Source: Candidatus Palauibacter scopulicola
GTDB lineage: Bacteria; Gemmatimonadota; Gemmatimonadetes; Palauibacterales; Palauibacteraceae
Reading direction: 5' to 3'
Assembly: GCF_947581915.1 (NCBI RefSeq)
Contig: NZ_CANPWG010000021.1
Coordinates: 62,001-126,000, forward strand
Length of the DNA: 64,000 nt
The first letter of the stretch is position 1. Each line of letters begins with the position of its first letter. The notes below the pieces were generated by a model, which was given only the letters and a program-made list of their open reading frames with translations, ran no database searches and was not told where the DNA came from. Shown here one piece after another: positions 1 to 64,000 of this stretch. The position numbers and the translations under genes are program-made.

Positions 1-557
1 GTACCGGCATGCCCGGGACGAGATCCAACCTGGTGTCGGATCTGGAAGTCGACCTTATCGCGGCCTACGTCCGCACGCTGGGACAGGACGCCGTCGTCGA
101 GGTCACGGGCGACGCCGCGCGCGGCGGTGAAGTATTTGCCACCGCCGGCGACTGCTACTCCTGCCACGTCGTCGAGGGCCGCGGCACGGGGATCGGCCCT
201 GAACTCACCGGCATCGGGCTGCGGCGCGGCGTCGACTACCTCTACGCGTCCCTGCAGACGCCCGACTCGGAGTTGCCGGTCTCCCGGCGCGGTCTGCTGC
301 GGGGGTTCAGGGGATACCTGCCGATCCGCGCGGTCACGCGCGAGGGCCGCGTCATCACGGGCATGCGCGTGAACGAGGACGCCTTCACGATCCAGTTGCG
401 GTCGATCTCCGGCCGCACGGTCTCGCTTCGCAAGGAAGATCTCGTGGAACTCGAGAAACAGTTCGACCACTCCCTGATGCCCGCCGTGGAAGAGATGACG
501 GAAGCGGACATCGACGACCTCGTCGCCTTCCTCGTCGACCTCGGGGAGGGATCATGA
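1..557 (+). CDS. PVC-type heme-binding cytochrome c, 3' part (5' end outside window)
   Basis: The reading frame is open to the left edge of the window, so this is the C-terminal part of a longer protein. The ATG at position 9 is probably internal, because the residues around it look like the end of a preceding cytochrome c domain. A single c-type heme site CYSCH lies near residues 49-53 counted from that ATG, followed by a glycine-rich GPELTGIG stretch. A later segment with TREGRVITG and HSLMP supplies a likely axial methionine. This layout matches the putative heme-binding domain family common in Planctomycetes, Gemmatimonadota and Acidobacteriota. The stop overlaps the start of the PQQ dehydrogenase (ATGA). 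The inferred role is periplasmic electron acceptor for that enzyme. The family call is solid; the redox partner is inferred from position. Confidence 0.85.
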   Translation, partial: TGMPGTRSNLVSDLEVDLIAAYVRTLGQDAVVEVTGDAARGGEVFATAGDCYSCHVVEGRGTGIGPELTGIGLRRGVDYLYASLQTPDSELPVSRRGLLRGFRGYLPIRAVTREGRVITGMRVNEDAFTIQLRSISGRTVSLRKEDLVELEKQFDHSLMPAVEEMTEADIDDLVAFLVDLGEGS

Positions 558-2179
558 GACCTGGACCACGGCGCCCTTCCGCCGTCGCGGCTCCCGCGCT
601 CGCGGCAGTGGCTCTCCTGTGCGGCGGCGCCTTCGCGGGCGCGGGCGCGCAGGTGCCGTTCGAACGGCTCGTGAACGCGGACGACGAGCCGCACAACTGG
701 TTCATGTACTCGGGCAACTACGCCTCGCACCGTTTCTCCGCGCTCGACGAAATCCACCGCGACAACGTCCAGGACCTCAAGGTGATCTGGGCCTACCAGA
801 TGAGCGGCGGGCTCATCGAGACGACGCCGGTCGTGGTGGACGGCGTGATGTACGTGACGGAGCCGCCGAGCAACGTGAGCGCGCTCGACGCGCGCACCGG
901 GCGCCGCCTCTGGCACTGGTCGGCGGAAGTCCCCGCCTCGACGAAGAACATCGGCTTCCCGCGCGTGAACCGGGGCGTCGCGATCCTCGACGAGACGGTA
1001 TTCGTGGGCACGCTCGACGCCCGTCTCGTGGCGCTCGACGCCCGGTCCGGCGCCGTCCGCTGGGAGGTGGACGTCGCGGACAACTTCCTCGGCTTCTCGA
1101 TCACGACGGCGCCGCTCGCGCTCGACGGCAAGGTCATCGTCGGCGTGTCGGGCGCGGAGGCCGGCGCGAACGGCTTTGTCGACGCCTACGACCCCGAGAC
1201 CGGAGATCTCCTCTGGCGCACGTTCACGATCCCCCGGCCGGGCGAGCCGGGGAGCGAGACGTGGGGCGGCGACAGCTGGGAGCACGGCGGCGGCTCGACC
1301 TGGCTCACCGGCTCGTACGACCCGGAGCTGGACCTCCTCTACTGGCCCACCGGGAACCCGGCCCCCGACTGGAACGGGGACCTGCGGCCCGGCGACAACC
1401 TGTACACGAACTCCATCCTCGCCCTCGACCCCGACACGGGCGAGATGCAGTGGTACTTCCAGTACACGCCGCACGACACGCACGACTGGGACGCGAACCA
1501 GATCCAGGTGCTCGTGGACGCCGAATGGGAGGGCGAACCCCGCAAGCTGGTCGTCACGGCGAACCGGAACGCCTTCTACTACGTGCTCGACCGCGAGACC
1601 GGCGAGTTCCTGCACGGCGCGGAGTACTCGAAGCAGACGTGGGCCGAGGGCCTCGACGAGAACGGCCGCCCGATCGTGATTCCCGGCACCGAACCCACCG
1701 AGGAGGGGAACCTCGTCTGGCCCAGCCTCCAGGGGGCGGCGAACTGGTTCAGCCCCTCGTACAGCCCGGACACCGGGCTCTTCTACCAGGCGACCCGGAT
1801 CATGGGCGCCGTCTACTACAAGGCCGACGTCGAGTACGAGCCCGGCCAGCCGTTTCTCGGCGGCGGCGAGCAGGCGCTGTCCGGCGACGACGCGAGCGGG
1901 GCGGTCAAGGCGCTCGACGTGCTCACGGGGGAGCTCAAGTGGGAGTTCCCGCTGCTCTCCCCGCCGTGGGCCGGCGTGATGGCCACGCGGGGCGGCCTCG
2001 TCTTCGGCGGAAGCAACGAAGGCAACATCTTCGCCCTCGACGCGGAGACGGGAGAGGCGTTGTGGGACTTCCAAGCCGGCGCCGGCGTCCGCACCGGCCC
2101 CATGTCGTTCGAGGTAGACGGCGAACAGCGCATCGCGACCGCCGCGGGCGGAGTCCTGTGGGTCTTCGGACTCCCCTAA
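554..2179 (+). CDS. PQQ-dependent alcohol dehydrogenase-like protein
   Basis: A 541-residue secreted quinoprotein with a signal peptide ending near GAGAQ (about residues 28-32). The body is an eight-bladed PQQ beta-propeller with repeated ALDxxTGxxxW tryptophan-docking motifs. Candidate metal and active-site residues are the Glu in GAEAG (about 202), the Asn in TGNPAP (about 268) and the Asp pair in HDTHDWD (about 311-313). The adjacent-cysteine ring typical of classical methanol dehydrogenases is not seen. It should oxidise an alcohol or similar substrate in the periplasm and pass electrons to a cytochrome c. The start overlaps the stop of the upstream cytochrome c by 4 bases, so the two are probably co-translated. 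The substrate cannot be read from the sequence. Confidence 0.88.
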   Translation: MRPGPRRPSAVAAPALAAVALLCGGAFAGAGAQVPFERLVNADDEPHNWFMYSGNYASHRFSALDEIHRDNVQDLKVIWAYQMSGGLIETTPVVVDGVMYVTEPPSNVSALDARTGRRLWHWSAEVPASTKNIGFPRVNRGVAILDETVFVGTLDARLVALDARSGAVRWEVDVADNFLGFSITTAPLALDGKVIVGVSGAEAGANGFVDAYDPETGDLLWRTFTIPRPGEPGSETWGGDSWEHGGGSTWLTGSYDPELDLLYWPTGNPAPDWNGDLRPGDNLYTNSILALDPDTGEMQWYFQYTPHDTHDWDANQIQVLVDAEWEGEPRKLVVTANRNAFYYVLDRETGEFLHGAEYSKQTWAEGLDENGRPIVIPGTEPTEEGNLVWPSLQGAANWFSPSYSPDTGLFYQATRIMGAVYYKADVEYEPGQPFLGGGEQALSGDDASGAVKALDVLTGELKWEFPLLSPPWAGVMATRGGLVFGGSNEGNIFALDAETGEALWDFQAGAGVRTGPMSFEVDGEQRIATAAGGVLWVFGLP

Positions 2180-2233
2180 CGGTTTGAGTGACAACGCCGG
2201 TCGACCGTCCGGCGACTTGAGCAGGAGGCCGTA

Positions 2234-3967
2234 ATGACATCCCGGAATCGTCTTTCCATGCAGCCAGCGCGGCGCCGCGGCGTACCGGCCACGGTGCTTC
2301 TCGGAGCAGCGTTCCTGCTCGCGGCCCAAGCGGCGCAGGCGCAGTCTCCCGCCCCGCCTCCCCCCACGGTCGAAGAGATCGACGCGTGGGTCGAGGACGC
2401 GATGGCCCGGTGGGAAGTGCCCGGGCTGGGTCTGGCCATCGTGCATGAGGGCGAGAGCTACGTGTCCACCGGCTACGGCGTGCGCGAACTGGGTCGGGAC
2501 ACGCCCGTCGACGGAGGGACGCTGTTTAGCATCGGCTCCTGCTCGAAGGCGTTCGGAGCCGCCACCATCGCGTCCCTGGTCGAAGAGGGGAAGCTGCGCT
2601 GGGATGACCGCATCACGGACCACATCCCGTGGTTCCGTCTCCACGACCCGTGGACGACGCGCGAGATCCGCGTACGCGACATCGTCACGCACCGCGTCGG
2701 AACCGGGAGCAATCAGCCGCTGCGCCCGCTCGTCACGGACCGGCGAGACTATCTCATGCGCCTCCCCCACACCGACCCGGACCACGCGTTCCGCGACCGC
2801 TACGGGTACACGAACGACATGTTCGTCCTCACGGGCCACCTCGTGGAAACCGTCTCGGGAACGGACTGGGACTCCTACGCGCGCGCGAAGCTCTGGAATC
2901 CGCTGGGGATGACGACGACGACCGCGCGCATGGCGCCCGCAAACGCGAGCCCGAACCACGCCGAGCCGCACGCCATCATTGAGCGGCGGTTCATCGGAAA
3001 CGCGGCGACCACGGGCATGCCGCTGGAGCCCGTGCCGTGGCAGTACGCGGAGGACGTCACCGTGCCCTCGGGCGGCGTGATCACGTCGGCCGACGAGATC
3101 ACCGAGTGGATGCGGTTCCACGTCGGCACGCATCCGAATCCGCCGCTCTCCCGGGCATCGGTCGAACTCATGCACACGCCGCACACCGTGATACGGAACC
3201 CGAGCAGCTGGATGCCGTTCGAGGGGCCGGGCGCGTACGCGATGGGCTGGTCGACGGGGAGGTTCGGGGACGTCACGGGCGTGGGCCACGGGGGGAACGC
3301 TCTGGGGTTCAACTGCTCGATCGCGCTGGCGCCGGAACAGGGCTTCGGCGTGTGGGCGACGACGAACCGGAACTCCGAGTTGCCGTGGGTGCTCACGAAG
3401 TGGGCGATGGCGCGTTTCGTGGGCACGGAGGAGCTGCGGAACCGCGACTGGCACGCGGAATTCGAGCGGAGCGTCGCCGAGGGGAACCGGCGGACCTTCG
3501 AGGCGGAGGAGGCACGGCAGGCGGCCCGGCTGGACCAGGGTCCCTCGGTGCCGCTCGAGGCCTACGCCGGGACGTACCGCAACGGCTACGCCGGTGAGCT
3601 GCGCATTCGCCTGACGGACGAAGCGATCCCGCCGCTCATGCCTGCCGAGGGCCGGCTGGGCCGGTGGGACGGGACGCCCGGCGTACACGAACGCCCGGCC
3701 GCGAGCGCATCGGCCGGCGCCGCACGCAACGGGGCGCGTAACGGATCCGCGACCGGAACCGGCGAGTCGACCGGCGAACTGCGGCTCGTGGCCGAGTTCG
3801 ATGGTCGGGAACGTCCCGTGCGCATGCCGCTCGAGCACTGGCACGTCGACCGGTTCGACATGTGGTTCGGCGACGTCCGGATCGGCGTCTCGTTCCTGCT
3901 GGACGACACCGCGCGCGTGACGGGCGTCGAGCTGGACTACTACGGCCGCTTCGACCGCATGCCCTGA
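2234..3967 (+). CDS. Secreted serine hydrolase, class C beta-lactamase family, with C-terminal extension
   Basis: A 577-residue protein with a signal peptide cut near AQAAQAQ (about 31-37). The three signatures of the beta-lactamase/D-alanyl-D-alanine carboxypeptidase fold are present: SCSK at 102-105 (nucleophile Ser102, Lys105), YTN at 192-194, and HGG at 352-354. After about residue 440 it carries an extra domain like the DUF3471 tail often found in these esterase/peptidase relatives, interrupted by a low-complexity Ala/Gly/Asn stretch near 490-515. The start is set by AGGAGG at 2223-2228, five bases before the ATG. A methionine eight codons later is less well placed. It lies about 50 bases after the PQQ dehydrogenase and may be co-transcribed. 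True substrates of such proteins vary (D-amino peptides, esters), so no specific function is claimed. Confidence 0.88.
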   Translation: MTSRNRLSMQPARRRGVPATVLLGAAFLLAAQAAQAQSPAPPPPTVEEIDAWVEDAMARWEVPGLGLAIVHEGESYVSTGYGVRELGRDTPVDGGTLFSIGSCSKAFGAATIASLVEEGKLRWDDRITDHIPWFRLHDPWTTREIRVRDIVTHRVGTGSNQPLRPLVTDRRDYLMRLPHTDPDHAFRDRYGYTNDMFVLTGHLVETVSGTDWDSYARAKLWNPLGMTTTTARMAPANASPNHAEPHAIIERRFIGNAATTGMPLEPVPWQYAEDVTVPSGGVITSADEITEWMRFHVGTHPNPPLSRASVELMHTPHTVIRNPSSWMPFEGPGAYAMGWSTGRFGDVTGVGHGGNALGFNCSIALAPEQGFGVWATTNRNSELPWVLTKWAMARFVGTEELRNRDWHAEFERSVAEGNRRTFEAEEARQAARLDQGPSVPLEAYAGTYRNGYAGELRIRLTDEAIPPLMPAEGRLGRWDGTPGVHERPAASASAGAARNGARNGSATGTGESTGELRLVAEFDGRERPVRMPLEHWHVDRFDMWFGDVRIGVSFLLDDTARVTGVELDYYGRFDRMP

Positions 3968-3971
3968 CGGG

Positions 3972-4178
3972 TCAGCGGACGTAGAGCCGGTTCGCGTAGC
4001 TGTAGGCCGTGACCGCCGACACGATGTGGCAAACCCAGCCCAGTGTGCCGCCGGTGCCGAGCCACAGGCCGGGGGTCACCAGCAACCAGAAGAGTCCGCG
4101 CAGGAACTTGCCGTTGTACCACTGGCCGACGCCCGGCACGAGAAAGCTCAGCACGGCGGCTGTCAGCGGGTTCTTCAC
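3972..4178 (-). CDS. Small membrane protein, TM2-like
   Basis: A 68-residue hydrophobic protein with two predicted membrane segments (roughly residues 5-18 and 25-60, the second perhaps split). The turn motif VPGVGQWYNGKFLRG resembles the GxGxxYxG core of TM2-domain proteins. The frame could begin 21 bases upstream at a double ATG. However, a strong ribosome site GGGGAGG lies five bases before the GTG at 4178 and inside that longer reading, so the GTG start is preferred. It converges with the serine hydrolase, with four bases between the stops. The function is unknown. Small TM2-like proteins are usually orphan membrane proteins of metabolism or stress. The assignment to TM2 is tentative; the membrane nature is clear. 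Confidence 0.7.
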   Translation of the reverse strand: MKNPLTAAVLSFLVPGVGQWYNGKFLRGLFWLLVTPGLWLGTGGTLGWVCHIVSAVTAYSYANRLYVR

Positions 4179-4283
4179 GTATTCCTCCCCATGCATCATC
4201 CGGGTTCCTCGACCGGCGGGACAACGCCCGCGCCGTGACCTCCTACGCGGGGTCGGCGATACGGGTTTCCGGACCGGCGGCCT

Positions 4284-6239
4284 TCAGCCCGTGGAGCAGC
4301 CGCCGAGGTGCCGCGTGAAGAACTCCTCCAGGCGCGACCAGGTGTCGACGCGATTGTCCGGGTTCCGGAAACCGTGCGCTTCGTCCGGGTACGTCTTCAC
4401 CTCGACGCTCTTGCCGAGCCGCTCGAATTCGGCCACCGCGTTCTCGAAGTTCTGGATCGGCACGCGGCGGTCGAGTTCTCCGTGCATGAGGAGGACTGGC
4501 GCCGTGATGTCGGCGATGCGCGACACAACGTTGCTCTTGGCGTACGTGTCGGGGCGCTCCTCCGGGGTCCCGCCGTGTCCGGTGACGGAGAAGATCTTCC
4601 CCAGCCGGTCCGTGTACTCGAGCGTGTTCAGCTTCGAGTAGGCGCCGCGCATGGGGACGGCCGCATCGAACCTGTCCGGCGTCAGGCTGATCGCGGACAG
4701 CGACATGCTGCCGCCGTAGCTGCCGCCGTAGATCCCCACCTTCCCGTTCACCCCGGGGAGCGTGCGCAGGAAATCGGCCGCCGCGCCGGCATCGCGCGCC
4801 TGGTCCCACAGCCAGTCCTCGACGGAGAGATCCTGGAACTCGCGCCCGAAGCCCGAACCGCCCCGGTAGTTGATGGCGAGGACCACGAACCCCTTCGAGG
4901 CGAGGTACTGTTCGGTGAGGTTCAGGCCCCGCTGGTAGGAGTTCGTCCCGCCCCCGTGGACCTGGACGAGCGCCGGGCACACGGCCCCCGCCGCCCGTTG
5001 TGGCGGGTCGTAGAGGAAGCCCTGGATCCGGAGTCCGTCGAAGCTCGGGAAGGCGATCTCCCGGGGCGCCGCGACGGACCGCCAGGACGGCGAGAACGAG
5101 GTCAGACGCCGGGGGATGCCTCCGATCAGATCGAGGGCGTACGCTTCCCCTCCCCCCGTCGGCGACGAGTGGACGAAGGCGACGGTCCCGGCGCCCGCGG
5201 TGTGGCTGACGGAGGAGATCGTCCCCTCCATGTGCGTGACGCGGGTGGCTACCCCTCCGGCGGCCGGCACGGCCCACACGTTGACGGTGCCGCGTTCGAG
5301 GTAGGGGAAGTAGATGAACGCGCCGTCCGCCGACCACGACGGAGCGTGCCGCATGGCCGCGTCGGTCGCATAGACCTGCATGTCCACGATGCGCTCCGAC
5401 GCCCCGGCGCCCGCCTCCAGGCCCTCGACCACGTAGATGTAGGAGAGGTCCTCGTACCAGTACTCATCCTTGGCCGTGCCGAACACGGCGATCCGGTCGC
5501 CCTCCGGCGACCACACCGGGGTGGACATCGCCATCAGCGTGCGGGTGAGTTGCCGGCGGTCTCCGGTCTCGATGTCGACGACCCAGAGGTCGTCGTGCCA
5601 GTAGTCGGAGGCGTTCGACACGTAGAGGATCTCGCGGCCGTCCGGCCGCCAGGCGGGCGCGAAGCGCGGATCGTCGAGGGCCATCGCGGCCTCGGTCAAC
5701 TGGCGCGGCGGGGTCGAGCCGTCGGCCGGCACGAGCCAGATGTCCTGGTGGCCGCTGGCGGTCGAGTAGAAGGCGATCGTCCGTCCATCCGGGGAGAAGG
5801 CCGGCGCCCGCACCCCCTCCATGCGGTCCATCAGCGGGCGCGCTTCGACATCGCCCACCTCCGCGACGTGGACCTGGCCGCCGGCCGAGAAGGCGATTCG
5901 CTGGCCGCCGGGCGCCCAGGCCGGATTCGAACCCTGGAGCCAGAATCGCGGCGTCCCGAAGCCGCCTTCCTCGCCGCGCGTCGCGAGATACAGCCCCGCA
6001 CCGTCCGGCCCCGAGCCGGAGACCGCGAGGTGACGTCCGTCCGGCGAGATCGAGACGCCGCGCACCCCCGTGTTGCTGCGGTGGATGTTGTCGAGCGTGA
6101 GGTCAAGCTCCACCGCCGCGCCCCCGCCGGGCGCCGCACCTCCGGGCGCCCCGCACGCGGCCGGGATCAGGATCGAGACGACTGCCGTCGCGTGGAAGCG
6201 GCGGCGGGGGGCGCAGGACCGGCGGTGTGGGCGGCGCAT
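4284..6239 (-). CDS. S9-family (prolyl oligopeptidase) secreted peptidase
   Basis: A 651-residue lipoprotein-like peptidase. The N terminus has an arginine-rich n-region, a hydrophobic stretch and a Cys in PAACGAPG that fits a lipobox. Residues about 60-390 contain WD40/PD40-type propeller repeats (SPDGR, SPEGD). The C-terminal alpha/beta hydrolase domain has GGSYGGS with nucleophile Ser507, Asp590 in GELDRR and His622 in DEAHGF. The oxyanion segment HGGG lies just ahead. It should cleave dipeptides or acyl-amino acids from peptides in the periplasm or at the cell surface. The start at 6239 has GGAGG five bases upstream; a longer upstream reading overlaps the neighbouring gene in a shadow frame and is rejected. 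It is the last gene of a minus-strand run of peptidase genes, which suggests a peptide-feeding role. Confidence 0.9.
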   Translation of the reverse strand: MRRPHRRSCAPRRRFHATAVVSILIPAACGAPGGAAPGGGAAVELDLTLDNIHRSNTGVRGVSISPDGRHLAVSGSGPDGAGLYLATRGEEGGFGTPRFWLQGSNPAWAPGGQRIAFSAGGQVHVAEVGDVEARPLMDRMEGVRAPAFSPDGRTIAFYSTASGHQDIWLVPADGSTPPRQLTEAAMALDDPRFAPAWRPDGREILYVSNASDYWHDDLWVVDIETGDRRQLTRTLMAMSTPVWSPEGDRIAVFGTAKDEYWYEDLSYIYVVEGLEAGAGASERIVDMQVYATDAAMRHAPSWSADGAFIYFPYLERGTVNVWAVPAAGGVATRVTHMEGTISSVSHTAGAGTVAFVHSSPTGGGEAYALDLIGGIPRRLTSFSPSWRSVAAPREIAFPSFDGLRIQGFLYDPPQRAAGAVCPALVQVHGGGTNSYQRGLNLTEQYLASKGFVVLAINYRGGSGFGREFQDLSVEDWLWDQARDAGAAADFLRTLPGVNGKVGIYGGSYGGSMSLSAISLTPDRFDAAVPMRGAYSKLNTLEYTDRLGKIFSVTGHGGTPEERPDTYAKSNVVSRIADITAPVLLMHGELDRRVPIQNFENAVAEFERLGKSVEVKTYPDEAHGFRNPDNRVDTWSRLEEFFTRHLGGCSTG

Positions 6240-6288
6240 CCGAGCCTCCGGGATCTGTGGGCCAAGCGACGCCAGCGTGGTGTTGAGA

Positions 6289-6849
6289 CTAATCGAATTC
6301 GAACACGACGCCCAGATCGAAGCCGAGCGCGACGGCGTGGTCGGTACTTGACGGGGTGTCGGCGGACATGCGCCGCCACGACAGGCCCGGCCCGATGCGC
6401 GCGCGGCCGAGGCGAAATCGGAGTCCGGCGCCCGCCTCCAGACCGGGGCCCGCACGCGGGGTCTCGCCTTCCGTCCCGACGCGCGTCGTGCCGTAGAGGA
6501 TGCCGACCCGGCCCCACAGCCAGCCTCGCGACAGTTCCGCACCGAGGGCGGCGTGACTGCCGGTGACGGTCGGCTCTCTCCCGCGGCAGAACCCCTCCCT
6601 GCAGCCGAAGGCGGTCCGGACATACCCGGCGGAGACGGCGACCCGCGGGCGCAGCCGTCGCGCAATCCGGATTTCGTACGAGAGGGCGGGAGTCCATTCG
6701 AGACCCGCCGCGGTGGACGTGTGACTCCCCACCGCGAGGCCGCTCCGCGCTTCGACGGATGTCTGGGCGGCGGCGCGGCCGGCGATCAACATTCCGGCGG
6801 CCATGATCAGCGCCAGGACGAAGCCGGCGCGGAGCCCAGGGCCGTTCAC
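6289..6849 (-). CDS. Small outer-membrane beta-barrel-like protein
   Basis: A 186-residue protein starting at GTG 6849, whose GTGA overlaps the stop of the upstream metallopeptidase gene. A signal peptide runs to about residue 29 (ends AGRAAAQ). The mature part alternates short amphipathic strands with glycine turns (AVSAGYV, GRVGILYG, AGAGLRFRLG) and ends VVFEFD, a terminal aromatic pattern common in small Gram-negative beta-barrels. Two cysteines in FGCREGFC could form a loop disulfide. No enzyme motif is seen. Translational coupling to the metallopeptidase suggests a joint envelope role, but its job cannot be named. Confidence 0.72.
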   Translation of the reverse strand: MNGPGLRAGFVLALIMAAGMLIAGRAAAQTSVEARSGLAVGSHTSTAAGLEWTPALSYEIRIARRLRPRVAVSAGYVRTAFGCREGFCRGREPTVTGSHAALGAELSRGWLWGRVGILYGTTRVGTEGETPRAGPGLEAGAGLRFRLGRARIGPGLSWRRMSADTPSSTDHAVALGFDLGVVFEFD

Positions 6850-8651
6850 TGCCGCGGCCGCGGGATCCCCTCGCGCGGGACTCCGTCGCTGACCATGAGA
6901 TCCAACCCTTCCGCCCACGGAGGCGCCTGCCCCGGGTCGCGCAGGATGCCGCGCAGGCGGCGCGTGTCCGGGTCCAGGGCCAGGGCCGTCGCGCGTCCCC
7001 CGGAGCGTCCGATCGCGGCCGCGCCGTCCGGACCGGTAAGTTCGACCCGATTCAGCCCATCGGGACCGCCCCAGCGGCCCTCCCAGGGAATCGCGAAGGC
7101 GAACTGACCACCGCCGAACTCGACTTCGTCCGGCGTGAAGGAGAAGGAGAACAGGGACCGGCCCGCCACGTCGAACCCTTCCAGGCGATACGGACCCTCC
7201 GCGGTCGGTGTCGTCGCGGGCGCGTCGATGACGAAGGCGGGCTCGAGCAGAAGGTCTCCGGCGCCGGCATTCCCCCACAGGAGCAGCGTCGGTTCGGGAT
7301 CGACGTCCCGCAGGATCAGCGATTCGTGTTCCCGCCGGAACTCCATGGCCTTGACGAAGTGATAGTCGCTGATCCAACTCGGGTCGCAGTAGGTCATCAG
7401 GTCCCAATACTCGGCCGGATCGACCATCCGCGTGTTCCCGCGCCGGGTTTCGTATCCGAAGACCCCGATGGAGCCATCCTCGTACGGGAAGTCCGGATCC
7501 GGGTTCACGGCCAAACCGCAGGGCGCATGCCGGAGCCCCATGTTGTGCCCCAGTTCGTGGGCGAACGTGTCGAGATCGAGGATCCCCACGCCGACCGGCC
7601 TGCCGATGTAGCCCAGGCCCTTGAAGGGGGCGTCGGGAGGCGCCGCAAGGGCGGCGTAGTAGTAGTCGCGCCGCCGCTCCGTGAGCCGGAGCACGCTGAT
7701 CTCGCGCAGGAGCCCCAACCAGCCTTCCGCCGTCTTCAGGTCCACTGTCGTCTGGTACGGCTCGTGTACCGTGAGTTCCAGTTCACCGATCGGGAGTATC
7801 GAGCGCACGAACCCGATCCTGGCGTCTGTGGCGGTCATCCCGTCGACCCAGCTCAGCGCCGCCTGCGTATCCGCGGAGTGCAACACCGGCACCACCGTCA
7901 GGCCCAGCGGGGGAACGGCCACCACATCCAGCTTCAGGCGCCCTTCGGCGGGCACGCGCCGGTCGCTTCCCGGATCCGCCGGCACGATGCCGTCGGGATC
8001 CAGTTCCACCACGAGTTCGACCCCGGGCTGGAGGACCCGGCCCGGGACCACTCCGTTGAACGATCGGTCCAGCCTGCCTTCCTCGGCCTCCAGCGGGATC
8101 CGGTCCGAGGCCGGGTCCAGCCGCATCGTGTGGATCGGTGCGCCAGCGTGATGGAAGGTCGCCAGCGGGCGGGGACGATAGAAGCTCGTCTTGTCACCCG
8201 TGACGAAGACGCGAAGGAGTGCGGGCCGGCCCGCGATCAGAGGAATATCTCCGCCCAGCGTCTGGACCGCCTGCGTCAGGTGCACGGCGGACGCCTCGAG
8301 CTTCACGCTCAACGGGTTCACCCTTACCCAGGCTCCGGCCTGCAGGCTCGCCACCTCCGCGGCCACCCGCGTCTCGTACCCCCCCTCGAGGCCGATGACC
8401 TCCCCGTCCGAGCTGACGGAGGCGACGGACGGATCGGCCGCGGACCAGCGCGGAGACGCCCAGGCCGGAATACTGCTGAAGGCCGCGCCGCTCTGGTCCA
8501 GCACCCGCACCCGATACCGGACGGCCTCACCTTCGAGGACGGTGGCGTCGGCGGGGAGAAGCTCGAGCGCGCCCGGAACCCGTTCGGGCTGCGATGCCAG
8601 GTCGCTGCAGCCGGCCGCCGCGAGGACCGCGAGTAGAAATCGCCTGTTCAC
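6846..8651 (-). CDS. Secreted lipoprotein zinc metallopeptidase with HExxHxxGxxH motif
   Basis: A 601-residue protein. The N terminus MNRRFLLAVLAAAGC is a lipoprotein signal with its Cys at residue 15. Residues about 25-112 resemble a bacterial Ig-like (Big) domain, with VASVSSDGEVIGL typical of BIG_2. The catalytic motif HELGHNMGLRH at 365-375 gives the three zinc ligands of the metzincin clan. YWDLMTYC about 50 residues later is a fitting Met-turn. The C-terminal 130 residues look like a beta-rich accessory domain. It should cut extracellular proteins. The GTG start at 8651 is chosen because AAGGTGG lies five bases upstream; an in-frame ATG pair at 8676-8681 gives ten extra residues and has no ribosome site. 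The family could be M66-like; this is inferred from the zinc motif and layout only. Confidence 0.85.
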   Translation of the reverse strand: MNRRFLLAVLAAAGCSDLASQPERVPGALELLPADATVLEGEAVRYRVRVLDQSGAAFSSIPAWASPRWSAADPSVASVSSDGEVIGLEGGYETRVAAEVASLQAGAWVRVNPLSVKLEASAVHLTQAVQTLGGDIPLIAGRPALLRVFVTGDKTSFYRPRPLATFHHAGAPIHTMRLDPASDRIPLEAEEGRLDRSFNGVVPGRVLQPGVELVVELDPDGIVPADPGSDRRVPAEGRLKLDVVAVPPLGLTVVPVLHSADTQAALSWVDGMTATDARIGFVRSILPIGELELTVHEPYQTTVDLKTAEGWLGLLREISVLRLTERRRDYYYAALAAPPDAPFKGLGYIGRPVGVGILDLDTFAHELGHNMGLRHAPCGLAVNPDPDFPYEDGSIGVFGYETRRGNTRMVDPAEYWDLMTYCDPSWISDYHFVKAMEFRREHESLILRDVDPEPTLLLWGNAGAGDLLLEPAFVIDAPATTPTAEGPYRLEGFDVAGRSLFSFSFTPDEVEFGGGQFAFAIPWEGRWGGPDGLNRVELTGPDGAAAIGRSGGRATALALDPDTRRLRGILRDPGQAPPWAEGLDLMVSDGVPREGIPRPRQ

Positions 8652-8713
8652 GCTGCCCACCTTGTTCGCCCGCCGCATCATGAGCAAGCCGGACGCCCGG
8701 CGGCCCGGGGCGG

Positions 8714-9727
8714 TCACGACGCCGAAGCGCGCATTTGACGCAACCCCGCGGCGATGAACGTCCACTGCAGCAGCATCTGGTCGCGCACCGGCATGGGGAC
8801 CAGTCCGTTCTTCCTCGCGTCGGCGGAGACGGCGTCCGGTGCGGCCCCCTCGGACAGGTCGTGCCTCCAGCCGTCGAGCCGTCGCTTCCAGCGTTCGGCG
8901 ACCGGATCCGGCGGGCCGGGCCTGTCGCCCACACCCGGGAGGATGAAGAGCGGCATCTCCGAGACGAGCGTGAGCGTGTCGTGGCCGAAGGAGCGCAGCG
9001 TTTCCATCGAACTCGGCCAGAAGCGCGACGCCGTCTCGGAGTCGCCGAGGGCTTCGAAGTGGGCGGCCATCCGTCTCGAGTCGGGCCGTGAGGCGAATCC
9101 CCGCTCGAAGCGGAAGAAACCCTTCTCGCCGTGACGCTCGACGTCGTGCAGCCGGTAACCGAGCGCCCGTGCGCGCCGGCGGCAGGAGGCCTTCAGCGCT
9201 TCGCAGCGGTCCTCCCATGCGCGGTCGATGAGGAAGAAGGGACCCGCGGCGAACCCCATCCCGTGCAGGGAGGCGTGCAGCGCGAACGGTCGATCGCAGG
9301 TGCGCCACCAGTCGTAGGCCGCGCGGTTCTCGGGCCGGGCGCCGGGATCGGCGTCGTCGCGCGGGAAGCCGAATTCGATGTCGTCGCCGGGCAGTTCCCG
9401 CACCTTGCCCGCCAGGTATCGCCCGAGGTCGTACGTTGCCGTATCGGGATCCTGCCACGGCGCGTTGCGGCGCTCGCCGTCCGGATTGATGTGCGGGATG
9501 ATCCACCACTGATGGCGGGTGAGCATCGGATCCTCGGCGTCGAGTCCCGCGAGGTAGCCGGCGAGACGACGCAGGAGGCGCGGACCCACCGGTTCGTCGG
9601 CGTGGCAGCCGCCGAGCAGACTCACGGCCTCGGGCCCCCGCCCGAAGCGGTAGCCCGGCACGGGCCGCCCTTCGCGGGACGACCCGAGGACGCACCCTGC
9701 ACCCGCGGGAACGTCGGGGGATGCCAT
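8714..9727 (-). CDS. M14-family zinc carboxypeptidase-like protein
   Basis: The core of an M14 metallopeptidase. The zinc ligands are HADEP (His and Glu) and the later His in HASLHG. HINPDGERRN is the usual substrate-arginine segment, and SEMP supplies the likely general-base Glu. SREGRPVPGYRFG near the N terminus is the family entry motif. The start is uncertain. ATG 9727 gives 337 residues. A GTG at 9865 gives 383 residues, but it has no properly spaced ribosome site, its extra residues look unstructured, and it would overlap a good promoter for the divergent gene. No signal peptide is obvious in either form, so a cytoplasmic amidopeptidase or deacylase role is possible. The gene is the first of the minus-strand peptidase run. 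Confidence 0.8.
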   Translation of the reverse strand: MASPDVPAGAGCVLGSSREGRPVPGYRFGRGPEAVSLLGGCHADEPVGPRLLRRLAGYLAGLDAEDPMLTRHQWWIIPHINPDGERRNAPWQDPDTATYDLGRYLAGKVRELPGDDIEFGFPRDDADPGARPENRAAYDWWRTCDRPFALHASLHGMGFAAGPFFLIDRAWEDRCEALKASCRRRARALGYRLHDVERHGEKGFFRFERGFASRPDSRRMAAHFEALGDSETASRFWPSSMETLRSFGHDTLTLVSEMPLFILPGVGDRPGPPDPVAERWKRRLDGWRHDLSEGAAPDAVSADARKNGLVPMPVRDQMLLQWTFIAAGLRQMRASAS

Positions 9728-9817
9728 GATGCCGTCGAACCGTGCTGTCAGCGGGGTCTCGATCGGCCTCTCCTTTCCGGCCGGCGGATCCGGATCCCGC
9801 TCCCGGTCGCGCCGGGG

Positions 9818-9846
9818 TTGGGCGGTGTCCTCCGTCACCCTACATT
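9818..9846 (+). promoter_or_regulatory. Predicted sigma-70-type promoter for the helix-hairpin-helix membrane protein
   Basis: TTGGGC at 9818-9823 and TACATT at 9841-9846 are separated by exactly 17 bases. Transcription would start near 9853, about 54 bases before the ATG at 9907. The match is moderate, but the spacing is ideal and the gene has no upstream partner on this strand. Confidence 0.45.
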
Positions 9847-9906
9847 GGGTTCCCCTTCGCGTCACCTCGCGGCGGGAATACGCCGGAACCGGGAGTCCGA
9901 TCGAAG

Positions 9907-10494
9907 ATGATGGATGTCCTGACCCCGATCGTCGTTCTGGGGCTGATGCTGGCCGCGCTGGCAGGTTTTTTCGTCGGCTGGTGGATCCGAGGCCGACAGA
10001 TCGCCGGAAGAGAGCTGACGCTCAAGCGTCGGTTCGACAACCGCCTCTCCGCCATTGAAGAGGACTCGCGGCGGGTGCTGGAGCGCGCGCGGATCGAATC
10101 GGAGGCGGCGCGGCAGAAGGTCGAGGCCGAGCGGGACAGCCTCTACACCCGCCTCTCGAAGCTGGACCCCGAGGTGGGCCGGATGCTGGCTCCGGCGCGG
10201 CGCGCCGGCCTCCCCCGGACGCGAGCGGGTCGCAGGCGCACTGCGCGTCCCCTGGCCGTGGAAGGGGTGGGCGTCGGGGCCACGCGCGAGCGCGACGATC
10301 TGACGCGCATCAAGGGAATCGGCCCCACCTTCGAGGCACGCCTGAACGCGATGGGCTACCGGACGTACCTCGATCTGGCCCGGTGGACCTCCGAAGACCT
10401 CGACGCCCTCGGCAGGGGGCTCGGCGCACGGATCCGGCTCAAGGAGTGGTCCGAGCGGGCGGCCGAACTCCATCGCCGGAAGTACGGTACGTAG
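9907..10494 (+). CDS. Membrane-anchored coiled-coil protein with C-terminal helix-hairpin-helix domain
   Basis: A 195-residue protein. Residues about 5-26 form one membrane helix (VVLGLMLAALAGFFVGWWI). A charged coiled coil runs from about 35 to 90, rich in Arg/Glu/Ala. A basic linker follows, and then a helix-hairpin-helix unit from about 133 to 185 with IKGIGPTFEARLNAMGY, the classic GIGP hairpin found in nucleic-acid-binding proteins. Similar small anchored HhH proteins occur widely without a known role. The HhH may bind DNA at the membrane, or act only as a protein module. It converges with the AddA-like gene, with 18 bases between the stops. Confidence 0.72.
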   Translation: MMDVLTPIVVLGLMLAALAGFFVGWWIRGRQIAGRELTLKRRFDNRLSAIEEDSRRVLERARIESEAARQKVEAERDSLYTRLSKLDPEVGRMLAPARRAGLPRTRAGRRRTARPLAVEGVGVGATRERDDLTRIKGIGPTFEARLNAMGYRTYLDLARWTSEDLDALGRGLGARIRLKEWSERAAELHRRKYGT

Positions 10495-10512
10495 CATCGG
10501 CGCATCTCCGAA

Positions 10513-13500
10513 CTAGAGCGCCAGCACGATGCCTCGGGCCGGCTCTCCGCTGGCCCGCTCGATCGCTTCGACGTAGCAGGCGACCTGCACCTCGTACTCG
10601 GTACGCGCCGCGGCGGGGCGGCGGTCCGTCTTGTAGTCGACGACCGTCCACCGGGGGCCGGATCCGGTGACCTCGCGGAAGGCGAGGTCCGCGACCCCCT
10701 CCACGATGCCCGCGCCTCGCTCCCGGCCCTGCTCTCCATCCGGCGCCACGGCCTCACCCACGTGGAAGACCGGGACCTCGCGCTGAACCGCACCGGGCCC
10801 GGAGGCCAGCGCGGCACGCGCCCGGTCGAGCACTTCGTGGTCCAGCGCGCGCGCCACGAGCGCCGCCGCCGCGACGATTTCGGTTTCGGGACTCCCCAGC
10901 GTGCGACCCAGCGTACCGGCCAGCGCTTCGACGACGCCGGAGTCCGCGTCGAGGCGGACCGCGGCGAGCATGCGATGGACGAGATCGCCGAACCGCTCGC
11001 CGCCCGGACGCCCCGCCCCGTCCGGCCCCTCGGCTTCCGGCCTCGGCACGTCGATCCACGAGACCCGGACGTCGGAGGGGGGCGGCTCGCCGGCATCGGC
11101 CGCTTCGGCGGCGCGGCCCGCGATCGCCCGGGCCGTAGTAACGGATATCGTCCGACTTCCCCCGGCCTTCAACCTCGCCGCGCGAGACGCCTGCCACTCC
11201 CGGTGCGCGCCGCGCCCCGCCTCGACATCCAGAGTGGGCTGTTCCTCCCTCTCCACCTCGAGCAATCGGCGCTGGCGATCGCCCGCCCGCGGATCCGGGT
11301 CCAGATCGAGCGCGGCGGGATCCCACCACACGATGTCCGTGTCCGCTTCAGCGGTATGCAGCCCCGGCGCGACCGAGTCGCTGGGCGTCGGGCGCTGACC
11401 ACCCTTCCGATCCGGGCGATCGAGGACCGACTCGGCGCGGAAGGCCGGAGCTCCCAGGCCCTCGGCGGAGGACGGTTGACGCCGCGCGCCGCGTGATGGA
11501 TATACTGCGGGATTCAAAGACTCGAGCCACCATTCGCCGTCTTCCCCGGAGAAGCCTCCGAGCCCGTCTCGGCCGTCGCCAAGGGCCGGCACGACGAGCA
11601 GATCGCGCGCCCGCGTGGCCGCCACGTACGCGAGCCGGTCCGCCTCGGCCATTTCCCGGCGCCGCTCGATCTCGGCGTTGTCCAGGATGTCGCGCGGGGT
11701 CGCGCCGCAGAGCCGCTGGGCCCAGAGGCGCCGGGCCGGGTCCACGTAGCGCGACGGCGGATCGTGGGCCGCGGCGCAGGTCATGTCCGCCAGGATGACG
11801 ACCGGGAACTCGAGCCCCTTGGCCTTGTGTACCGTCATCATCCGCACGCCCTCGGTCCCCTCCTCCACTATCGGCGCCTCCTCGGACTGCCCGCGTTCGG
11901 CTTCGTCCTCGAGGCGGTCGAGAAACGCCCGGAAGGAAGCGCTGCCCCGGCGCTCGAACGCACGCGCCCGGTCGACGAGCCGAAGGACGTTGGCCAGCGC
12001 CTGCTCGCCCGTCGGCCAGATCGCGATGCCCGCGTGGGCGCGGGCGGCCGAGAGCAGGCGCCGGACCGTCTCCGGGATCGGGCGCCGGTTCCGATGCCGA
12101 TGGAGGTCGCCGAGGAGCCCGAGCACCGTCGCCACATCCCGCAGTTCGGGCTTCAGCGCCGTTCCGTCCTCTCTTCGTCCGTTTCCGCCGGTCTCGCCGT
12201 CCGGCCGCCACCCGGCGAGCGGATGCAGCGGACCCACATCGACGCCGAACTCGAACAGTGCGCGATCGCCGAGCGAGAAGAGCGGACCCCGGAGAGCGGC
12301 GTAGACCGCCAGCCGGTCGTCCGGCCACTCGATGGCCGTGAGCGCATTCCGGACGGCGAGCACCTCCTCGCGATCGTGGTACGAGCGGCCACCGACCAGC
12401 ACATGGGGAACGGCGCGGGCCTCGAGCGCACGCACGTAGGGGCGCGTCACATCCTCTCCCCACTTCTGAAAGCGGCGGAAGAGGAGGCAGATATGGCGGG
12501 CCTGGACCGGAACCGGATCCTCGGGGCGCTCCCGTTCCGTCACGACCCAGCCCGACTCGCGGACCAGCCAGCGCACCATCTCTCCGACCGCGACGGGGAG
12601 GGATTCCTCGATCTCGATGCCCCGCACCTTGCCGAAGCGTCCGTACGGTTTCGGGACCGGCAGGGCGATGACGGCGGGCTGGCTTGCGGTGTCCGCGCGG
12701 AAGGGCGCGAGCGGCACGTAGGCCGCCTGGCTGCCGTCCTCGCTCGCCTTCATGCGGGTCTCGAACGCCCCGTTCACCGCGGCCTGCAGGCGCGGCTGCG
12801 ACCGGAAGCTCGTGGACAGGTGCAGCACGCGGGCATTCGCGTCCCGCAGGCGCCGTTTCGTCTTCTCGTACAGCATCACGTCCGCCCGGCGGAAGCGGTA
12901 GATCGACTGCTTCGGATCGCCGACGACGAAGAGCTTGCCCCTCGCGGGCACGATGCGCTCCGGCCGCGTCTCCGTCGGGTCCTCGCCGCACAGGAGGAGG
13001 AGGATCTCGACCTGCAGCGGATCGGTGTCCTGGAACTCGTCGACGAAGAACCGCATGAATCGTTTGCGGTAGTGCGCCCGGATCTCCGCATTGTCGCGCA
13101 GGAGGTCCCGCGCCCGGAGCAGGAGGTCCACGAAATCGAGGCAACCGTCGCGGCGTTTCGCCCTCTCGTACCGCTCCGTCACGGGCCAGAGTTCGCCCCG
13201 CAGGTGCGCCGCCAGGTCCGCGTCCGCCGTCTGCAGGATCTCCTCGACCTGCGCCCTGACCTCGTCGCGGCGGGCGACGACATCCGCCTTCGCGAGGCCG
13301 CCGCCGAAATCGCGCGAGCGGAACCCGCGCCAGAACCAGCCGCGCCAGCGGGCGCCCACGAAGGACCGCAACCAGGCTTCCAGGTAGTCATGATCGCGCC
13401 CGCGAGTCTGCTCCCGCCGTTCGATCTCGCGCACGCCGCGTTCGATGTGGCGCAGGTTCTTCGTGAGAAAATCGTCCGGGCGGGAGGCCAAGGGGGCGAA

Positions 13501-14157
13501 CGCGGCGAGTTCCCGCAGAAGGTCGAGCGCGCGGTCGAGTTGGGCCTCCCGGTCCCACTCGGGTCTGGACCACGGCGCATCGAAGTCGCGCTGGTCCACG
13601 AGACTGCCGACGGCCGCCCGCAGGGCCGCGCGCGGACCGCCCGAATTCCGCCGATAGTGACGGCGCAGCGCCCGCCTCACGCCGGGACCGGGGTCCGCCA
13701 GCGCGCCCTCGAACCAGCCCTCGAAGGCGCCATCGAGGAGACGGCCGGCTTCGTCGTCCGCGGCGACCCGGAACGCCGGATCGACGCCGGCCTCGATCGG
13801 CCGCTCGCGCAACAGGTCGGCGCAGAAGCCGTGAATCGTGCCGATGTGCGCGAGTTCCAGGTGGCCGAGCGCACGCGAGAAACGGTCACGGGCGCCCCCC
13901 TCGCCCTCAGCCTGCCGGGCCTCCTCGATGGCCGCCCGCAGTCGGAGCTTCATCTCGCCGGCCGCCTTCTCCGTGAAGGTGACGGCGACGATGTCCTCCA
14001 GCGTGTCCGGTCCGCGTCTCAGCACCTCGACGATTCGGTCCGTGAGCGCGGTCGTCTTCCCCGTCCCGGCCGCCGCCTCGACGAAGAGCGTGTCATCGAG
14101 ATCGTACCGGATCGCGTCGCGGGCCTCCTGGTCGGCAAGTCCGACGGGCCGGGTCAC
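10513..14157 (-). CDS. addA: AddA/RecB-type UvrD helicase with C-terminal nuclease domain
   Basis: A 1214-residue protein. The N-terminal UvrD-like SF1 helicase has Walker A AAAGTGKT at 28-35, motif Ia FTEKAAGEM, TIHGF, and Walker B/motif II DEFQDTD at 373-379. Further helicase motifs follow, including GDPKQSIYRFRRAD and VMTVHKAKGLEFP-like residues. The C-terminal RecB-family PD-(D/E)XK nuclease shows VVDYKTD with Asp1174 and Lys1176. The length matches AddA. It should unwind and degrade double-strand break ends with its partner encoded just upstream. The GTG start at 14157 overlaps the stop of that partner (GTGA), indicating translational coupling. The symbol is given on family and pairing; a RecB-like naming is also used for such proteins. 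Confidence 0.9.
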   Translation of the reverse strand: MTRPVGLADQEARDAIRYDLDDTLFVEAAAGTGKTTALTDRIVEVLRRGPDTLEDIVAVTFTEKAAGEMKLRLRAAIEEARQAEGEGGARDRFSRALGHLELAHIGTIHGFCADLLRERPIEAGVDPAFRVAADDEAGRLLDGAFEGWFEGALADPGPGVRRALRRHYRRNSGGPRAALRAAVGSLVDQRDFDAPWSRPEWDREAQLDRALDLLRELAAFAPLASRPDDFLTKNLRHIERGVREIERREQTRGRDHDYLEAWLRSFVGARWRGWFWRGFRSRDFGGGLAKADVVARRDEVRAQVEEILQTADADLAAHLRGELWPVTERYERAKRRDGCLDFVDLLLRARDLLRDNAEIRAHYRKRFMRFFVDEFQDTDPLQVEILLLLCGEDPTETRPERIVPARGKLFVVGDPKQSIYRFRRADVMLYEKTKRRLRDANARVLHLSTSFRSQPRLQAAVNGAFETRMKASEDGSQAAYVPLAPFRADTASQPAVIALPVPKPYGRFGKVRGIEIEESLPVAVGEMVRWLVRESGWVVTERERPEDPVPVQARHICLLFRRFQKWGEDVTRPYVRALEARAVPHVLVGGRSYHDREEVLAVRNALTAIEWPDDRLAVYAALRGPLFSLGDRALFEFGVDVGPLHPLAGWRPDGETGGNGRREDGTALKPELRDVATVLGLLGDLHRHRNRRPIPETVRRLLSAARAHAGIAIWPTGEQALANVLRLVDRARAFERRGSASFRAFLDRLEDEAERGQSEEAPIVEEGTEGVRMMTVHKAKGLEFPVVILADMTCAAAHDPPSRYVDPARRLWAQRLCGATPRDILDNAEIERRREMAEADRLAYVAATRARDLLVVPALGDGRDGLGGFSGEDGEWWLESLNPAVYPSRGARRQPSSAEGLGAPAFRAESVLDRPDRKGGQRPTPSDSVAPGLHTAEADTDIVWWDPAALDLDPDPRAGDRQRRLLEVEREEQPTLDVEAGRGAHREWQASRAARLKAGGSRTISVTTARAIAGRAAEAADAGEPPPSDVRVSWIDVPRPEAEGPDGAGRPGGERFGDLVHRMLAAVRLDADSGVVEALAGTLGRTLGSPETEIVAAAALVARALDHEVLDRARAALASGPGAVQREVPVFHVGEAVAPDGEQGRERGAGIVEGVADLAFREVTGSGPRWTVVDYKTDRRPAAARTEYEVQVACYVEAIERASGEPARGIVLAL

Positions 14158-17100
14158 GGGTATTCCCTCAGGCGCCGCAGCTCGACCGGCGGAGGCTTGC
14201 GCCGGGTGCGGCGTTCCTCGTCGGGCCCGCACACCTGCCGGTAGTCGCACCAGCGGCACGCGTCCTCCCGCGGGAGCGCCGGGAAACTCCCGGCCTCGAA
14301 GGCCCCGCTCACGATCTCGCTCAGGAGCCCCGCCGCTTCGAGCGCGCGGTCGTCGAGCGGTACGACGTGGTCCCGGAACTCGCCATCCGCGGTGCAGTAG
14401 TAGAGCCGGCCCGATTCCACCCGCTGCTCCGGGAACAGCGACTGCGCGGCGAGCGCGTAGAGGACCGGCTGCAGGAGTTCGCCTCCCTGGATCGTCGCGC
14501 CCGCCTTGGCCCGGTGCCGACCCGTCTTGTGGTCCGTGACTCGCAGGACGCCGGCCGGCGTCCGTTCGATCAGGTCGATCGCGCCGCGGAGCTTCAGCCC
14601 GACCGCCAGGTCGACGGGTTCCCCCACGGAGTGCGCGTCGCGGTTGGGGTCCCGGGGGAGGCCGAAGGAGAGCTCGAAGCGCCACGGCTCGTAGGGCGAC
14701 CGACTGTCGCGCTCGCGCAGCAGCCACTCCCGCAGGTCCTGCCGGATCGCTTCGATGCCGTCGTCCCAGATCCGGTCGATCGCCGGCACGAGACGGTCGC
14801 GGAAGTCCCCCGCCACCTTCTCTAGCACCTCCTCGAGGAGTTCGGACACCCGCGCATCGTTCTCCGGTCCCACGGGAAGGAGGGGCCGGTCCTTCGTGCT
14901 CTCGGCCTGGAGCCGGGTCAGGAGTTCGAACTGGACCTGGTGTACGAGCGAACCGCGCTGCAGCGGGTCGAGCGCCTCGATCCCGAGCGGGGCCTCGCGC
15001 GGCCGCAGGCCTTGAATCGCCTGCAGATAGAAGCGGTACGGGCATGCCGCGAAGTGCTGCAGCGCCGTCGCCGAGTAGGGACGCGCGCCGGGCGACTGCT
15101 CCGCCAGCGCTTCCGCGGCTCGCTCCGAGAGCTGAACGAGTCCGTCCGCCCACGTCCAGCGCGGCACCTCCCAGCGGTAGGCGCGGAAACGGAGGGCACG
15201 CGCGAGATGGGGGTTCGAGTGGAGGAGATGACCCGCGGCCTTCACCGCGCGTTCGCCGCGGAGATCGTGCCTGTCGAGTTCGTCGAGCACCGCGAGGTCG
15301 TACTCCGCCTCGTCGATCGCCTGCGCGCGGGATTTCGGCGCCGGCCATCCGATCCGCGCTTCGGAGACCTCTTCCGCCCGCTGCGCAAGTTCCTCGAAGC
15401 CGGGCAGCCGGCCCTCCACCGCCTGCATCGCCTCGAGCGCGTAGAAGGAGGGGACGCGGGGCCGGGTCTTCATCGCGTCGATGCGCGGGTAGGAGAGGAC
15501 GACCTGCTTCCGCGCCGCCCCGACCGCGAGTCTGAACGCGAGCCGCTCCCGCCGCACGCGGCCGGGGTTCGTCTCGAGGCGGCCGGGGGCCAGCCGTTCG
15601 CGCATCTCGTCGAGCAGGATCGGGTCTTCCCCGATCTTGGGAGGAAACACGCGCTCGGCCATGCCGGGGACGAACACGACGTCGAAGGCGAGCCCCCGTG
15701 CCGCGTCGATGGGCCCGACGAACACGCGGCCGTAGCGATTCCCGGGCGAACGTTCGGCGACCTCCAGGAGCCGGGGCGTGAGCACGCGCAGGACCTCGTC
15801 CAGCTCGACCGGGCCCAGCGGCCCCATCGGCGTGAGGTCGGACAGGACGCCGAGCACTTGGCCGGGCCGCCGCAGCGCGCGGGCGGCGAGGGCGTTCAGC
15901 GCGGCCAGCCAGCGCGCCCAGCGGGCCTCAGCGGGCAGTTCGGACAGCTCGGCCAGCAGTGGCAGCGCATATGCCCGGAGGAAGGCGAGATTGGCGCGCG
16001 TCCCATCGATCCGCGCGGGACGCGGGTCTTCGCCGTCCTCCGCCTCAAGCGCGTCGCGCTTGGACTCGAGCTCCGCGTCGAGACCGTCGAGTCGCCGCTC
16101 CCAGCGCTCCAAGCCGCCGACGACGGCCGCGTCGACGAGCAGTTGCTCCCACCGCCGCGGCACCCGATCCGGGTCCTCCCCCTCGTCCGGCACTTCGCCG
16201 ATCGAGACGTACTCCGAAAAACGAAGCGCCGAGTAGTCTTCGGCCCGGCAACGGAGAAGCGCCAGAAAGGCCCGGCCCGCCGGATTCGGACGCCGGACGC
16301 CGCGCGCGAACCAGGGGTGGATTCCCGCACGATTGAGGGCCTCCTCCAGGTACGGCCGATAGTCTTCGGGTTGCCGGAGGAGGATCGCGCACCGGTCGAA
16401 GGGCGTTCCGGCCTCGGCGAGCGAGGTGAGCCGCCGGGCGATCTCCACGGCTTCCCGGCCCTCTCCGGGAGCGGAGAACACGGTCACGGCATCGTCCGCG
16501 ACGGATTCGGGCGGCGCCGGGCCGAAGAGGTTCGCGTGAAGGCGCCGGATCGCCCCCACGGAGGCCCCATCGGTCCGGGGGGGCTCGGAGGTGTGCGCAC
16601 CCGCTTCTTTCAGCGCCCGCAGCGTGCGGTCATCCCCCTCGGGCACGGTCGCGAGCAGGTCGCAGCCGCGCTCGATGAGGGCCGCGACGAACCGTCCCTC
16701 CAGCTCCGTCCAGATCCGGGCGTCGAGAATCAGGAACCGGTCGTCCACGATGCCCCGCCGGGCGTCCGGATCGCGGAGCGCCGACCGCGCGGCCTCGAAG
16801 ACGGCGGCTCGATCCGCCAGTCCCGCCGCCCTCCACTCCGCCTCGACCGCTTCGCAGAGGGCGGCGAGGTCCCCGTCGACGGGAGCGACCCCGGACGGCG
16901 CCACCCCCGCCATGCGAAGGCGGTCCACGGCGTCTCCCACGGCGCGAACGAACCCGGGCGTGTCCGACACCGCGGCCAGGCGGCCGAGTTGCCGCCGATC
17001 GAGCCCCGTCAGCGCCCGCGCCACGATGGCGTCGCGCGCCACCGCCTCTCCGGTCGCCCTTCCATCGGCGGCGAGCCGCGAGAGCGCGACGTCGCGGGCC

Positions 17101-17306
17101 AGGAGGGAGAGCGTAGTGCGGCGCCAGCCCATCGCGGCCCCGGCCGTCCGCGCCCCGCGCAGCAGCAGTTCGTGCGGCCCGGACAGCGTCTCGCCGATGA
17201 CCGTCGCGCCCGCCCCGGAGGGTTGTTCTTCGAGCCATTTCCGCGCGGCGCCGAAGCGCACGGCGGCGGTCGGGGAGACGATGAAGCGGGCGGAAGGAGC
17301 AGACAT
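14154..17306 (-). CDS. addB: AddB-type nuclease/helicase-like subunit with iron-sulfur cysteines
   Basis: A 1050-residue protein. The N-terminal part resembles a degenerate helicase without a clear Walker A, as in many AddB relatives. The C-terminal PD-(D/E)XK nuclease shows GAIDLIER and TDHKTG (Asp about 925, Lys about 927). Four cysteines fit the AddB iron-sulfur staple: Cys about 755 in FAACPYRF and Cys about 1017, 1020 and 1026 in CRWCDYRQVC. Together with the next gene it would form an AddAB end-resection nuclease. ATG 17306 is preferred to the GTG at 17312; the two differ by two codons. It is transcribed away from the amidohydrolase at 17441, with 134 bases between them that should hold both promoters. 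Confidence 0.9.
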   Translation of the reverse strand: MSAPSARFIVSPTAAVRFGAARKWLEEQPSGAGATVIGETLSGPHELLLRGARTAGAAMGWRRTTLSLLARDVALSRLAADGRATGEAVARDAIVARALTGLDRRQLGRLAAVSDTPGFVRAVGDAVDRLRMAGVAPSGVAPVDGDLAALCEAVEAEWRAAGLADRAAVFEAARSALRDPDARRGIVDDRFLILDARIWTELEGRFVAALIERGCDLLATVPEGDDRTLRALKEAGAHTSEPPRTDGASVGAIRRLHANLFGPAPPESVADDAVTVFSAPGEGREAVEIARRLTSLAEAGTPFDRCAILLRQPEDYRPYLEEALNRAGIHPWFARGVRRPNPAGRAFLALLRCRAEDYSALRFSEYVSIGEVPDEGEDPDRVPRRWEQLLVDAAVVGGLERWERRLDGLDAELESKRDALEAEDGEDPRPARIDGTRANLAFLRAYALPLLAELSELPAEARWARWLAALNALAARALRRPGQVLGVLSDLTPMGPLGPVELDEVLRVLTPRLLEVAERSPGNRYGRVFVGPIDAARGLAFDVVFVPGMAERVFPPKIGEDPILLDEMRERLAPGRLETNPGRVRRERLAFRLAVGAARKQVVLSYPRIDAMKTRPRVPSFYALEAMQAVEGRLPGFEELAQRAEEVSEARIGWPAPKSRAQAIDEAEYDLAVLDELDRHDLRGERAVKAAGHLLHSNPHLARALRFRAYRWEVPRWTWADGLVQLSERAAEALAEQSPGARPYSATALQHFAACPYRFYLQAIQGLRPREAPLGIEALDPLQRGSLVHQVQFELLTRLQAESTKDRPLLPVGPENDARVSELLEEVLEKVAGDFRDRLVPAIDRIWDDGIEAIRQDLREWLLRERDSRSPYEPWRFELSFGLPRDPNRDAHSVGEPVDLAVGLKLRGAIDLIERTPAGVLRVTDHKTGRHRAKAGATIQGGELLQPVLYALAAQSLFPEQRVESGRLYYCTADGEFRDHVVPLDDRALEAAGLLSEIVSGAFEAGSFPALPREDACRWCDYRQVCGPDEERRTRRKPPPVELRRLREYP

Positions 17307-17440
17307 GTCCACAACCTATCGCCGCGATCGCAACGCGCCATCAACGCCCCGCGAACGATGCACTGCTTGACGCCGCCGAGGGCCGCGGACGATCCTCAGA
17401 AATGACCCTCCCGTACCGCTTCGTCTCCGCGTAGCCGCCC

Positions 17441-18871
17441 GTGGCCGCCATCGACCGCCGCGACTTCGTGCGGGGCGCCGCGCTGACCGGCGCCGGGCTC
17501 GCCCTCGGCTGCGGCGGGGAGGGCCGTCGCGCGGGACCGCCATCGGCCGCCGACCCATCGGCCGGCGGCGCGCCGGCTCCTCCTCTGCTCATCGACGGGG
17601 CCAGCGTCTTCGATGTCCGGGCCGGCGCCATGCGCCCGGGCACGAGCGTCCTCGTCCGGGCCGGCCGCATCGAAGCCGTCGCCCCCGCCGCCGAGCTGAA
17701 CGCCGATGCCGACGCCGCCGCGGGCGCGGCGCGCATCGACGGGGCCGGCATCTTCGTCCTCCCCGGCCTCATCGACGCGCACGTGCACGTCACCCACATC
17801 CTCTACCAGTCGTACATGACCGGCGACGAGGTCCTGCCCTTCTACCTCGGACACGGGGTGACCTCGATCCGGAGCACGGGGGACAACGTCCCGGCCCAGC
17901 GCCTCATCGAGCGCTACGCCGACGACCACCCGGAGATCTCCCCCAACGTCTTCCGGTGCAGCTTCCTCATCGACGGCAACCCGCCCTGGCACCCCGATGT
18001 CGGCTGGTACCTGGCGACCCCCGCCGACGTGGAGCCCTTCGTGGCGGACATGGCGGCGTGGGGCGTAAAGACGCTCAAGCTCTATGTCGGCGCCGGGCGC
18101 GAGATCGGGCGCCGCGTGATCGAGGTCGGCCACGAACACGGTCTCGTCGTGAGCGGACACCTCCTCGACTATCACACGGCGGACGCCGTGAGCGACGGGC
18201 TCGACTGCGTCGAGCACATCTACACGGTGTCCAACTTCCTGCTCGACGACCCCGACGACCGCCATTCGATCAACCTCGACTCGGACGAGGCGCGCCGCCT
18301 CATCGACATCATCGCCGAACACGGCGCGCGCGTCGACCCGACGCTCATGGTCTTCTGGGGTACGCTCCTGTTCATGGACCTCCCGGAGGTCTACGGACAC
18401 CCCGACCACGACCCCATGCCGGCCCGACTCAAGGCGTTCTGGGACAAGGATCGGGAGCGGCGAAGCCTGGACTGGGGCGCGGCCCCGGTCTCGGTGCGCC
18501 AGGGGACGTGGGAGAAGTACCTGCGGCTCACCGGCATGCTGCATGAAGCCGGCGTGCAGTTGCTCGTCGGGACCGACGCCCCGGAGCCGCAGGTCGCGCC
18601 GGGCGCGTCGCTGCACCACGAGATGGAGTTTCTGGTCGAGGCCGGCATGCCGGCACGAGAGGTCCTCTCCGCCGCCACGCTCGAGAACGCGCGGATTCTG
18701 AAGGAGGAGGAGAACCGCGGCGCCGTCGAGGCCGGGCTCGAGGCCGATCTCGTGCTCCTCGAAGCGGACCCTCTCGAGGACATCCGTAACACGAGGCGCA
18801 TCCGGACCGTAGTGCGCGCCGGACGCCCCCTCGATCCCGCACGCATTCTCGCCGCGGCGCCGGCGGAATAG
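17441..18871 (+). CDS. Secreted amidohydrolase (metal-dependent hydrolase superfamily), Tat lipoprotein
   Basis: A 476-residue protein with a GTG start. The N terminus RRDFVRG followed by a hydrophobic run and LALGCGG is a twin-arginine lipoprotein signal. The metal site is HVHVTH in GLIDAHVHVTH. Later ligand candidates are in VVSGHL and VEHIYT, and the closing Asp is in GTDAPEP. This is the imidazolonepropionase/prolidase-like branch of amidohydrolases, which cleaves C-N bonds in cyclic amides or dipeptides. Its lipoprotein export argues for use on external substrates. It is followed by the next serine hydrolase after about 40 bases, so the two may be one transcript. The substrate is unknown. 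Confidence 0.85.
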   Translation: MAAIDRRDFVRGAALTGAGLALGCGGEGRRAGPPSAADPSAGGAPAPPLLIDGASVFDVRAGAMRPGTSVLVRAGRIEAVAPAAELNADADAAAGAARIDGAGIFVLPGLIDAHVHVTHILYQSYMTGDEVLPFYLGHGVTSIRSTGDNVPAQRLIERYADDHPEISPNVFRCSFLIDGNPPWHPDVGWYLATPADVEPFVADMAAWGVKTLKLYVGAGREIGRRVIEVGHEHGLVVSGHLLDYHTADAVSDGLDCVEHIYTVSNFLLDDPDDRHSINLDSDEARRLIDIIAEHGARVDPTLMVFWGTLLFMDLPEVYGHPDHDPMPARLKAFWDKDRERRSLDWGAAPVSVRQGTWEKYLRLTGMLHEAGVQLLVGTDAPEPQVAPGASLHHEMEFLVEAGMPAREVLSAATLENARILKEEENRGAVEAGLEADLVLLEADPLEDIRNTRRIRTVVRAGRPLDPARILAAAPAE

Positions 18872-18914
18872 CGACATGAAATCGCGTTTCTGCAGTTTCG
18901 TCAGGAGGCAGTCG

Positions 18915-20597
18915 ATGAAGACGATGAAGACACGACCCTGGACCCTCATCCTTCCGCTGGCCGCGGGACTCGCCTGCGCGGACGCGAGCCGGGACGATTC
19001 GTCCTCGGGCACCGTCGAACTGGCGGCGCTCGACGCGGTGTTCGCGGACTACGGCGCTTCGGACGGCCCCGGCTGCGCCTTCGCGGTCTCGCGGGATGGG
19101 CAGCAGGTCATGACCCGCGCGTACGGCAGGGCGAACCTCGAGTGGGACCTGCCGAACACGCCCGAGACGGTGTTCGAGCCGGGCTCGGTCTCGAAGCAGT
19201 TCACCGCGGCGGCCACGATCCTGCTCGCGCTGGACGGAAGTATCGACCTCGACGACGACATCCGGGAGTACTTCCCGGAGATGCCCGACTACGGCGAGCC
19301 CATCACGGTGCGGATGCTCATCCATCACACGAGCGGGCTCCGCGACTGGGGGTCGGTCGCCGGCATCCACGGCTGGGCGCGGACGACCCGGATCCACACC
19401 CACAAGCACGCGCTCGACATCGCGAGCCGCCAGCGCGCCCTCAACTACGAGCCGGGCCGCTACTACTCCTACACGAACACGGGATACAACCTCCAGGCGA
19501 TGCTCGTGGAGCGGGTGACCGGACAGACGTTCGACGAGTTCTCGCAGGAGCGGATCTTCCGCCCCCTCGGCATGACGAAGACGCAGTGGCGGGACGATTT
19601 CACCGAGATCGTCGAGGAGCGCTCGATCGGATACCGGCGAGGCGACGACGGCGAATGGCACATGCTGATGCCGTTCGAGAACGTGCACGGGAACGGTGGC
19701 CTGCTCACGACCGTCGGCGACCTCCTCAGGTTCACGCGCAACCTCGACACGGGCGAGGTCGGCGGGCCCGAGTTCATCCGGCTCATGCATGAGCAGGGGA
19801 TGCTCGACTCCGGGCGGCAGATCAGCTATGCGGGCGGGCTCTTCGTCGGCGAGTACAAGGGCGTGCGCGAGGTCCAGCATTCGGGAGGCACCGCGGCGTA
19901 CCGCGGCTTCCTCACCCGCTTCCCCGACCACGGGCTCGCGGTGTCGGTGATGTGCAACGTGGGCGAGGCCAACCCCGGCGGGCTCGCCCGCGCGGTGGCC
20001 GAACTCTACCTCGGCGACGCCATCGACGAGGAGGCGTCGGAGGATCCGGCGGGGGCGGACGTCGATCCAGCCCGCGTCGCCGCGTTCGCGGGCGGATACC
20101 GCGACACGCGCACGGGCCAGTTCATGGAGTTGACGGCGGACGGCGCCGCGCTCCGCCTGGGCATGGGACCGGGCGGGATGTCCCTCGCGGCCCTGAGCGA
20201 GACCGAGTTCGCCTCCCCGGCGGGCGTGTCCATCGTCTTCGACGCGGCGACCGGTGACGGAGCGAGGCCGGGGGCCACCATGGACACGCCGGTAGCGGAC
20301 GACGTGAGGATCGAACCGGTGGAGGGATTCGAGCCCAGCGCGTCGGACCTGGCCGCCTACGTGGGCGCCTACCACAGCGACGAGGCGGAAGTGACCTACT
20401 GGGTCGAGGTCGAAGACGGCGGGCTCGTACTGAGGGACCGGTACGGGGACGGACCGTCGCTGGAGCCGGTCTATCCCGATGCGTTCAGGCAGGGAGGCAG
20501 CACGTTCATCTTCCGGCGCGACGAGGCCGGCCGGGTCACGCAGGCGAGCCTGAGCCAGGGGCGCGTCTGGGACCTGCGCTTCGAACGGGTGCAGTAG
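18915..20597 (+). CDS. Serine hydrolase, class C beta-lactamase family, lipoprotein
   Basis: A 560-residue protein. The start at 18915 is chosen because AGGAGG lies six bases ahead of the ATG and the next residues give a clean lipoprotein signal with Cys21 in AGLACAD. An ATG 39 bases upstream lacks a ribosome site. Catalytic signatures are SVSK at 91-94, YTN at 186-188 and HSGG at 322-325. Residues after about 390 form an accessory beta-rich domain repeated in two halves (AFAGGYRD and AYVGAYHS starts). It has the same fold as the hydrolase at 2234-3967, but the residues around the motifs differ, so they are distant paralogues. Its role is probably peptide or ester hydrolysis outside the cytoplasm. 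Confidence 0.9.
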   Translation: MKTMKTRPWTLILPLAAGLACADASRDDSSSGTVELAALDAVFADYGASDGPGCAFAVSRDGQQVMTRAYGRANLEWDLPNTPETVFEPGSVSKQFTAAATILLALDGSIDLDDDIREYFPEMPDYGEPITVRMLIHHTSGLRDWGSVAGIHGWARTTRIHTHKHALDIASRQRALNYEPGRYYSYTNTGYNLQAMLVERVTGQTFDEFSQERIFRPLGMTKTQWRDDFTEIVEERSIGYRRGDDGEWHMLMPFENVHGNGGLLTTVGDLLRFTRNLDTGEVGGPEFIRLMHEQGMLDSGRQISYAGGLFVGEYKGVREVQHSGGTAAYRGFLTRFPDHGLAVSVMCNVGEANPGGLARAVAELYLGDAIDEEASEDPAGADVDPARVAAFAGGYRDTRTGQFMELTADGAALRLGMGPGGMSLAALSETEFASPAGVSIVFDAATGDGARPGATMDTPVADDVRIEPVEGFEPSASDLAAYVGAYHSDEAEVTYWVEVEDGGLVLRDRYGDGPSLEPVYPDAFRQGGSTFIFRRDEAGRVTQASLSQGRVWDLRFERVQ

Positions 20598-20621
20598 CGC
20601 GACCTCTTCGTCGGCTGGCGA

Positions 20622-21614
20622 CTACAGCGGGATCTCGACGAGGATCTTTCCGTCCGCGCGGCCGGACTCGAGGGCCTCGTGGGCGGATGCCGTCTCCGCG
20701 AGAGGGAACGTGGCGGCGATCCGCACGTCGAGTTGTCCGGCCGCGAGCCAGGTGGTGAGGTCCCGGACCGCAGCGCGGCGGGCGGCGGGTGGGAGCAGGT
20801 AGCCCTGCACGAAATGTATGCGCAGGTCCTTGAAGGCGAGCGGATAGTAGGCGAGCGGCAGTTCCGGGCCGGAGGTTGACGAGTACGACGCGATCGTCCC
20901 GTTCTCCCGCAAGACCGCGACATCCGTCTCGAGGTTCGCGGCGAGGTCCACCTCGACGACGCGGTCCACGCCCTCCCCATCGGTGAGGTCGAGCACCCGG
21001 CCGACGACGTCCTCCCGCCGGTAGTCGATCGCGTGCCGCGCGCCGCCGCCCCGCGCGACCTCCGCCTTGGCGGCGCCGCTCACCGTGGTGATGACTTCGG
21101 CGCCGCCCAGCGTGGCGAGCTGCACCGCCAGGTGGCCGACGGCCCCGGCGCCGCCCTGCACGAGGATCCGCTTGCCGCCCACCGGCCCGTCCCCGTACAC
21201 GGCGTAGTGCGCGGTGCAGCCCGGCACTCCGAGCCCCGCTCCGTCCGCGAAGGATGCGCCGTCCGGCAACGGCACGGCCTGCGCGGCCGGCACCGCCGCG
21301 TACTCCGCCGCCGTGCCGAACGGACGCCCGCCGCCCTGGGCGTTCCACAGCCAGACGCGCTCGCCGACGCGAGACCCGTCCACCCCCGCCCCCACCGCAT
21401 CGATCGTCCCCGCCCCATCGGAGTGCGGTACGATGTGCGGGTGAGGCATCGACAGGCCGATCCAGCCGGCTCGCCGCTTGGTGTCCGATGGATTCACTCC
21501 CGAGGCGGCCAGCCGCACCCGGACCTCTCCGGCTCCGGGAACGGGCGCGTCCCGCCGCCCGAATTGGAGCACGTCCGGCGCGGGGCCGGTCCGCTCGTAC
21601 CAGATCGCTTTCAC
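20622..21614 (-). CDS. Zinc-independent quinone oxidoreductase (MDR superfamily)
   Basis: A 330-residue cytoplasmic enzyme of the medium-chain dehydrogenase/reductase family. The N-terminal GroES-like part has EVRVRLAASGVNPSD. The nucleotide-binding Rossmann core has VQGGAGAVGHLA, the NADPH motif of quinone oxidoreductases (zeta-crystallin type). No zinc-ligand cysteine set is seen. It should reduce quinones or enones with NADPH. The GTG start at 21614 has GGAGGAG about six bases upstream; longer readings through 22538 are shadows of the genes on the other strand. It stands alone, diverging from the folate cluster. Confidence 0.88.
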   Translation of the reverse strand: MKAIWYERTGPAPDVLQFGRRDAPVPGAGEVRVRLAASGVNPSDTKRRAGWIGLSMPHPHIVPHSDGAGTIDAVGAGVDGSRVGERVWLWNAQGGGRPFGTAAEYAAVPAAQAVPLPDGASFADGAGLGVPGCTAHYAVYGDGPVGGKRILVQGGAGAVGHLAVQLATLGGAEVITTVSGAAKAEVARGGGARHAIDYRREDVVGRVLDLTDGEGVDRVVEVDLAANLETDVAVLRENGTIASYSSTSGPELPLAYYPLAFKDLRIHFVQGYLLPPAARRAAVRDLTTWLAAGQLDVRIAATFPLAETASAHEALESGRADGKILVEIPL

Positions 21615-21776
21615 GCGTCTCCTCCGGGTTGCATCCCCTCGCACGACGCGGGTGGTGCCGCCAATGGGGCGCGCGGCGCCCGTGCGTGCAACGCCCCATC
21701 CGTTCTCGAACCTTGTACATTCCCGGCTTCGCCGGCGTGGGGCTGCCGGGGAGACGCTCGTGAACGGAGGACTGCC

Positions 21777-22562
21777 GTGAAACTCGAGGGCGCCGTCGCA
21801 CTCGTGACGGGGGGCGCGCGCCGGCTGGGCCGCGCGCTGTCGCTGGGCCTGGCCGAGGCGGGATGCGACATCTTCATCCACTACCGGAGCTCCGCCGGGG
21901 CGGCCGGCCGCACGGCGAGCGACGTGCGCGCCCTGGGGCGCCACGCGGCGACGGCCGCGGCGGACCTCTCGCACCCGGAGCAGGTCGACGACCTGTTCGA
22001 GGTGTTCGACACGGCGTTCGGGCGTCTCGACATCCTCGTGAACTCCGCCGCGAGCTTCGAGCGCACTCCCTTCGGCGAGGCGACGGTCGCCGAGTGGGAC
22101 GCCGCACTGGCGCTCAACCTGCGCGCTCCATTCCTCATGACGCAGCGGGCCGCCGTCCGAATGCGCACCGCGACCGAGCGGCGAGGAACGCAGGGGGAAC
22201 ATCGAGCGCCCGGCGTCATAATCAACATGTCGGACATGTCGGCGCTTGCCGCCTGGGAGGGGTTCGCGCCGCACGGGGTCAGCAAGGCCGGACTCCTGCA
22301 CCTGACGGCGCTGACGGCCCGCGAGTTGGGCCCGGAGGTGCGCGCGAACGCGATCGTGCCCGGTCCGATTCTTCCGCCTCCCGGGGAGACGGCGGAGGAC
22401 CCGGCCTGGCGGGAGAAGGGCCGCAGGATCCCGCTCGGGCGGACGGGCGATCCGCGGTACGTGGCGCACGCGGCGCGGTTCCTGGCCGAGAACGACTATG
22501 TGACGGGAGCGACAATCCACGTGGACGGCGGCGAACATTTGCTGACGGGAGGGGCGCGCTGA
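21777..22562 (+). CDS. SDR oxidoreductase, pteridine-reductase/FolM-like, with His in place of catalytic Tyr
   Basis: A 261-residue short-chain dehydrogenase. The NADPH loop is TGGARRLGRA (11-20), whose arginines fit NADPH preference, and ILVNSAA is the usual NNAG variant. The active-site segment NMSDMSA keeps an Asp at 153, matching the Asp of PTR1 pteridine reductases. Thirteen residues on, where Tyr is expected, there is His166, followed by Lys170 (HGVSK). The GTG start has GGAGG six bases upstream. The stop overlaps folB by one base (TGATG), and folK follows. The inferred role is reduction of a dihydropterin or dihydrofolate in folate synthesis. It could instead be a divergent SDR recruited to a neighbouring step; the missing Tyr makes the activity worth testing. 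Confidence 0.82.
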   Translation: MKLEGAVALVTGGARRLGRALSLGLAEAGCDIFIHYRSSAGAAGRTASDVRALGRHAATAAADLSHPEQVDDLFEVFDTAFGRLDILVNSAASFERTPFGEATVAEWDAALALNLRAPFLMTQRAAVRMRTATERRGTQGEHRAPGVIINMSDMSALAAWEGFAPHGVSKAGLLHLTALTARELGPEVRANAIVPGPILPPPGETAEDPAWREKGRRIPLGRTGDPRYVAHAARFLAENDYVTGATIHVDGGEHLLTGGAR

Positions 22563-22930
22563 TGGCGTCGGATACGGTCCTCATCCGCGATCTCCTCATC
22601 CGGGGGATCATCGGGGTCAACGACTGGGAACGAGAGAAGAAACAGGACATCGTGATCAACCTGTCCCTATCGGTGGACGCCCGGGCCGCGGGCGAATCCG
22701 ACGACGTCGCGGATGTGCTGAACTACCGGACGCTGACGAAGCGCATCATCGCGCACGTCGAAACCGCCGAGCCGTATCTCGTGGAAGCCCTCGCGCACCA
22801 GATCGCGCGGATCGCAATCGTCGACTTCGGCGCGGCGAAGGCGAAGGTCCGCGTGGAGAAGCCCGGCGCGTTGCGCTACGCGCGCTCCGTGGGGGTCGAG
22901 GTCGAACGGACGGCGGCGGACTACGCGTGA
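22562..22930 (+). CDS. folB: Dihydroneopterin aldolase
   Basis: A 122-residue protein of normal FolB length. Conserved features are IRGIIGVNDWE near the N terminus (the Glu binds the pterin), LNYRTL with the catalytic Tyr, LVEALAHQIA with the second pterin-binding Glu, and VRVEKPGALRYA with the catalytic Lys. It converts 7,8-dihydroneopterin to 6-hydroxymethyl-dihydropterin and glycolaldehyde. Its ATG overlaps the stop of the SDR gene by one base, and its own stop overlaps the folK start by four. The three genes therefore form one coupled folate operon. Confidence 0.95.
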   Translation: MASDTVLIRDLLIRGIIGVNDWEREKKQDIVINLSLSVDARAAGESDDVADVLNYRTLTKRIIAHVETAEPYLVEALAHQIARIAIVDFGAAKAKVRVEKPGALRYARSVGVEVERTAADYA

Positions 22931-23436
22931 ACGCCTCCCCCCGCGCCATCCTCCTCACGCTGGGCTCGAACATCGATCCCGAGCGGAACATCGTCGCGGC
23001 CCTCGAAGCGCTCGACGAACTGCTGGGCATCGAGGGAGCATCGCCCATCTACGAAGCGGACCCGGTCGGGAACCCGGGGATGCCCCGCTTCCTGAACGCG
23101 GCCGTGCGCATCACGACCGACCTCTCCCCGGGAGAACTGAAGTTCGAGGTCATCCGGCCGCTGGAGCGCCGCCTGGGACGTGTCCGGACCGCCGACCCCA
23201 ACGCCCCCCGCACGATCGACATCGACATCGCCGCCGTGCAGGGTCTGGTCGTCGATCAGGACGAGCTGAAGCTGCCCGACCCGGAGATCCCGACGCGGGC
23301 GCATCTGGCGGTGCCCCTCGCGGATGTGGCGCCGGAGTTCCGGCATCCCCGCCTCGGACTCACCCTGGGTCAAATCGCGGCCCCTTTCCGCGACGAACCG
23401 GGGCTCGCGAGACGCGACGATGTCCGGTGGCCGTGA
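22927..23436 (+). CDS. folK: 2-amino-4-hydroxy-6-hydroxymethyldihydropteridine diphosphokinase
   Basis: A 169-residue protein starting at a GTG that overlaps the folB stop (GTGA). Signatures of HPPK are LTLGSNIDPERNI at the N terminus, YEADPVGNPGMPRFLNAAV, the ERRLGR loop, and PRTIDIDI with the magnesium-binding aspartates. It transfers pyrophosphate from ATP to hydroxymethyl-dihydropterin, directly after the FolB step. It is the last folate gene in the cluster; the next gene begins 28 bases later and is an outer-membrane barrel. Confidence 0.95.
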   Translation: MNASPRAILLTLGSNIDPERNIVAALEALDELLGIEGASPIYEADPVGNPGMPRFLNAAVRITTDLSPGELKFEVIRPLERRLGRVRTADPNAPRTIDIDIAAVQGLVVDQDELKLPDPEIPTRAHLAVPLADVAPEFRHPRLGLTLGQIAAPFRDEPGLARRDDVRWP

Positions 23437-23464
23437 ACCCCGCGCGACCGTACCTTCCGGCCCC

Positions 23465-25150
23465 ATGATTCCGTCCACGGCGCCCCCGATCCGGGGGACC
23501 CGCCGAGCCCCGGTCCGGGGCAAGAACGTCGCCCACACCCTGCTTCTTCTGGGCATCGTCGCCGCACCCGCGGTGCACGCGCAGGCATCCCCTCCCGCCG
23601 GGGGGACCGGCAGCACCGCGACCACGACCATCGACACCATCGTCATCAGCCGGCAGGACGTCTTCCCGGAGGAAGCCGCCGCCGGAAACATCATCTACCG
23701 GCTCGGCAACGGATTGCACGGCACGACACAGCCCTGGGTCATCCGCCGTGAACTGCTCCTGGGGCCGGGGACGCCCTACGACTCGCTCCTGGCCGCCGAG
23801 AGCGAACGAAACCTCCGGCGCCTCGGCCTCTTTCGCCGGGTCCGGGTGGATTCGACGCGGGTCGACGGAAGACTCGCGCTGAACGTGAGAACGCGCGACG
23901 CGTGGAGCCTTCAGCCCCGCTTCACGGGGCGACTCGCAGCGGACGGCACGCTGACGGGCACCTTCGGGGTCACCGAGATCAACCTCGCGGGCAGCGGAAA
24001 CGCCATGCGGGTGTGGTACGTCCGCGAAACCGACCGCGACGGAATGGACCTCCGGCTGACTTCGAATCGGCTGGCCTCCACCCGGCTCGCGGCCAACGCG
24101 ACGTGGCTGAACCTGTCGGACCGCGATGTCCTCGCGTGGTACCTGTCGAGTCCTTTCCGCGCGCTCTCGGACCGCTCGGCGTTCTACTACGAGGGGCGGG
24201 ACTTCCGTGGACGGATCCCGCAGTATGTGCGGCACAACCCCGACGACCTCCAGACGATCGAATGGCGGCGGCGAGCCCAGATCCACCGCCTGACCGGGGC
24301 GATCGCGCCGGTCGCGAATCCACGGGAGGTCTTCCGCATCGGGGCGACGCTCGAGGTCCGGCACGAAGAGCACCTCCGGATCGAACATCCCGGCGTCAAC
24401 CTGGACAGCCTGGACGCCACGGTGCCGGACTCGGTGTACGGCCTCATCGGCGTGTATGCCGAGTGGCGACGCGCCCGCTTCGAGCGCGTGGAACGCTTCA
24501 ACGGATTCTCGGAGGAAGACCAGGACCTCAGCGACCGCGTGTGGGTGTCCTTCAAGCTCGCGCACGAACGGCTGGGATACAGGTCGACGGGCATCGGAAC
24601 GCGCCTCCTCCTGTCGTCCGGAAGGCGAGCGGGCCCGGCGATTCTCAAGGGTGCGCTTGACGGCGGCGGCCTCTTCAACTCGGCGGGCCTCGACTCCGGC
24701 TACGTCTTCGGCACGGGAACGGCGGCGGTTCGGGAGACGGAGCGGAATACGACGTTCCTGCAAGCGTCCGCGGGGATTCAGGAAAGGCCTCGCCCCGGCT
24801 CCGAGCACGACATCGGCTTCCAGGTATTGCCGCGACTCTGGGGTCCGCACGCCTTCGTCGGGACTCGCACGATGCGGGCCACGCTCGAACATCGCTCCTA
24901 CCTGGTGGACAACTTCTACAACCTGTTCGGGCTCGGCGTGGGCGCGTTCGTCGACTATGGAGGCGCCTGGTATCCGGACCAGGATCGGAGGTTGGGCGGG
25001 AACGTCGGAATAACTGTGTTCGGAGGGTCCCCGCTCTCTTCTTTCGCGCAGGTAACGAACCTCAATATCGGCTACCGCTTCGGCGGCGGGATCGGCGACA
25101 GCGAAAGATCGAGGTGGGCCTTCAGCGCCGGTGGCGGCTTACGATTCTAG
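23465..25150 (+). CDS. BamA/TamA-like outer-membrane beta-barrel with a POTRA-like domain
   Basis: A 561-residue protein if started at ATG 23465. It has a basic n-region, hydrophobic core HTLLLLGIVAAP and a cleavage site near VHAQA. Residues about 55-140 form one POTRA-like unit (VIRRELLLGPGTPYD, then RNLRRLGLFRRVRV). The rest is beta strands, ending SAGGGLRF with the C-terminal Phe recognised by the BAM complex. The single POTRA and short length separate it from BamA itself. It may belong to the surface-antigen branch that assembles or exports other proteins or lipids. A longer reading starting inside folK is rejected. A hairpin lies right after the stop. Confidence 0.8.
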   Translation: MIPSTAPPIRGTRRAPVRGKNVAHTLLLLGIVAAPAVHAQASPPAGGTGSTATTTIDTIVISRQDVFPEEAAAGNIIYRLGNGLHGTTQPWVIRRELLLGPGTPYDSLLAAESERNLRRLGLFRRVRVDSTRVDGRLALNVRTRDAWSLQPRFTGRLAADGTLTGTFGVTEINLAGSGNAMRVWYVRETDRDGMDLRLTSNRLASTRLAANATWLNLSDRDVLAWYLSSPFRALSDRSAFYYEGRDFRGRIPQYVRHNPDDLQTIEWRRRAQIHRLTGAIAPVANPREVFRIGATLEVRHEEHLRIEHPGVNLDSLDATVPDSVYGLIGVYAEWRRARFERVERFNGFSEEDQDLSDRVWVSFKLAHERLGYRSTGIGTRLLLSSGRRAGPAILKGALDGGGLFNSAGLDSGYVFGTGTAAVRETERNTTFLQASAGIQERPRPGSEHDIGFQVLPRLWGPHAFVGTRTMRATLEHRSYLVDNFYNLFGLGVGAFVDYGGAWYPDQDRRLGGNVGITVFGGSPLSSFAQVTNLNIGYRFGGGIGDSERSRWAFSAGGGLRF

Positions 25151-25152
25151 CA

Positions 25153-25173
25153 GCCCTTCCAGGGTGGAAGGGC
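25153..25173. terminator. Perfect hairpin between two convergent stops
   Basis: A 9-base stem (GCCCTTCCA pairing with TGGAAGGGC) and a GGG loop sit between the stops of the convergent barrel genes at 25150 and 25178. There is no T-tract on either side, so it is either a weak bidirectional terminator or an RNA 3'-end protector. Confidence 0.6.
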
Positions 25174-25177
25174 GCCG

Positions 25178-25687
25178 CTAGGGTAGGAGAATGCCGCCGG
25201 CGATGAGGAGTTGCTGTCCTCCCTCGAGTTCGTACCTCGCCTCGACGAAGGGCGTGAACCCCTCGAGCGGAAACCGGAAGCCCGCAACGAGGTTCATCCC
25301 GAAGAGCCGCTCGTCAGGATCCGCCGCCCCGTCCGATGGGACCGATTGCCAGACCACGTTCAGCCCGCCGCCGACATAGGGGACGAGGTTCGTCACGTCG
25401 CGGAACGAGAGGTCCCCGAGGACGTTGAAGTTGAGTTCGTGGTAATCGTAATCGCCGCCGGGGTCGCCGAGACCCGAGTCCGGGAAGAAGTAGTCGAAGG
25501 AACCGGCCACCCGGATCCCGGGAGCGATCCAGGGCAGCGACATCTGCACGCGCGGGCCGATGCCGAAGTCGGCGTCGTCGCCGAAGGTGACCTGACCCCC
25601 GGCCTTGACCTCCTGCGCGGCGAGCGGTGCCCCGCACAGGACGACTCCGAACAGGACGACAAGCGATCCCGGTCCGCTTCGACGCAT
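25178..25687 (-). CDS. Outer-membrane beta-barrel protein
   Basis: A 169-residue protein with a signal peptide ending APLAAQ (about residues 20-25). The mature chain alternates strands typical of an 8-stranded barrel (VAGSFDYFF, YHELNFNVLGDLSF, LVPYVGGGLNVVW, FTPFVEARYEL), with acidic loops such as GDPGGDYDYHE. The start at 25687 follows GGAGGGGGG by about three bases; another ATG lies 21 bases further upstream. It resembles the small porin-like proteins of the OmpA/PorT beta-barrel set, but no enzymatic or binding motif shows. It converges with the BamA-like gene. Confidence 0.75.
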   Translation of the reverse strand: MRRSGPGSLVVLFGVVLCGAPLAAQEVKAGGQVTFGDDADFGIGPRVQMSLPWIAPGIRVAGSFDYFFPDSGLGDPGGDYDYHELNFNVLGDLSFRDVTNLVPYVGGGLNVVWQSVPSDGAADPDERLFGMNLVAGFRFPLEGFTPFVEARYELEGGQQLLIAGGILLP

Positions 25688-25855
25688 GTACCCCCCTCCG
25701 TCTCTCATTCCCGCCATCGGCCTCCGCCTCCTCCCCGCCATCGGTCCCGGTCTCCTCCCCGCCTTCGACAGGAGTGGGACGCCGCGAAGGGCCGGACGGT
25801 TGCACCCGGCCCGTCGATCCCGAACTTTCGTCCACCGACCCCCGTACGAGGACCC

Positions 25856-26767
25856 ATGGAAAGACTCCGCATCCCCAACCTGGCGACGTACCTCCCGGTC
25901 GCGCCTTCCGACCTCCTTCTCGCCGCCCCCGTCGCGGCGCGGGTGCTCTTCGGTCTGAGCCCGGCCGGACGCGCGGTGCAGGCGGCCGCGCTCGGCGTGT
26001 ACGCGGGCAGCGCGCTCATCGACTGGGCGGTTCGGGCGGACGCCCGCCGCGTGGACTTCGAGGCTGCGTTCGGTTTCGACCCGCTCTCCCCGCCAGCCGC
26101 GCCGGAGGAGGAGCGGCGACGCGATGTCGAAGGTCTCGTGGAGCGGCTGAACGCAAACTACGTGCCGATGGATACGCCGCGGAAGGAACTGGCGAAGCAG
26201 GTCGACCTGTGCCTCACTGACTTCCTCGCGGAACTCACCGGCCAGCGCCTGGAGACGAGTTCGCAGGTCCGGGAGTTCATGCTCGCGCAGATCGTCTTTC
26301 CCTTCGCGCTCGGGGCGGCCGACCCGCTGACGGGAGACGTCGCGATCTTCAGGAGCACGGGCATCTTCGAGCCCCATGTGATCGCGCACGAGTTCTGCCA
26401 CCGCAAGGGATACCTGAAGGAGGTCGAGGCGCAGGTGCTCGGCTATCTCGCCCTCGTGCGTTCGGGTGAACCGGTCCTCGAGCAGTCGGCGCACGCCGAA
26501 CGCCTGGACCGCCACCTCTGGGTGCTGGCGGAGCGGGACGCCGCCGCCTACAACGGCCTCCTCGACGACCTCGGACTCCGGGAGGAGTTGAAGGACGCGT
26601 TCGCCGTGCGCCACCCGGCGGAGGGTCCGGTGAGCGGCGTCGTGGGTCCGCTGATGAAGAACGCCTACGACGCCCGCATGAAGCTCACGGGGCAGAACGG
26701 CCTCTCCGACTACGACGAGGGCTTCACGAACTTCCTCCTCGCGATGGAGCAAACCGCCGCGTCGTGA
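25856..26767 (+). CDS. DUF3810-like zinc metallopeptidase
   Basis: A 303-residue protein. One or two membrane-prone stretches lie near residues 15-60 (LLLAAPVAARVLFGL, AALGVYAGSALI). The zinc motif is HEFCHRKGYLKEVEAQ: HExxH with a downstream Glu as third ligand, as in gluzincins. This fits DUF3810 family proteins, which are uncharacterised membrane-linked peptidases. Its stop overlaps the GTG start of the antiporter gene, so the two are co-translated, perhaps for envelope homeostasis. The start at 25856 is the first ATG that excludes the overlap with the divergent barrel gene. Confidence 0.75.
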   Translation: MERLRIPNLATYLPVAPSDLLLAAPVAARVLFGLSPAGRAVQAAALGVYAGSALIDWAVRADARRVDFEAAFGFDPLSPPAAPEEERRRDVEGLVERLNANYVPMDTPRKELAKQVDLCLTDFLAELTGQRLETSSQVREFMLAQIVFPFALGAADPLTGDVAIFRSTGIFEPHVIAHEFCHRKGYLKEVEAQVLGYLALVRSGEPVLEQSAHAERLDRHLWVLAERDAAAYNGLLDDLGLREELKDAFAVRHPAEGPVSGVVGPLMKNAYDARMKLTGQNGLSDYDEGFTNFLLAMEQTAAS

Positions 26768-28719
26768 ACCTCCAGGATCCGGCACTCACGTTCGCCCTCG
26801 CCATCACGGCGGGCGTCGTGGCGCAGTCGCTGGCGCGGCACGCGCGCGTTCCCGGTATCCTCCTCCTGCTCGCGACCGGCATCCTCCTCGGACCCGAGTT
26901 CGCGAATATCGTGCGGCCCGACACGCTGGGCGATGGCCTCAATCCCATCGTCGGGCTGGCGGTCGCGGTGATCCTCTTCGAGGGCGCGCTGCAACTCAAC
27001 CTCGACCGGCTGCGGCGCGAGGCGCTGACGATCCGCCGGCTGATCACGCTCGGCGCTCTGGTCACGATCGCCGGGGCCGCCGTCACCGCCATGCTTGCGC
27101 TAGGCTGGAGCCTCCGCATCGCGCTGCTGTTCGGGGCACTCGTCTCGGTCACGGGCCCGACCGTGATCAACCCGCTCACGCGCCGGATCCGTCTCCGAAG
27201 CAACCTGCGGACGATCCTCGAGGCGGAAGGCGTGCTCATCGATCCGGTCGGCGCGATCCTCGCGGTCGTCGCGTTCGAACTGGCGCTCGCGTCGACGGCG
27301 GGGGACGTGGGGGCCGGCTTCCTCGGCCTCGTCACGCGCCTGGGCCTCGGCTCCGTCATCGGCGTGGCGGGAGGGTTCATCATCGGCGGACTGCTGAGGA
27401 TGCGGCGCGCGATCCCCTCCGATCTCCGGAACATCTTCACGCTCGCATGCGTCCTCGCGCTCTACCAGGGTTCGCACGCCATCCTGCCCGAGAGCGGGAT
27501 CATGACCGTCGCCATCGCCGGCCTCGTCGTCGGCAACATGGGACCCCGGCACGCGCGCGAACTGGTCGAGTTCAAGGAGCAACTCACCTTTCTGCTCGTC
27601 GGGCTCCTCTTCGTCCTCCTGTCGGCGGCGGTGGATCTCGCCGACGTGCGGGCGCTCGGGGCGGGCGGAATCGTCACGGTGATCGTTCTCGTTGCCGTCA
27701 TCCGCCCCCTCTGCGTTCTCCTCTGTACCCGGGGCGCGGGCCTGAGCCGCAACGAGCAGGCGTTTCTCGCCTGGCTGGCCCCGCGCGGGATCGTCGCCTT
27801 CGCCGTCTCGTCGCTGTTCGCGGCGGAACTCGCGCACAGCGGGATGGAGGTGGAAGGCAACCAGTTGAGGGCGATGGTCTTCCTCGTCATCGCCGTCACC
27901 GTCGTCGTCCTCGGCGGCACGGGCGGGCTCGTGGCGCGCCTGCTGGGCGTACGCAAACCGTCCAACCACGGGTTCGCCATCGTGGGGGCGAACCCCATCG
28001 GACGCGCGCTCGCCCGCACCCTGCGCGCCGCCCGCGGCGGCGATGCCCCCATCGTTCTCATCGACACGAACCCGACGGAGGCGGGGGCGGCGGAGAGCGA
28101 CGGCTTCCGCGTCGTGCTCGGCAACGCGAACGATTCGCGCGCGCTTCTCAAGGCCGGGGTCGAATCGCGGCACGCCCTCGTCGCCCTCACGCCGAACGAA
28201 GGCGTGAACCTGCTCATCGCCAAGCGGGTCGAGGAGAGCTGCCCGGGCGTGAGCCGCCTCGTGGCCATCGATCCGCTCACGCCGGGCGTCGAACCCGAGC
28301 AGGTCGACGAGAGCGGCGCTTCCGTGCTGTTCGGGCTCGGGCTCGACCACGAGCGCTGGGCGCACGAGTTCCGGCGAGACCGCGTGGAGATCGAACCTCT
28401 CATCTTCGAGGGCCTCGCCGGGCGGCGCATCTCCCAGATCGAGACGCTGGCCGACCGCCGGTTCCCCGCCCTCGCCCTCGTGCATCGCCGCGGCAGACGT
28501 GAGCAGCCGGTGTCGAGCGGCACGATGCTGAAGCCCGGCGACGTGGTCTGGTTCGGCTGGCTGCGCGGACAGGCGGAACTCGCGGAATCGCGGCTCGCGC
28601 GGGCCGGCTTCCGGCGCCCGGACATTGAACGTCCGGAGGGCGGCGGGGAGACGGCCGAAGAAGACGCCCCCGACGCCGGTGGCACGCTTCCGGGCGAGGG
28701 GCCAGATTCGGAGCGATGA
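26764..28719 (+). CDS. Cation:proton antiporter (CPA1 type) with C-terminal TrkA domains
   Basis: A 651-residue protein with a GTG start. About twelve membrane helices fill residues 1-395. The core motif region has VTGPTVINPL and EGVLIDPVGAI, where the Asp fits the ion-binding residue of NhaP-type antiporters. From about 398 there is a TrkA-N Rossmann unit (GFAIVGANPIGRALA, then IDTNP), followed near 530-610 by a TrkA-C-like RCK unit. It exchanges Na+ or K+ for protons, gated by a nucleotide bound to the RCK part. The stop overlaps the aminotransferase start (ATGA). Confidence 0.9.
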   Translation: MNLQDPALTFALAITAGVVAQSLARHARVPGILLLLATGILLGPEFANIVRPDTLGDGLNPIVGLAVAVILFEGALQLNLDRLRREALTIRRLITLGALVTIAGAAVTAMLALGWSLRIALLFGALVSVTGPTVINPLTRRIRLRSNLRTILEAEGVLIDPVGAILAVVAFELALASTAGDVGAGFLGLVTRLGLGSVIGVAGGFIIGGLLRMRRAIPSDLRNIFTLACVLALYQGSHAILPESGIMTVAIAGLVVGNMGPRHARELVEFKEQLTFLLVGLLFVLLSAAVDLADVRALGAGGIVTVIVLVAVIRPLCVLLCTRGAGLSRNEQAFLAWLAPRGIVAFAVSSLFAAELAHSGMEVEGNQLRAMVFLVIAVTVVVLGGTGGLVARLLGVRKPSNHGFAIVGANPIGRALARTLRAARGGDAPIVLIDTNPTEAGAAESDGFRVVLGNANDSRALLKAGVESRHALVALTPNEGVNLLIAKRVEESCPGVSRLVAIDPLTPGVEPEQVDESGASVLFGLGLDHERWAHEFRRDRVEIEPLIFEGLAGRRISQIETLADRRFPALALVHRRGRREQPVSSGTMLKPGDVVWFGWLRGQAELAESRLARAGFRRPDIERPEGGGETAEEDAPDAGGTLPGEGPDSER

Positions 28720-29882
28720 AAATCCATACCGCCCGCCGTACGCACGGCTTCACGGAATCCGTGATCCGGATGATGACCCGTCTCTCGAACGAACACGGGG
28801 CCATCAACCTGTCGCAGGGTTTTCCCGACTTCGAGTCGCCCGACACGTTGAAGATCGGCGCGGCGCGCGCGATCTACGACGACGTGAACCAGTACGCGAT
28901 CACGTGGGGCGCAAAGCGGTACCGCGACGCGCTCGCCGCGCGCTATCTCGACTGGTACGGGCTCGACGTCGACCCGGAGGCGCACCTCACCATCACGTGC
29001 GGGGCGACCGAAGCGATGATGGCGGTGCTCCTGGCGGTCGTGGACCCGGGAGAGGAAGTCATCGTCTTCGAGCCCTTCTACGAGAACTACGGGCCGGACA
29101 CCACGCTCTGCGACGCAACCCCCGTGTTCGTGCCGCTGACCCCGGAGTGGCGCATCGACTTCGACCGCCTGCGGGCGGCGTTCAGCGACCGGACGCGCGC
29201 GATCATCGTTAACACGCCGAACAACCCCACGGGCCGCGTGTTCACCCGCGACGAACTCGAGAAGATCGCGATCCTGTGCCAGGAGTTCGACGCCTACGCG
29301 ATCACCGACGAGGTGTACGAGCACATCCTCTACGATGGGGCGCGGCACATTCCGATGGCGACGCTCCCCGGCATGCGGGACCGCACGATCACGATCAGCG
29401 CCGCCTCGAAGACGTTCGCGGTCACGGGCTGGCGGATGGGGACGGTCGTGGCGCACCCGGAGTTGTCGGACGCCATCCGCAAGGTCCACGACTTCCTCAC
29501 CGTGGGGGCCGCCGCGCCCCTCCAGGAAGGCGTGGCCACCGGCCTCGAGATGCTTCCGCCCTCCTATTATGAAGGGCTCGCGGACGTGTACGGCGCGAAA
29601 CGGGACCTCTTCTATCCCGCGCTCGTCGAGGCCGGGTTCCAGTGCCGCAAGCCGGAGGGCGCGTACTACGTCCTCGCCGACTTCTCGGACCTCTCGGATC
29701 TTCCCGACGACGAATTCGCGTTCTGGCTCACGCGCACCGTCGGCGTGGCCCCCGTCCCCGGATCCAGCTTCTTCCACAACCCGGAAGATGGGCGCAAGCT
29801 CGTGCGGTTCGCCTTCTGCAAGACGGAGGCGCTGCTCGAACAGGCCGCCGAGCGGCTCGTGACGGTCAGGGCCCGGGTGTGA
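28716..29882 (+). CDS. Class I/II PLP aminotransferase (kynurenine/aspartate type)
   Basis: A 388-residue fold-type I aminotransferase. Marker residues are INLSQGFPDFESP near the N terminus, the PLP-ring region QYAITWGAKRYRDA, VNTPNNPTGRVF, AITDEVYEH with the cofactor-binding Asp and Tyr, and SAASKTFAVTGWRMG with the Schiff-base Lys232. This order is that of the kynurenine/methionine aminotransferase group (YbdL, KAT-like). It transfers amino groups between amino acids and 2-oxo acids in the cytoplasm. It is joined by overlapping codons to the antiporter upstream and the DUF4153 gene downstream. The exact substrate is not evident. Confidence 0.9.
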   Translation: MKIHTARRTHGFTESVIRMMTRLSNEHGAINLSQGFPDFESPDTLKIGAARAIYDDVNQYAITWGAKRYRDALAARYLDWYGLDVDPEAHLTITCGATEAMMAVLLAVVDPGEEVIVFEPFYENYGPDTTLCDATPVFVPLTPEWRIDFDRLRAAFSDRTRAIIVNTPNNPTGRVFTRDELEKIAILCQEFDAYAITDEVYEHILYDGARHIPMATLPGMRDRTITISAASKTFAVTGWRMGTVVAHPELSDAIRKVHDFLTVGAAAPLQEGVATGLEMLPPSYYEGLADVYGAKRDLFYPALVEAGFQCRKPEGAYYVLADFSDLSDLPDDEFAFWLTRTVGVAPVPGSSFFHNPEDGRKLVRFAFCKTEALLEQAAERLVTVRARV

Positions 29883-31705
29883 AGCTCCCCTCGGTCGAAC
29901 GGCTCGCCGCGGCGGCGTGGGTGACGGCGCGGCGGTTCCCCGTCGTCCTGACCTGCGCCGTCGTCGCCGCCATCGCCGCGATGCGGGCGATCAACGCGGA
30001 AACGGCGCTCGAACTTCGCCTCGTCGCCACCGCCGCTCTCGGCCTCCCGCTGATCACCGGGCTCACCCTGCTGGCGGAGCGCTGGAAGTTCGCCTGGCCG
30101 CGGCACTGGGCGCTGCGCGGACTCGGCGTGGCGGTGCTCGCCCTCTACTACTGGCAGTGGCCGAACTGGGGCGAGAACATCGCCGGCCTGCGCCATTTTC
30201 ACCTGACCGCGACCCTGCATCTGCTCGTCGCCTTCATCGCCTACGTCGGCGTCCGCGAGCCCAACGGCTTCTGGCACTTCAACCGCACGCTCTTCTTCCG
30301 GTTCGGCCTCGGGGCGATCTACACCGGCGTCCTCTTCGCCGGACTCTCGATCGCCATGTTCGGCATCGAGAACCTGTTCAACGTCGACATCGCCGATGAG
30401 AACTACGGCCGGCTCTTCTTCTTCCTCGGCTTCGTCTTCCAGACGTGGTTCGTGCTCGCGGGCGTGCCGGACGATTTCGAGCAACTGGAACGCCGCGACG
30501 ACTATCCGGCGGGCCTGCGCGTCTTCGCCCAGTACGTGCTCCTCCCGCTCGTCGCCGTCTACCTGATCATCCTCACCGCCTACCTCGGGCGCGTGGTGAT
30601 CACGACGACCTGGCCCAGCGGCTGGATCGGCCTCCTCGTGTCCGCCCTCGCCGCCTTCGGCATCCTGTCGCTCCTCCTCGTGCATCCCCGCCGCGGGCGG
30701 GAAGGCCACGCGTGGATCGACACGTACGCCCGCATCTTCTGGATTCTCATCATCCCCTCCATCGTGATGCTCCTGCTCGCCATCGGGCAGCGCATCGAAC
30801 AGTACGGGATCACCGAGCGCCGGTATCTCCTGCTCCTCCTCGGCGTCTGGCTTGCGGGAGCCGCCGTCTTCTACACGGTGACGCGGTCGCGCGAGATCAA
30901 GGGGATTCCGCTGACGCTGGCCGTCATCGGCGCCGTCACCTTCGTCGGCCCCTGGTCCGCTTACGCCGTGGCCGAACGGAGCCAGGTGGGCCGGCTCGAG
31001 GATCTACTTTCGACGCACGGCGTGCTGGCCGATGGCCGCGTCTCGCCGGCCGCCGTCGAGATCCCGCCCGAGAACTGGCAGCAGATCAACGATGTCCTCC
31101 TCTACCTGATTTCGTGGCACGGGACCTCGGCCATCGACGAGTGGTTCGAGGGCGGCGTGGCGACGGTGGATACGGTCGGCGACGGAATGGCGGCCTCGTC
31201 GAGGGTTGCGGAGGCCGGACGGCGGGCGACGGCCATCGCGGACCACTTCGGGCTCGCGCCCTCCGAGGGGCTGCTCGCGGATCCCTTCGGGTTCGTCGAC
31301 ATCTCGGCGCCGGGGGGGCGGAACGAGGCGGTCGAGGTGTCCGGCTTCGACCGGGCCGTGTTCGAGCGGAACCTCCTCGGGGGGCGCTACCCGTTCGAGG
31401 GCGACTCCCTCACCTTCGAGGCCGCCGCGGACAGCCTCGGAACGACGATCCGGCTCGGCGGCGCCGCACTGGCCACGGTGTCCTTCGCCGAACTCATCGC
31501 GCGCGCCGGGCGCTCCGGGACCACGACGGCGCCCGGAAGGGTGCAACTGCCGCCGGACTCCCTGCGGCTCGACATCTCCGGGGCGGAGGTGACGGCTCGC
31601 GTCCAGGTCACGCTGCTCCGGCTCTTCGACGGCGACGGAGGGCTGCGGCCGACGCGCGTGACCGGCACGCTGCTCCTCGGGCCCGCCGAGGACTCCCCGC
31701 CGTAG
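29879..31705 (+). CDS. DUF4153-like polytopic membrane protein
   Basis: A 608-residue protein starting at a GTG that overlaps the aminotransferase stop (GTGA). The first 370 residues hold about ten membrane helices, with NGFWHFNRTLFFRF and PDDFEQLERRDDYPAGLRVFAQYVLLPL resembling the DUF4153 core. The last 230 residues are soluble and rich in beta structure. No catalytic motif is recognised. DUF4153 proteins have no settled function. Membrane topology and the gene order after an antiporter suggest an envelope role, but this is inference. Confidence 0.75.
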   Translation: MKLPSVERLAAAAWVTARRFPVVLTCAVVAAIAAMRAINAETALELRLVATAALGLPLITGLTLLAERWKFAWPRHWALRGLGVAVLALYYWQWPNWGENIAGLRHFHLTATLHLLVAFIAYVGVREPNGFWHFNRTLFFRFGLGAIYTGVLFAGLSIAMFGIENLFNVDIADENYGRLFFFLGFVFQTWFVLAGVPDDFEQLERRDDYPAGLRVFAQYVLLPLVAVYLIILTAYLGRVVITTTWPSGWIGLLVSALAAFGILSLLLVHPRRGREGHAWIDTYARIFWILIIPSIVMLLLAIGQRIEQYGITERRYLLLLLGVWLAGAAVFYTVTRSREIKGIPLTLAVIGAVTFVGPWSAYAVAERSQVGRLEDLLSTHGVLADGRVSPAAVEIPPENWQQINDVLLYLISWHGTSAIDEWFEGGVATVDTVGDGMAASSRVAEAGRRATAIADHFGLAPSEGLLADPFGFVDISAPGGRNEAVEVSGFDRAVFERNLLGGRYPFEGDSLTFEAAADSLGTTIRLGGAALATVSFAELIARAGRSGTTTAPGRVQLPPDSLRLDISGAEVTARVQVTLLRLFDGDGGLRPTRVTGTLLLGPAEDSPP

Positions 31706-31739
31706 CAGGCCGTGCCACGGACTGCTGGCAGGCCGTGCC
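31704..31739. repeat. Imperfect 23-base palindrome plus direct repeat after DUF4153 gene
   Basis: AGCAGGCCGTG (31704-31714), a one-base centre and CACGGACTGCT (31716-31726) form a palindrome with one mismatch. GCAGGCCGTGCC also occurs twice, at 31705-31716 and 31728-31739. It lies at the stop of the DUF4153 gene and could stabilise or end its transcript. No T-tract follows. Confidence 0.4.
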
Positions 31740-31850
31740 GTGGACAACCTTTCGGCTCGGGACCCGGTCGTATGGGTTGGAACCTGAGCCCGCGCGTGAG
31801 CGTACGTTAGAAGATCGCGGACACTCGAACCTCCCCCTGGAGCCGACGTG

Positions 31851-32576
31851 ATGTTCATTCGAAGAGTCGCCGCCGCCTTCACCCTCTGGGCCCTCGCGAT
31901 CTGCGTCTGGGCCGCCCTTTCCCACCTCACGAGCGTGCCCGGACCGGCGAAGGCGAGTACGGCGACTCTGGAGGGGATCGCGAACCTCGTCGAACGGGCC
32001 GATCCGCCGGGCTCGCTTCGCACCCCCCAATTCGCCGCCGAGCAATTGCGCCGCACCGCGCACACGGCCGGGCGGATCAACGGAGGCGTCGAGCGCGCCA
32101 TCGGGGCGTGGCTGGACCGCCTCGGGCACGACGACGCCCACGTTCGAAACCACCGGGTCGGCTCCGCCGTGCTGGTCGCCGAACCGACTCCGCGGGTGGC
32201 CGTCAGCGACGATGGCCGCATCACGATCCGGATGGACGTGACATCCAATGTGGCAGGCGCACGGATCGCTCATGTCGAGGGACTCGGTGCGCTGCGCCTC
32301 GCCGCGCGAGCCCCGTCGCCGGCGAGCCAAGGGGGACTGTGGATCGACCAGACCGTGAAGGCCCCGGCCGGGTCGTCCGCGGGGGATGTCAGGCTGCGCG
32401 CCGCGCGACACGGGGAGACGTTCTCCCTCAAGGCCGCGGAGGTGGGATCCGCGCTGAACGAGGCGGAAGTCCAGTTGGAAGTCGATGCCAACCTCGACCG
32501 AAAGAAGATCAAGGAGCGGATCGAGAAGCTCCTCGATCTGCTGGAGGATCTGCAGAAGTTCGAGGGCGGCCGCTAA
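31851..32576 (+). CDS. Hypothetical secreted or membrane-anchored protein
   Basis: A 241-residue protein with an N-terminal hydrophobic stretch (AAFTLWALAICVWAAL, about residues 8-23) acting as signal or anchor. The body is hydrophilic, with a region around 100-190 that looks beta-rich. A strongly charged helix with a leucine heptad (KKIKERIEKLLDLLEDLQKFEG) closes the protein and could be a coiled coil. A GTG directly before the ATG is an alternative start. No family is recognised. It precedes the secreted protein at 32609 by 32 bases, so the two may share a transcript. Confidence 0.55.
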   Translation: MFIRRVAAAFTLWALAICVWAALSHLTSVPGPAKASTATLEGIANLVERADPPGSLRTPQFAAEQLRRTAHTAGRINGGVERAIGAWLDRLGHDDAHVRNHRVGSAVLVAEPTPRVAVSDDGRITIRMDVTSNVAGARIAHVEGLGALRLAARAPSPASQGGLWIDQTVKAPAGSSAGDVRLRAARHGETFSLKAAEVGSALNEAEVQLEVDANLDRKKIKERIEKLLDLLEDLQKFEGGR

Positions 32577-32608
32577 CGCCCGGAGCCGGGACAACGGCAC
32601 CGGAACCC

Positions 32609-33736
32609 ATGACGCGCCCGCCAACATCCCGGCCGCGGGGCGGACGGGCCGCGGCGGCCGCGATGCTGGCGGCGGCCTCGCTCGCAAGCGTCGTCCCCGC
32701 CGTGTGCGCGCAGGCGATGCATGCGGGCCACGGCGTAGCGCCCGAAGGTGGCCGGCCGACCGCGTCGACGGCGAGCATCCGGGTCGTGGATGACCCGGAA
32801 CGCAAGGAACTCGCGGTCATCCTGGGGCCCATCGACCTCCCCGCCGGCTCATCCCATCACATGGCCCAGTTGCCCGTGCAGGAAGGCGTCATCCCCTTCG
32901 ACCTGACCATCCGCGGCTATCGCACGCACATCATCGACGGCGACGGCGAGCCGGTCCCGCGCGTTGTGCTGCATCACATGAACCTGCTCGACCCGGGGCG
33001 GCGGGAGCTGTTCCTGCCGATCATGCTGCGGGTCCTGGCGGCGAGCCACGAGACCAGGCCGGTGAGCTTTCCCGGATGGCTGTTCGGCATTCCGATGGAG
33101 GGCGGGTCGAGATTCCTCGCGCTCACGATGCTGCACAATCCAAGCGACGTGGACTACCAGGGCGTCACGGTCCACCTGACGCTCGAGTACGAGCGCCTCG
33201 CCCGCCTGCCCATCTACCCGGTGGCGCCGTTTCATCTCGACGCGATGTACCCCGAGGTCTCCGCGACGAAAGCATGGGACCTTCCGCCCGGCCATTCGGT
33301 CAAGACGTGGGATGCGAGTCCGGCGATCCGCGGGCTCATCGTCGGTCTCGGCGGGCATCTGCACGCGCACGCCTCCCGGCTCCGGTTCGAGAACCTGTCG
33401 ACGGGCGAGGTGCTGTACGACATCCGGCCCCGGCTCGACGAGCATGGACACGTCGTGGACATCCCGGCGCTCACGCACCGGGGGCGCGGCGTGGGCGCGC
33501 TCGTCGTCCCGGAGCACCGCTACCGGATCACCGTCGAGTACCGAAACCCGTTCGATGCGGTGATCGAGGACGGCGGCATGGGTTCCGTCGCCGGCGCCTT
33601 CATCCCGCTCGAGGCCTGGCCCGCCGCCGATCCCCGGGAGGCGTTATTCGCCGCCGACTACGACTGGGTCCTCCGCAGTCAGGTCGAACACGGGGCCGTC
33701 AGCTCCCCCGGCTGTACTCCGTGCGACCGCCGATGA
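32609..33736 (+). CDS. Hypothetical secreted protein with a histidine-rich copper-site-like pattern
   Basis: A 375-residue protein. A signal peptide of about 35 residues ends PAVCAQA. The mature chain has repeated histidine clusters: HAGHG, HHM (twice, including VVLHHMNLL), and GLGGHLHAHASRL. A pair HHM and HLHAH spaced along two beta domains recalls the copper-binding layout of type II ascorbate-dependent monooxygenase-fold proteins and of SURNod19-like domains. This is only a pattern match, and the family is not certain. The C-terminal tail ends with two cysteines (CTPC). The gene overlaps the end of the convergent amidohydrolase by 38 bases. Confidence 0.6.
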   Translation: MTRPPTSRPRGGRAAAAAMLAAASLASVVPAVCAQAMHAGHGVAPEGGRPTASTASIRVVDDPERKELAVILGPIDLPAGSSHHMAQLPVQEGVIPFDLTIRGYRTHIIDGDGEPVPRVVLHHMNLLDPGRRELFLPIMLRVLAASHETRPVSFPGWLFGIPMEGGSRFLALTMLHNPSDVDYQGVTVHLTLEYERLARLPIYPVAPFHLDAMYPEVSATKAWDLPPGHSVKTWDASPAIRGLIVGLGGHLHAHASRLRFENLSTGEVLYDIRPRLDEHGHVVDIPALTHRGRGVGALVVPEHRYRITVEYRNPFDAVIEDGGMGSVAGAFIPLEAWPAADPREALFAADYDWVLRSQVEHGAVSSPGCTPCDRR

Positions 33737-35474
33737 TCGTGTAGTCCACCACGGTCTCCAGGATCTCGTCCGCGGGAATCGTGAGGATGTCGCGGGACAG
33801 GACCGTGATGTCCGCCAGCTTCCCGACTTCGAGCGTCCCCTTGAGGTCTTCCTCGAACGCGGCGTACGCGTTGGCCCAGGTGTAGGAGCGCAGCGCCTCC
33901 TCGCGTGTCATCGCCTGCCCCTCGAAGAAGGTCTCGCCCCCCTCGATCACGCGCGTGACCGTGCAGTGGAAGCTCGCCAGGGGGTCCGCGTCCTCGACCG
34001 GGACATCCGTGCCGTTCGTCACGATGACTCCGGCCCGCATGAAGTCCCGCCACACATAGGCGCCCGAGCGCGCCCGGCCCGGCCCGAGCCGGAGGATGAT
34101 CCAGGGACCGTCGGAGCAGGCGTGGACGCCCTGCATGGAGGCGATGACCCCGAGTTCGGCGAAGCGCGGAATATCCGCCGGATTCACATGCTGCGCGTGC
34201 TCGATCCTCCAGCGCAGGTCGCTCATCTCCGCGTGGTCGGCGAATGTGCGCCCGTACAGGTCGAGCACCTCGCGGTTCGCACGGTCGCCGATCGCATGCG
34301 TATTGACCTGATAGCCCCGCTCGATCGCGAGCCGCGCGATGCGTTCGATCTCCTCAGGCGGCGTCGTCGGAAGGCCGATGGAGGATGGCATGTCCGCATA
34401 GGGCTCGAGCAGCCAGGCGCCGTGCGACCCGAGCGCCCCATCCGCGACCTGCTTGATCGACCGCACGGTGAGCCGGTCGCCCCCGTATCCCACCATGTAA
34501 TAGTCGTCCAGCCGCCCCTCGAGCGTCTCCATCCCGCCCTGCAGCATCACGTAGAGCCGCACCGGCAGCGCGCCCTCGTCGGCGAGCGTCCTGAGCAGGT
34601 CCACCGTCCCGAATCCGGAACCCGCGTCCTGGAAGCTCGTGACGCCCTTCCGCAGCAGTTCCTCGTTCGCGAGCCGTACCTGTTCGCGGGCCCGCTCGTC
34701 GCGCTCGGCCTCGGAGCGGTTCGCCTCCTCCTCGGCGAACGCCGCCCGCGCCAGACGCTGCGCCGTCTCCCTCAGGACGCCGGTGGGCCGTCCCGTCGCG
34801 TCGTGCACGATCTCGCCGCCCGGAGGGTTGGGCGTGTCGGCGTCGATTCCGGCCAACTCGAGCGCTCTCTCGTTCACGAAGGAGGCGTGCCCGCTCGCAT
34901 GCGTCAGAATGACCGGATTGGCGGGGCTCACCGCGCTGAGGCCGTCGTGGACCGGCTGCCCCTCGACCATCGGATCCGGCGGCTCGCTCCACTTCTCCTG
35001 GTGCCATCCGCGGCCGCTGATCCAGGCGCCCGGCTCCGCGCTCGAGGCCGCCTCGCCCACCAGGCTGACGATGTCGTCCCAGGTGTCGGCGGTCGTCAGG
35101 TCGAGAATCATGCGCGCGTTCCCCAGACCCATGAAATGACCGTGGCCTTCGATGAACCCCGGGATCGCGAGCCGGCCCCCGAGATCGATGACCTCGGTGC
35201 TCTCCCCGATCCATCCGGAGACCTCGTCGTCCGCCCCGAGCGCGACGATCCTCCCCTCCCTCGACGCGAGGGCGCTGACCACCTCCCCTCCCTCGCCCGC
35301 CAGGGTCGCGATCTTCCCATTCGTGAGGACGAGTTCAGCCGCCCCCGCCGGCGGATCCCCGGCCGCCGCACCGCCCGTTGCCGCCGAGTCCCCGGCGTCG
35401 GTCGCGCAGGCCGCGAGGGCCAGAAGAAGAAACGATTGCACGAAAACGGACGGAACTTCGCGATGTCGAATCAT
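33699..35474 (-). CDS. YtcJ-like amidohydrolase, lipoprotein
   Basis: A 591-residue protein starting at ATG 35474, which has GAGG about six bases upstream. A methionine seven codons further up has no such site. The N terminus carries a lipoprotein signal with Cys in LALAACATD. The metal ligands are HGHF in EGHGHFMGLG, His in RIEHAQHV, and Asp in NGTDVPVEDADP. The order and length match YtcJ-type amidohydrolases (exoenzymes related to N-substituted formamide deformylase). It probably hydrolyses an amide or formyl compound outside the cytoplasm. Its last 38 bases overlap the 3' end of the convergent gene at 32609. Confidence 0.87.
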   Translation of the reverse strand: MIRHREVPSVFVQSFLLLALAACATDAGDSAATGGAAAGDPPAGAAELVLTNGKIATLAGEGGEVVSALASREGRIVALGADDEVSGWIGESTEVIDLGGRLAIPGFIEGHGHFMGLGNARMILDLTTADTWDDIVSLVGEAASSAEPGAWISGRGWHQEKWSEPPDPMVEGQPVHDGLSAVSPANPVILTHASGHASFVNERALELAGIDADTPNPPGGEIVHDATGRPTGVLRETAQRLARAAFAEEEANRSEAERDERAREQVRLANEELLRKGVTSFQDAGSGFGTVDLLRTLADEGALPVRLYVMLQGGMETLEGRLDDYYMVGYGGDRLTVRSIKQVADGALGSHGAWLLEPYADMPSSIGLPTTPPEEIERIARLAIERGYQVNTHAIGDRANREVLDLYGRTFADHAEMSDLRWRIEHAQHVNPADIPRFAELGVIASMQGVHACSDGPWIILRLGPGRARSGAYVWRDFMRAGVIVTNGTDVPVEDADPLASFHCTVTRVIEGGETFFEGQAMTREEALRSYTWANAYAAFEEDLKGTLEVGKLADITVLSRDILTIPADEILETVVDYTIIGGRTEYSRGS

Positions 35475-35679
35475 GGTATCCCTCGTGTACTGCACTGGCC
35501 TCGCCTGGAGCGGTGCGGCTCATCATAGCGGCGCGCTAACGACGGCGCACAGGCCGCGGCCGGGAGCCGTCCTCCCAGCTACCCCGCCCGAGCCCGCGCG
35601 GGTACGTTCCACGGGAGTCCGCCGGGCGCCCGGGCGCTCCCCGGAACTTCCGCAAACGAGGTGAGAGCAGGCCAACGCT

Positions 35680-36300
35680 ATGGGGGGAAGACGCACCGCT
35701 CGAAGATGGGGAGCCAGCCTCGCGCTGGGCCTCGCCTGCGCCCTTCCGGCTGAGGCCGGAGCCCAGATCGGGATCCTCGCGGGCTACAATCGCGACACGC
35801 TCGCGGAGTTTCTGCCGGAGAACGGATTCGATCTCACGGAGTTCACCGATGGGTATCACGTCGGGGTGTTCCTGAACGTGAATCTCGCGACCTTCTCCGT
35901 CCGTCCGGCCCTGATCTACCATCGCATGCCGGAACTCGTCGCGATGGCCGGGGACGAACGGGTCCGGTTCGACATCGACCTGCTGGAAATCCCGCTGGAC
36001 TTCCGCATCCGGCTCCCCCTGCCGGCCGTTCAGCCCTACGTGCTGGGCGGGCCCGTCCTGACGTTCCCGTCCAGCACGTTTTCGGGCGTGGACGACCTCC
36101 TCGCGGCACGTCCCGTTCGCGCGGAGTTCGGCGTCGGCCTCGAACTCGACGTCGGTTTCCGGCTCTGGCCCGAGGTGCGGTACGGCTTCGGGCTCGGTGC
36201 GCTGATGGAGTCCGATGTCGCCGTCGGGTCGCAGGTGCTTCGGGGCGATGGAGAGCCGCGGCACGACGCCCTGACTCTCCGGCTCGGCATCAGCTTCTAG
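35680..36300 (+). CDS. Outer-membrane beta-barrel protein
   Basis: A 206-residue protein with a signal peptide ending LPAEAGAQ (about residues 22-29). The mature chain shows strand/loop alternation (IGILAGYNRD, FSVRPALIYHRM, VQPYVLGGPVL, GVGLELDVGFRL, YGFGLGALME) and ends LRLGISF with the aromatic residue favoured for outer-membrane insertion. It looks like the PorT/beta-barrel porin set of small envelope proteins. It is preceded by a 205-base divergent intergenic region that should contain the promoters for it and for the amidohydrolase. No ligand or enzyme motif is seen. Confidence 0.75.
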   Translation: MGGRRTARRWGASLALGLACALPAEAGAQIGILAGYNRDTLAEFLPENGFDLTEFTDGYHVGVFLNVNLATFSVRPALIYHRMPELVAMAGDERVRFDIDLLEIPLDFRIRLPLPAVQPYVLGGPVLTFPSSTFSGVDDLLAARPVRAEFGVGLELDVGFRLWPEVRYGFGLGALMESDVAVGSQVLRGDGEPRHDALTLRLGISF

Positions 36301-36366
36301 CGGCAAGGCGCGGCCAGCTTCGTGCCGCGGTCCGCCCGGCGCGGCGGCCGGGGGGACTCGCGCCAC

Positions 36367-36396
36367 TTGACCCTTGGACCGCACCTTCGCCATTAT
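36367..36396 (+). promoter_or_regulatory. Predicted promoter for the radical SAM gene, with CCGAATA tandem repeat
   Basis: TTGACC at 36367-36372 and CATTAT at 36391-36396 are 18 bases apart, placing the start of transcription about 40 bases ahead of the ATG. Directly downstream, CCGAATA occurs twice in tandem (36401-36414), followed shortly by CCGAAATA. The repeats could be an operator or an AT-rich untranslated leader. Confidence 0.4.
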
Positions 36397-36442
36397 GACT
36401 CCGAATACCGAATAAACACCGAAATATGTCGCACGGGAGACG

Positions 36443-37534
36443 ATGCTCGGGGTTTCGGAGCCGCGACGCTCGATCCGGGGACGCGGAAGCGCGCACAACC
36501 CGGCGAACCGCTTCCTCCCTCTCGCGGTCGAGCGGGAGGCCTGGACACTCGCGTCCGATCCGGACCCGCGGACGGAGATTCTGGAGGACCGCTCCCGCTC
36601 GATCATCTCCTACAACAACAGTCCCGACCTCGGTTTCGACGCCAGCCTGAACCCGTACCGCGGCTGCGAGACGGGGTGTTCGTACTGCTATGCGCGACCC
36701 ACGCACGAGTACTTCGGGCTCTCCGCGGGACTCGACTTCGAGAGCCGGATTCTGGCCAAGCCGGAGGCCCCGGCGCTGCTCAGGCGGGAACTGGCCTCGC
36801 CCCGCTGGAAGCCGCAGGTGCTCGTGCTCAGCGGAGTCACGGACCCGTATCAGCCCGTGGAGCGCCGCCTCGGGATCACCCGCCGCTGCCTCGAGGTGCT
36901 GGCCGAAGCCCGGAACCCGGTGGGCATCGTGACCAAGCACCACCGGGTGACGCGGAACATCGACCTCCTGCGCGAACTCGCGCGCTACAACGCGGTGCGG
37001 GTCCAACTCTCCATCACGACGCTGGATCGCTCGCTGCAGCGAAAGCTCGAACCGCGGGCCTCGACCCCCGAGCGGCGGCTCGACGCGATCGCGCGGCTGG
37101 CGGATGCGGGCATCCCGGTGGGCGTGAACGTCGCGCCGGTGATTCCCGGACTCACGGACCATGAGATCCCGGCCATCCTGGAGGCGGCGGCGAAGGCGGG
37201 GGCGGGGCGGGCGATCTACATCATGCTTCGCCTGCCGTTCGGGGTCGCGGCCCTGTTCGAGGATTGGCTGCGACGCAACTGCCCGGACCGGGCGGGGAAG
37301 GTGCTCAACCGCATGCGCGAGTTGAGGGGCGGGAGCCTCTATGCGTCGACCTTCGGGGAGCGGATGCGCGGGCGCGGCCCGTTCGCCGAACAGGTCGCGC
37401 GGCTCTTCTCACTCGCGCGTGCGAAGCACGGGATCGAGCCGCGCGACTACGACCTCTCGGCGGAGCACTTCCGGCCGCCGCGGGCCGGGCCCCAACTGGG
37501 CCTGTTCGACGAGTCCGGCGGCGAACCGCGCTAG
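36443..37534 (+). CDS. Radical SAM protein, PA0069 family
   Basis: A 363-residue enzyme. The [4Fe-4S]-binding motif is CETGCSYC at residues 75-82 (Cys75, Cys79, Cys82), inside NPYRGCETGCSYCYARPTHEY, the tell-tale of the PA0069/SplB-like group. Further family residues are VTDPYQP, VTKHHRVTRNIDLL and NVAPVIPGLTDHEIP. It should cleave S-adenosylmethionine to a radical for an unknown substrate; some relatives resemble spore photoproduct lyase, a DNA repair enzyme. It converges with the PDZ gene, and both stop codons share the same four bases CTAG at 37531-37534. Confidence 0.88.
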   Translation: MLGVSEPRRSIRGRGSAHNPANRFLPLAVEREAWTLASDPDPRTEILEDRSRSIISYNNSPDLGFDASLNPYRGCETGCSYCYARPTHEYFGLSAGLDFESRILAKPEAPALLRRELASPRWKPQVLVLSGVTDPYQPVERRLGITRRCLEVLAEARNPVGIVTKHHRVTRNIDLLRELARYNAVRVQLSITTLDRSLQRKLEPRASTPERRLDAIARLADAGIPVGVNVAPVIPGLTDHEIPAILEAAAKAGAGRAIYIMLRLPFGVAALFEDWLRRNCPDRAGKVLNRMRELRGGSLYASTFGERMRGRGPFAEQVARLFSLARAKHGIEPRDYDLSAEHFRPPRAGPQLGLFDESGGEPR

Positions 37535-38484
37535 CTGCCGAGGTCGTCCAGGCCGCGCCGCCACCTGAACGGACGCTCGTCCTCCAACTCGACGGTGAGC
37601 GTCCGCTCCACGCCGTCGCGGACGATGCGGAGCGACACCTCCCCCGGCTCCAGGTCCACGAGCGCCCGGCGCAGGTCGTTGGGGTCGTCGACCTCCTCGT
37701 CGCCGAGTCCGACAATCACGTCTCCCGCCCGCAGACCGCCCTCCTCCGCCGGCGTGTCCTCAAACACCGAGGTGACGAGGACGCCGCCTTCCACGCCGAA
37801 GTACTCCGCGAGCTGATCGCCCAGGCGCTGCGTGTTCGCGCCGAGCCGCAGCCCCGACGACAGGTAGACGACGCGACTCAACCCCTCCGCCACGCCTTCC
37901 TGCGCCTCCCGGACCCGTACCTCCAGTTCGCGCGCTCGCTCGGCGAGCTCCGCGGCGCGCACCCGCTCCCGCGAAGCGTCCACTACGCGGCTCGACAGGT
38001 CGATCTGCGGGGACATGAACGTCAAACCGCGGCCGCCCGAGAAGACGCCCATGCGCTCCCCAAGTTCGACGGATACGTCGCGCTCCGCTCCGTCGCGCAG
38101 CACCGTCAGATCCACGACGCGTCCGGGCGGGGTCTCGCTCAGCAGCCGCCGGAGTTCCGCCACGCTCTCGACGCGCTCGCCATACCAGGCCACGACCACG
38201 TCGCCCTCCTCGACGCCGGCTTCCCACGCCGGCTCACCGTCCATGACCCCGTCGATATAGACGCCGTACGGGCGAGACATCCCGAGTTCCGAGGCGCGCT
38301 CCCCGTCGACATCCAGGATCTGCACCCCGAGGTATGCCCCACCCCCGGAAAAGGCGATCCGGACCTGTTCGCGCCGATCGTCCTCATCCTCCTCCTGGGC
38401 CGCGGCCGGGGCCAAACCCGAGGACAACCCGGCAACCAGCGCCAACGCAAGCCCGACGGCGAGCGAATCTCTCCAGTTCTTCAT
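37531..38484 (-). CDS. Secreted protein with two PDZ domains
   Basis: A 317-residue protein with a signal peptide ending LAPAAAQ (about residues 24-30). PDZ 1 spans about 45-140 (GGGAYLGVQIL, VEEGDVVVAWYG). A helical, Arg/Glu-rich linker follows (about 155-195), and PDZ 2 lies at about 210-305 (GVLVTSVFEDTP, LRAGDVIVGLGDEEV). No serine protease triad is present, so this is not a DegP/HtrA protease but a peptide-binding scaffold. The start has GGGAGG about four bases upstream. It may present substrates to a periplasmic protease or sense misfolded envelope proteins. Confidence 0.82.
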   Translation of the reverse strand: MKNWRDSLAVGLALALVAGLSSGLAPAAAQEEDEDDRREQVRIAFSGGGAYLGVQILDVDGERASELGMSRPYGVYIDGVMDGEPAWEAGVEEGDVVVAWYGERVESVAELRRLLSETPPGRVVDLTVLRDGAERDVSVELGERMGVFSGGRGLTFMSPQIDLSSRVVDASRERVRAAELAERARELEVRVREAQEGVAEGLSRVVYLSSGLRLGANTQRLGDQLAEYFGVEGGVLVTSVFEDTPAEEGGLRAGDVIVGLGDEEVDDPNDLRRALVDLEPGEVSLRIVRDGVERTLTVELEDERPFRWRRGLDDLGS

Positions 38485-38630
38485 GTATCCTCCCTCGGGA
38501 CCGTTCCCCCAGGTTGTGAATCACGGCCTTCGTGTCGGCCTTCTTTTCCTGAGGGGTCGGACACTCCGGAGAGGGCCGCCGGTTGCCCGACTCCGGCGAC
38601 CCGTGGCGAGACCCGGCTGCGGGGGCGCCG

Positions 38631-39476
38631 CTAGCGGTCCGGGGCGAAGAAGAGGGGGATGCCTCCCTCGGTCGGCGCGATGACCATGTTGTTGCTCCCC
38701 TCGCCGATCCGTCCGAGCATCTCCAGGTAGCGCCAGTACAGGTAGCGCTGGCCCGAGATGCCGGCGAGGCTCTCCGCGATGATGTCCTGCGCATCCCGGA
38801 TCCCCTCGGCCTCCGCGCGCTGCTGGTTCGCCTGCTCGACCACGACCTGGGTCTGGTACTCCTCGGACTGCACCTGCTGCTCGCGCGACAGCTTGGCTTC
38901 GATCGCCTCGCGGATCGTCTCCGGCGGCACGACCTCGCGCACGAAGAAATCGGTGATCTCGAGCCCGCGCGGGTTGAGGCGGTCCGTCATCAGCGCCTCG
39001 ATGCGGCCGGAGATGCCCGTCCGGTTGGTGGAGAGGATGTCCGAAGCCTCGATCTCCGCGATCGCGTCGCGGATGGCGGAGCGATACGTGTTGTAGACGA
39101 ACGAGGCGACGGCGTTCTCGTTCCCCACCGTGAGATAGAGATGGACGGCGCTGTCCGGGTTGATGCGGTAGCGGTAGGCCGCGTCGACCGCGATCTGGAG
39201 CTGGTCCGACGTGAGGGCGTCCAGGCGCTCAGCCTGTCCGCCCGCCGGGTACTGGACCTCGCGCAGCGGATAGTTCGTCCACGAGCGCAGGACGTTGTGG
39301 TACAACCCCTGCGTGTAGGGGCGGGGCGCCACGGCGCCGGTCACCGGGTTCCGCTTGACCGCCACCTCGTACTCGTCGACGCGGTTGAAGCCGAACACGA
39401 ACAGGATGAGCACGAAGAGAACCCCGGCGACGGCGGCCACCGTGCCGATGCGGAGCGATTTCACTGATTGAGCCAT
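38631..39476 (-). CDS. SPFH/prohibitin-family membrane protein (HflC-like)
   Basis: A 281-residue protein. One membrane helix spans about residues 11-30 (GTVAAVAGVLFVLILFVFGF). The SPFH/band-7 region follows (VDEYEVAVKRNPVTGAVAPR to about 180), and then a coiled region rich in Gln/Glu (AKLSREQQVQSEEYQTQVVVEQANQ, about 205-235). Its layout matches prohibitin and HflC rather than flotillins. It should form membrane-bound ring assemblies that can control a membrane protease. The start at 39476 follows GGGAGG by about six bases. It is transcribed away from the padR gene, with 240 bases between them. Confidence 0.85.
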   Translation of the reverse strand: MAQSVKSLRIGTVAAVAGVLFVLILFVFGFNRVDEYEVAVKRNPVTGAVAPRPYTQGLYHNVLRSWTNYPLREVQYPAGGQAERLDALTSDQLQIAVDAAYRYRINPDSAVHLYLTVGNENAVASFVYNTYRSAIRDAIAEIEASDILSTNRTGISGRIEALMTDRLNPRGLEITDFFVREVVPPETIREAIEAKLSREQQVQSEEYQTQVVVEQANQQRAEAEGIRDAQDIIAESLAGISGQRYLYWRYLEMLGRIGEGSNNMVIAPTEGGIPLFFAPDR

Positions 39477-39647
39477 TCTCGTCCTCCCAAAACCGAGACA
39501 GTGCCCGCGGGCGCAGGGCCGCGCGGACGGTGTTTGTTTGCGTTCACTACAAGATAAGCCCGCGCTCGCGCCCTTCCCACCTCGCGGCGCGACCGCACGG
39601 TCTGCTACACCCCGCGCGGGAGCATCATTCGTGAGCTCCGGGCAGCC

Positions 39648-39676
39648 TTGACTCGGTATGACGGCGTTTATATAGT
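39648..39676 (+). promoter_or_regulatory. Near-consensus sigma-70 promoter of the padR operon
   Basis: TTGACT at 39648-39653 and TATAGT at 39671-39676 are separated by exactly 17 bases, the ideal spacing. Transcription should start near 39683, about 34 bases before the padR ATG. This is the best promoter match found in the window. Confidence 0.78.
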
Positions 39677-39679
39677 AGG

Positions 39680-39697
39680 TATATCGTTCTTGATATA
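39680..39697. promoter_or_regulatory. Predicted PadR operator (perfect inverted repeat)
   Basis: TATATC at 39680-39685 and GATATA at 39692-39697 are a perfect inverted repeat around a six-base spacer. The site covers the predicted transcription start just behind the -10 box, where a bound repressor would block the polymerase. AT-rich ATA/TAT dyads of this kind are typical PadR targets. Autoregulation of the next gene is inferred. Confidence 0.65.
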
Positions 39698-39716
39698 GCG
39701 TGCCCCGGACGGTGCC

Positions 39717-40292
39717 ATGAGCCTCGATCACATCCTTCTCGGCCTGCTGCGGGAGCCCGCGAGCGGGTACGACCTGAAGGCCGCCTTCAATGAGACGGTC
39801 GCGCACTTCTGGTCGGCCGAACTCAGCCAGATCTACCCCACCCTCAAGCGGCTCGAAGAGCGCGGGCTGCTCCGAAGCCGACTCGAACCCTCCCCGAGGG
39901 GACCGGACCGCCGCGTCTACGCGTTGACCGGGGAGGGGCGGGCGGAACTGCGCCGCTGGGTGCGCGGCGGGCCGGTAGTCGGGGCGGAACGGTTCGCCTA
40001 CCTCGCCCAGCTCTACTTCATGAGCGCGGTCGACGACCTCCGCGAGACGCGTGCCTTCATGGTGGACCTGCGCGACCACCTGGCGGACCGGCTCGCGGAA
40101 CTGCGCGCGATCGAACGGAGGATCTTCGCGGCTCACGGCGACCGGCCGGAGCGCTACAGCGACGACGGGTTCCACCGCTTCGCGACGCTGCGCATGGGGA
40201 TCGATTCCATCGGGGCGAAGGTGAACTGGTGCGACCTGACGCTGGCGGCCATCGACCGGCGCCTCGCCTGCCCGCCGGAAGCCGCACCATGA
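39717..40292 (+). CDS. PadR-family transcriptional regulator
   Basis: A 191-residue protein. The N-terminal winged helix (residues about 3-75) has ILLGLLREPASGYDLKAAF, then LSQIYPTLKRLEERGLLRS and the wing RRVYALTGEGRAEL, all PadR features. The C-terminal half is a helical dimerisation domain of the Vir-type PadR branch. It should repress its own operon through the palindrome just upstream, with release by an unknown ligand such as a phenolic compound or toxic small molecule. Its TGA overlaps the ATG of the next gene, so the DUF2306-like gene is probably its main regulated partner. Confidence 0.9.
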   Translation: MSLDHILLGLLREPASGYDLKAAFNETVAHFWSAELSQIYPTLKRLEERGLLRSRLEPSPRGPDRRVYALTGEGRAELRRWVRGGPVVGAERFAYLAQLYFMSAVDDLRETRAFMVDLRDHLADRLAELRAIERRIFAAHGDRPERYSDDGFHRFATLRMGIDSIGAKVNWCDLTLAAIDRRLACPPEAAP

Positions 40293-41056
40293 ACCCGCTG
40301 CTCGACGCGCTCCTCCGGATACACGTGGCGGCGGGCTTCGTCGGCCTCGTGGCGTTCTGGGTTCCGGTGTTCGCCCGCAAGGGCGGCCGGGCGCACGTGC
40401 GGGCGGGGCTCGTCTACACCTGGTGCGCCTACGTGGTGACGCTGTCGGCAGTCGTCCTGGCGGCGGGACGGTTCGCGTACCAGCTGAGTCAGGGTATCGG
40501 CGTGGCGGAACGGCCCGACCTCTACGGCCTCCCGCTCTTTCTCGGCTACCTCGGCGTGACGACGTTCGCGGCGGTGCGCCAGGCGATACGGGCGGTGGCC
40601 ACACGACGGGCGCCGGAAACGCTGCGAACGCCGTTCCACGAAGTCCTCGCGTGGGCGTCCATCGCGGGGAGCGTCGCCGTCATCGCGTTCGCGCTGGGGC
40701 TGTGGTCCAGCGTCTCGCCGATCCTGCTGGGGCTGAGTCCGATCGGCCTCCTCACGGGGTCGCGCATGCTGCGACTCATGAGGAAGCCCGGCCAGGAGCC
40801 CATGGGCTGGTTCTACAGCCACATGGCGTCGATGCTAGCGGGCGGCATCGCGTTCCACACCGCCTTCGCCGTCTTCGGCGCGCCGCGCCTGTGGGACTAC
40901 GCGATCGAAGGGCCGTTCGCGCTTGTCCCGTGGCTGCTCCCGACCGCAATCGGCGTCCCGGCCATCGTCATCTGGACCCGAAAGTACCGGCGGAAGTTCA
41001 ACCGCGGGGCGCGCACGCGGCGCCCGGCTTCCGGCCAGGCCGTGACCCGGCGCTAG
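40289..41056 (+). CDS. DUF2306-like membrane protein
   Basis: A 255-residue protein of about seven membrane helices. The N-terminal stretch RIHVAAGFVGLVAFWVPVF and KGGRAHVRAGLVYTW are typical for the DUF2306 family, whose role is unknown. A conserved His occurs near residue 11, and another His pattern (FYSHMAS, FHTAF) occurs in the last helices, which may be heme or metal sites. The start overlaps the padR stop (ATGA), so it is likely co-expressed under PadR control. It ends on the CTAG shared with the convergent gamma-glutamyltransferase gene. Confidence 0.75.
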   Translation: MNPLLDALLRIHVAAGFVGLVAFWVPVFARKGGRAHVRAGLVYTWCAYVVTLSAVVLAAGRFAYQLSQGIGVAERPDLYGLPLFLGYLGVTTFAAVRQAIRAVATRRAPETLRTPFHEVLAWASIAGSVAVIAFALGLWSSVSPILLGLSPIGLLTGSRMLRLMRKPGQEPMGWFYSHMASMLAGGIAFHTAFAVFGAPRLWDYAIEGPFALVPWLLPTAIGVPAIVIWTRKYRRKFNRGARTRRPASGQAVTRR

Positions 41057-42816
41057 TTCCCGCGGGCGCCGCCGTCGAAGGCGCGGCTGTCGGAGGCGCC
41101 CCAGCGGAGTCCCGTGTCCCAGTCGATGTAGATCCCCATCGCCTGCCCCTGCCCGCCGCGGGTCCGCGTCACGTGTCCCATGCCTTCGTAGAGACGCTTG
41201 GTATCGGGCGAGAAGCCCCACTCCTCGAACGAGGTCACGTCGGGCAGCCACTGGTGGTGGATGCGGGGCGACTCGATGGCCCGGCCGAACTGCGATCCGG
41301 TCATCCCGTGGTCGATGACGTTGAGCACCACCTGCAGGGTGGTGTTGATGATCGTCCGCCCCCCCGGACTCCCGATCGCGAGCACCGGCCGGCCGTCGCG
41401 CGCGACGATCGTCGGCGTCATGCTGGACAGGGGCTGCTTCTCCGGCGCCACGAGATTGGGCGGCGTCCCGATCGTGCCGAGTGAATTCGTGCGGCCGGGG
41501 ACCGCGTTGAAGTCGCCCAGTTCGTTGTTGAGCAGGAAACCCGCGCCGGGGACGACGACGCTGGACCCGTAGCCGAACTCGAGCGTGTACGTGACCGAGA
41601 CCGCGTTCCCCTCGGAATCCACCACGGAGTAGTGCGTCGTCTCCTCGCTCGCCTGCAGGAAGGCCCCGTTGAAGGCCGCCGAATCGCTCTTCGAGGCCTT
41701 CTCCATGTCGATGCTCGCCCGGAGGCTGCCGGCGTATTCCTTGGAGGTCAGACGCTCGATCGGCATGTCGGGATTGAACTTCGGATCCCCGAGATGGAGC
41801 GCCCGGTCCGCGTACGAGCGCCGCATCGATTCGGTGAGCAGGTGCAGGTAGAGCGCCGAATTGTGTCCGATCTCCGCGAGATCGTACCCCTCGAGGATGT
41901 TGAGCATCTCCACGAGCCCCGTTCCGCCCGAACTCGGCGGCGGCATCGAGTAGACGTCGTAGCCCCGGTACGTGCCGTGGATCGGGGTCAACTCGTCCGC
42001 CTCGTAACGCGCCAGATCCTCTTCCGTGATCAGCCCGCCGTGCTCGGCCATGAAATCGGCCAGCAGCTTCGCCGTCTCCCCGCGGTAGAAGCCGTCGTGC
42101 CCGTCGGCCTGGATGCGGCGCAGCGTCTCGGCGAGGTCCGGCTGCCGGAAGGTCTCCCCCGGCTCGTACATGCGGACGCCGTCCTTGAGGAAGGCCGCGC
42201 GCGTCGCGTCATAGAGCGGCCCCGCCCGGCCGGGCAGGGAGCGGAGCCAGTTCTGCATCGCCCACGTGGAGGGCATGCCGTCCTCGGCCAGCCGGATCGC
42301 CGGCTCGAGGAGATCCGCCCAGGGCAGGCGGCCGAGGCGCTGGTGCGCCTTCCACATCCCGGCCACGGTGCCCGGCACGCCGACGGCGAGCAGGCCGATG
42401 TGGTTCGAGTTGTCCCGGACTTCGCCGTCCGGGCCCAGGTACATGCGCTCCGTCGCCGCGAGCGCCGCCTTCTCGCGGAAATTGAACGTCGTCACTTCCC
42501 CGTCCGCCCCGTGGTATACGAGGAACCCGCCGCCACCCACATTGCCGGCCGAGGGCAGGGTCACCGCGAGGGCGAAGGCCGTGGCGACGGCGGCGTCGAC
42601 CGCGTTGCCGCCCTTGTCGAGGATCTCCTGGCCCGCTTCCGAGCCGAGGTAGTGGCTGCTCACGACCATGCCTCCCCGCGACGGCGCCGCCATGCGGCCC
42701 GACTGGGCGGCGAGCGGCGCGAGGACAACCATGCTGGCGGACACGCACACGGCGAGGGTGCGGGCGGCGAACGCGAACGCTTGCTTCCGGGGCATTAGCG
42801 CATGCTTCCTGGGCAT
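41053..42816 (-). CDS. ggt: Gamma-glutamyltransferase
   Basis: A 587-residue periplasmic enzyme of the Ntn-hydrolase fold. A signal peptide follows the basic start (ends near PLAAQ). The autoprocessing site is before TTHYSVVD at about residues 393-400, where the first Thr (about 393) becomes the nucleophile of the small subunit. Neighbouring markers are GNAVSVTYTLEFGYGS and GFLLNNELGDF, and later SSMTPTIV and GSPGGRTIINT. It cleaves gamma-glutamyl bonds of glutathione and similar peptides. The start at 42816 is favoured by AGGAGG seven bases upstream; longer readings add a chain without features. It supports amino-acid salvage in a heterotroph. Confidence 0.93.
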   Translation of the reverse strand: MPRKHALMPRKQAFAFAARTLAVCVSASMVVLAPLAAQSGRMAAPSRGGMVVSSHYLGSEAGQEILDKGGNAVDAAVATAFALAVTLPSAGNVGGGGFLVYHGADGEVTTFNFREKAALAATERMYLGPDGEVRDNSNHIGLLAVGVPGTVAGMWKAHQRLGRLPWADLLEPAIRLAEDGMPSTWAMQNWLRSLPGRAGPLYDATRAAFLKDGVRMYEPGETFRQPDLAETLRRIQADGHDGFYRGETAKLLADFMAEHGGLITEEDLARYEADELTPIHGTYRGYDVYSMPPPSSGGTGLVEMLNILEGYDLAEIGHNSALYLHLLTESMRRSYADRALHLGDPKFNPDMPIERLTSKEYAGSLRASIDMEKASKSDSAAFNGAFLQASEETTHYSVVDSEGNAVSVTYTLEFGYGSSVVVPGAGFLLNNELGDFNAVPGRTNSLGTIGTPPNLVAPEKQPLSSMTPTIVARDGRPVLAIGSPGGRTIINTTLQVVLNVIDHGMTGSQFGRAIESPRIHHQWLPDVTSFEEWGFSPDTKRLYEGMGHVTRTRGGQGQAMGIYIDWDTGLRWGASDSRAFDGGARGN

Positions 42817-42904
42817 CGAAGGGCCTCCTCGAGGGTTTCGCGGGCAATGTCGCGCAGTCGCGCGCAATGTCGGGCGACTGCGCGCGGCCGGAAAGAGCGG
42901 GCGG

Positions 42905-43774
42905 TCAATTTCCCGGCGGCACGAGCGCGACGGCGCGCAGGGGGCCGCCCGAGCCGCCCGAGATCTTCATCGGCAGGGCGATGACGGTCGCGCCGCGGGC
43001 CGGAAGACGGTCGAGGTTCGTGAGATTCTCGAGACCGGGCGCGTTCGCCGCGGCGACGATTTGATGTACGATGAAGTCGGTGGACGGCCCGTAGTCGATG
43101 GAAGCCACGTCGGCTCCGAGGGCGGCGGCCCCCCGCTCCTCGACGAGGAGGCGCGCTGCGGCCTCGCCGTAGCTCGGGAAGTGGAGTTGCGACGCATCCC
43201 CGGGCGTGTCGTCGCCGAGGTAGGAGAGGGCGTCGGGCCAGCGCGCGCTCCACCCCGTCCTGAGGAGGACGATGCTCCCGGGCTCGATCGGACCGTGCTC
43301 CGCCTCGTGCGCCTCCACATCGGCGACGGTCAGCCGGTAGTCGGCGTCCGCGGCCGCCTGGGCGGTCACATCGATCACCGCCGCCGGGCCGATGAGCCGC
43401 CTGAGCGGGATCGACGCGACATCGGGCCCTCCCTCGAGGAAATGGATGGGGGCGTCGATGTGGGTGCCGCCGTGCTCGGCCGTGGCCAGGGAGTAGGCGG
43501 AGTAGAAGTAGCCGCCCTCGGTTTCGCCGAAGGCCAGCTCCTGCAACTCGAACCCGGCGGTGTCCGTCGGCCAGTAGACCGTCTCGTCGCCGAAGGCGTG
43601 GCTGAGGTCGACGAGGTCGTAGCCCGCCAGGTCGAGCGGTCCCGGAGCTTCGGAGCCCGCGTCTTCCGAGGCGGCCGGCGTGTCGCCGGGCGTCTCCACC
43701 CACACCGAACAGGCCACCGCCGCGCACCCGACGAGGGCGGCGGCCGCCGCGCGCGAAAGCTCCGAAATCGTCAT
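42905..43774 (-). CDS. Cyclase-family metal hydrolase (kynurenine-formamidase-like), lipoprotein
   Basis: A 289-residue protein. The N terminus is a lipoprotein-type signal with Cys in GCAAVACS. The core motif HGGTHIDAPIHF gives the metal ligands of the cyclase/KynB fold (HGGTHxDxPxH). VDLSHAFGDETVYWP near residue 55 is the usual entry motif. It should hydrolyse an amide or cyclic compound. The name kynurenine formamidase is only one possible member of this family; no kynurenine pathway gene is adjacent, and the class I aminotransferase lies about 13 kb away. The start has GGAGA about five bases upstream. Confidence 0.82.
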   Translation of the reverse strand: MTISELSRAAAAALVGCAAVACSVWVETPGDTPAASEDAGSEAPGPLDLAGYDLVDLSHAFGDETVYWPTDTAGFELQELAFGETEGGYFYSAYSLATAEHGGTHIDAPIHFLEGGPDVASIPLRRLIGPAAVIDVTAQAAADADYRLTVADVEAHEAEHGPIEPGSIVLLRTGWSARWPDALSYLGDDTPGDASQLHFPSYGEAAARLLVEERGAAALGADVASIDYGPSTDFIVHQIVAAANAPGLENLTNLDRLPARGATVIALPMKISGGSGGPLRAVALVPPGN

Positions 43775-43921
43775 GTGACTCTCCGTTCCCTGCCGAGCCG
43801 TTGCGGGGCGTCCTGGCGGGCCGTCCGGTGGGCCCCGCGGGGGCGTCGTCCGGTGGGCCGTACGGGGTGTCGCCCGGGCCCTGAAAGTGGCGACTCGCGG
43901 TTGGCGAAGCGAGATTCGGCC

Positions 43922-44818
43922 ATGCGCAAGATCACTCGGGGCCTCCTCGTCGTATTCCTTGCCTCCCTCGGGTATGGGGCCCTGCCGATCTTCGCCAAGC
44001 TCGCGCTCGCGGAGGGCGTCGAGGTTCTGCCCCTGCTGGCCTGGCGCTTCCTGCTCGGGAGCGGGTTGCTCTGGATCTTCGTGGTCGCCACGGGGCGGCC
44101 CCGGCCCCCGCGCGGACGGCGGACCGGCCTCGTCCTGCTCGGTCTGCTGTACGCACTCAACTCGGCGTGCTACATGCTGGGGCTCGACCGCCTGCCGGCT
44201 TCGGTCGCGACGCTCGTCCTGTTCACCTATCCGGCGATGACCGTGCTCCTCGCCCGGCTCTGGGTCGGCGAACGGCTGACGCCGCGCCGCATCGCCGCCC
44301 TGGCGCTCACGACCGCCGGGTGCGCGCTGACCGTCGGAACCGGATTCGGAGGGGGCGATCCGCTGGGCGTGGGACTCGTCATGCTCGCGGTCGTGTTCCT
44401 GGCCCTGTGGATCGTGAGGAGCCACGGCGGCTTCGCGGGGTTGCCGCCCATCTCCGCGACGGCCGTGGCGCTGACGTCCACCGCCATCGCGATCTCGGTA
44501 GCCGGGCTGGCCACGGGGGGCATCGGCGTGCCGCTCGCGCCCGCCCCGCTGCTCCTCCTGGGCGCGATCGGCCTCTTCTCCACCGCCGTCCCCATCACGG
44601 CCTTCCTCATCGGGATCCAGTGGATCGGCCCGGGCCGGGCGGCGACCGCCGCCACCATGGAGCCCGCCGTGACGCTCGCGCTCGCCGCGGCCGTGCTCGG
44701 CGACCGCCTCTCGGCCGGTCAGTGGCTCGGCGCCGCGCTCATCCTCGCCGGCGTCCTCTCGCTCCGGCTGGAGCCACAGTCGGATATCCCGCCGGACATC
44801 GCCGATGGCCACCCCTGA
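43922..44818 (+). CDS. EamA/DMT-superfamily transporter
   Basis: A 298-residue protein with ten predicted membrane helices in two five-helix repeats. SLGYGALPIFAKLA and RFLLGSGLLW start the first EamA domain. ALNSACYMLGLDRLPASVATLVLFTYPAMTVLLA is the classic EamA helix set. The second repeat ends AAVLGDRLSAGQWLGAALILAGV. It is a drug/metabolite-type exporter of unknown substrate. The stop overlaps the start of the sigma-factor gene by 14 bases in another frame, so the two are likely in one transcript. Confidence 0.88.
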   Translation: MRKITRGLLVVFLASLGYGALPIFAKLALAEGVEVLPLLAWRFLLGSGLLWIFVVATGRPRPPRGRRTGLVLLGLLYALNSACYMLGLDRLPASVATLVLFTYPAMTVLLARLWVGERLTPRRIAALALTTAGCALTVGTGFGGGDPLGVGLVMLAVVFLALWIVRSHGGFAGLPPISATAVALTSTAIAISVAGLATGGIGVPLAPAPLLLLGAIGLFSTAVPITAFLIGIQWIGPGRAATAATMEPAVTLALAAAVLGDRLSAGQWLGAALILAGVLSLRLEPQSDIPPDIADGHP

Positions 44819-45473
44819 CAGGCCGGGCGGCGCTCCAACCTTTCGGACACAGGGCGCGTCCCAAGATCGAAACGGGAACGCGGACCAGGACGTGATCGAA
44901 CCGAACGGAAAACCCCGGGAACACGGGCCGGACGCGCGGGCGGAGGGGCAGCCTTCCACCGGCGTCGAGGCGGACGTGCGGGCGGCGACGTTCGGGGATG
45001 CGGAGGCGTTCGAGCGCCTCTACCGCGCCCACGTCTCGCGGGTTTACGGACTCGCGTGCCGAATGGCCGGGAGCGAACGGGCGGACGAACTCACGCAGGA
45101 TGTCTTCGTGCGGGCGTGGGAGAAGCTCGGGACCTTCCGCGGCGAATCGGCCTTCAGTTCGTGGCTGTACAGGCTGGCGGTGAACCTCCTGTGCAGCCGG
45201 CTGCGAGCGCTGAAGCTGCAACGGGAACGGGAGATGGCGAACGAGATTCCGCTGGCTGTGGCCCGGGCGCGGCACGACAGCATCGAGATCCGCCTCGACT
45301 TCGAGGTCGCGCTCGAACGGCTGCCGGATGGGGCGCGCGAGGTCTTCGTCCTGCACGACGTCGAGGGGTACAAGCACCGTGAGATCGCGGAGCAGTTGGA
45401 CATCACGGCCGGCACGTCCAAATCCCAGTTGCACCGGGCGCGGATGATTCTGAGACGGCACCTGGAGAGGTAG
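44805..45473 (+). CDS. ECF-type RNA polymerase sigma factor
   Basis: A 222-residue protein if started at ATG 44805. Region 2 shows DAEAFERLYRAHVSRVYGLACRM and DELTQDVFVRAWEKLGTFRG (core and -10 contacts). Region 4 shows LPDGAREVFVLHDVEGYKHREIAEQLDITAGTSKSQLHRAR (-35 contacts). No region 3 is present, as in RpoE-like ECF factors. The first 50 residues are poorly conserved; an in-frame GTG at 44892 is a possible shorter start. It is followed by its anti-sigma gene after eight bases and by two DUF4097 genes, which it probably controls. Confidence 0.9.
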   Translation: MATPDRPGGAPTFRTQGASQDRNGNADQDVIEPNGKPREHGPDARAEGQPSTGVEADVRAATFGDAEAFERLYRAHVSRVYGLACRMAGSERADELTQDVFVRAWEKLGTFRGESAFSSWLYRLAVNLLCSRLRALKLQREREMANEIPLAVARARHDSIEIRLDFEVALERLPDGAREVFVLHDVEGYKHREIAEQLDITAGTSKSQLHRARMILRRHLER

Positions 45474-45481
45474 TTGAGCCG

Positions 45482-46234
45482 ATGACAGATCGAGAACAGC
45501 GGAAGAATCGCTTTCGGGACCGTCTCTCGGAGTACATCGACGGCAGCCTCGGCGTCGAGGAGGAGGTCCTGATCGAGCGGCACCTGGAGCGTTGCGAGGA
45601 CTCCGCCCGGACGCTCGCCGAGCTCGAAGCCGTCGTGGAGCGGGCCGCGAGCCTCGGGCCGCGCGAACCGGCCGAGGACCTCTGGCCCGGCATCGCGACG
45701 CGGATCGGCGCCCGGCCCACCGGCCTCGCGGGCGCGGCGCCCGACACCTCCAAAGCGCCGGCCCGGCGCCGACCGCCCGCCGGCCTCATCACGCGTTTCG
45801 CGCCGCAACTCGCGGCCGGCATCGCGCTGGCGTGGCTCTCCGGGGCCCTCGTGTGGACGGCCGTGGCGCGGGACGATGTCGAGGGAACGCCCGGCGCCCA
45901 GGGCTCGACGCCGGGGCTCGGCCTCCCGTCGCTCCTGCCCCCGGCCGCGCAAAGCGCCTCGACGCTGGAGGACGGCGGTTCGAGCGCCGAGGAGTACGCC
46001 CGTCTGATCGGCGAGCTTGAGCGCGTGCTGTTCGACGCGGAGCGGCCGCTGCCGCCGGAGACCGTGGCGCGCATCCGCCGCGCGCTCGTGACGATCGACC
46101 GGGCCATCGAGGACGCCCGCGCGGCGCTGCTCGAACTGCCCGATGACCCCTACATCCAGCAACACATGGAGAACACGATGCGGCGTAAATCGGAGTTCCT
46201 TGCCCAGGCCGTTCAACTCGCGGCGACCGACTGA
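45482..46234 (+). CDS. Zinc-finger-type anti-sigma factor with one finger cysteine missing
   Basis: A 250-residue protein. The N-terminal 70 residues resemble the cytoplasmic anti-sigma domain (FRDRLSEYIDGSLGVEEEVLIERHLERC). The usual HxxxCxxC motif reads HLERCEDS, so the last Cys is replaced by Ser. A hydrophobic segment LAAGIALAWLSGALVWTAVA near residues 110-130 is the single membrane anchor, followed by a periplasmic part rich in helices. It should hold the ECF sigma factor at the membrane until an envelope signal arrives. With only three of the four ligands, redox release through the zinc site is less likely. Its stop overlaps the next start (TGATG). Confidence 0.85.
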   Translation: MTDREQRKNRFRDRLSEYIDGSLGVEEEVLIERHLERCEDSARTLAELEAVVERAASLGPREPAEDLWPGIATRIGARPTGLAGAAPDTSKAPARRRPPAGLITRFAPQLAAGIALAWLSGALVWTAVARDDVEGTPGAQGSTPGLGLPSLLPPAAQSASTLEDGGSSAEEYARLIGELERVLFDAERPLPPETVARIRRALVTIDRAIEDARAALLELPDDPYIQQHMENTMRRKSEFLAQAVQLAATD

Positions 46235-47085
46235 TGGCCCCGGCGACGGTGGTCCTGGCCGCTCTCGCAGCGACGAACCCCGGCGCGCGCGACACGACGT
46301 TCGTCGTGCCCGAGGGCGCGCGCATCGAGATCGAACACCGCGAGGGAGATATCCGCGTGATGGGCGCGGCCAACCGCGAGGCGCGGGCCGTGCTCGACGA
46401 CGATGACGGCCGGATTCGCGTGCAATCCTCGGGCGGCACGATCCGGCTCGGCTCGAGCCCGAGTGGCGACGGCGCGGACCTCCTCATCTACCTCCCCGAG
46501 GACGTCGACGTGAGCGTGGTCGGACAGGAGGGCGACGTCACGGTCGCCGGCATCGTCGGCGGCTCCGTGTCCGTGAGGACGGCCGACGGAGACGTGGAGA
46601 TCGACGGCGCCGGCGGCGTCAGCGTTGCCACGCTGGACGGCTCCGTGAGGATATCGAACGCCGGAGCCGCGACGGTCAGCGTGACCGACGGCGACGTGTG
46701 GCTCGATCAGGTCGCGGGAGCCATGAGCATCAGCGGCATCGACGCCGACATCATCGTCACGAACGCCGATACGCGCGCCATCTCCGTCGCCACGGTGGAC
46801 GGCGACGTCTGGTACGACGGCACCCTTCACGGCAACGGCACGTACTCGCTCAGCACCCACGATGGCGATGTGACGTTCGCCGTTCCGGAGAACGCCGGCG
46901 CGCGCATCTCCGTGTCCACCTTCGACGGAGAACTCGACCCCTCGTTCCCCATCCAGTTCCGGGGAGGCAGCGTGCGCGGAGGAGAGTTCACGGTCGGCGA
47001 CGGCTCGGCCGCCGTGACGCTGAAGTCGTTCGACGGAGACATCCTTCTCGTCCGACCGGGCGAGCGTACCCCCGACCTCGACTAG
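46234..47085 (+). CDS. DUF4097-family beta-repeat protein (DGD type)
   Basis: A 283-residue protein made almost wholly of short beta repeats with the core DGDV/DGSV/EGDV at each turn (about ten copies). This is the DUF4097 pattern, probably a right-handed beta-helix. A typical signal peptide is not obvious; the first residues are short and hydrophobic, so export is uncertain. It starts on the TGATG overlap with the anti-sigma gene and so is a direct member of the sigma operon. DUF4097 proteins often accompany membrane stress regulators. The role is unknown. Confidence 0.85.
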   Translation: MAPATVVLAALAATNPGARDTTFVVPEGARIEIEHREGDIRVMGAANREARAVLDDDDGRIRVQSSGGTIRLGSSPSGDGADLLIYLPEDVDVSVVGQEGDVTVAGIVGGSVSVRTADGDVEIDGAGGVSVATLDGSVRISNAGAATVSVTDGDVWLDQVAGAMSISGIDADIIVTNADTRAISVATVDGDVWYDGTLHGNGTYSLSTHDGDVTFAVPENAGARISVSTFDGELDPSFPIQFRGGSVRGGEFTVGDGSAAVTLKSFDGDILLVRPGERTPDLD

Positions 47086-47132
47086 CTACGAACTCAATCG
47101 AATAGCCAGTAACCCACGAAATCGGGAGCAGC

Positions 47133-47921
47133 ATGATGCGGAATACAGTGCGACAACTCGCCGCGGCGGCGGCATGGCTTGTGTGCCTGGGGGCGGTGGA
47201 AGCGCGGGCCCAGGACTTCGAATGGCAGGGGTCGGTGGATCCCGGAGACGCGGTCACGATCCGGGGCGTGAACGGCTCGATCGTGGCGAGTGCGGCGAGC
47301 GGCGGCCAAGTCCGCGTTCGTGCCACGAAGCAGTGGGACGACGACGATCCGGACGCGGTCCGCATCGAGGTCGTCGAGGACCGGCGCGGCGTTCTCATCT
47401 GCGCCGTCTACCCGTCGAGGCGCGGGCGCGACCCGAACCGGTGCGGGCGGGAAGGCGACTACGAGATGAACGTCCGCGACAACGATGTGAAGGTCCACTT
47501 CACCGTCGAGGTCCCGCCTGGAGTCGACCTCGAGGCGCGGACCGTGAACGGGGAGATCGAAACGCAGGACATCTCCGACGAAGTAGAGGCGCGAACCGTC
47601 AACGGGAACATCTCGGTCGCGGGGGCGGGGCCGGTGTCCGCAACCACGGTCAACGGTTCGATCGAGGCGCGGCTGGCGAGTCAGCCCTCGGACGATCTCC
47701 GTTTCGTCACGGTAAACGGGGGAATCCGGCTCGTCCTGCCCGCTGGGATCGATGCGGATGTCTCAATCCGGACGGTCAACGGCGCCATCGACACGGAGTT
47801 CCCGCTCACGATCCGCGGGCGCTGGGGACCGAGGTCCGCCTCCGGCGAGATCGGCGACGGCGGCCCCGAGATCACGTTGGGTACGGTCAACGGCGGCATC
47901 GCCCTCGTACGCGGAGGCTAA
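47133..47921 (+). CDS. DUF4097-family beta-repeat protein (TVNG type), secreted
   Basis: A 262-residue protein with a signal peptide ending VEARAQ (about residue 26). The body has seven VNG-type turns (RGVNGSI, RTVNGEI, RTVNGNI, TTVNGSI, VTVNGGI, RTVNGAI, GTVNGGI) spaced about 17-35 residues apart. The same DUF4097 fold is seen in its neighbour, but with a different repeat signature, so the pair are diverged duplicates. It contains a cysteine pair in ICAVYPSRRGRDPNRCG that could form a disulfide in the periplasm. It is the last gene before the terminator and likely part of the sigma operon. The start may be either of two adjacent ATGs. Confidence 0.86.
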   Translation: MMRNTVRQLAAAAAWLVCLGAVEARAQDFEWQGSVDPGDAVTIRGVNGSIVASAASGGQVRVRATKQWDDDDPDAVRIEVVEDRRGVLICAVYPSRRGRDPNRCGREGDYEMNVRDNDVKVHFTVEVPPGVDLEARTVNGEIETQDISDEVEARTVNGNISVAGAGPVSATTVNGSIEARLASQPSDDLRFVTVNGGIRLVLPAGIDADVSIRTVNGAIDTEFPLTIRGRWGPRSASGEIGDGGPEITLGTVNGGIALVRGG

Positions 47922-47937
47922 CGGCGGTCGTCACCCC

Positions 47938-47975
47938 AAAAAAGCAAGGGCCGCCCCATAAGGAGCGGCCCTTGA
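47938..47975 (-). terminator. Strong intrinsic terminator of the amidase/VPS10 operon
   Basis: CAAGGGCCGC (47946-47955) pairs with GCGGCCCTTG (47966-47975): a 10-base stem with a 10-base loop. On the minus strand it is followed after two bases by seven T residues, the ideal form of a factor-independent terminator. It ends the minus-strand transcript about 80 bases after the amidase stop at 48055, and it may also slow the convergent sigma operon. Confidence 0.9.
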
Positions 47976-48054
47976 GCCGACAGCACGCTGCCGGCGGGTA
48001 TCTGAGGGTGGAGCCTACTGGCGAGCAGGCACCCGAAGCAACTTCGGGCTTCGT

Positions 48055-49704
48055 TCAGCCGAGGGTCGTAGCGAACGTCGGGGCACGGCGCTGGTTCGTG
48101 GCCTGCTCGTAGGCGTAGGCGATCCGCAGCAGCGTGGGCTCCGTCCAGGCGGGCCCGAAGAACGAGACGCCCGCCGGGAGTCCGCGCACGAAGCCCATCG
48201 GCACGGTGATGTCGGGATAGCCGGCGATCGCGGCGGGCGCGGCGGACGATCCGCCGTCGAGCCTGTCCCCCTTGATGTGGTCGGTCGGCCACGGGAGATC
48301 GCGCGTCGGAGCGACGATCGCATCCAGGTCGTGCTCCCGCGCCAGCCGGTCGATGCCATCTTCCCGGTTCGCGCGCTGGATGGTGGCGACGGCGTTCAAG
48401 TATTCGGGGTCCGTGAGCGGCCCCCTGGACTCGGACGCAATCAGACGCTCCTGGCAGAAATGCGGCATCTCCCGCTCGGCGTTTCGCTCGTTGAACTCGA
48501 TGACTTCGGCCAGACTCTTCACCGGTGCGTCCGGACCCAGGCCGGCGAGATAGGCGTTGAGGCCGGCCTTGAACTCGTATTCCAACAGCACGAGCGAAAG
48601 AGGGTCGTTCCACGCCGCCGCGTCCATGTTGGCCGGATCCACGATGACCGCGCCCTCGGCCCGCATGGCCTCAATCGCCTCGTCGAACAGCGCCAGCACG
48701 CGCGGGTCGAAGCCGGGGAAGCTGCGCACGACGCCGATGCGGGCGCCCTGAAGCCCGGCCGGGTCGAGGAACTGTGTATAGTCGGCGTGCGCGCGGCCCT
48801 CGCTCGCGGCGGTGGCCGGATCTCGCGGGTCCACGCCCGTGCAGGCGCCGAGCAGGGCGGCCGCGTCGCGAACGGTCCGGCACATGGGTCCCGCCGTGTC
48901 CTGCGAATGGGAGATGGGGATGACCCCGGCCCGGCTCCACAGTCCGACCGTCGGCTTGATGCCCACGATGCCGTTGCTCGACGAGGGACACATGATGGAA
49001 CCGCCCGTCTCCGTCCCCACCGTGAGCGCGCAGAGGTTCGCCGACGCCGCGACGCCGGAGCCCGAACTCGAACCGCACGGGTTCCGGTCGAGCGCGTAGG
49101 GGTTCCGGCACTGGCCGCCGCGCGCCGACCAGCCGCTCGTCGCCCTGATTCCTCGGAAATAGGCCCATTCCGAGAGATTCGCCTTGGCCGCGACGATGGC
49201 CCCGGCCTCGCGCAGCCGCGCGGCCACGAACGAGTCCTGCGGCGGGATGGAGCCCTCCAATGCGAGCGACCCCGCCGTCGTCGTCATCCGGTCGTGCGTG
49301 TCGATGTTGTCCTTCAGCGCGACCGGGATGCCGTGCAGCGGCCCGCGCACGTGCCCCGCCGCGCGCTCGGCGTCGAGTTCGTCCGCGATCGCGAGCGCGT
49401 CGGGGTTCGTCTCGATGATCGAGCGCAGTTCCGGTCCCTGGCCGTCCAGCGCCTCGATGCGTTCCAGGTACATCTCCGCGATCGAGCGGGCCGTGCGCTC
49501 GCCCGACGCCATGCTCGCCTGGAGCTCGTCGACCGTCACCTCGTCCAGTTCGAAGGGCGGCACCGCCGCTGCGGCGCCCGCGTCGCCAGCCGCGCCGGCG
49601 GCGGGGTCGTCGGACCCACCCTCAGGCGCGCAGCCCGAGGCCGCGGCCACCGCACCGAGTCCTCCAGCAACGGTGGCTCCGATGAAGCCTCGACGGTCTA
49701 TCAT
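48055..49704 (-). CDS. Secreted amidase (amidase-signature family), Tat lipoprotein
   Basis: A 549-residue protein. MIDRRGFIGATVAGG is a Tat signal, and AASGCAP provides a lipobox Cys (about residue 25). The amidase-signature triad is visible: Lys131 in ALKDNID, the GSSSGSG block at 211-217 with the bridging Ser, and Ser236 in TETGGSI as nucleophile. PSSSNGIVGIKPTVGLWSR follows as expected. It should hydrolyse amides outside the cytoplasm. The start overlaps the stop of the VPS10-like gene upstream (ATGA), and a strong terminator lies downstream, so the two form a unit. Confidence 0.92.
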   Translation of the reverse strand: MIDRRGFIGATVAGGLGAVAAASGCAPEGGSDDPAAGAAGDAGAAAAVPPFELDEVTVDELQASMASGERTARSIAEMYLERIEALDGQGPELRSIIETNPDALAIADELDAERAAGHVRGPLHGIPVALKDNIDTHDRMTTTAGSLALEGSIPPQDSFVAARLREAGAIVAAKANLSEWAYFRGIRATSGWSARGGQCRNPYALDRNPCGSSSGSGVAASANLCALTVGTETGGSIMCPSSSNGIVGIKPTVGLWSRAGVIPISHSQDTAGPMCRTVRDAAALLGACTGVDPRDPATAASEGRAHADYTQFLDPAGLQGARIGVVRSFPGFDPRVLALFDEAIEAMRAEGAVIVDPANMDAAAWNDPLSLVLLEYEFKAGLNAYLAGLGPDAPVKSLAEVIEFNERNAEREMPHFCQERLIASESRGPLTDPEYLNAVATIQRANREDGIDRLAREHDLDAIVAPTRDLPWPTDHIKGDRLDGGSSAAPAAIAGYPDITVPMGFVRGLPAGVSFFGPAWTEPTLLRIAYAYEQATNQRRAPTFATTLG

Positions 49705-52700
49705 GGGGCGTCGTCGGTGATGATGAGCATGCCGAGCCCGCGCAGCGTCTCGTTGAGCGCCGCGACGTCCGTCCTCACCAGGTCCTCCAGTTCGGCCAGG
49801 TGCGCCTCGAGCTGCTCGCGCAGCAGCGCCTTCACCTCCACCTGCTGGTCCGTGGGCTGGAAGTCCGCGATCGCCAGTGCGCCGACCAGGTAGCCGAGCT
49901 TCTGCAGGAGCCGGGCCTCGAAGCGCACCCCGTCCTGGCCCTGCCCCGTGAGGCGCAGGTCGACCATCGTCTCCTGCAGCTCGATCAGCTTCTGCCTCAG
50001 ATCCTCGACCGACGCGGAGAGTTCCTCGTCCTCCGCGAACCGCGACAGCGTCCCGAGCTGGACGCGCATCGCCTCCACGCGGTGCACGGCCTCGCCCGCC
50101 CGCACGACGTCCTCGCGCACCTCGCGGATGAAGGCGAGCTGCTCGGCGATGTCCGCCTCCGTCCCCGCCGAATGCGGGTCCTTCAGCACCGTGAGCGGCT
50201 GCTCGTGCGTCGCCCCGTCCACCGTGAGCCGCACCGTGTACTGTCCCGGCGGCATCAGCACCGAGATCTGCGCCCCTCCCGGCGCCGGCCGTCCCTCTTC
50301 CCCGACCTCGATGTGCTCGGCATACATCGGCGACGTGAGCATCCGGATCGGCTCGTTGGTCTCGTCCCTCAGGTCCCAGTGGATCCGGTTCACGCCCGCG
50401 CGGTTCGGCGCCTCCAGCGTGCGCACGACCGCCCCCGACCCATCCAGGATCTCGATCGTCGGCGTCTCGGAGGTCTCCCCCGCGAGCCAGTAGTTGATCG
50501 AGGCCCCGTACTCCGGATCCTCTCCGATCGTGGGGTCGTCGTACGGAATCGAGGGCGGCGTAATCGGCCGGAAGCGGTACGCGTCGCGCGGCGCGAACAG
50601 GTGCGAGGCCGACGCCATCACCTCGGGCGTCAACTGCTGGATCGGCGACAGGTCGTCGAAGATCCAGAACCCGCGCCCGTACGTGCCCACGACGAGGTCG
50701 TTGAAGTGCTCCTGGATGACGATCCCCGACACGGGCGCCGCCGGCAGGTTGTTCTGCAGCGGCTGCCAGTCGTCCCCGTCGTTGAAGGAGACGTAGATCG
50801 CGTTCTCCGTCCCCACGTAGAGCAGTCCCTGCCGCACCGGGTCCTCGATGATGATCTTCGTGTAGCTGAGCATGCTGGGCGGGATGCCGTCGACGATCCT
50901 CTCCCACGAGGCGCCGAAGTCGCGCGTCCGGTAGACGTGCGGGTCGCGGATGTTCACCTGGTGGCCGTCCGCCGCGATGTAGGCGGTGCCCGCGTCGTAG
51001 CGCGAGGGCGCGATGCTGCGCACGCCGATCCACTCCGGCAGCCCGGTGACGTTGCCCGTCACGTCCGTCCAGTTTTCCCCGCCGTCTCGCGTGATGTGGA
51101 GCTTGCCGTCGTTCGTGCCCGCCCAGATGAGGCCCGCCTCGATGGGCGACTCCGCGATGCCGAACACGGTGCCCGCGTACTCCACGCCGATGTTGTCGCC
51201 CGTGAGCCCGCCCGAGAGGCCCATCCGGCTGCGGTCGTTCAGCGTCAGGTCCGGGCTGATCACCTCCCAGCTCTGCCCGCGGTTCCGCGTGCGGTGCACG
51301 TGCTGGCTCCCCACGTAGACCGTCTCGTTGTCGTGCGGGGAGATGTGGACCGGCGCGTCCCAGATGAAGCGGTAGCGCACGCCGGAGGCCGGCCCCCGGC
51401 TCTGCTCGGGCCACACCTCGACGGCGCGGTACTGCCGCCGCTCCTCCTCGTAGCGGACGACGATCCCTCCCACCATCCCCGACCCCGAGGCCGAGGACCA
51501 CACGATGTCGGGGTCGGTCGGGTCCGGGGTGGCGAAGCCGCTCTCGCCGCCCCCCACGTGGTGCCACATGCCGCGCGGGATGTGGTTGATGCCCCGCACG
51601 CCGAGGATCCGGCTGTTGCTGGGGCCGCGATAGGTCGGCTCGTCCTGCTTGTTCCCGAGCACGTTGTAGGGGACCGCGTTGTCCACCGTCACGTGGTACA
51701 TCTGCGCGTTCGTGAGCCGCTGCCGGAACCACGTCTTCGTGCGGTTGATCGAAATCGAGAGCCCCTGGTCGTGCGCCACGATCATGCGGTCCGGGTTCGT
51801 GGGGTCGATCCACATGTCGTGGTGATCGCCGCCGGGCGCCTGCGGACGCGGCGTCACATCCAGCGTCCGCCCGCCGTCCGTCGACACCGTGAAGGAGGCG
51901 GTGAGGAAGTAGGCCTCGTCCTCGTCATCCGGCGAGATCACGACGCGCGAGTAGTAGTGCGGCCGCCCCATTGCGTTCCGGTTGCGCGTGATGAGCGACC
52001 ACGTGCGGCCCCCGTCCTCCGAGCGCCACAGCTGGCCGTCCTCGGTCGGCTCGCCGTCCCAGGGAATCCCGTCCCCCGTCTCCAGCATCGCGTAGATCCG
52101 CTGCGGGTTCGAGGGCGCGACCGCCACGGCCACCTTGCCCACGGGCTTCTTCGGCAGGCCGATCGTGTTGTCCGGCCCGTTCAGCTTCTCCCACGTATCC
52201 CCGCCGTCGCGCGACACGTGCAGACCTCCGCCCGGGCCGCCGCTCGTGCGCCCCCAGGTGTGGATCTCGAGCTGCCACGTGCCCGCGAAGAGGATGCGCG
52301 GGTTCGTCGGATCCATCGCGATGTCCGAGCACCCCGTGTCCTCGTCGATGAAGAGGACGTGCTCCCAGCTCTCTCCGCCGTCCGTCGTCCGGTAGACGCC
52401 CCGCTCCGGCTGCGGCCCGTAGGAGTGGCCCAACGCGCACACGTAGACGATGTCCGGGTTCGCGGGGTGGATGACGAGCCGCGGGATCCGCCCCGTGGGT
52501 TCGAGTCCCATGAGGGTCCACGTCTCCCCCGCGTCCGTCGACTTGTAGACGCCCTGCCCGACCGAGACGTGGCTGCGGATCTTCCCTTCCCCCGTCCCCG
52601 TCCAGACGATGTTGGGGTCCGTCGGAGAGACGGCGAGCGAGCCGATCGACTGCACCGGCTGGTCGTCGAACATCTCGTCCCAGTTCACGCCGCCGTCCGT

Positions 52701-52922
52701 CGTCTTGTAGATCCCGCCCGAGGCCGCGCCCACGTAGTAGGTGTACGGCTGGCCGGGGATCCCCGCCGCCGCGCTGAAGCGATTCCCCTCGGGACCGATG
52801 TTCCGCCACCGGAGCGTTTCGTAGGCCGCCGGATCGGGAGCGGCCTGCGCCGCCAGCGGCGCGACGGCCGGAAGCGAGAGGATGAGAAGCGCGAAGAACG
52901 CGCAGAAAGGTCGGACGCGCAT
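49701..52922 (-). CDS. Secreted VPS10/BNR-repeat beta-propeller protein
   Basis: A 1073-residue protein with a signal peptide ending APLAAQ (about residue 25). At least ten BNR/Asp-box turns of the kind SxDxGxTW occur (KTTDGGVNW, KSTDAGETW, RTTDGGESW, SRDGGDTW, RSEDGGRTW, ITRDGGENW and others), giving two joined propellers like the VPS10/sortilin and glycosyl-hydrolase-like proteins common in this lineage. From about residue 830 there is a beta domain and a coiled segment (EDVVRAGEAVHRVEAMR to the end). No catalytic acid pair is certain. The start was chosen at 52922 because the longer reading adds a chain without features. It is co-translated with the amidase and may bind a polymer that the amidase attacks. 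Confidence 0.85.
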   Translation of the reverse strand: MRVRPFCAFFALLILSLPAVAPLAAQAAPDPAAYETLRWRNIGPEGNRFSAAAGIPGQPYTYYVGAASGGIYKTTDGGVNWDEMFDDQPVQSIGSLAVSPTDPNIVWTGTGEGKIRSHVSVGQGVYKSTDAGETWTLMGLEPTGRIPRLVIHPANPDIVYVCALGHSYGPQPERGVYRTTDGGESWEHVLFIDEDTGCSDIAMDPTNPRILFAGTWQLEIHTWGRTSGGPGGGLHVSRDGGDTWEKLNGPDNTIGLPKKPVGKVAVAVAPSNPQRIYAMLETGDGIPWDGEPTEDGQLWRSEDGGRTWSLITRNRNAMGRPHYYSRVVISPDDEDEAYFLTASFTVSTDGGRTLDVTPRPQAPGGDHHDMWIDPTNPDRMIVAHDQGLSISINRTKTWFRQRLTNAQMYHVTVDNAVPYNVLGNKQDEPTYRGPSNSRILGVRGINHIPRGMWHHVGGGESGFATPDPTDPDIVWSSASGSGMVGGIVVRYEEERRQYRAVEVWPEQSRGPASGVRYRFIWDAPVHISPHDNETVYVGSQHVHRTRNRGQSWEVISPDLTLNDRSRMGLSGGLTGDNIGVEYAGTVFGIAESPIEAGLIWAGTNDGKLHITRDGGENWTDVTGNVTGLPEWIGVRSIAPSRYDAGTAYIAADGHQVNIRDPHVYRTRDFGASWERIVDGIPPSMLSYTKIIIEDPVRQGLLYVGTENAIYVSFNDGDDWQPLQNNLPAAPVSGIVIQEHFNDLVVGTYGRGFWIFDDLSPIQQLTPEVMASASHLFAPRDAYRFRPITPPSIPYDDPTIGEDPEYGASINYWLAGETSETPTIEILDGSGAVVRTLEAPNRAGVNRIHWDLRDETNEPIRMLTSPMYAEHIEVGEEGRPAPGGAQISVLMPPGQYTVRLTVDGATHEQPLTVLKDPHSAGTEADIAEQLAFIREVREDVVRAGEAVHRVEAMRVQLGTLSRFAEDEELSASVEDLRQKLIELQETMVDLRLTGQGQDGVRFEARLLQKLGYLVGALAIADFQPTDQQVEVKALLREQLEAHLAELEDLVRTDVAALNETLRGLGMLIITDDAP

Positions 52923-53073
52923 GTTGTGCCTCGCCGGGTTGAGCTGAACGAATGCCGGGAATGTGCCGGGCAAGCACGGTGCGCCGGGCAAGCCCGGCTG
53001 ACAAGACCCGTCCGCCCCGCCCAGAGCCACCGGAGGCCGCGACTCGAAAGTGGCTGCGGTCCGCCAGCAGGCC

Positions 53074-53079
53074 TATCGT
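53074..53079 (+). promoter_or_regulatory. -10-like box of the first Uma2 gene, nine bases from the ATG
   Basis: TATCGT at 53074-53079 is followed by nine bases ending GACC and then the ATG at 53089. The other two Uma2 copies have TATGAT at the same distance and the same GACC before the ATG. No good -35 match is seen here. No ribosome site is present, which fits a leaderless or nearly leaderless mRNA. Confidence 0.4.
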
Positions 53080-53088
53080 GAGTAGACC

Positions 53089-54312
53089 ATGTCACTTCCC
53101 TACATCACCTGGCAGGATGCCCTCCTGATGCCGGAGGACGGACGTCGCCACGAAGCGGTCGATGGCGAGTTGTACGGCACGCCGGCTCCGAGCACGCGCC
53201 ACCAGATTGTCAGCGGGCGTCTCCTCACGGCGCTGGGCGACATCCTGGACGATCAGGGATACGGCGAGATGTTCATCACCATGACGGCCGTCGAGTTCCC
53301 TGAGACGCGCGAAGGCGTCATGCCGGACCTCATGTTCGTGTCCAACGAACGGCGGGGGATCATCACGGAGAACTGGCTCGTCGGCGCACCGGACCTGGTG
53401 ATCGAGATCACTTCTCCCGTGACGGAAGACCGGGATCGCGGGATCAAGCTCGACTTGTACAGGAGGCAGGGAGTTCGCGAGTACTGGATCGTCGATCCCG
53501 ACCGGAACGTGGTCGACGTGTGGCGGTTCGGGGAGGAGCCGGAGGAAGAGCGCTTCAGGACGGAGCTACCCGTTCGGCTTGGGGCGGATCAGGTGGGCGC
53601 GGTCGACCTGGAGGTCGTTTTCTCGCGAGACCTGTTCCGGTTCCGCGAAGCGGTGGTCCACCGAAGCGGTAGGCGGCGCTCCGTTGAGAGCGGGATGATG
53701 AAGCCGGCGACCATAGGGGCGGACTTGGAGACGACTCCCGCCCGGAGCTATGATGTGTCGACCATGCAAATCCCCTCGATCACGTGGCAGGACGTCCAGC
53801 AGATGCCGGACGACGGCAATCGCTACGAGGCGATCGAGGGCAGTAGCTACATGACCCCCGCCCCGACGTTCCGTCATCAGCGCGTAAGCCACCGGCTCGG
53901 CAAGGCGCTCGACGAGGTTCTGGAACAACCCGGGCACGGGGTCGTAGTGCCCGCCCCCTTCGGCGTCGAGTTCCCCGCCACCGGAGAAGGTGTGCAGCCC
54001 GACCTGCTGTTTGTCTCCAACGAGCGGCGCGGACTCATCACGAACGCGGGGCTCACGGGCGCACCGGACCTCGTCGTCGAGATCCTCTCACCTTCCACCG
54101 CCAGCCGCGACCGGGGCCTCAAGCTCCGCCTCTACGAGCGTCAAGGCGTGCGCGAGTACTGGGTCGTGGATGCGGACGAGAACACCGTTGACGCGTGGCG
54201 GTTCGCGGAGGATCCCCAGCACGAACGCTTTGCGGAGACCCTCCCGGTCAGACTCGGAACCGAAGAGGTCGGCTCGATCGACCTGGAAGCCGTGTTCGCG
54301 CCGGACCTCTGA
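53089..54312 (+). CDS. Tandem double Uma2 (DUF820) nuclease-like protein
   Basis: A 407-residue protein holding two complete Uma2 domains (about residues 1-182 and 226-407) of the PD-(D/E)XK nuclease fold. Each shows MPDDG/MPEDG near its start, GVxPDLxFVSNERRG, APDLVxEIxSPxT, a K-L-x-LY segment and GVREYWxVDxD. The catalytic set would be Asp (PDL), Glu (VIE, VVE) and Lys (IKLDLY, LKLRLY). The linker (about 183-225) is the translated form of what looks like an ancestral gap: the other copies stop right after VFxPD(L/S), while the first domain reads on. The second domain has its own promoter-like sequence and ATG at 53764 and may also be made alone. Uma2 proteins have no settled role. Confidence 0.88.
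   Translation: MSLPYITWQDALLMPEDGRRHEAVDGELYGTPAPSTRHQIVSGRLLTALGDILDDQGYGEMFITMTAVEFPETREGVMPDLMFVSNERRGIITENWLVGAPDLVIEITSPVTEDRDRGIKLDLYRRQGVREYWIVDPDRNVVDVWRFGEEPEEERFRTELPVRLGADQVGAVDLEVVFSRDLFRFREAVVHRSGRRRSVESGMMKPATIGADLETTPARSYDVSTMQIPSITWQDVQQMPDDGNRYEAIEGSSYMTPAPTFRHQRVSHRLGKALDEVLEQPGHGVVVPAPFGVEFPATGEGVQPDLLFVSNERRGLITNAGLTGAPDLVVEILSPSTASRDRGLKLRLYERQGVREYWVVDADENTVDAWRFAEDPQHERFAETLPVRLGTEEVGSIDLEAVFAPDL
53684..53763 (+). repeat. 80-base block duplicated upstream of Uma2 copies 2 and 3 (first member)
   Basis: The block starts TTGAGAGC and ends with GACC immediately before the ATG at 53764. The same arrangement, also 80 bases to the ATG, occurs at 54879-54958. The conserved parts include CCCGCCCGGAGCTATGATGTG near the end. 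Here the block is read through as part of the double Uma2 protein. Confidence 0.75.
53725..53754 (+). promoter_or_regulatory. Predicted internal promoter for the second Uma2 domain
   Basis: TTGGAG at 53725-53730 and TATGAT at 53749-53754 are 18 bases apart. Transcription would start about two or three bases before the ATG at 53764. It lies inside the coding sequence of the fused protein, so it could give a short second-domain product of 182 residues. Confidence 0.5.
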
Positions 54313-54315
54313 TCT

Positions 54316-54678
54316 TCAGATCCAGACGTCCGACTCGGCGGTGAGGCCGCCGCGTTCGTCGCCGGTGTTCACGACGCCGCGGGGTTCGACGAGCATCAGC
54401 TTCACCTCCTCCTCGGCGACCGGGCGGTGCTTCACGCCGCGGGGGACGACGTAGAGTTCGCCGGGGCCGATCTCGACGGCGCCGTCCGGGAGGTCGATGC
54501 GGAGGGTGCCCTCGAGGACGAAGAACGCCTCGTCCGTATCCGCGTGGTCGTGCCACACGAACTCGCCCTTCACCCGCGCGATCTTGAACAGGTAATCGTT
54601 GAGTTCGGCGACGACGCGCGGCTGCCAGTAGTCGGGCAGCAGGCCGAACTTCTCCTCCAGGTTGACGGCTTCCTTCAT
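54316..54678 (-). CDS. Cupin-domain protein
   Basis: A 120-residue single cupin. Motif 1 is FVWHDHADTDEAFFVLEG with His, His and Glu as metal ligands, and motif 2 is PGELYVVPRGVKHRPVA with the fourth His. The size and motifs match small metal-binding cupins of the mannose-6-phosphate-isomerase type that act as isomerases, dioxygenases or sensors. The start at 54678 has GGAGA about eight bases upstream. It sits between the two Uma2 genes on the opposite strand, three bases from the stop of the double Uma2 gene. No substrate can be deduced. Confidence 0.88.
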   Translation of the reverse strand: MKEAVNLEEKFGLLPDYWQPRVVAELNDYLFKIARVKGEFVWHDHADTDEAFFVLEGTLRIDLPDGAVEIGPGELYVVPRGVKHRPVAEEEVKLMLVEPRGVVNTGDERGGLTAESDVWI

Positions 54679-54878
54679 CCCCGACTCTCCGCTCCGTGGT
54701 TCGCTTCGGTCGTCACTTGAGGCTCCCGCAGGTCCATATCCCGATCTCCATGAGCAACACAACGATGCGTCATACCGAGTCACGGTATGCCTCGTAGGTG
54801 CGGGGCGTCGAGCGGGAGCGTCGAGCCGGAATTGCTCGCGGCTCATTCCGCCCCGTCGCCAGAGGGGCGGCATTGCAG

Positions 54879-54958
54879 TTGAGAGCTGGATGAGCAGGGG
54901 CCGGACCGTGGGGTTGGACTTTGGTTTCACCCCCGCCCGGAGCTATGATGTGCAGACC
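54879..54958 (+). repeat. 80-base block duplicated upstream of Uma2 copies 2 and 3 (second member)
   Basis: Second member of the pair described at 53684-53763. It has the same TTGAGAGC start, CCCGCCCGGAGCTATGATGTG near the end, and GACC before the ATG at 54959. Both members have identical length to the ATG, which points to duplication of gene plus promoter. Confidence 0.75.
54921..54949 (+). promoter_or_regulatory. Predicted promoter of the third Uma2 gene
   Basis: TTGGTT at 54921-54926 and TATGAT at 54944-54949 have the ideal 17-base spacing. The start of transcription would fall two or three bases before the ATG at 54959, and no ribosome site is present. A leaderless mRNA is therefore likely. 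Confidence 0.55.
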
Positions 54959-55516
54959 ATGCCGCAATCCTCGACCGCACCCGTCACCTGGCTCGACGCC
55001 CAGCGAATGCCGGACGACGGCAACCGTTACGAGGTCATCGGGGGCAAGCTGTACGTGACCCCCGCACCCTCGATCCGCCACCACCGCATCACCAGACGGC
55101 TCTTCCGCGCCCTCGATCCTCTGCTCGTGAAGGCAGAACGCGGAGAGCTGTTCTGGGCACCCGTCGGGGTTGAGTTCCCGGTCACGGGCGAGGGAGTCGA
55201 GCCCGACCTGATGTTCGTGTCCGCCGAGCGGAGGGGGATCGTGGGGAAGGACTGGATCCGGGGCGCGCCCGATCTGGTGGCCGAGATCCTCTCCCCCTCC
55301 ACGGCCCGCCGCGACCGGAGCAAGAAGCGGGACCTGTACGAGCGCCACGGCGTGCCCGAGTACTGGATCGTCGATCCGGACGCGAACGCCGTGGATGTGT
55401 GGCGCTTCGGTGAAGATCCCGAGCACGAGCGCCACACGACAACGCTCCCCGTGCGGCTCGGCTCGGAGCGCCTCGGCACCATCGATCTGCGGGACGTCTT
55501 CCGCCCCGACTCCTGA
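54959..55516 (+). CDS. Uma2 (DUF820) family nuclease-like protein
   Basis: A 185-residue single Uma2 domain. It has RMPDDGNRYEVIGGKLYVTPAP near the N terminus, GVEPDLMFVSAERRG, APDLVAEILSPSTARRD, KKRDLY and GVPEYWIVDPDANAVDVWRFG. The catalytic Asp, Glu and Lys of the PD-(D/E)XK fold are all kept. It is a close paralogue of the second domain of the double Uma2 gene, and both have the same upstream block. The end VFRPDS followed by the stop marks where the first Uma2 copy has lost its stop. The next gene follows after about 20 bases. Confidence 0.9.
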   Translation: MPQSSTAPVTWLDAQRMPDDGNRYEVIGGKLYVTPAPSIRHHRITRRLFRALDPLLVKAERGELFWAPVGVEFPVTGEGVEPDLMFVSAERRGIVGKDWIRGAPDLVAEILSPSTARRDRSKKRDLYERHGVPEYWIVDPDANAVDVWRFGEDPEHERHTTTLPVRLGSERLGTIDLRDVFRPDS

Positions 55517-55536
55517 CAATCCAATACCGCAAGCGG

Positions 55537-56607
55537 GTGGAAGCCGCTTACCGGCACTTTTTTCGCGACATTGAGATCGATCCGGAGACGGGGACGACGC
55601 CGCGGCAAGCTGACCGGAAGTTCGCGACCTATCCGTACATCGGCTCGCTGTACGGCACGGATCCGGATGTGAAGCGGCTGCTCGTCGTCGGACTCGACAT
55701 CGGGTCAGACGAGACGCCGGGTCGGCTCCAGCACTTCGAGGAGAGGCGCCAAGCGATCGAGTGCAAGCCTCTGCCTTCGCTCAACCCTCACATCGCGGGC
55801 ACCTACTTCACGGCGTTGAAGTACGCCTTCCCAAGTCACGAGTGGGACCGGGTCAAGGACCGCGATCAGACATGCCGGGCGATCTTGAGAGCCGGTTACG
55901 CACTCGGAAGCAATCCGCTTTCCCATGTCGCCCTGACGAACTTCTACAAGTGGGTCACGATCGGCCGACGGAACAAGGGTGGCGGGCAGGATCGCAAGCA
56001 CGTCGACCGACACCTCGAAACGGCGTTGTTCCTGCAGGAAGTGCGGGTGCTTGCGCCGCACGTCGTCGTGTTCCAGAGCGCGGCCTTCGACAAGGCTCGG
56101 TTCCGGCAAGTCCGTGATTCCATCGCGCCTGAGATCGAGTGGCACGTCCTGGTACATCCGTCGTGGCGCGGCAGTCAGCGGCCGAAACACATCACGCAGC
56201 CGCGACTGAGCAGCAGGGACCCGAGCGATGACTCACGCTCGCCGCCGCCGGTCGTCGCGGACCATGAGGTGTCTCAGCCAGCGGAAACCGAGGGCTACGG
56301 GGGGCTCTTCAGGGACGATGCATTGGTACTGGGCTTGATCGCCTTGGGTGGTCAGAACCAGGAAGTCCGACTCCACGACGCGGTGGCCCATGTACTCGAG
56401 CACGGGTACGCCGGGCGGCGCGGCGGGAAGGGTTCCGCGATCTACTTCGCGTGTCGCTGGCTGGCGAAACATGGGAAGCCTGTCCGCGGCTTCGTCATCA
56501 CATCTCCGCGTCGTGGCTACTACCGGCTCGAGAAGGCGACAAGTGCGCGGATTGCGGCATGGAGCATTGGCGTGAATGGATCGCGGTGTTTGCCGAGACA
56601 CGATTAG
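55537..56607 (+). CDS. Uncharacterised protein, possibly uracil-DNA-glycosylase-fold plus winged-helix tail
   Basis: A 356-residue protein with a GTG start; the frame is open a little further upstream, so the start is not firm. The first 230 residues recall the uracil-DNA glycosylase superfamily by order of motifs: LLVVGLDIGSDE (site of the water-activating motif), SLNPHIAGTYF, LTNFYKW, LAPHVVVFQSAAF, and the late HPSW motif in VLVHPSWRGS. This is a pattern match only; the catalytic residues are not the usual ones. Residues about 265-345 (LVLGLIALGGQNQEV to GYYRL) look like a separate winged-helix-type DNA-binding tail. It follows the third Uma2 gene by 20 bases, and a joint DNA-processing role is possible. 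No function is asserted. Confidence 0.5.
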   Translation: MEAAYRHFFRDIEIDPETGTTPRQADRKFATYPYIGSLYGTDPDVKRLLVVGLDIGSDETPGRLQHFEERRQAIECKPLPSLNPHIAGTYFTALKYAFPSHEWDRVKDRDQTCRAILRAGYALGSNPLSHVALTNFYKWVTIGRRNKGGGQDRKHVDRHLETALFLQEVRVLAPHVVVFQSAAFDKARFRQVRDSIAPEIEWHVLVHPSWRGSQRPKHITQPRLSSRDPSDDSRSPPPVVADHEVSQPAETEGYGGLFRDDALVLGLIALGGQNQEVRLHDAVAHVLEHGYAGRRGGKGSAIYFACRWLAKHGKPVRGFVITSPRRGYYRLEKATSARIAAWSIGVNGSRCLPRHD

Positions 56608-56631
56608 CCTCGTCCGGCTCCGCCTCGCTCC

Positions 56632-56910
56632 TCAACCGATCACAGTGTCGGAGTGGATGCACAGCTCTTCGCACCGCCCTACGCCCAGACGATCCAGGTG
56701 TACCTGCAATCCCTCGCGCCGGGCGAGCTTGAATGCCGGGACCATATCGGAGTCCCGAGTGACGACCGCGACATCAGTAACGAGGCGTTTGAGCGCGAGA
56801 GACGCGATGTCCAGACCGATCCGCATGTCGACGCCTTTCTGCTCGAAGCGGGGCCGCAGGTCGTCCGGAGCCAGTGGTGCCGGACCCTTGCCTCGGGCGA
56901 ACCTCGCCAC
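56632..56910 (-). pseudogene. Truncated NYN-domain (LabA-like) ribonuclease remnant
   Basis: About 92 residues remain. RFEQKGVDMRIGLDIASLALKR and VVTRDSDMVPAFKLARREG are the second half of NYN/PIN-like RNases, including the Asp pairs that bind metal. The first half, with the first Asp of the active site, is missing, and the frame meets a stop at 56950-56952. A GTG at 56910 could start a short protein, but it would lack part of the catalytic site. Its other end runs to the stop at 56632. The rest of the 493-base space between 56608 and 57100 contains only the palindrome described next and no other gene that I can see. It is probably decayed. Confidence 0.72.
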
Positions 56911-56918
56911 AAATGAAC

Positions 56919-56978
56919 GGCCCCTGCGTCCGTTTGGATTAGCCGACCGTTATACGGTCGACCCGGCGCGCAGGGGCC
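56919..56978. repeat. Nested palindrome next to the NYN remnant
   Basis: The outer arms are GGCCCCTGCG (56919-56928) and CGCAGGGGCC (56969-56978), a perfect 10-base inverted repeat. Inside is a second perfect palindrome, CGACCGT-TAT-ACGGTCG (56944-56960). The 60-base structure lies between the NYN remnant and the minus-strand operon starting at 60658. It could be a terminator-like element, a protein site, or the footprint of a small mobile element. It has no T-tract. Confidence 0.6.
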
Positions 56979-57100
56979 TGTTGAATCTCACCCTCAGGGT
57001 ACCTGCCCGTTAGGGGTCGTGCAACTTCGTCAGTTCACCCCCCTCGTCCCGCAATCGTCTCACTCCCAGCGCCATAGGACGCAGTCGAAAACGACGTTGC

Positions 57101-60100
57101 TCATCGGTCCTCCCGGGGCGGGATCACGCGGGTGAGGTAGTCGGCGAGTTCCGCTTCGGGGGCTTCGGCGCGTCCTTCCTCGGGGGACGGCGGATAGCCG
57201 GACAGCGTTCGGGCCGGGAGGGGTACGACGCGGTCGCCGGTGGCGGTGTTGAGGTCGCCGTCCTTCACCCAGCCGTCGGAGTAGATGAGGAAGGTGCGCC
57301 CCCAGCCCTCGGGCAGCGCGGGAAACGCCTCGGCATCGAAGCGGAGGGTGATCTCGTCGCCGGCGTTCTGGATCACGTAGCGGTCGTCGCCCTCGGCCAC
57401 GAGGTCGGTCACGTCGCCGAAGCGGGTGTAGAGGCCGAACAGGTCGTGCCAGCGGGGCTCGACCGTGACGGAATCGTAGTCGAACCAGTGCGGGCCGTAG
57501 CGGCCGCCCTTCCTGAACTCGCGCGCGAAACCGCGATAGTGGATGTCCGCGCTCCGGGGCGCCAGCGACGTCACGCGCGCCTCGGCCGCACCCGGGTGGG
57601 CGGGGCCGGTCGTGAAGAAGGCCTCGTCCCAGTAGACCATGAGGTTCGTGCGGATTCGCACTCTTCGGTCGTCCGTCGGGAAGAGACCGCGCAGGTCGGC
57701 GACGACCGTCTTGTCCTTGCCCGACGGGAAGCTCAGGCCGGGGATGGCGGGCTGCCACTCGCCGCCGGGGCCCATCACGTCGAGTTCCGGGAAGTGCGGC
57801 GCGAGAGCGTCCGACTGGCCCATCGCCACGTTGATGCTTGCGTCGGTGGGGAAAATCCAACCGGTGAGGAAGAGGGTGACATCGCCGGACGCGGCCTCGG
57901 GGCCGAGGTCGAGGATGAGTTCGTGCGGCTCGGCGATCCCCTGGAAGCGGCCGGGGCGGAAGGACGAGACGTAGTCGAAGTCGCGTTCGGCGAGCGCCTC
58001 GCGGTGATCGCGTCCGTTCTCGTCCGTGGCCGAGACCGGGGCGTGCCGTTCGCCCACCCGCCACAGTTCGAGGTCGATGGGCGCGGGGGGGATGAAGGCC
58101 TCGTTCACGTACACGTCGATCTCGGAGGGATGGTCGACGGCGACGAGGTTCACGCCGTCCACGTAGATCGTCTCCCACAGTTCCTCGGTGATCTGCATCA
58201 CGTACTCGCCGTCCAGCGGCTGGAGCACGCCGTCGGGGAGGCGCCGGTACTCCTGCGAGGGGAAGGCGGGGGCGTAGGCGCGCTGGCCGCCGCCGAGGAT
58301 GCCGAGGGGCATGCCGAGCGCGCTCTTCCACATCATGTCGCCCACGAACTCGAACCCGTCGCCGTCCCACACGTAGAGCATGGGGCACGAACCCTTGAGC
58401 GTCTGCTCCTCGACGAGGTCCTGGTCCGTGCCCGGGAAGTAGAGGTCCTGCGGGACGCCGTTCGGCCAGTACACGCGGACGACATCGGCCTTCAGGCGGC
58501 CGTCGAGGCCGATGAGGGTGGTGGGGTCCGTGACGGTGTGGACCTGGAAGAGGTCTCCGGCCCGCACCTCGACGCGCGCCCCGATCCCGAAGCGGTTGTT
58601 CTTGCGGCTTCCCTCGCCGAGTCCCGCGAGGTCGAGTCGGAAGTAGTGGTTCGCGTTCCCGCCGTCGTTACGGAAGAGGGTTGGGTGCCCGTCACCACCG
58701 AGGAGGAGAAGGTCGGCGTCGCCGTCCTCGTTGTAATCGAACGAACGGACATCACGGAAATCTCCCGAGGCAACATCGGGGAGAAACTCGTCGGCCGGCA
58801 CGAGGCGCCCATTCCCTTCATTGCGGAAGAGCCGCAACCCGGGGCCAGTCGTGAAGCCAACGCCCGAGGCCGGACCCGGGGGCGAGCCGGCGACGGCGAG
58901 GTCCAGCCGACCGTCGTTGTCGAAGTCGACCAGGAGCAGGTCGCGCGGGACGAGACCGTTCAGCGGCACCGTCGCCGCGAGCGCGAAATCGTCGGCCGAT
59001 CCGTGCAGGAGGCGAACGCGGTCCCCTCCGGCGGCCACGATATCGAGCCGGCCGTCGCCGTTCACGTCGCCGACCGCCACGGCCAGCGCTTCCTCCGCAG
59101 CCGCCTCGCCCTCCGCGCCGAGACGGTCGGTGCGGTCGGCGAAGGTGGCCGCGCGCTCGTTGTCGAGCAGGCGGAGGCCGCCCGAGCCTTCCGCGAGGAC
59201 AATGTCGAGATCGCGATCATTGTCGAGGTCCCCGAAGGCCGCGTCGCGCGTGTCGGCGTCCGCCGGGCCGGCGAGTCCGAAGTCGACCGCCATCTCCGCG
59301 AAGGTGAGGTCGCCGTTGTTGCGGAAGAGGCGGTTCGCACCGGTGTGCGGTTCGAACAGGTCGAGGTCGCCGTCCTGGTCCAGATCCGCCGCGAAGACGT
59401 CATTGGCCGCGCCGCCCGCCTCCCCCGTGGCAGCCGATGGGAGCGCGATCTCCCGGAAACCTCCGGCTGGGTCGTTGTGGTACGCGCGCGGCGAGCGCCC
59501 CGCGAACCACACGTCGAGACGGCGATCGTCGTCGAAATCGACCCAGATCGCCGCCGCCTCTGCCTCCCCCGCGTCAAGGGTGCCGAGATCACCGGAGGTG
59601 TCCACGTAGCGGCCGAGGTCGATGCGAAGGACGCGCCCTATCCCGCTGTGGCTCCAGAGAAGGTCTTCGTCGCCGTCGCCATCGAAGTCGCCCGTTGCGA
59701 TCGTGGCGGGGGGAGGGGTTCCGTCGTGCGCCGGCAGGATGCCCACCAGCCCGGCGAGGGTCGACGCGTTCGTGTAGCGGAGGGAGGCAAGCACGGCCTC
59801 GGGCTCCTGGACGCGGAGGGAGACGAGGAAGCTGAAGTCGAGTGCGGCGACGCCCGCGAGGGGGCCGCCCGGCTGCCTCAGTTCGTCGAGGCTCGCCTGG
59901 TAGGGCGAGGTGACCTCGAACGCCGCGCGGAAATCCGCGAATTGGCCGATCGCCGTCGATGCGTCGCCATCCAGGAGGGCATCTTCGGCGGCCTCGAAGG
60001 CCGCGCGCGGCCCGGGGCGGAAGTCCGGGGCGACCTGCCGCAGACTCTCGATCGTGCCCAGGGCGGCGTCGAGTTCGCCGCGCGCGAGTTGCGCATCGGC

Positions 60101-60658
60101 GAGCGCGGCGAGGGCGGCCAGGTTGCCCGGCGCGGCCGCCGCCAGGCGCGCCAGAACGTCCGCGCGGGCGTCCGAGTCCACTCCCGCCGCCCGGGCCTCC
60201 ACCTCCGCCAACCCCCACAGGCTGCGCGCGTGGCCCGGGTCCGCCGCCAGCGTCTCGTCCAGCAGCGCCCGCGCCTCCCCGAAATCGCCCGTCTCGGTCC
60301 GCAGCGTGGCGAGCGCCAGCGTCAGCTCCGGATCGTCCGGCGCCCGCTCGCGCGCCTCGAGAAGGTTCTCCTCGGCCGCCTCGTAGTCCGCCGCCTTGAG
60401 CGCCGTGAGGCCGAGTCCCGCGTACCCCGCCGCCTCCGCCGGCGCCATCTCGACGAGGCGCTGGTAGTCGGACCGTGCGTCCTCCAGGCGGTCCTGCTGA
60501 AGCGCCGCGTCCGCCGTCCCCCGCGTGGCGAGAATCTCGGCCAAGGAAGCCTCCGGCACGGGCGCCCCCGCCTCCCCGCAGCCAACGATCAGCGCGAGGA
60601 AGGTCAACCCGCGAACTCGGATCGGGGCCGGACTGCCAGACCGCTTCGGTTCCGTCAC
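57101..60658 (-). CDS. Large lipoprotein with TPR, FG-GAP and ASPIC/UnbV-type regions (CRTAC1-like)
   Basis: A 1185-residue protein starting at a GTG with GGGAGG about eight bases ahead. FLALIVGCGE is a lipobox. Residues about 45-270 are TPR-type helices (GLGLTALKAADYEAAEENLLEA and relatives). From about 315 to 690 there are FG-GAP/VCBS repeats with calcium-binding DxDxDG loops (DFDGDGDED, DLDQDGDLD, DLDNDRDLD, DVNGDGRLD, DFDNDGRLD, DYNEDGDAD). An ASPIC/UnbV-like stretch follows near 700-760 (RFGIGARVEV, DVVRVYWPNG). The last third (about 780-1185) is a beta-rich region without a known match. It should be a cell-surface protein; the function is unknown. Confidence 0.85.
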   Translation of the reverse strand: MTEPKRSGSPAPIRVRGLTFLALIVGCGEAGAPVPEASLAEILATRGTADAALQQDRLEDARSDYQRLVEMAPAEAAGYAGLGLTALKAADYEAAEENLLEARERAPDDPELTLALATLRTETGDFGEARALLDETLAADPGHARSLWGLAEVEARAAGVDSDARADVLARLAAAAPGNLAALAALADAQLARGELDAALGTIESLRQVAPDFRPGPRAAFEAAEDALLDGDASTAIGQFADFRAAFEVTSPYQASLDELRQPGGPLAGVAALDFSFLVSLRVQEPEAVLASLRYTNASTLAGLVGILPAHDGTPPPATIATGDFDGDGDEDLLWSHSGIGRVLRIDLGRYVDTSGDLGTLDAGEAEAAAIWVDFDDDRRLDVWFAGRSPRAYHNDPAGGFREIALPSAATGEAGGAANDVFAADLDQDGDLDLFEPHTGANRLFRNNGDLTFAEMAVDFGLAGPADADTRDAAFGDLDNDRDLDIVLAEGSGGLRLLDNERAATFADRTDRLGAEGEAAAEEALAVAVGDVNGDGRLDIVAAGGDRVRLLHGSADDFALAATVPLNGLVPRDLLLVDFDNDGRLDLAVAGSPPGPASGVGFTTGPGLRLFRNEGNGRLVPADEFLPDVASGDFRDVRSFDYNEDGDADLLLLGGDGHPTLFRNDGGNANHYFRLDLAGLGEGSRKNNRFGIGARVEVRAGDLFQVHTVTDPTTLIGLDGRLKADVVRVYWPNGVPQDLYFPGTDQDLVEEQTLKGSCPMLYVWDGDGFEFVGDMMWKSALGMPLGILGGGQRAYAPAFPSQEYRRLPDGVLQPLDGEYVMQITEELWETIYVDGVNLVAVDHPSEIDVYVNEAFIPPAPIDLELWRVGERHAPVSATDENGRDHREALAERDFDYVSSFRPGRFQGIAEPHELILDLGPEAASGDVTLFLTGWIFPTDASINVAMGQSDALAPHFPELDVMGPGGEWQPAIPGLSFPSGKDKTVVADLRGLFPTDDRRVRIRTNLMVYWDEAFFTTGPAHPGAAEARVTSLAPRSADIHYRGFAREFRKGGRYGPHWFDYDSVTVEPRWHDLFGLYTRFGDVTDLVAEGDDRYVIQNAGDEITLRFDAEAFPALPEGWGRTFLIYSDGWVKDGDLNTATGDRVVPLPARTLSGYPPSPEEGRAEAPEAELADYLTRVIPPREDR

Positions 60659-60719
60659 CGCACACTCCTCCCGTCCATGGAATTACACGAACCGCCCCGC
60701 CGGAAAGCCCGATACTGCC

Positions 60720-63245
60720 CTAACTTACCGGCCGCACCCTCTTCCTGAGCACGAAGAGCCCCTCGCGCATGCTCGTGACGATAATGGTGCCGCTCTCGAA
60801 GAACGGATACGTGCTCCACGCCCCGCCGAAGCCCGGACCCTCCTGATACGGGGCCGTGTCGAAGAAGCCCACTTCGCGCGGGTTCACGGGATCGGAGATG
60901 TCGAGCACGTGGAGGCCGTAGCGGTAGTTGGCCTGATACGCGAAGCCGTCCTTCAGGTAGAGATTGTGGGCACTGGCGGGAAGCGAGCCCATGAACTGGT
61001 TGACAAGCACCGGATCCTCCAGGTCGCTCAAGTCCCAAATCAATGTCCGCGTGGTTTCGACCGCGCCGGAGATCACGTCAGACTCGTCGTCCTGATAGAA
61101 GTAGCGGTGATCGGGAGTGAGCCAGCCCTGGTGGATGTAGGCGGCATTGGGTGACGTCGCGCGAGACACCGCGTAGGGGTTCTCCTTGTCGGTCACGTCG
61201 GCGATCTGAAAGTACCGTCCGTTCGAGTTGAGGCAAATCTCGCGCCCCTCGTATCGTTCGTCGGGACCCCGATAGAGCACGCACTGCGCGTCGTGGGTGC
61301 CGCCGTCCTCCTGAAAGCACCCAACGAACTCGGGATTCCGGGGATCGTTGATGTCGATCATGTGAAGACCGCCGCCGCAGGATTCGCGCCCCGCGCCGCT
61401 GCCCACCGCGTAGGCGAACCCGGTTTCCTCGTTGATCACGATGTTGTGCGAGCTCGCCACCCCACGGTAGTGGACGTCGGGCTCGAAGAGCGCGGGCATG
61501 TCGCCGGGCGCCACGTCGCGCAGGCGGGTGAGGTCGAAGACCTGCATGCCGTGGTCGCCCGCTCCGTCGGCCACGATGAAGGCGTGGTCCTTGTACGTCT
61601 TGATGTCGCGCCACAGCTGCGACGGGGGCGTGCCGTCGGGTTTGGGCAGATCGCCGACCAGGACCGGACGGGTGGGATCCGACAGGTCGATGAACGAGGT
61701 GCCGTCGTTGCGTCCCACCAGCGCGTACTCGCGCCCGGTCTCTCGGTCGGTCCACCCCCAGTTGTCGTTGGCGCGGACGCCCCGGGCGCTGCCCTCGGCC
61801 CGCAGAATGGAGTTGGGAATGAACGCGAGCAGCTCGACTTCGCTGCAATCGAAGGGGCCGACGCTGCCCTCCACGCAGCGGCGCTCCTCGCCGACCATGG
61901 GCTCGAGGGCATCGGGGGCGCTTGCGAGCATGCCCGCCGCCGCCCAGCCGGGGCCGCTGTCCTCGAAGAGGTGGACGGAGCCCGACTGATGGTGCATGCC
62001 GGGCGCTCCAACCGCCGCGAGCGCTCCGTCCGCGACCACCAGTCCGCCGAAACGGTCGCGCTCCACCGTCTCTTCGCGAGGGAGGGCGATGCGGCGCGGC
62101 CGCCGGGGAAGGGTGCCGTCCGCTTCGGCCTCGTAGACCAGGACGGCACCGGTCTCGTTCTCGCGCTCCGTTGGCGCGCCCACCCACACGTCGGGTCCGG
62201 AGAAGGCGACCGCCGCGCCGAAGCGGTCGCCCTCTGCGCCGCCTTCGAGCACTATCCGCTCCTCGGCCACCCACGAACCGGAGCCGACCTCCCAGGCGTA
62301 CACGAGGACCGCCCCGCGATCGGCGTCCGCGCCCGGCGCGCCGATCAGAAGCCGGTCGCCCTCTGCGGAGAGCGCGATACCGAAGCCGGAGCCCGCGCCT
62401 TCCGCCGACCCTATCGATCCGGTTTCCGTCCAGCCGTCCCCACTCAGGTCGAAGCGGTAGACGCGGCCCGTCCCCTCGCGGCTCTCGCCCCGGGCCTCGC
62501 CGCCTCCCTCGATCCGCGGACCCCAGCCCGGAGCACCGACGAGCAAGCCGCGTTCCGTGAAGGCCACCACCGCTCCGAAGCGGTCGCCCGGGCCGCCGCC
62601 CGAAGGGCGCAACTCCGTCCGCTTCGTCCACCGGCCGTCGGCGCCGCGCCGGTACGCGTGGATCGTGCCCGCCGCACCGGCATCGTCCCGGACGTCCGGC
62701 CCTCCTCCGCCCGGACCATCGGCCGGGTCGGGCGTGCCCACCATCAGCCACTCGCCCTCCGCCGCCAGCGCCAATCCGAAGTCGGTCCCGCAATAGCCGT
62801 CGAAGCGGCAGTCCGGTGAAAGACCGCGGACCTCATCGGCCGTGATCGCGTCCCGCCATACCCATCCGCCGCCCTCGCCACGCCCGAAGATCTGGATGCC
62901 GGTCCCGCGCATGCCGACGAAGAGATGGTCGCCGGCGGCGGCCAGCACCGTGCCAAAGCCATCGGCGATCTCGGGGTCCGGCCCGCGAATCACGCCGGAC
63001 TCCATCCACCCCTCCTCTCCTCTTGTGTACACATACACGGCACCGGGGCGGAAGTTGGTGGTCGGCTCGGCTACGAGGAGCTCGCCTTCGTGGATCAGCA
63101 CCGAGTGGCCGAACGAGCCCGACTGGCCCGCGACCGGAGTGCCGGCGAAGACGGCGGCGGCGCACGCGATCACGAAGAGCAGGGCGGGCTGCGGCGTGGC
63201 GGGACGGAGGGCGGCGGCGAGGCGCGCGGGGCTCGATGGGGTCAT
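60720..63245 (-). CDS. Choice-of-anchor B family protein with FG-GAP-like first half
   Basis: An 841-residue secreted protein with a signal peptide ending GTPVAGQ (about residues 34-40). Residues about 45-410 are repeated propeller blades of the form FGxxLxxxGDxLxxGxPGxxxxxGAVxVY (ALSAEGDRLLIGAPGAD is one). From about 455 the choice-of-anchor-B core begins: DNWGWTDRETGREYALVGRNDGTSFIDLSDPTRPVLVG, then VASSHNIVINEETGFAYAVG, THDAQCVLYRGPDERYEGRE, and LHVLDISDPVNPREVGFFD. These LVIVD-like repeats form a second propeller. The family is common in marine and Gemmatimonadota-like bacteria and has no known role. It is transcribed in the same direction as the TPR/FG-GAP gene. Confidence 0.88.
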   Translation of the reverse strand: MTPSSPARLAAALRPATPQPALLFVIACAAAVFAGTPVAGQSGSFGHSVLIHEGELLVAEPTTNFRPGAVYVYTRGEEGWMESGVIRGPDPEIADGFGTVLAAAGDHLFVGMRGTGIQIFGRGEGGGWVWRDAITADEVRGLSPDCRFDGYCGTDFGLALAAEGEWLMVGTPDPADGPGGGGPDVRDDAGAAGTIHAYRRGADGRWTKRTELRPSGGGPGDRFGAVVAFTERGLLVGAPGWGPRIEGGGEARGESREGTGRVYRFDLSGDGWTETGSIGSAEGAGSGFGIALSAEGDRLLIGAPGADADRGAVLVYAWEVGSGSWVAEERIVLEGGAEGDRFGAAVAFSGPDVWVGAPTERENETGAVLVYEAEADGTLPRRPRRIALPREETVERDRFGGLVVADGALAAVGAPGMHHQSGSVHLFEDSGPGWAAAGMLASAPDALEPMVGEERRCVEGSVGPFDCSEVELLAFIPNSILRAEGSARGVRANDNWGWTDRETGREYALVGRNDGTSFIDLSDPTRPVLVGDLPKPDGTPPSQLWRDIKTYKDHAFIVADGAGDHGMQVFDLTRLRDVAPGDMPALFEPDVHYRGVASSHNIVINEETGFAYAVGSGAGRESCGGGLHMIDINDPRNPEFVGCFQEDGGTHDAQCVLYRGPDERYEGREICLNSNGRYFQIADVTDKENPYAVSRATSPNAAYIHQGWLTPDHRYFYQDDESDVISGAVETTRTLIWDLSDLEDPVLVNQFMGSLPASAHNLYLKDGFAYQANYRYGLHVLDISDPVNPREVGFFDTAPYQEGPGFGGAWSTYPFFESGTIIVTSMREGLFVLRKRVRPVS

Positions 63246-63355
63246 CGCGGACGGTCTCCTGGAGGCGGGTCTTGGCGGACGAATGATCGGTTTCGGACGG
63301 CGCTCGCGCCAGATGCCATCGCCCTCGCGACGGCCGCCGCCGCGCCGGCGGAAGG

Positions 63356-64000
63356 CTACTCGCGGATTGTGAGTGCCGCGCCCGCCTCAACGGGTCCGGT
63401 GACGGTTCGGGCACCTCCGGGCCAGACGACGACGACGCTGTCCGCCCGCGGCGCCCCGCCCAGGCCCGCGAGCACAGGGTTCGCCTCGGACTGCGAGAGA
63501 TACGACGAGGCGGTCGAGACCACGAACCGCTGCGCCACGTCGCCCACGAACACCCGCACCGTCGCCCCGACCGCGCCGAGATTCGGCGCCGCCCCCTCCA
63601 GGCGCAACCGCACCCAGCCCGGACCGGGCTCAAGATCGTTCCGGAAGAGCTTCGCCGCCCCGCCGTTCGTCGAGATCACCAGGTCGAGATCCCCGTCGCG
63701 GTCGTAGTCGAAGGTCGCCACCCCGCGCGCCACGATCGGCTCGTCGAATCCCCCGCCCGCCATGGCGCCGGCGTCGATGAACCCCCCGCGCCCGTCGTTC
63801 CGGAACAACTGCGGCGGCTGCGCGAAGGTCACGTCCCCCTGGATCGCCTCGATCTCCGGCTCGATGTGGCCGTTCCCGAGCACGAGATCCACGTAGCGGT
63901 CGAGATCGAAGTCCGCGAAGCGGAGCCCGAACGTGAGCGGCAGGAGCGTCGACCGCGTGAGCCGCGCCGACCCGGCCAGGTCCTGGAACAGCCCCGCCTG
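63356..64000 (-). CDS. CRTAC1-like FG-GAP/UnbV repeat protein, 3' part (5' end outside window)
   Basis: The frame is open to the right edge of the window, so this is the C-terminal part of a bigger protein. It reads FADFDLDRYVDLVLGNGHIEPE, the typical FG-GAP end piece of CRTAC1 proteins. Then come LFRNDGRGGF, FDYDRDGDLDLVI (a calcium-binding FG-GAP loop) and LGAVGATVRVFVGD, SVVVVWPGGA, the ASPIC/UnbV domain. It is followed after 110 bases by the choice-of-anchor B gene, which has the same orientation. A secreted, surface-associated role is inferred. It is a family relative of the protein at 57101-60658. Confidence 0.85.
   Translation of the reverse strand, partial: QAGLFQDLAGSARLTRSTLLPLTFGLRFADFDLDRYVDLVLGNGHIEPEIEAIQGDVTFAQPPQLFRNDGRGGFIDAGAMAGGGFDEPIVARGVATFDYDRDGDLDLVISTNGGAAKLFRNDLEPGPGWVRLRLEGAAPNLGAVGATVRVFVGDVAQRFVVSTASSYLSQSEANPVLAGLGGAPRADSVVVVWPGGARTVTGPVEAGAALTIRE

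Follow-up and report, generated by a model that had tools for sequence, protein, structure and literature searches.

Uma2 proteins (DUF820, COG4636; PF05685) are predicted PD-(D/E)XK nucleases, encoded in cassettes of tandem paralogues and once proposed to act as solo toxins (Makarova et al. 2009, PMC2701414). Two other phenomena bear on the locus described here: leaderless genes of Deinococcus-Thermus, in which a -10 motif adjoins the ORF (PMC12340547), and loss of stop codons, which gives proteins C-terminal extensions (PMC4494051). We analysed a stretch of 64,000 nt from Candidatus Palauibacter scopulicola, of a marine genus of Gemmatimonadota (NZ_CANPWG010000021.1, positions 62,001 to 126,000), hereafter the window, whose own numbering is used for all feature positions. 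A phylum-wide scan found Uma2 in 238 of 395 genomes, as read from the best matches listed; the genome studied here has four such domains, three in the window and one on another contig. Two of those in the window belong to one gene, which is like the rest of the family in that both domains exceed the Pfam cut-off, lie in a tandem Uma2 cassette and share the fold of solved Uma2 proteins, and unlike the usual member in that two domains occupy one chain, with a linker built from an intergenic control block. In the literature on promoter-retaining gene fusions we found nothing close to this arrangement. The reading we favour, with a probability of about 0.6, is that a domain-1 gene was joined to a second Uma2 gene through the control block of the latter, giving a two-domain main product and leaving an embedded promoter that may still fire.

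The fused ORF of the window is real (Table 1). A profile search placed two stretches of PF05685 within it (223 bits, E=2e-66, curated cut-off 27), and the first copy reads VFSRDLFRF where copies 2 and 3 end in VFAPDL-stop and VFRPDS-stop, so it does continue past the point at which its neighbours terminate, as a first-pass annotation of this DNA had noticed. The AlphaFold model contained two confident folded domains, with residues 184-227 disordered, and a Foldseek search with this predicted model matched the solved Uma2 structures 6okh, 9y1l, 3ot2 and 1wdj at probability 1.00. Residues E247, D305, E331 and K345 were invariant, with E22, D80, E106 and K120 as their equivalents in domain 1 (read by eye); a catalytic role for these acidic and lysine positions is assumed from the superfamily. 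Because no stop lies between the domains, translation of domain 1 must run into domain 2, and the main product is most likely a two-domain protein with predicted nuclease-like folds. The same 407-codon arrangement was found in five of the 17 genomes of the genus, representing five species. Every genome concerned is a metagenome assembly, but the ORF recurs, free of indels and stops, in assemblies from five different species, so assembly error is rejected; with both domains under purifying selection and the conserved acidic residues and lysine retained, an assembly or pseudogene artefact has next to no credence. Both domains are under purifying selection and the linker much less so: pN/pS was 0.66 in the linker, as against the far lower domain values in Table 1, and variable sites by codon position numbered 8/9/7 in the linker versus 43/23/107 in the domains (p=0.002). 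The five linkers contained no stops and no indels.

Table 1. Features of the fused Uma2 gene and its surroundings (window numbering).
Feature	Position	Strand	Basis or remark
-10-like TATCGT 5' of domain 1	53074..53079	+	9-nt spacing to ATG as elsewhere; conserved block absent
Fused Uma2-Uma2 gene, 407 aa	53089..54312	+	single ORF, 407 codons + TGA; PF05685 x2; same 407-codon ORF in L034, L035, L036, L039
Uma2 domain 1 (codons 1-182)	53089..53634	+	own paralogue clade; pN/pS 0.20
Linker part 1 (codons 183-198), 48 nt	53635..53682	+	unlike other spacers; sits where neighbours' stop falls
Linker part 2 (codons 199-225), the 81-nt Uma2 control block read in frame	53683..53763	+	78/81 to G009 intergenic block; conservation profile
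Direct repeat GTTGA-N6-GATGA, 11-bp spacing, within block; possible regulator site	53683..53698	+	
-35-like TTGGAG	53725..53730	+	
-10-like TATGAT, 9 nt 5' of internal ATG	53749..53754	+	
Uma2 domain 2 (codons 226-407), internal ATG at 53764	53764..54312	+	pN/pS 0.20
Control block of stand-alone copy 3 (TATGAT at 54944-54949)	54878..54958	+	
Uma2 copy 3, stand-alone, 185 aa	54959..55516	+	profile search

The linker spans 43 residues (codons 183-225) and is composite. It had been attributed as a whole to sequence matching the untranslated block upstream of copy 3, which holds for its last 81 nt (27 of the 43 codons), where 59 of 81 positions agree against a background of 22-31 of 81 for upstream regions that lack the block, and fails for its first 48 nt, which match nothing there and showed no resemblance to any spacer tested. 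Agreement with the copy 3 block was 31/40 over the last 40 nt, and outside the block it was at chance level (13/44 positions). The closest match came from G009, another genome of the genus, where the block is intergenic, lies before a stand-alone Uma2 gene of this locus and differs at only three positions; beyond the block edge identity was 11/44, so homology stops exactly at that edge, and the linker is thus largely a former promoter-like region. In G013, too, the locus has the block in an intergenic position, 5' of a stand-alone gene. Among the four relatives with the fusion, the linker proved to be shared rather than an unrelated sequence.

Almost all stand-alone Uma2 genes in the genus have the 81-nt block in front of them. 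Across 22 of these genes, conservation ran at ~0.7-1.6 bits per column inside the block and 0.1-0.3 outside, with an abrupt edge at -81, which shows that the block match is not due to chance. Its layout comprises a direct repeat with 11-bp spacing, a -35-like TTGGA, an 18-nt spacer, TATGAT at -15 to -10 and ACC before the ATG. TANNNT was present at -15 in 25 of 26 blocks and the repeat GTTGA-N6-RTGA (half-sites TTGA and ATGA, 11 bp apart) in 24 of 26 (shuffled mean 0.003), the blocks being related copies rather than independent draws, from source clades that differ by at least a third in protein sequence. In other genera of the family, four genomes carried TATAAT or TACAAT at the same spacing to the ATG, and three of the four kept the 11-bp repeat, there six bases closer. 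The repeat, which looks like a putative regulator site, was located at 54878-54893 of the window and upstream of Uma2 genes in L033-L053 and L075-L077, and is conserved across genera. Exact copies of GGAGCTATGATGTG in the genome were found only before Uma2 genes, and the motif TA[TC][AG]AT, sought among 237 candidate ATGs of long ORFs, occurred only at Uma2 starts; a role of the block as a genome-wide promoter is rejected, since exact matches were confined to Uma2 upstream regions. Read in the frame of the ATG, the block had 27 codons without a stop in 24 of 25 stand-alone genes. Its translation as an N-terminal extension of such genes was also rejected, as variable sites in the single genes at the locus (10/11/13 of 26/27/27) showed no codon-position pattern, and an in-frame TAG in the block of G006 copy 2 contradicts it too.

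The spacing of TATGAT to the ATG predicts a leader of ~3 bases, and the layout as a whole supports the block as a putative near-leaderless promoter. It resembles the leaderless genes of Deinococcus-Thermus in having TANNNT just 5' of the start codon, which implies a leader that is very short or absent, here on sequence grounds, but the spacing to the start is 9 nt rather than about 6-7, the block has a -35-like hexamer and an 11-bp direct repeat, and it is restricted to Uma2 genes. The same bases could be parsed differently, with TATGATGTG as a spacer, not a promoter, between a Shine-Dalgarno sequence (CGGAG[C/G]) and a GTG start codon that lies in frame 9 nt 5' of the ATG. A GTG does follow the hexamer in every block-bearing copy, with GGAG(G) 6-7 nt 5' of this hexamer-adjacent GTG, but TATAAT or TATGAT is not required of a mere spacer, and neither is TANNNT in all blocks but one nor conservation that extends to -81 and takes in the direct repeat and -35-like hexamer. 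Copy 1, moreover, keeps the hexamer-to-ATG spacing even though its GTG is out of frame. We regard the Shine-Dalgarno and GTG parsing as improbable and less well supported than a near-leaderless promoter.

How the two genes came to be joined was addressed from their phylogeny. Domains 1 and 2 are old separate paralogues in separate clades, with a branch of 0.52 leading to domain 1, and a recent tandem duplication of domain 1 into domain 2 is rejected by the tree. Each domain forms one clade across the five species, making a single origin likely. The first-pass annotation had the fusion arise by loss of a stop codon; adjacent Uma2 copies are indeed fused, but the loss itself was not directly seen, and a domain 1-domain 2 pair split by a stop was found in none of the 17 genus genomes. 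A split pair with almost identical spacing occurs in G006, but in the tree its members fall among other paralogues. With the exact pair split in no genome, stop loss is indistinguishable from insertion of a stopless domain-1 gene, and since the domains are old separate paralogues, such an insertion 5' of the block is equally possible; on this evidence, stop-codon loss is a plausible origin. The fusion resembles described C-terminal extensions (PMC4494051) in that non-coding sequence 3' of a gene has turned coding, and differs in that the extension continues into another Uma2 gene and includes that gene's promoter-like block, is found in five species and has a loss event that is presumed. Because the block is nearly always open in the ATG frame, fusion through it would be mechanically easy once the frames agree.

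Comparison of relatives, as had been proposed, showed that this locus exists in single, split and fused versions. All five fused genes are flanked by a VPS10/sortilin-like gene and by a cupin and FG-GAP gene, and the locus elsewhere holds one Uma2 gene (G009, G013), two or three (G006, G007, G014) or a five-domain array (G012); in a sixth genome, G004, the contig breaks off within copy 3, so absence of the fusion there carries no weight. A second Uma2-Uma2 fusion in G012 (L040 8388-9506, minus strand) encodes 373 aa with a linker of ~12 residues and no block between its domains, and is independent of that in the window. Operon-like pairs were also seen, in which an extra Uma2 gene starts 13-14 nt after the previous stop with no block and an ACCATG end (L035 8842-8855, L039 8527-8540, L041 7694-7706). 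Directly after copy 3 lies a 356-codon ORF (55537-56604) that had no Pfam match and adjoins copy 3 also in L034, L036, L039 and L123. Presence of the fusion was discordant with the rpoB tree, requiring three changes, and trees of the flanking genes (sortilin-like on the left, FG-GAP on the right; window 49701-60658 and relatives) disagreed on the closest species. Within the window's gene, domain 1 and the linker match L035 and L039, and the first half of domain 2 matches L036: positions 53764-54036 differ from L036 at 18 sites versus 43-46 from L034, L035 and L039, and domain 1 shows the reverse. The rpoB discordance, the conflict between flank trees and this mosaic suggest that the locus undergoes recombination between species. 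Disagreement between the flank trees is what one would expect if recombination in the flanks moved the Uma2 array from one species to another.

In the window's species, the -35-like and -10-like hexamers and the ATG of the second domain are all kept, as had been claimed. We compared nine stand-alone genes at the locus with the five fused genes, taking -26 to -1 as the core (26 sites) and the remaining 55 sites as the rest of the block. In the stand-alone set, which leaves out the promoter of the G012 double gene (TATCAT), the core was variable at 3/26 sites versus 28/55 further up (p=0.0006), and the -10 hexamer did not vary. In the fused genes the values were 3/26 and 8/55 (p=1.0), with few changes and low power. 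Two of the three variable core sites in the fused genes fall in the -10, both synonymous in the fused frame: the hexamer is TATGAT in the window and L035, TACGAT in L034 and L039, and TATGAC in L036, the last with loss of the normally conserved final T. TACGAT was also found in one stand-alone gene (G014 contig C40), so this change may be tolerated. Of all variable sites in the block, 2/11 fell in the -10 in fused versus 0/31 in stand-alone genes (p ~0.06, our own Fisher estimate). These small counts suggest that constraint on the putative promoter is relaxed in the fused genes; gene conversion between copies could hide constraint.

Bacterial genes with internal starts, such as cheA and mcrB, yield full-length and C-terminal products. 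The Uma2 fusion is like them in offering one frame and possibly two products, and unlike them in that its putative internal start would rely on a promoter inherited from a once separate gene. The first-pass annotation had envisaged such a gene, in which the full ORF would give a double-domain and the embedded promoter a single-domain protein, and selection might be keeping both. The direct repeat, TTGGAG and TATGAT are all intact in the window and L035, the repeat, -35-like hexamer and internal ATG persist in all five fused genes, and the 9-nt spacing of -10 to ATG is conserved across genera of the family; but the -10 is altered in three of the five, including the L036 change, and conservation of the core there does not exceed that of the sites around it, so we hold this view to be unlikely. 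A more elaborate possibility, which we consider more doubtful still, is that the 81-nt block would serve both as regulated promoter and as translated tether, a regulator on the 11-bp repeat within the coding sequence switching between two-domain and one-domain enzymes. At the other extreme, the internal promoter may be dead and the fusion protein the sole product, with the block persisting as an ordinary linker. The -10 changes, the linker pN/pS with its flat codon-position pattern and the disorder in the AlphaFold model favour a silent promoter, but TATGAT and the -35-like hexamer are intact in two of the five genes, and silence is not readable from sequence alone; this too we think unlikely, to about the same degree as a selected two-product gene.

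Under the favoured reading, a Uma2 domain-1 gene would have come to lie directly 5' of the control block of a stand-alone Uma2 gene, with no in-frame stop, between the VPS10/sortilin-like gene and the cupin gene. Almost every copy of the block lacks a stop in the frame of the gene, so the two ORFs would have been joined through it. We infer that the main product is one chain in which a disordered tether links two PD-(D/E)XK folds, and that the block within the ORF is what remains of a near-leaderless promoter, which may still fire in the window's species to give a 182-aa single-domain protein but which selection probably no longer clearly maintains across the fused genes.

A single locus thus provides a natural series of single gene, split pairs, operon-like pairs, fusion with a promoter inside and fusion without one, in which the passage of an intergenic promoter into coding sequence can be followed, including how long the promoter keeps working. 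From it, a conserved control element of the genes of Uma2, a widespread family, can be defined as well, and the direct repeat within that element offers a handle on the putative regulator, and hence on the conditions under which these predicted nucleases would be produced.
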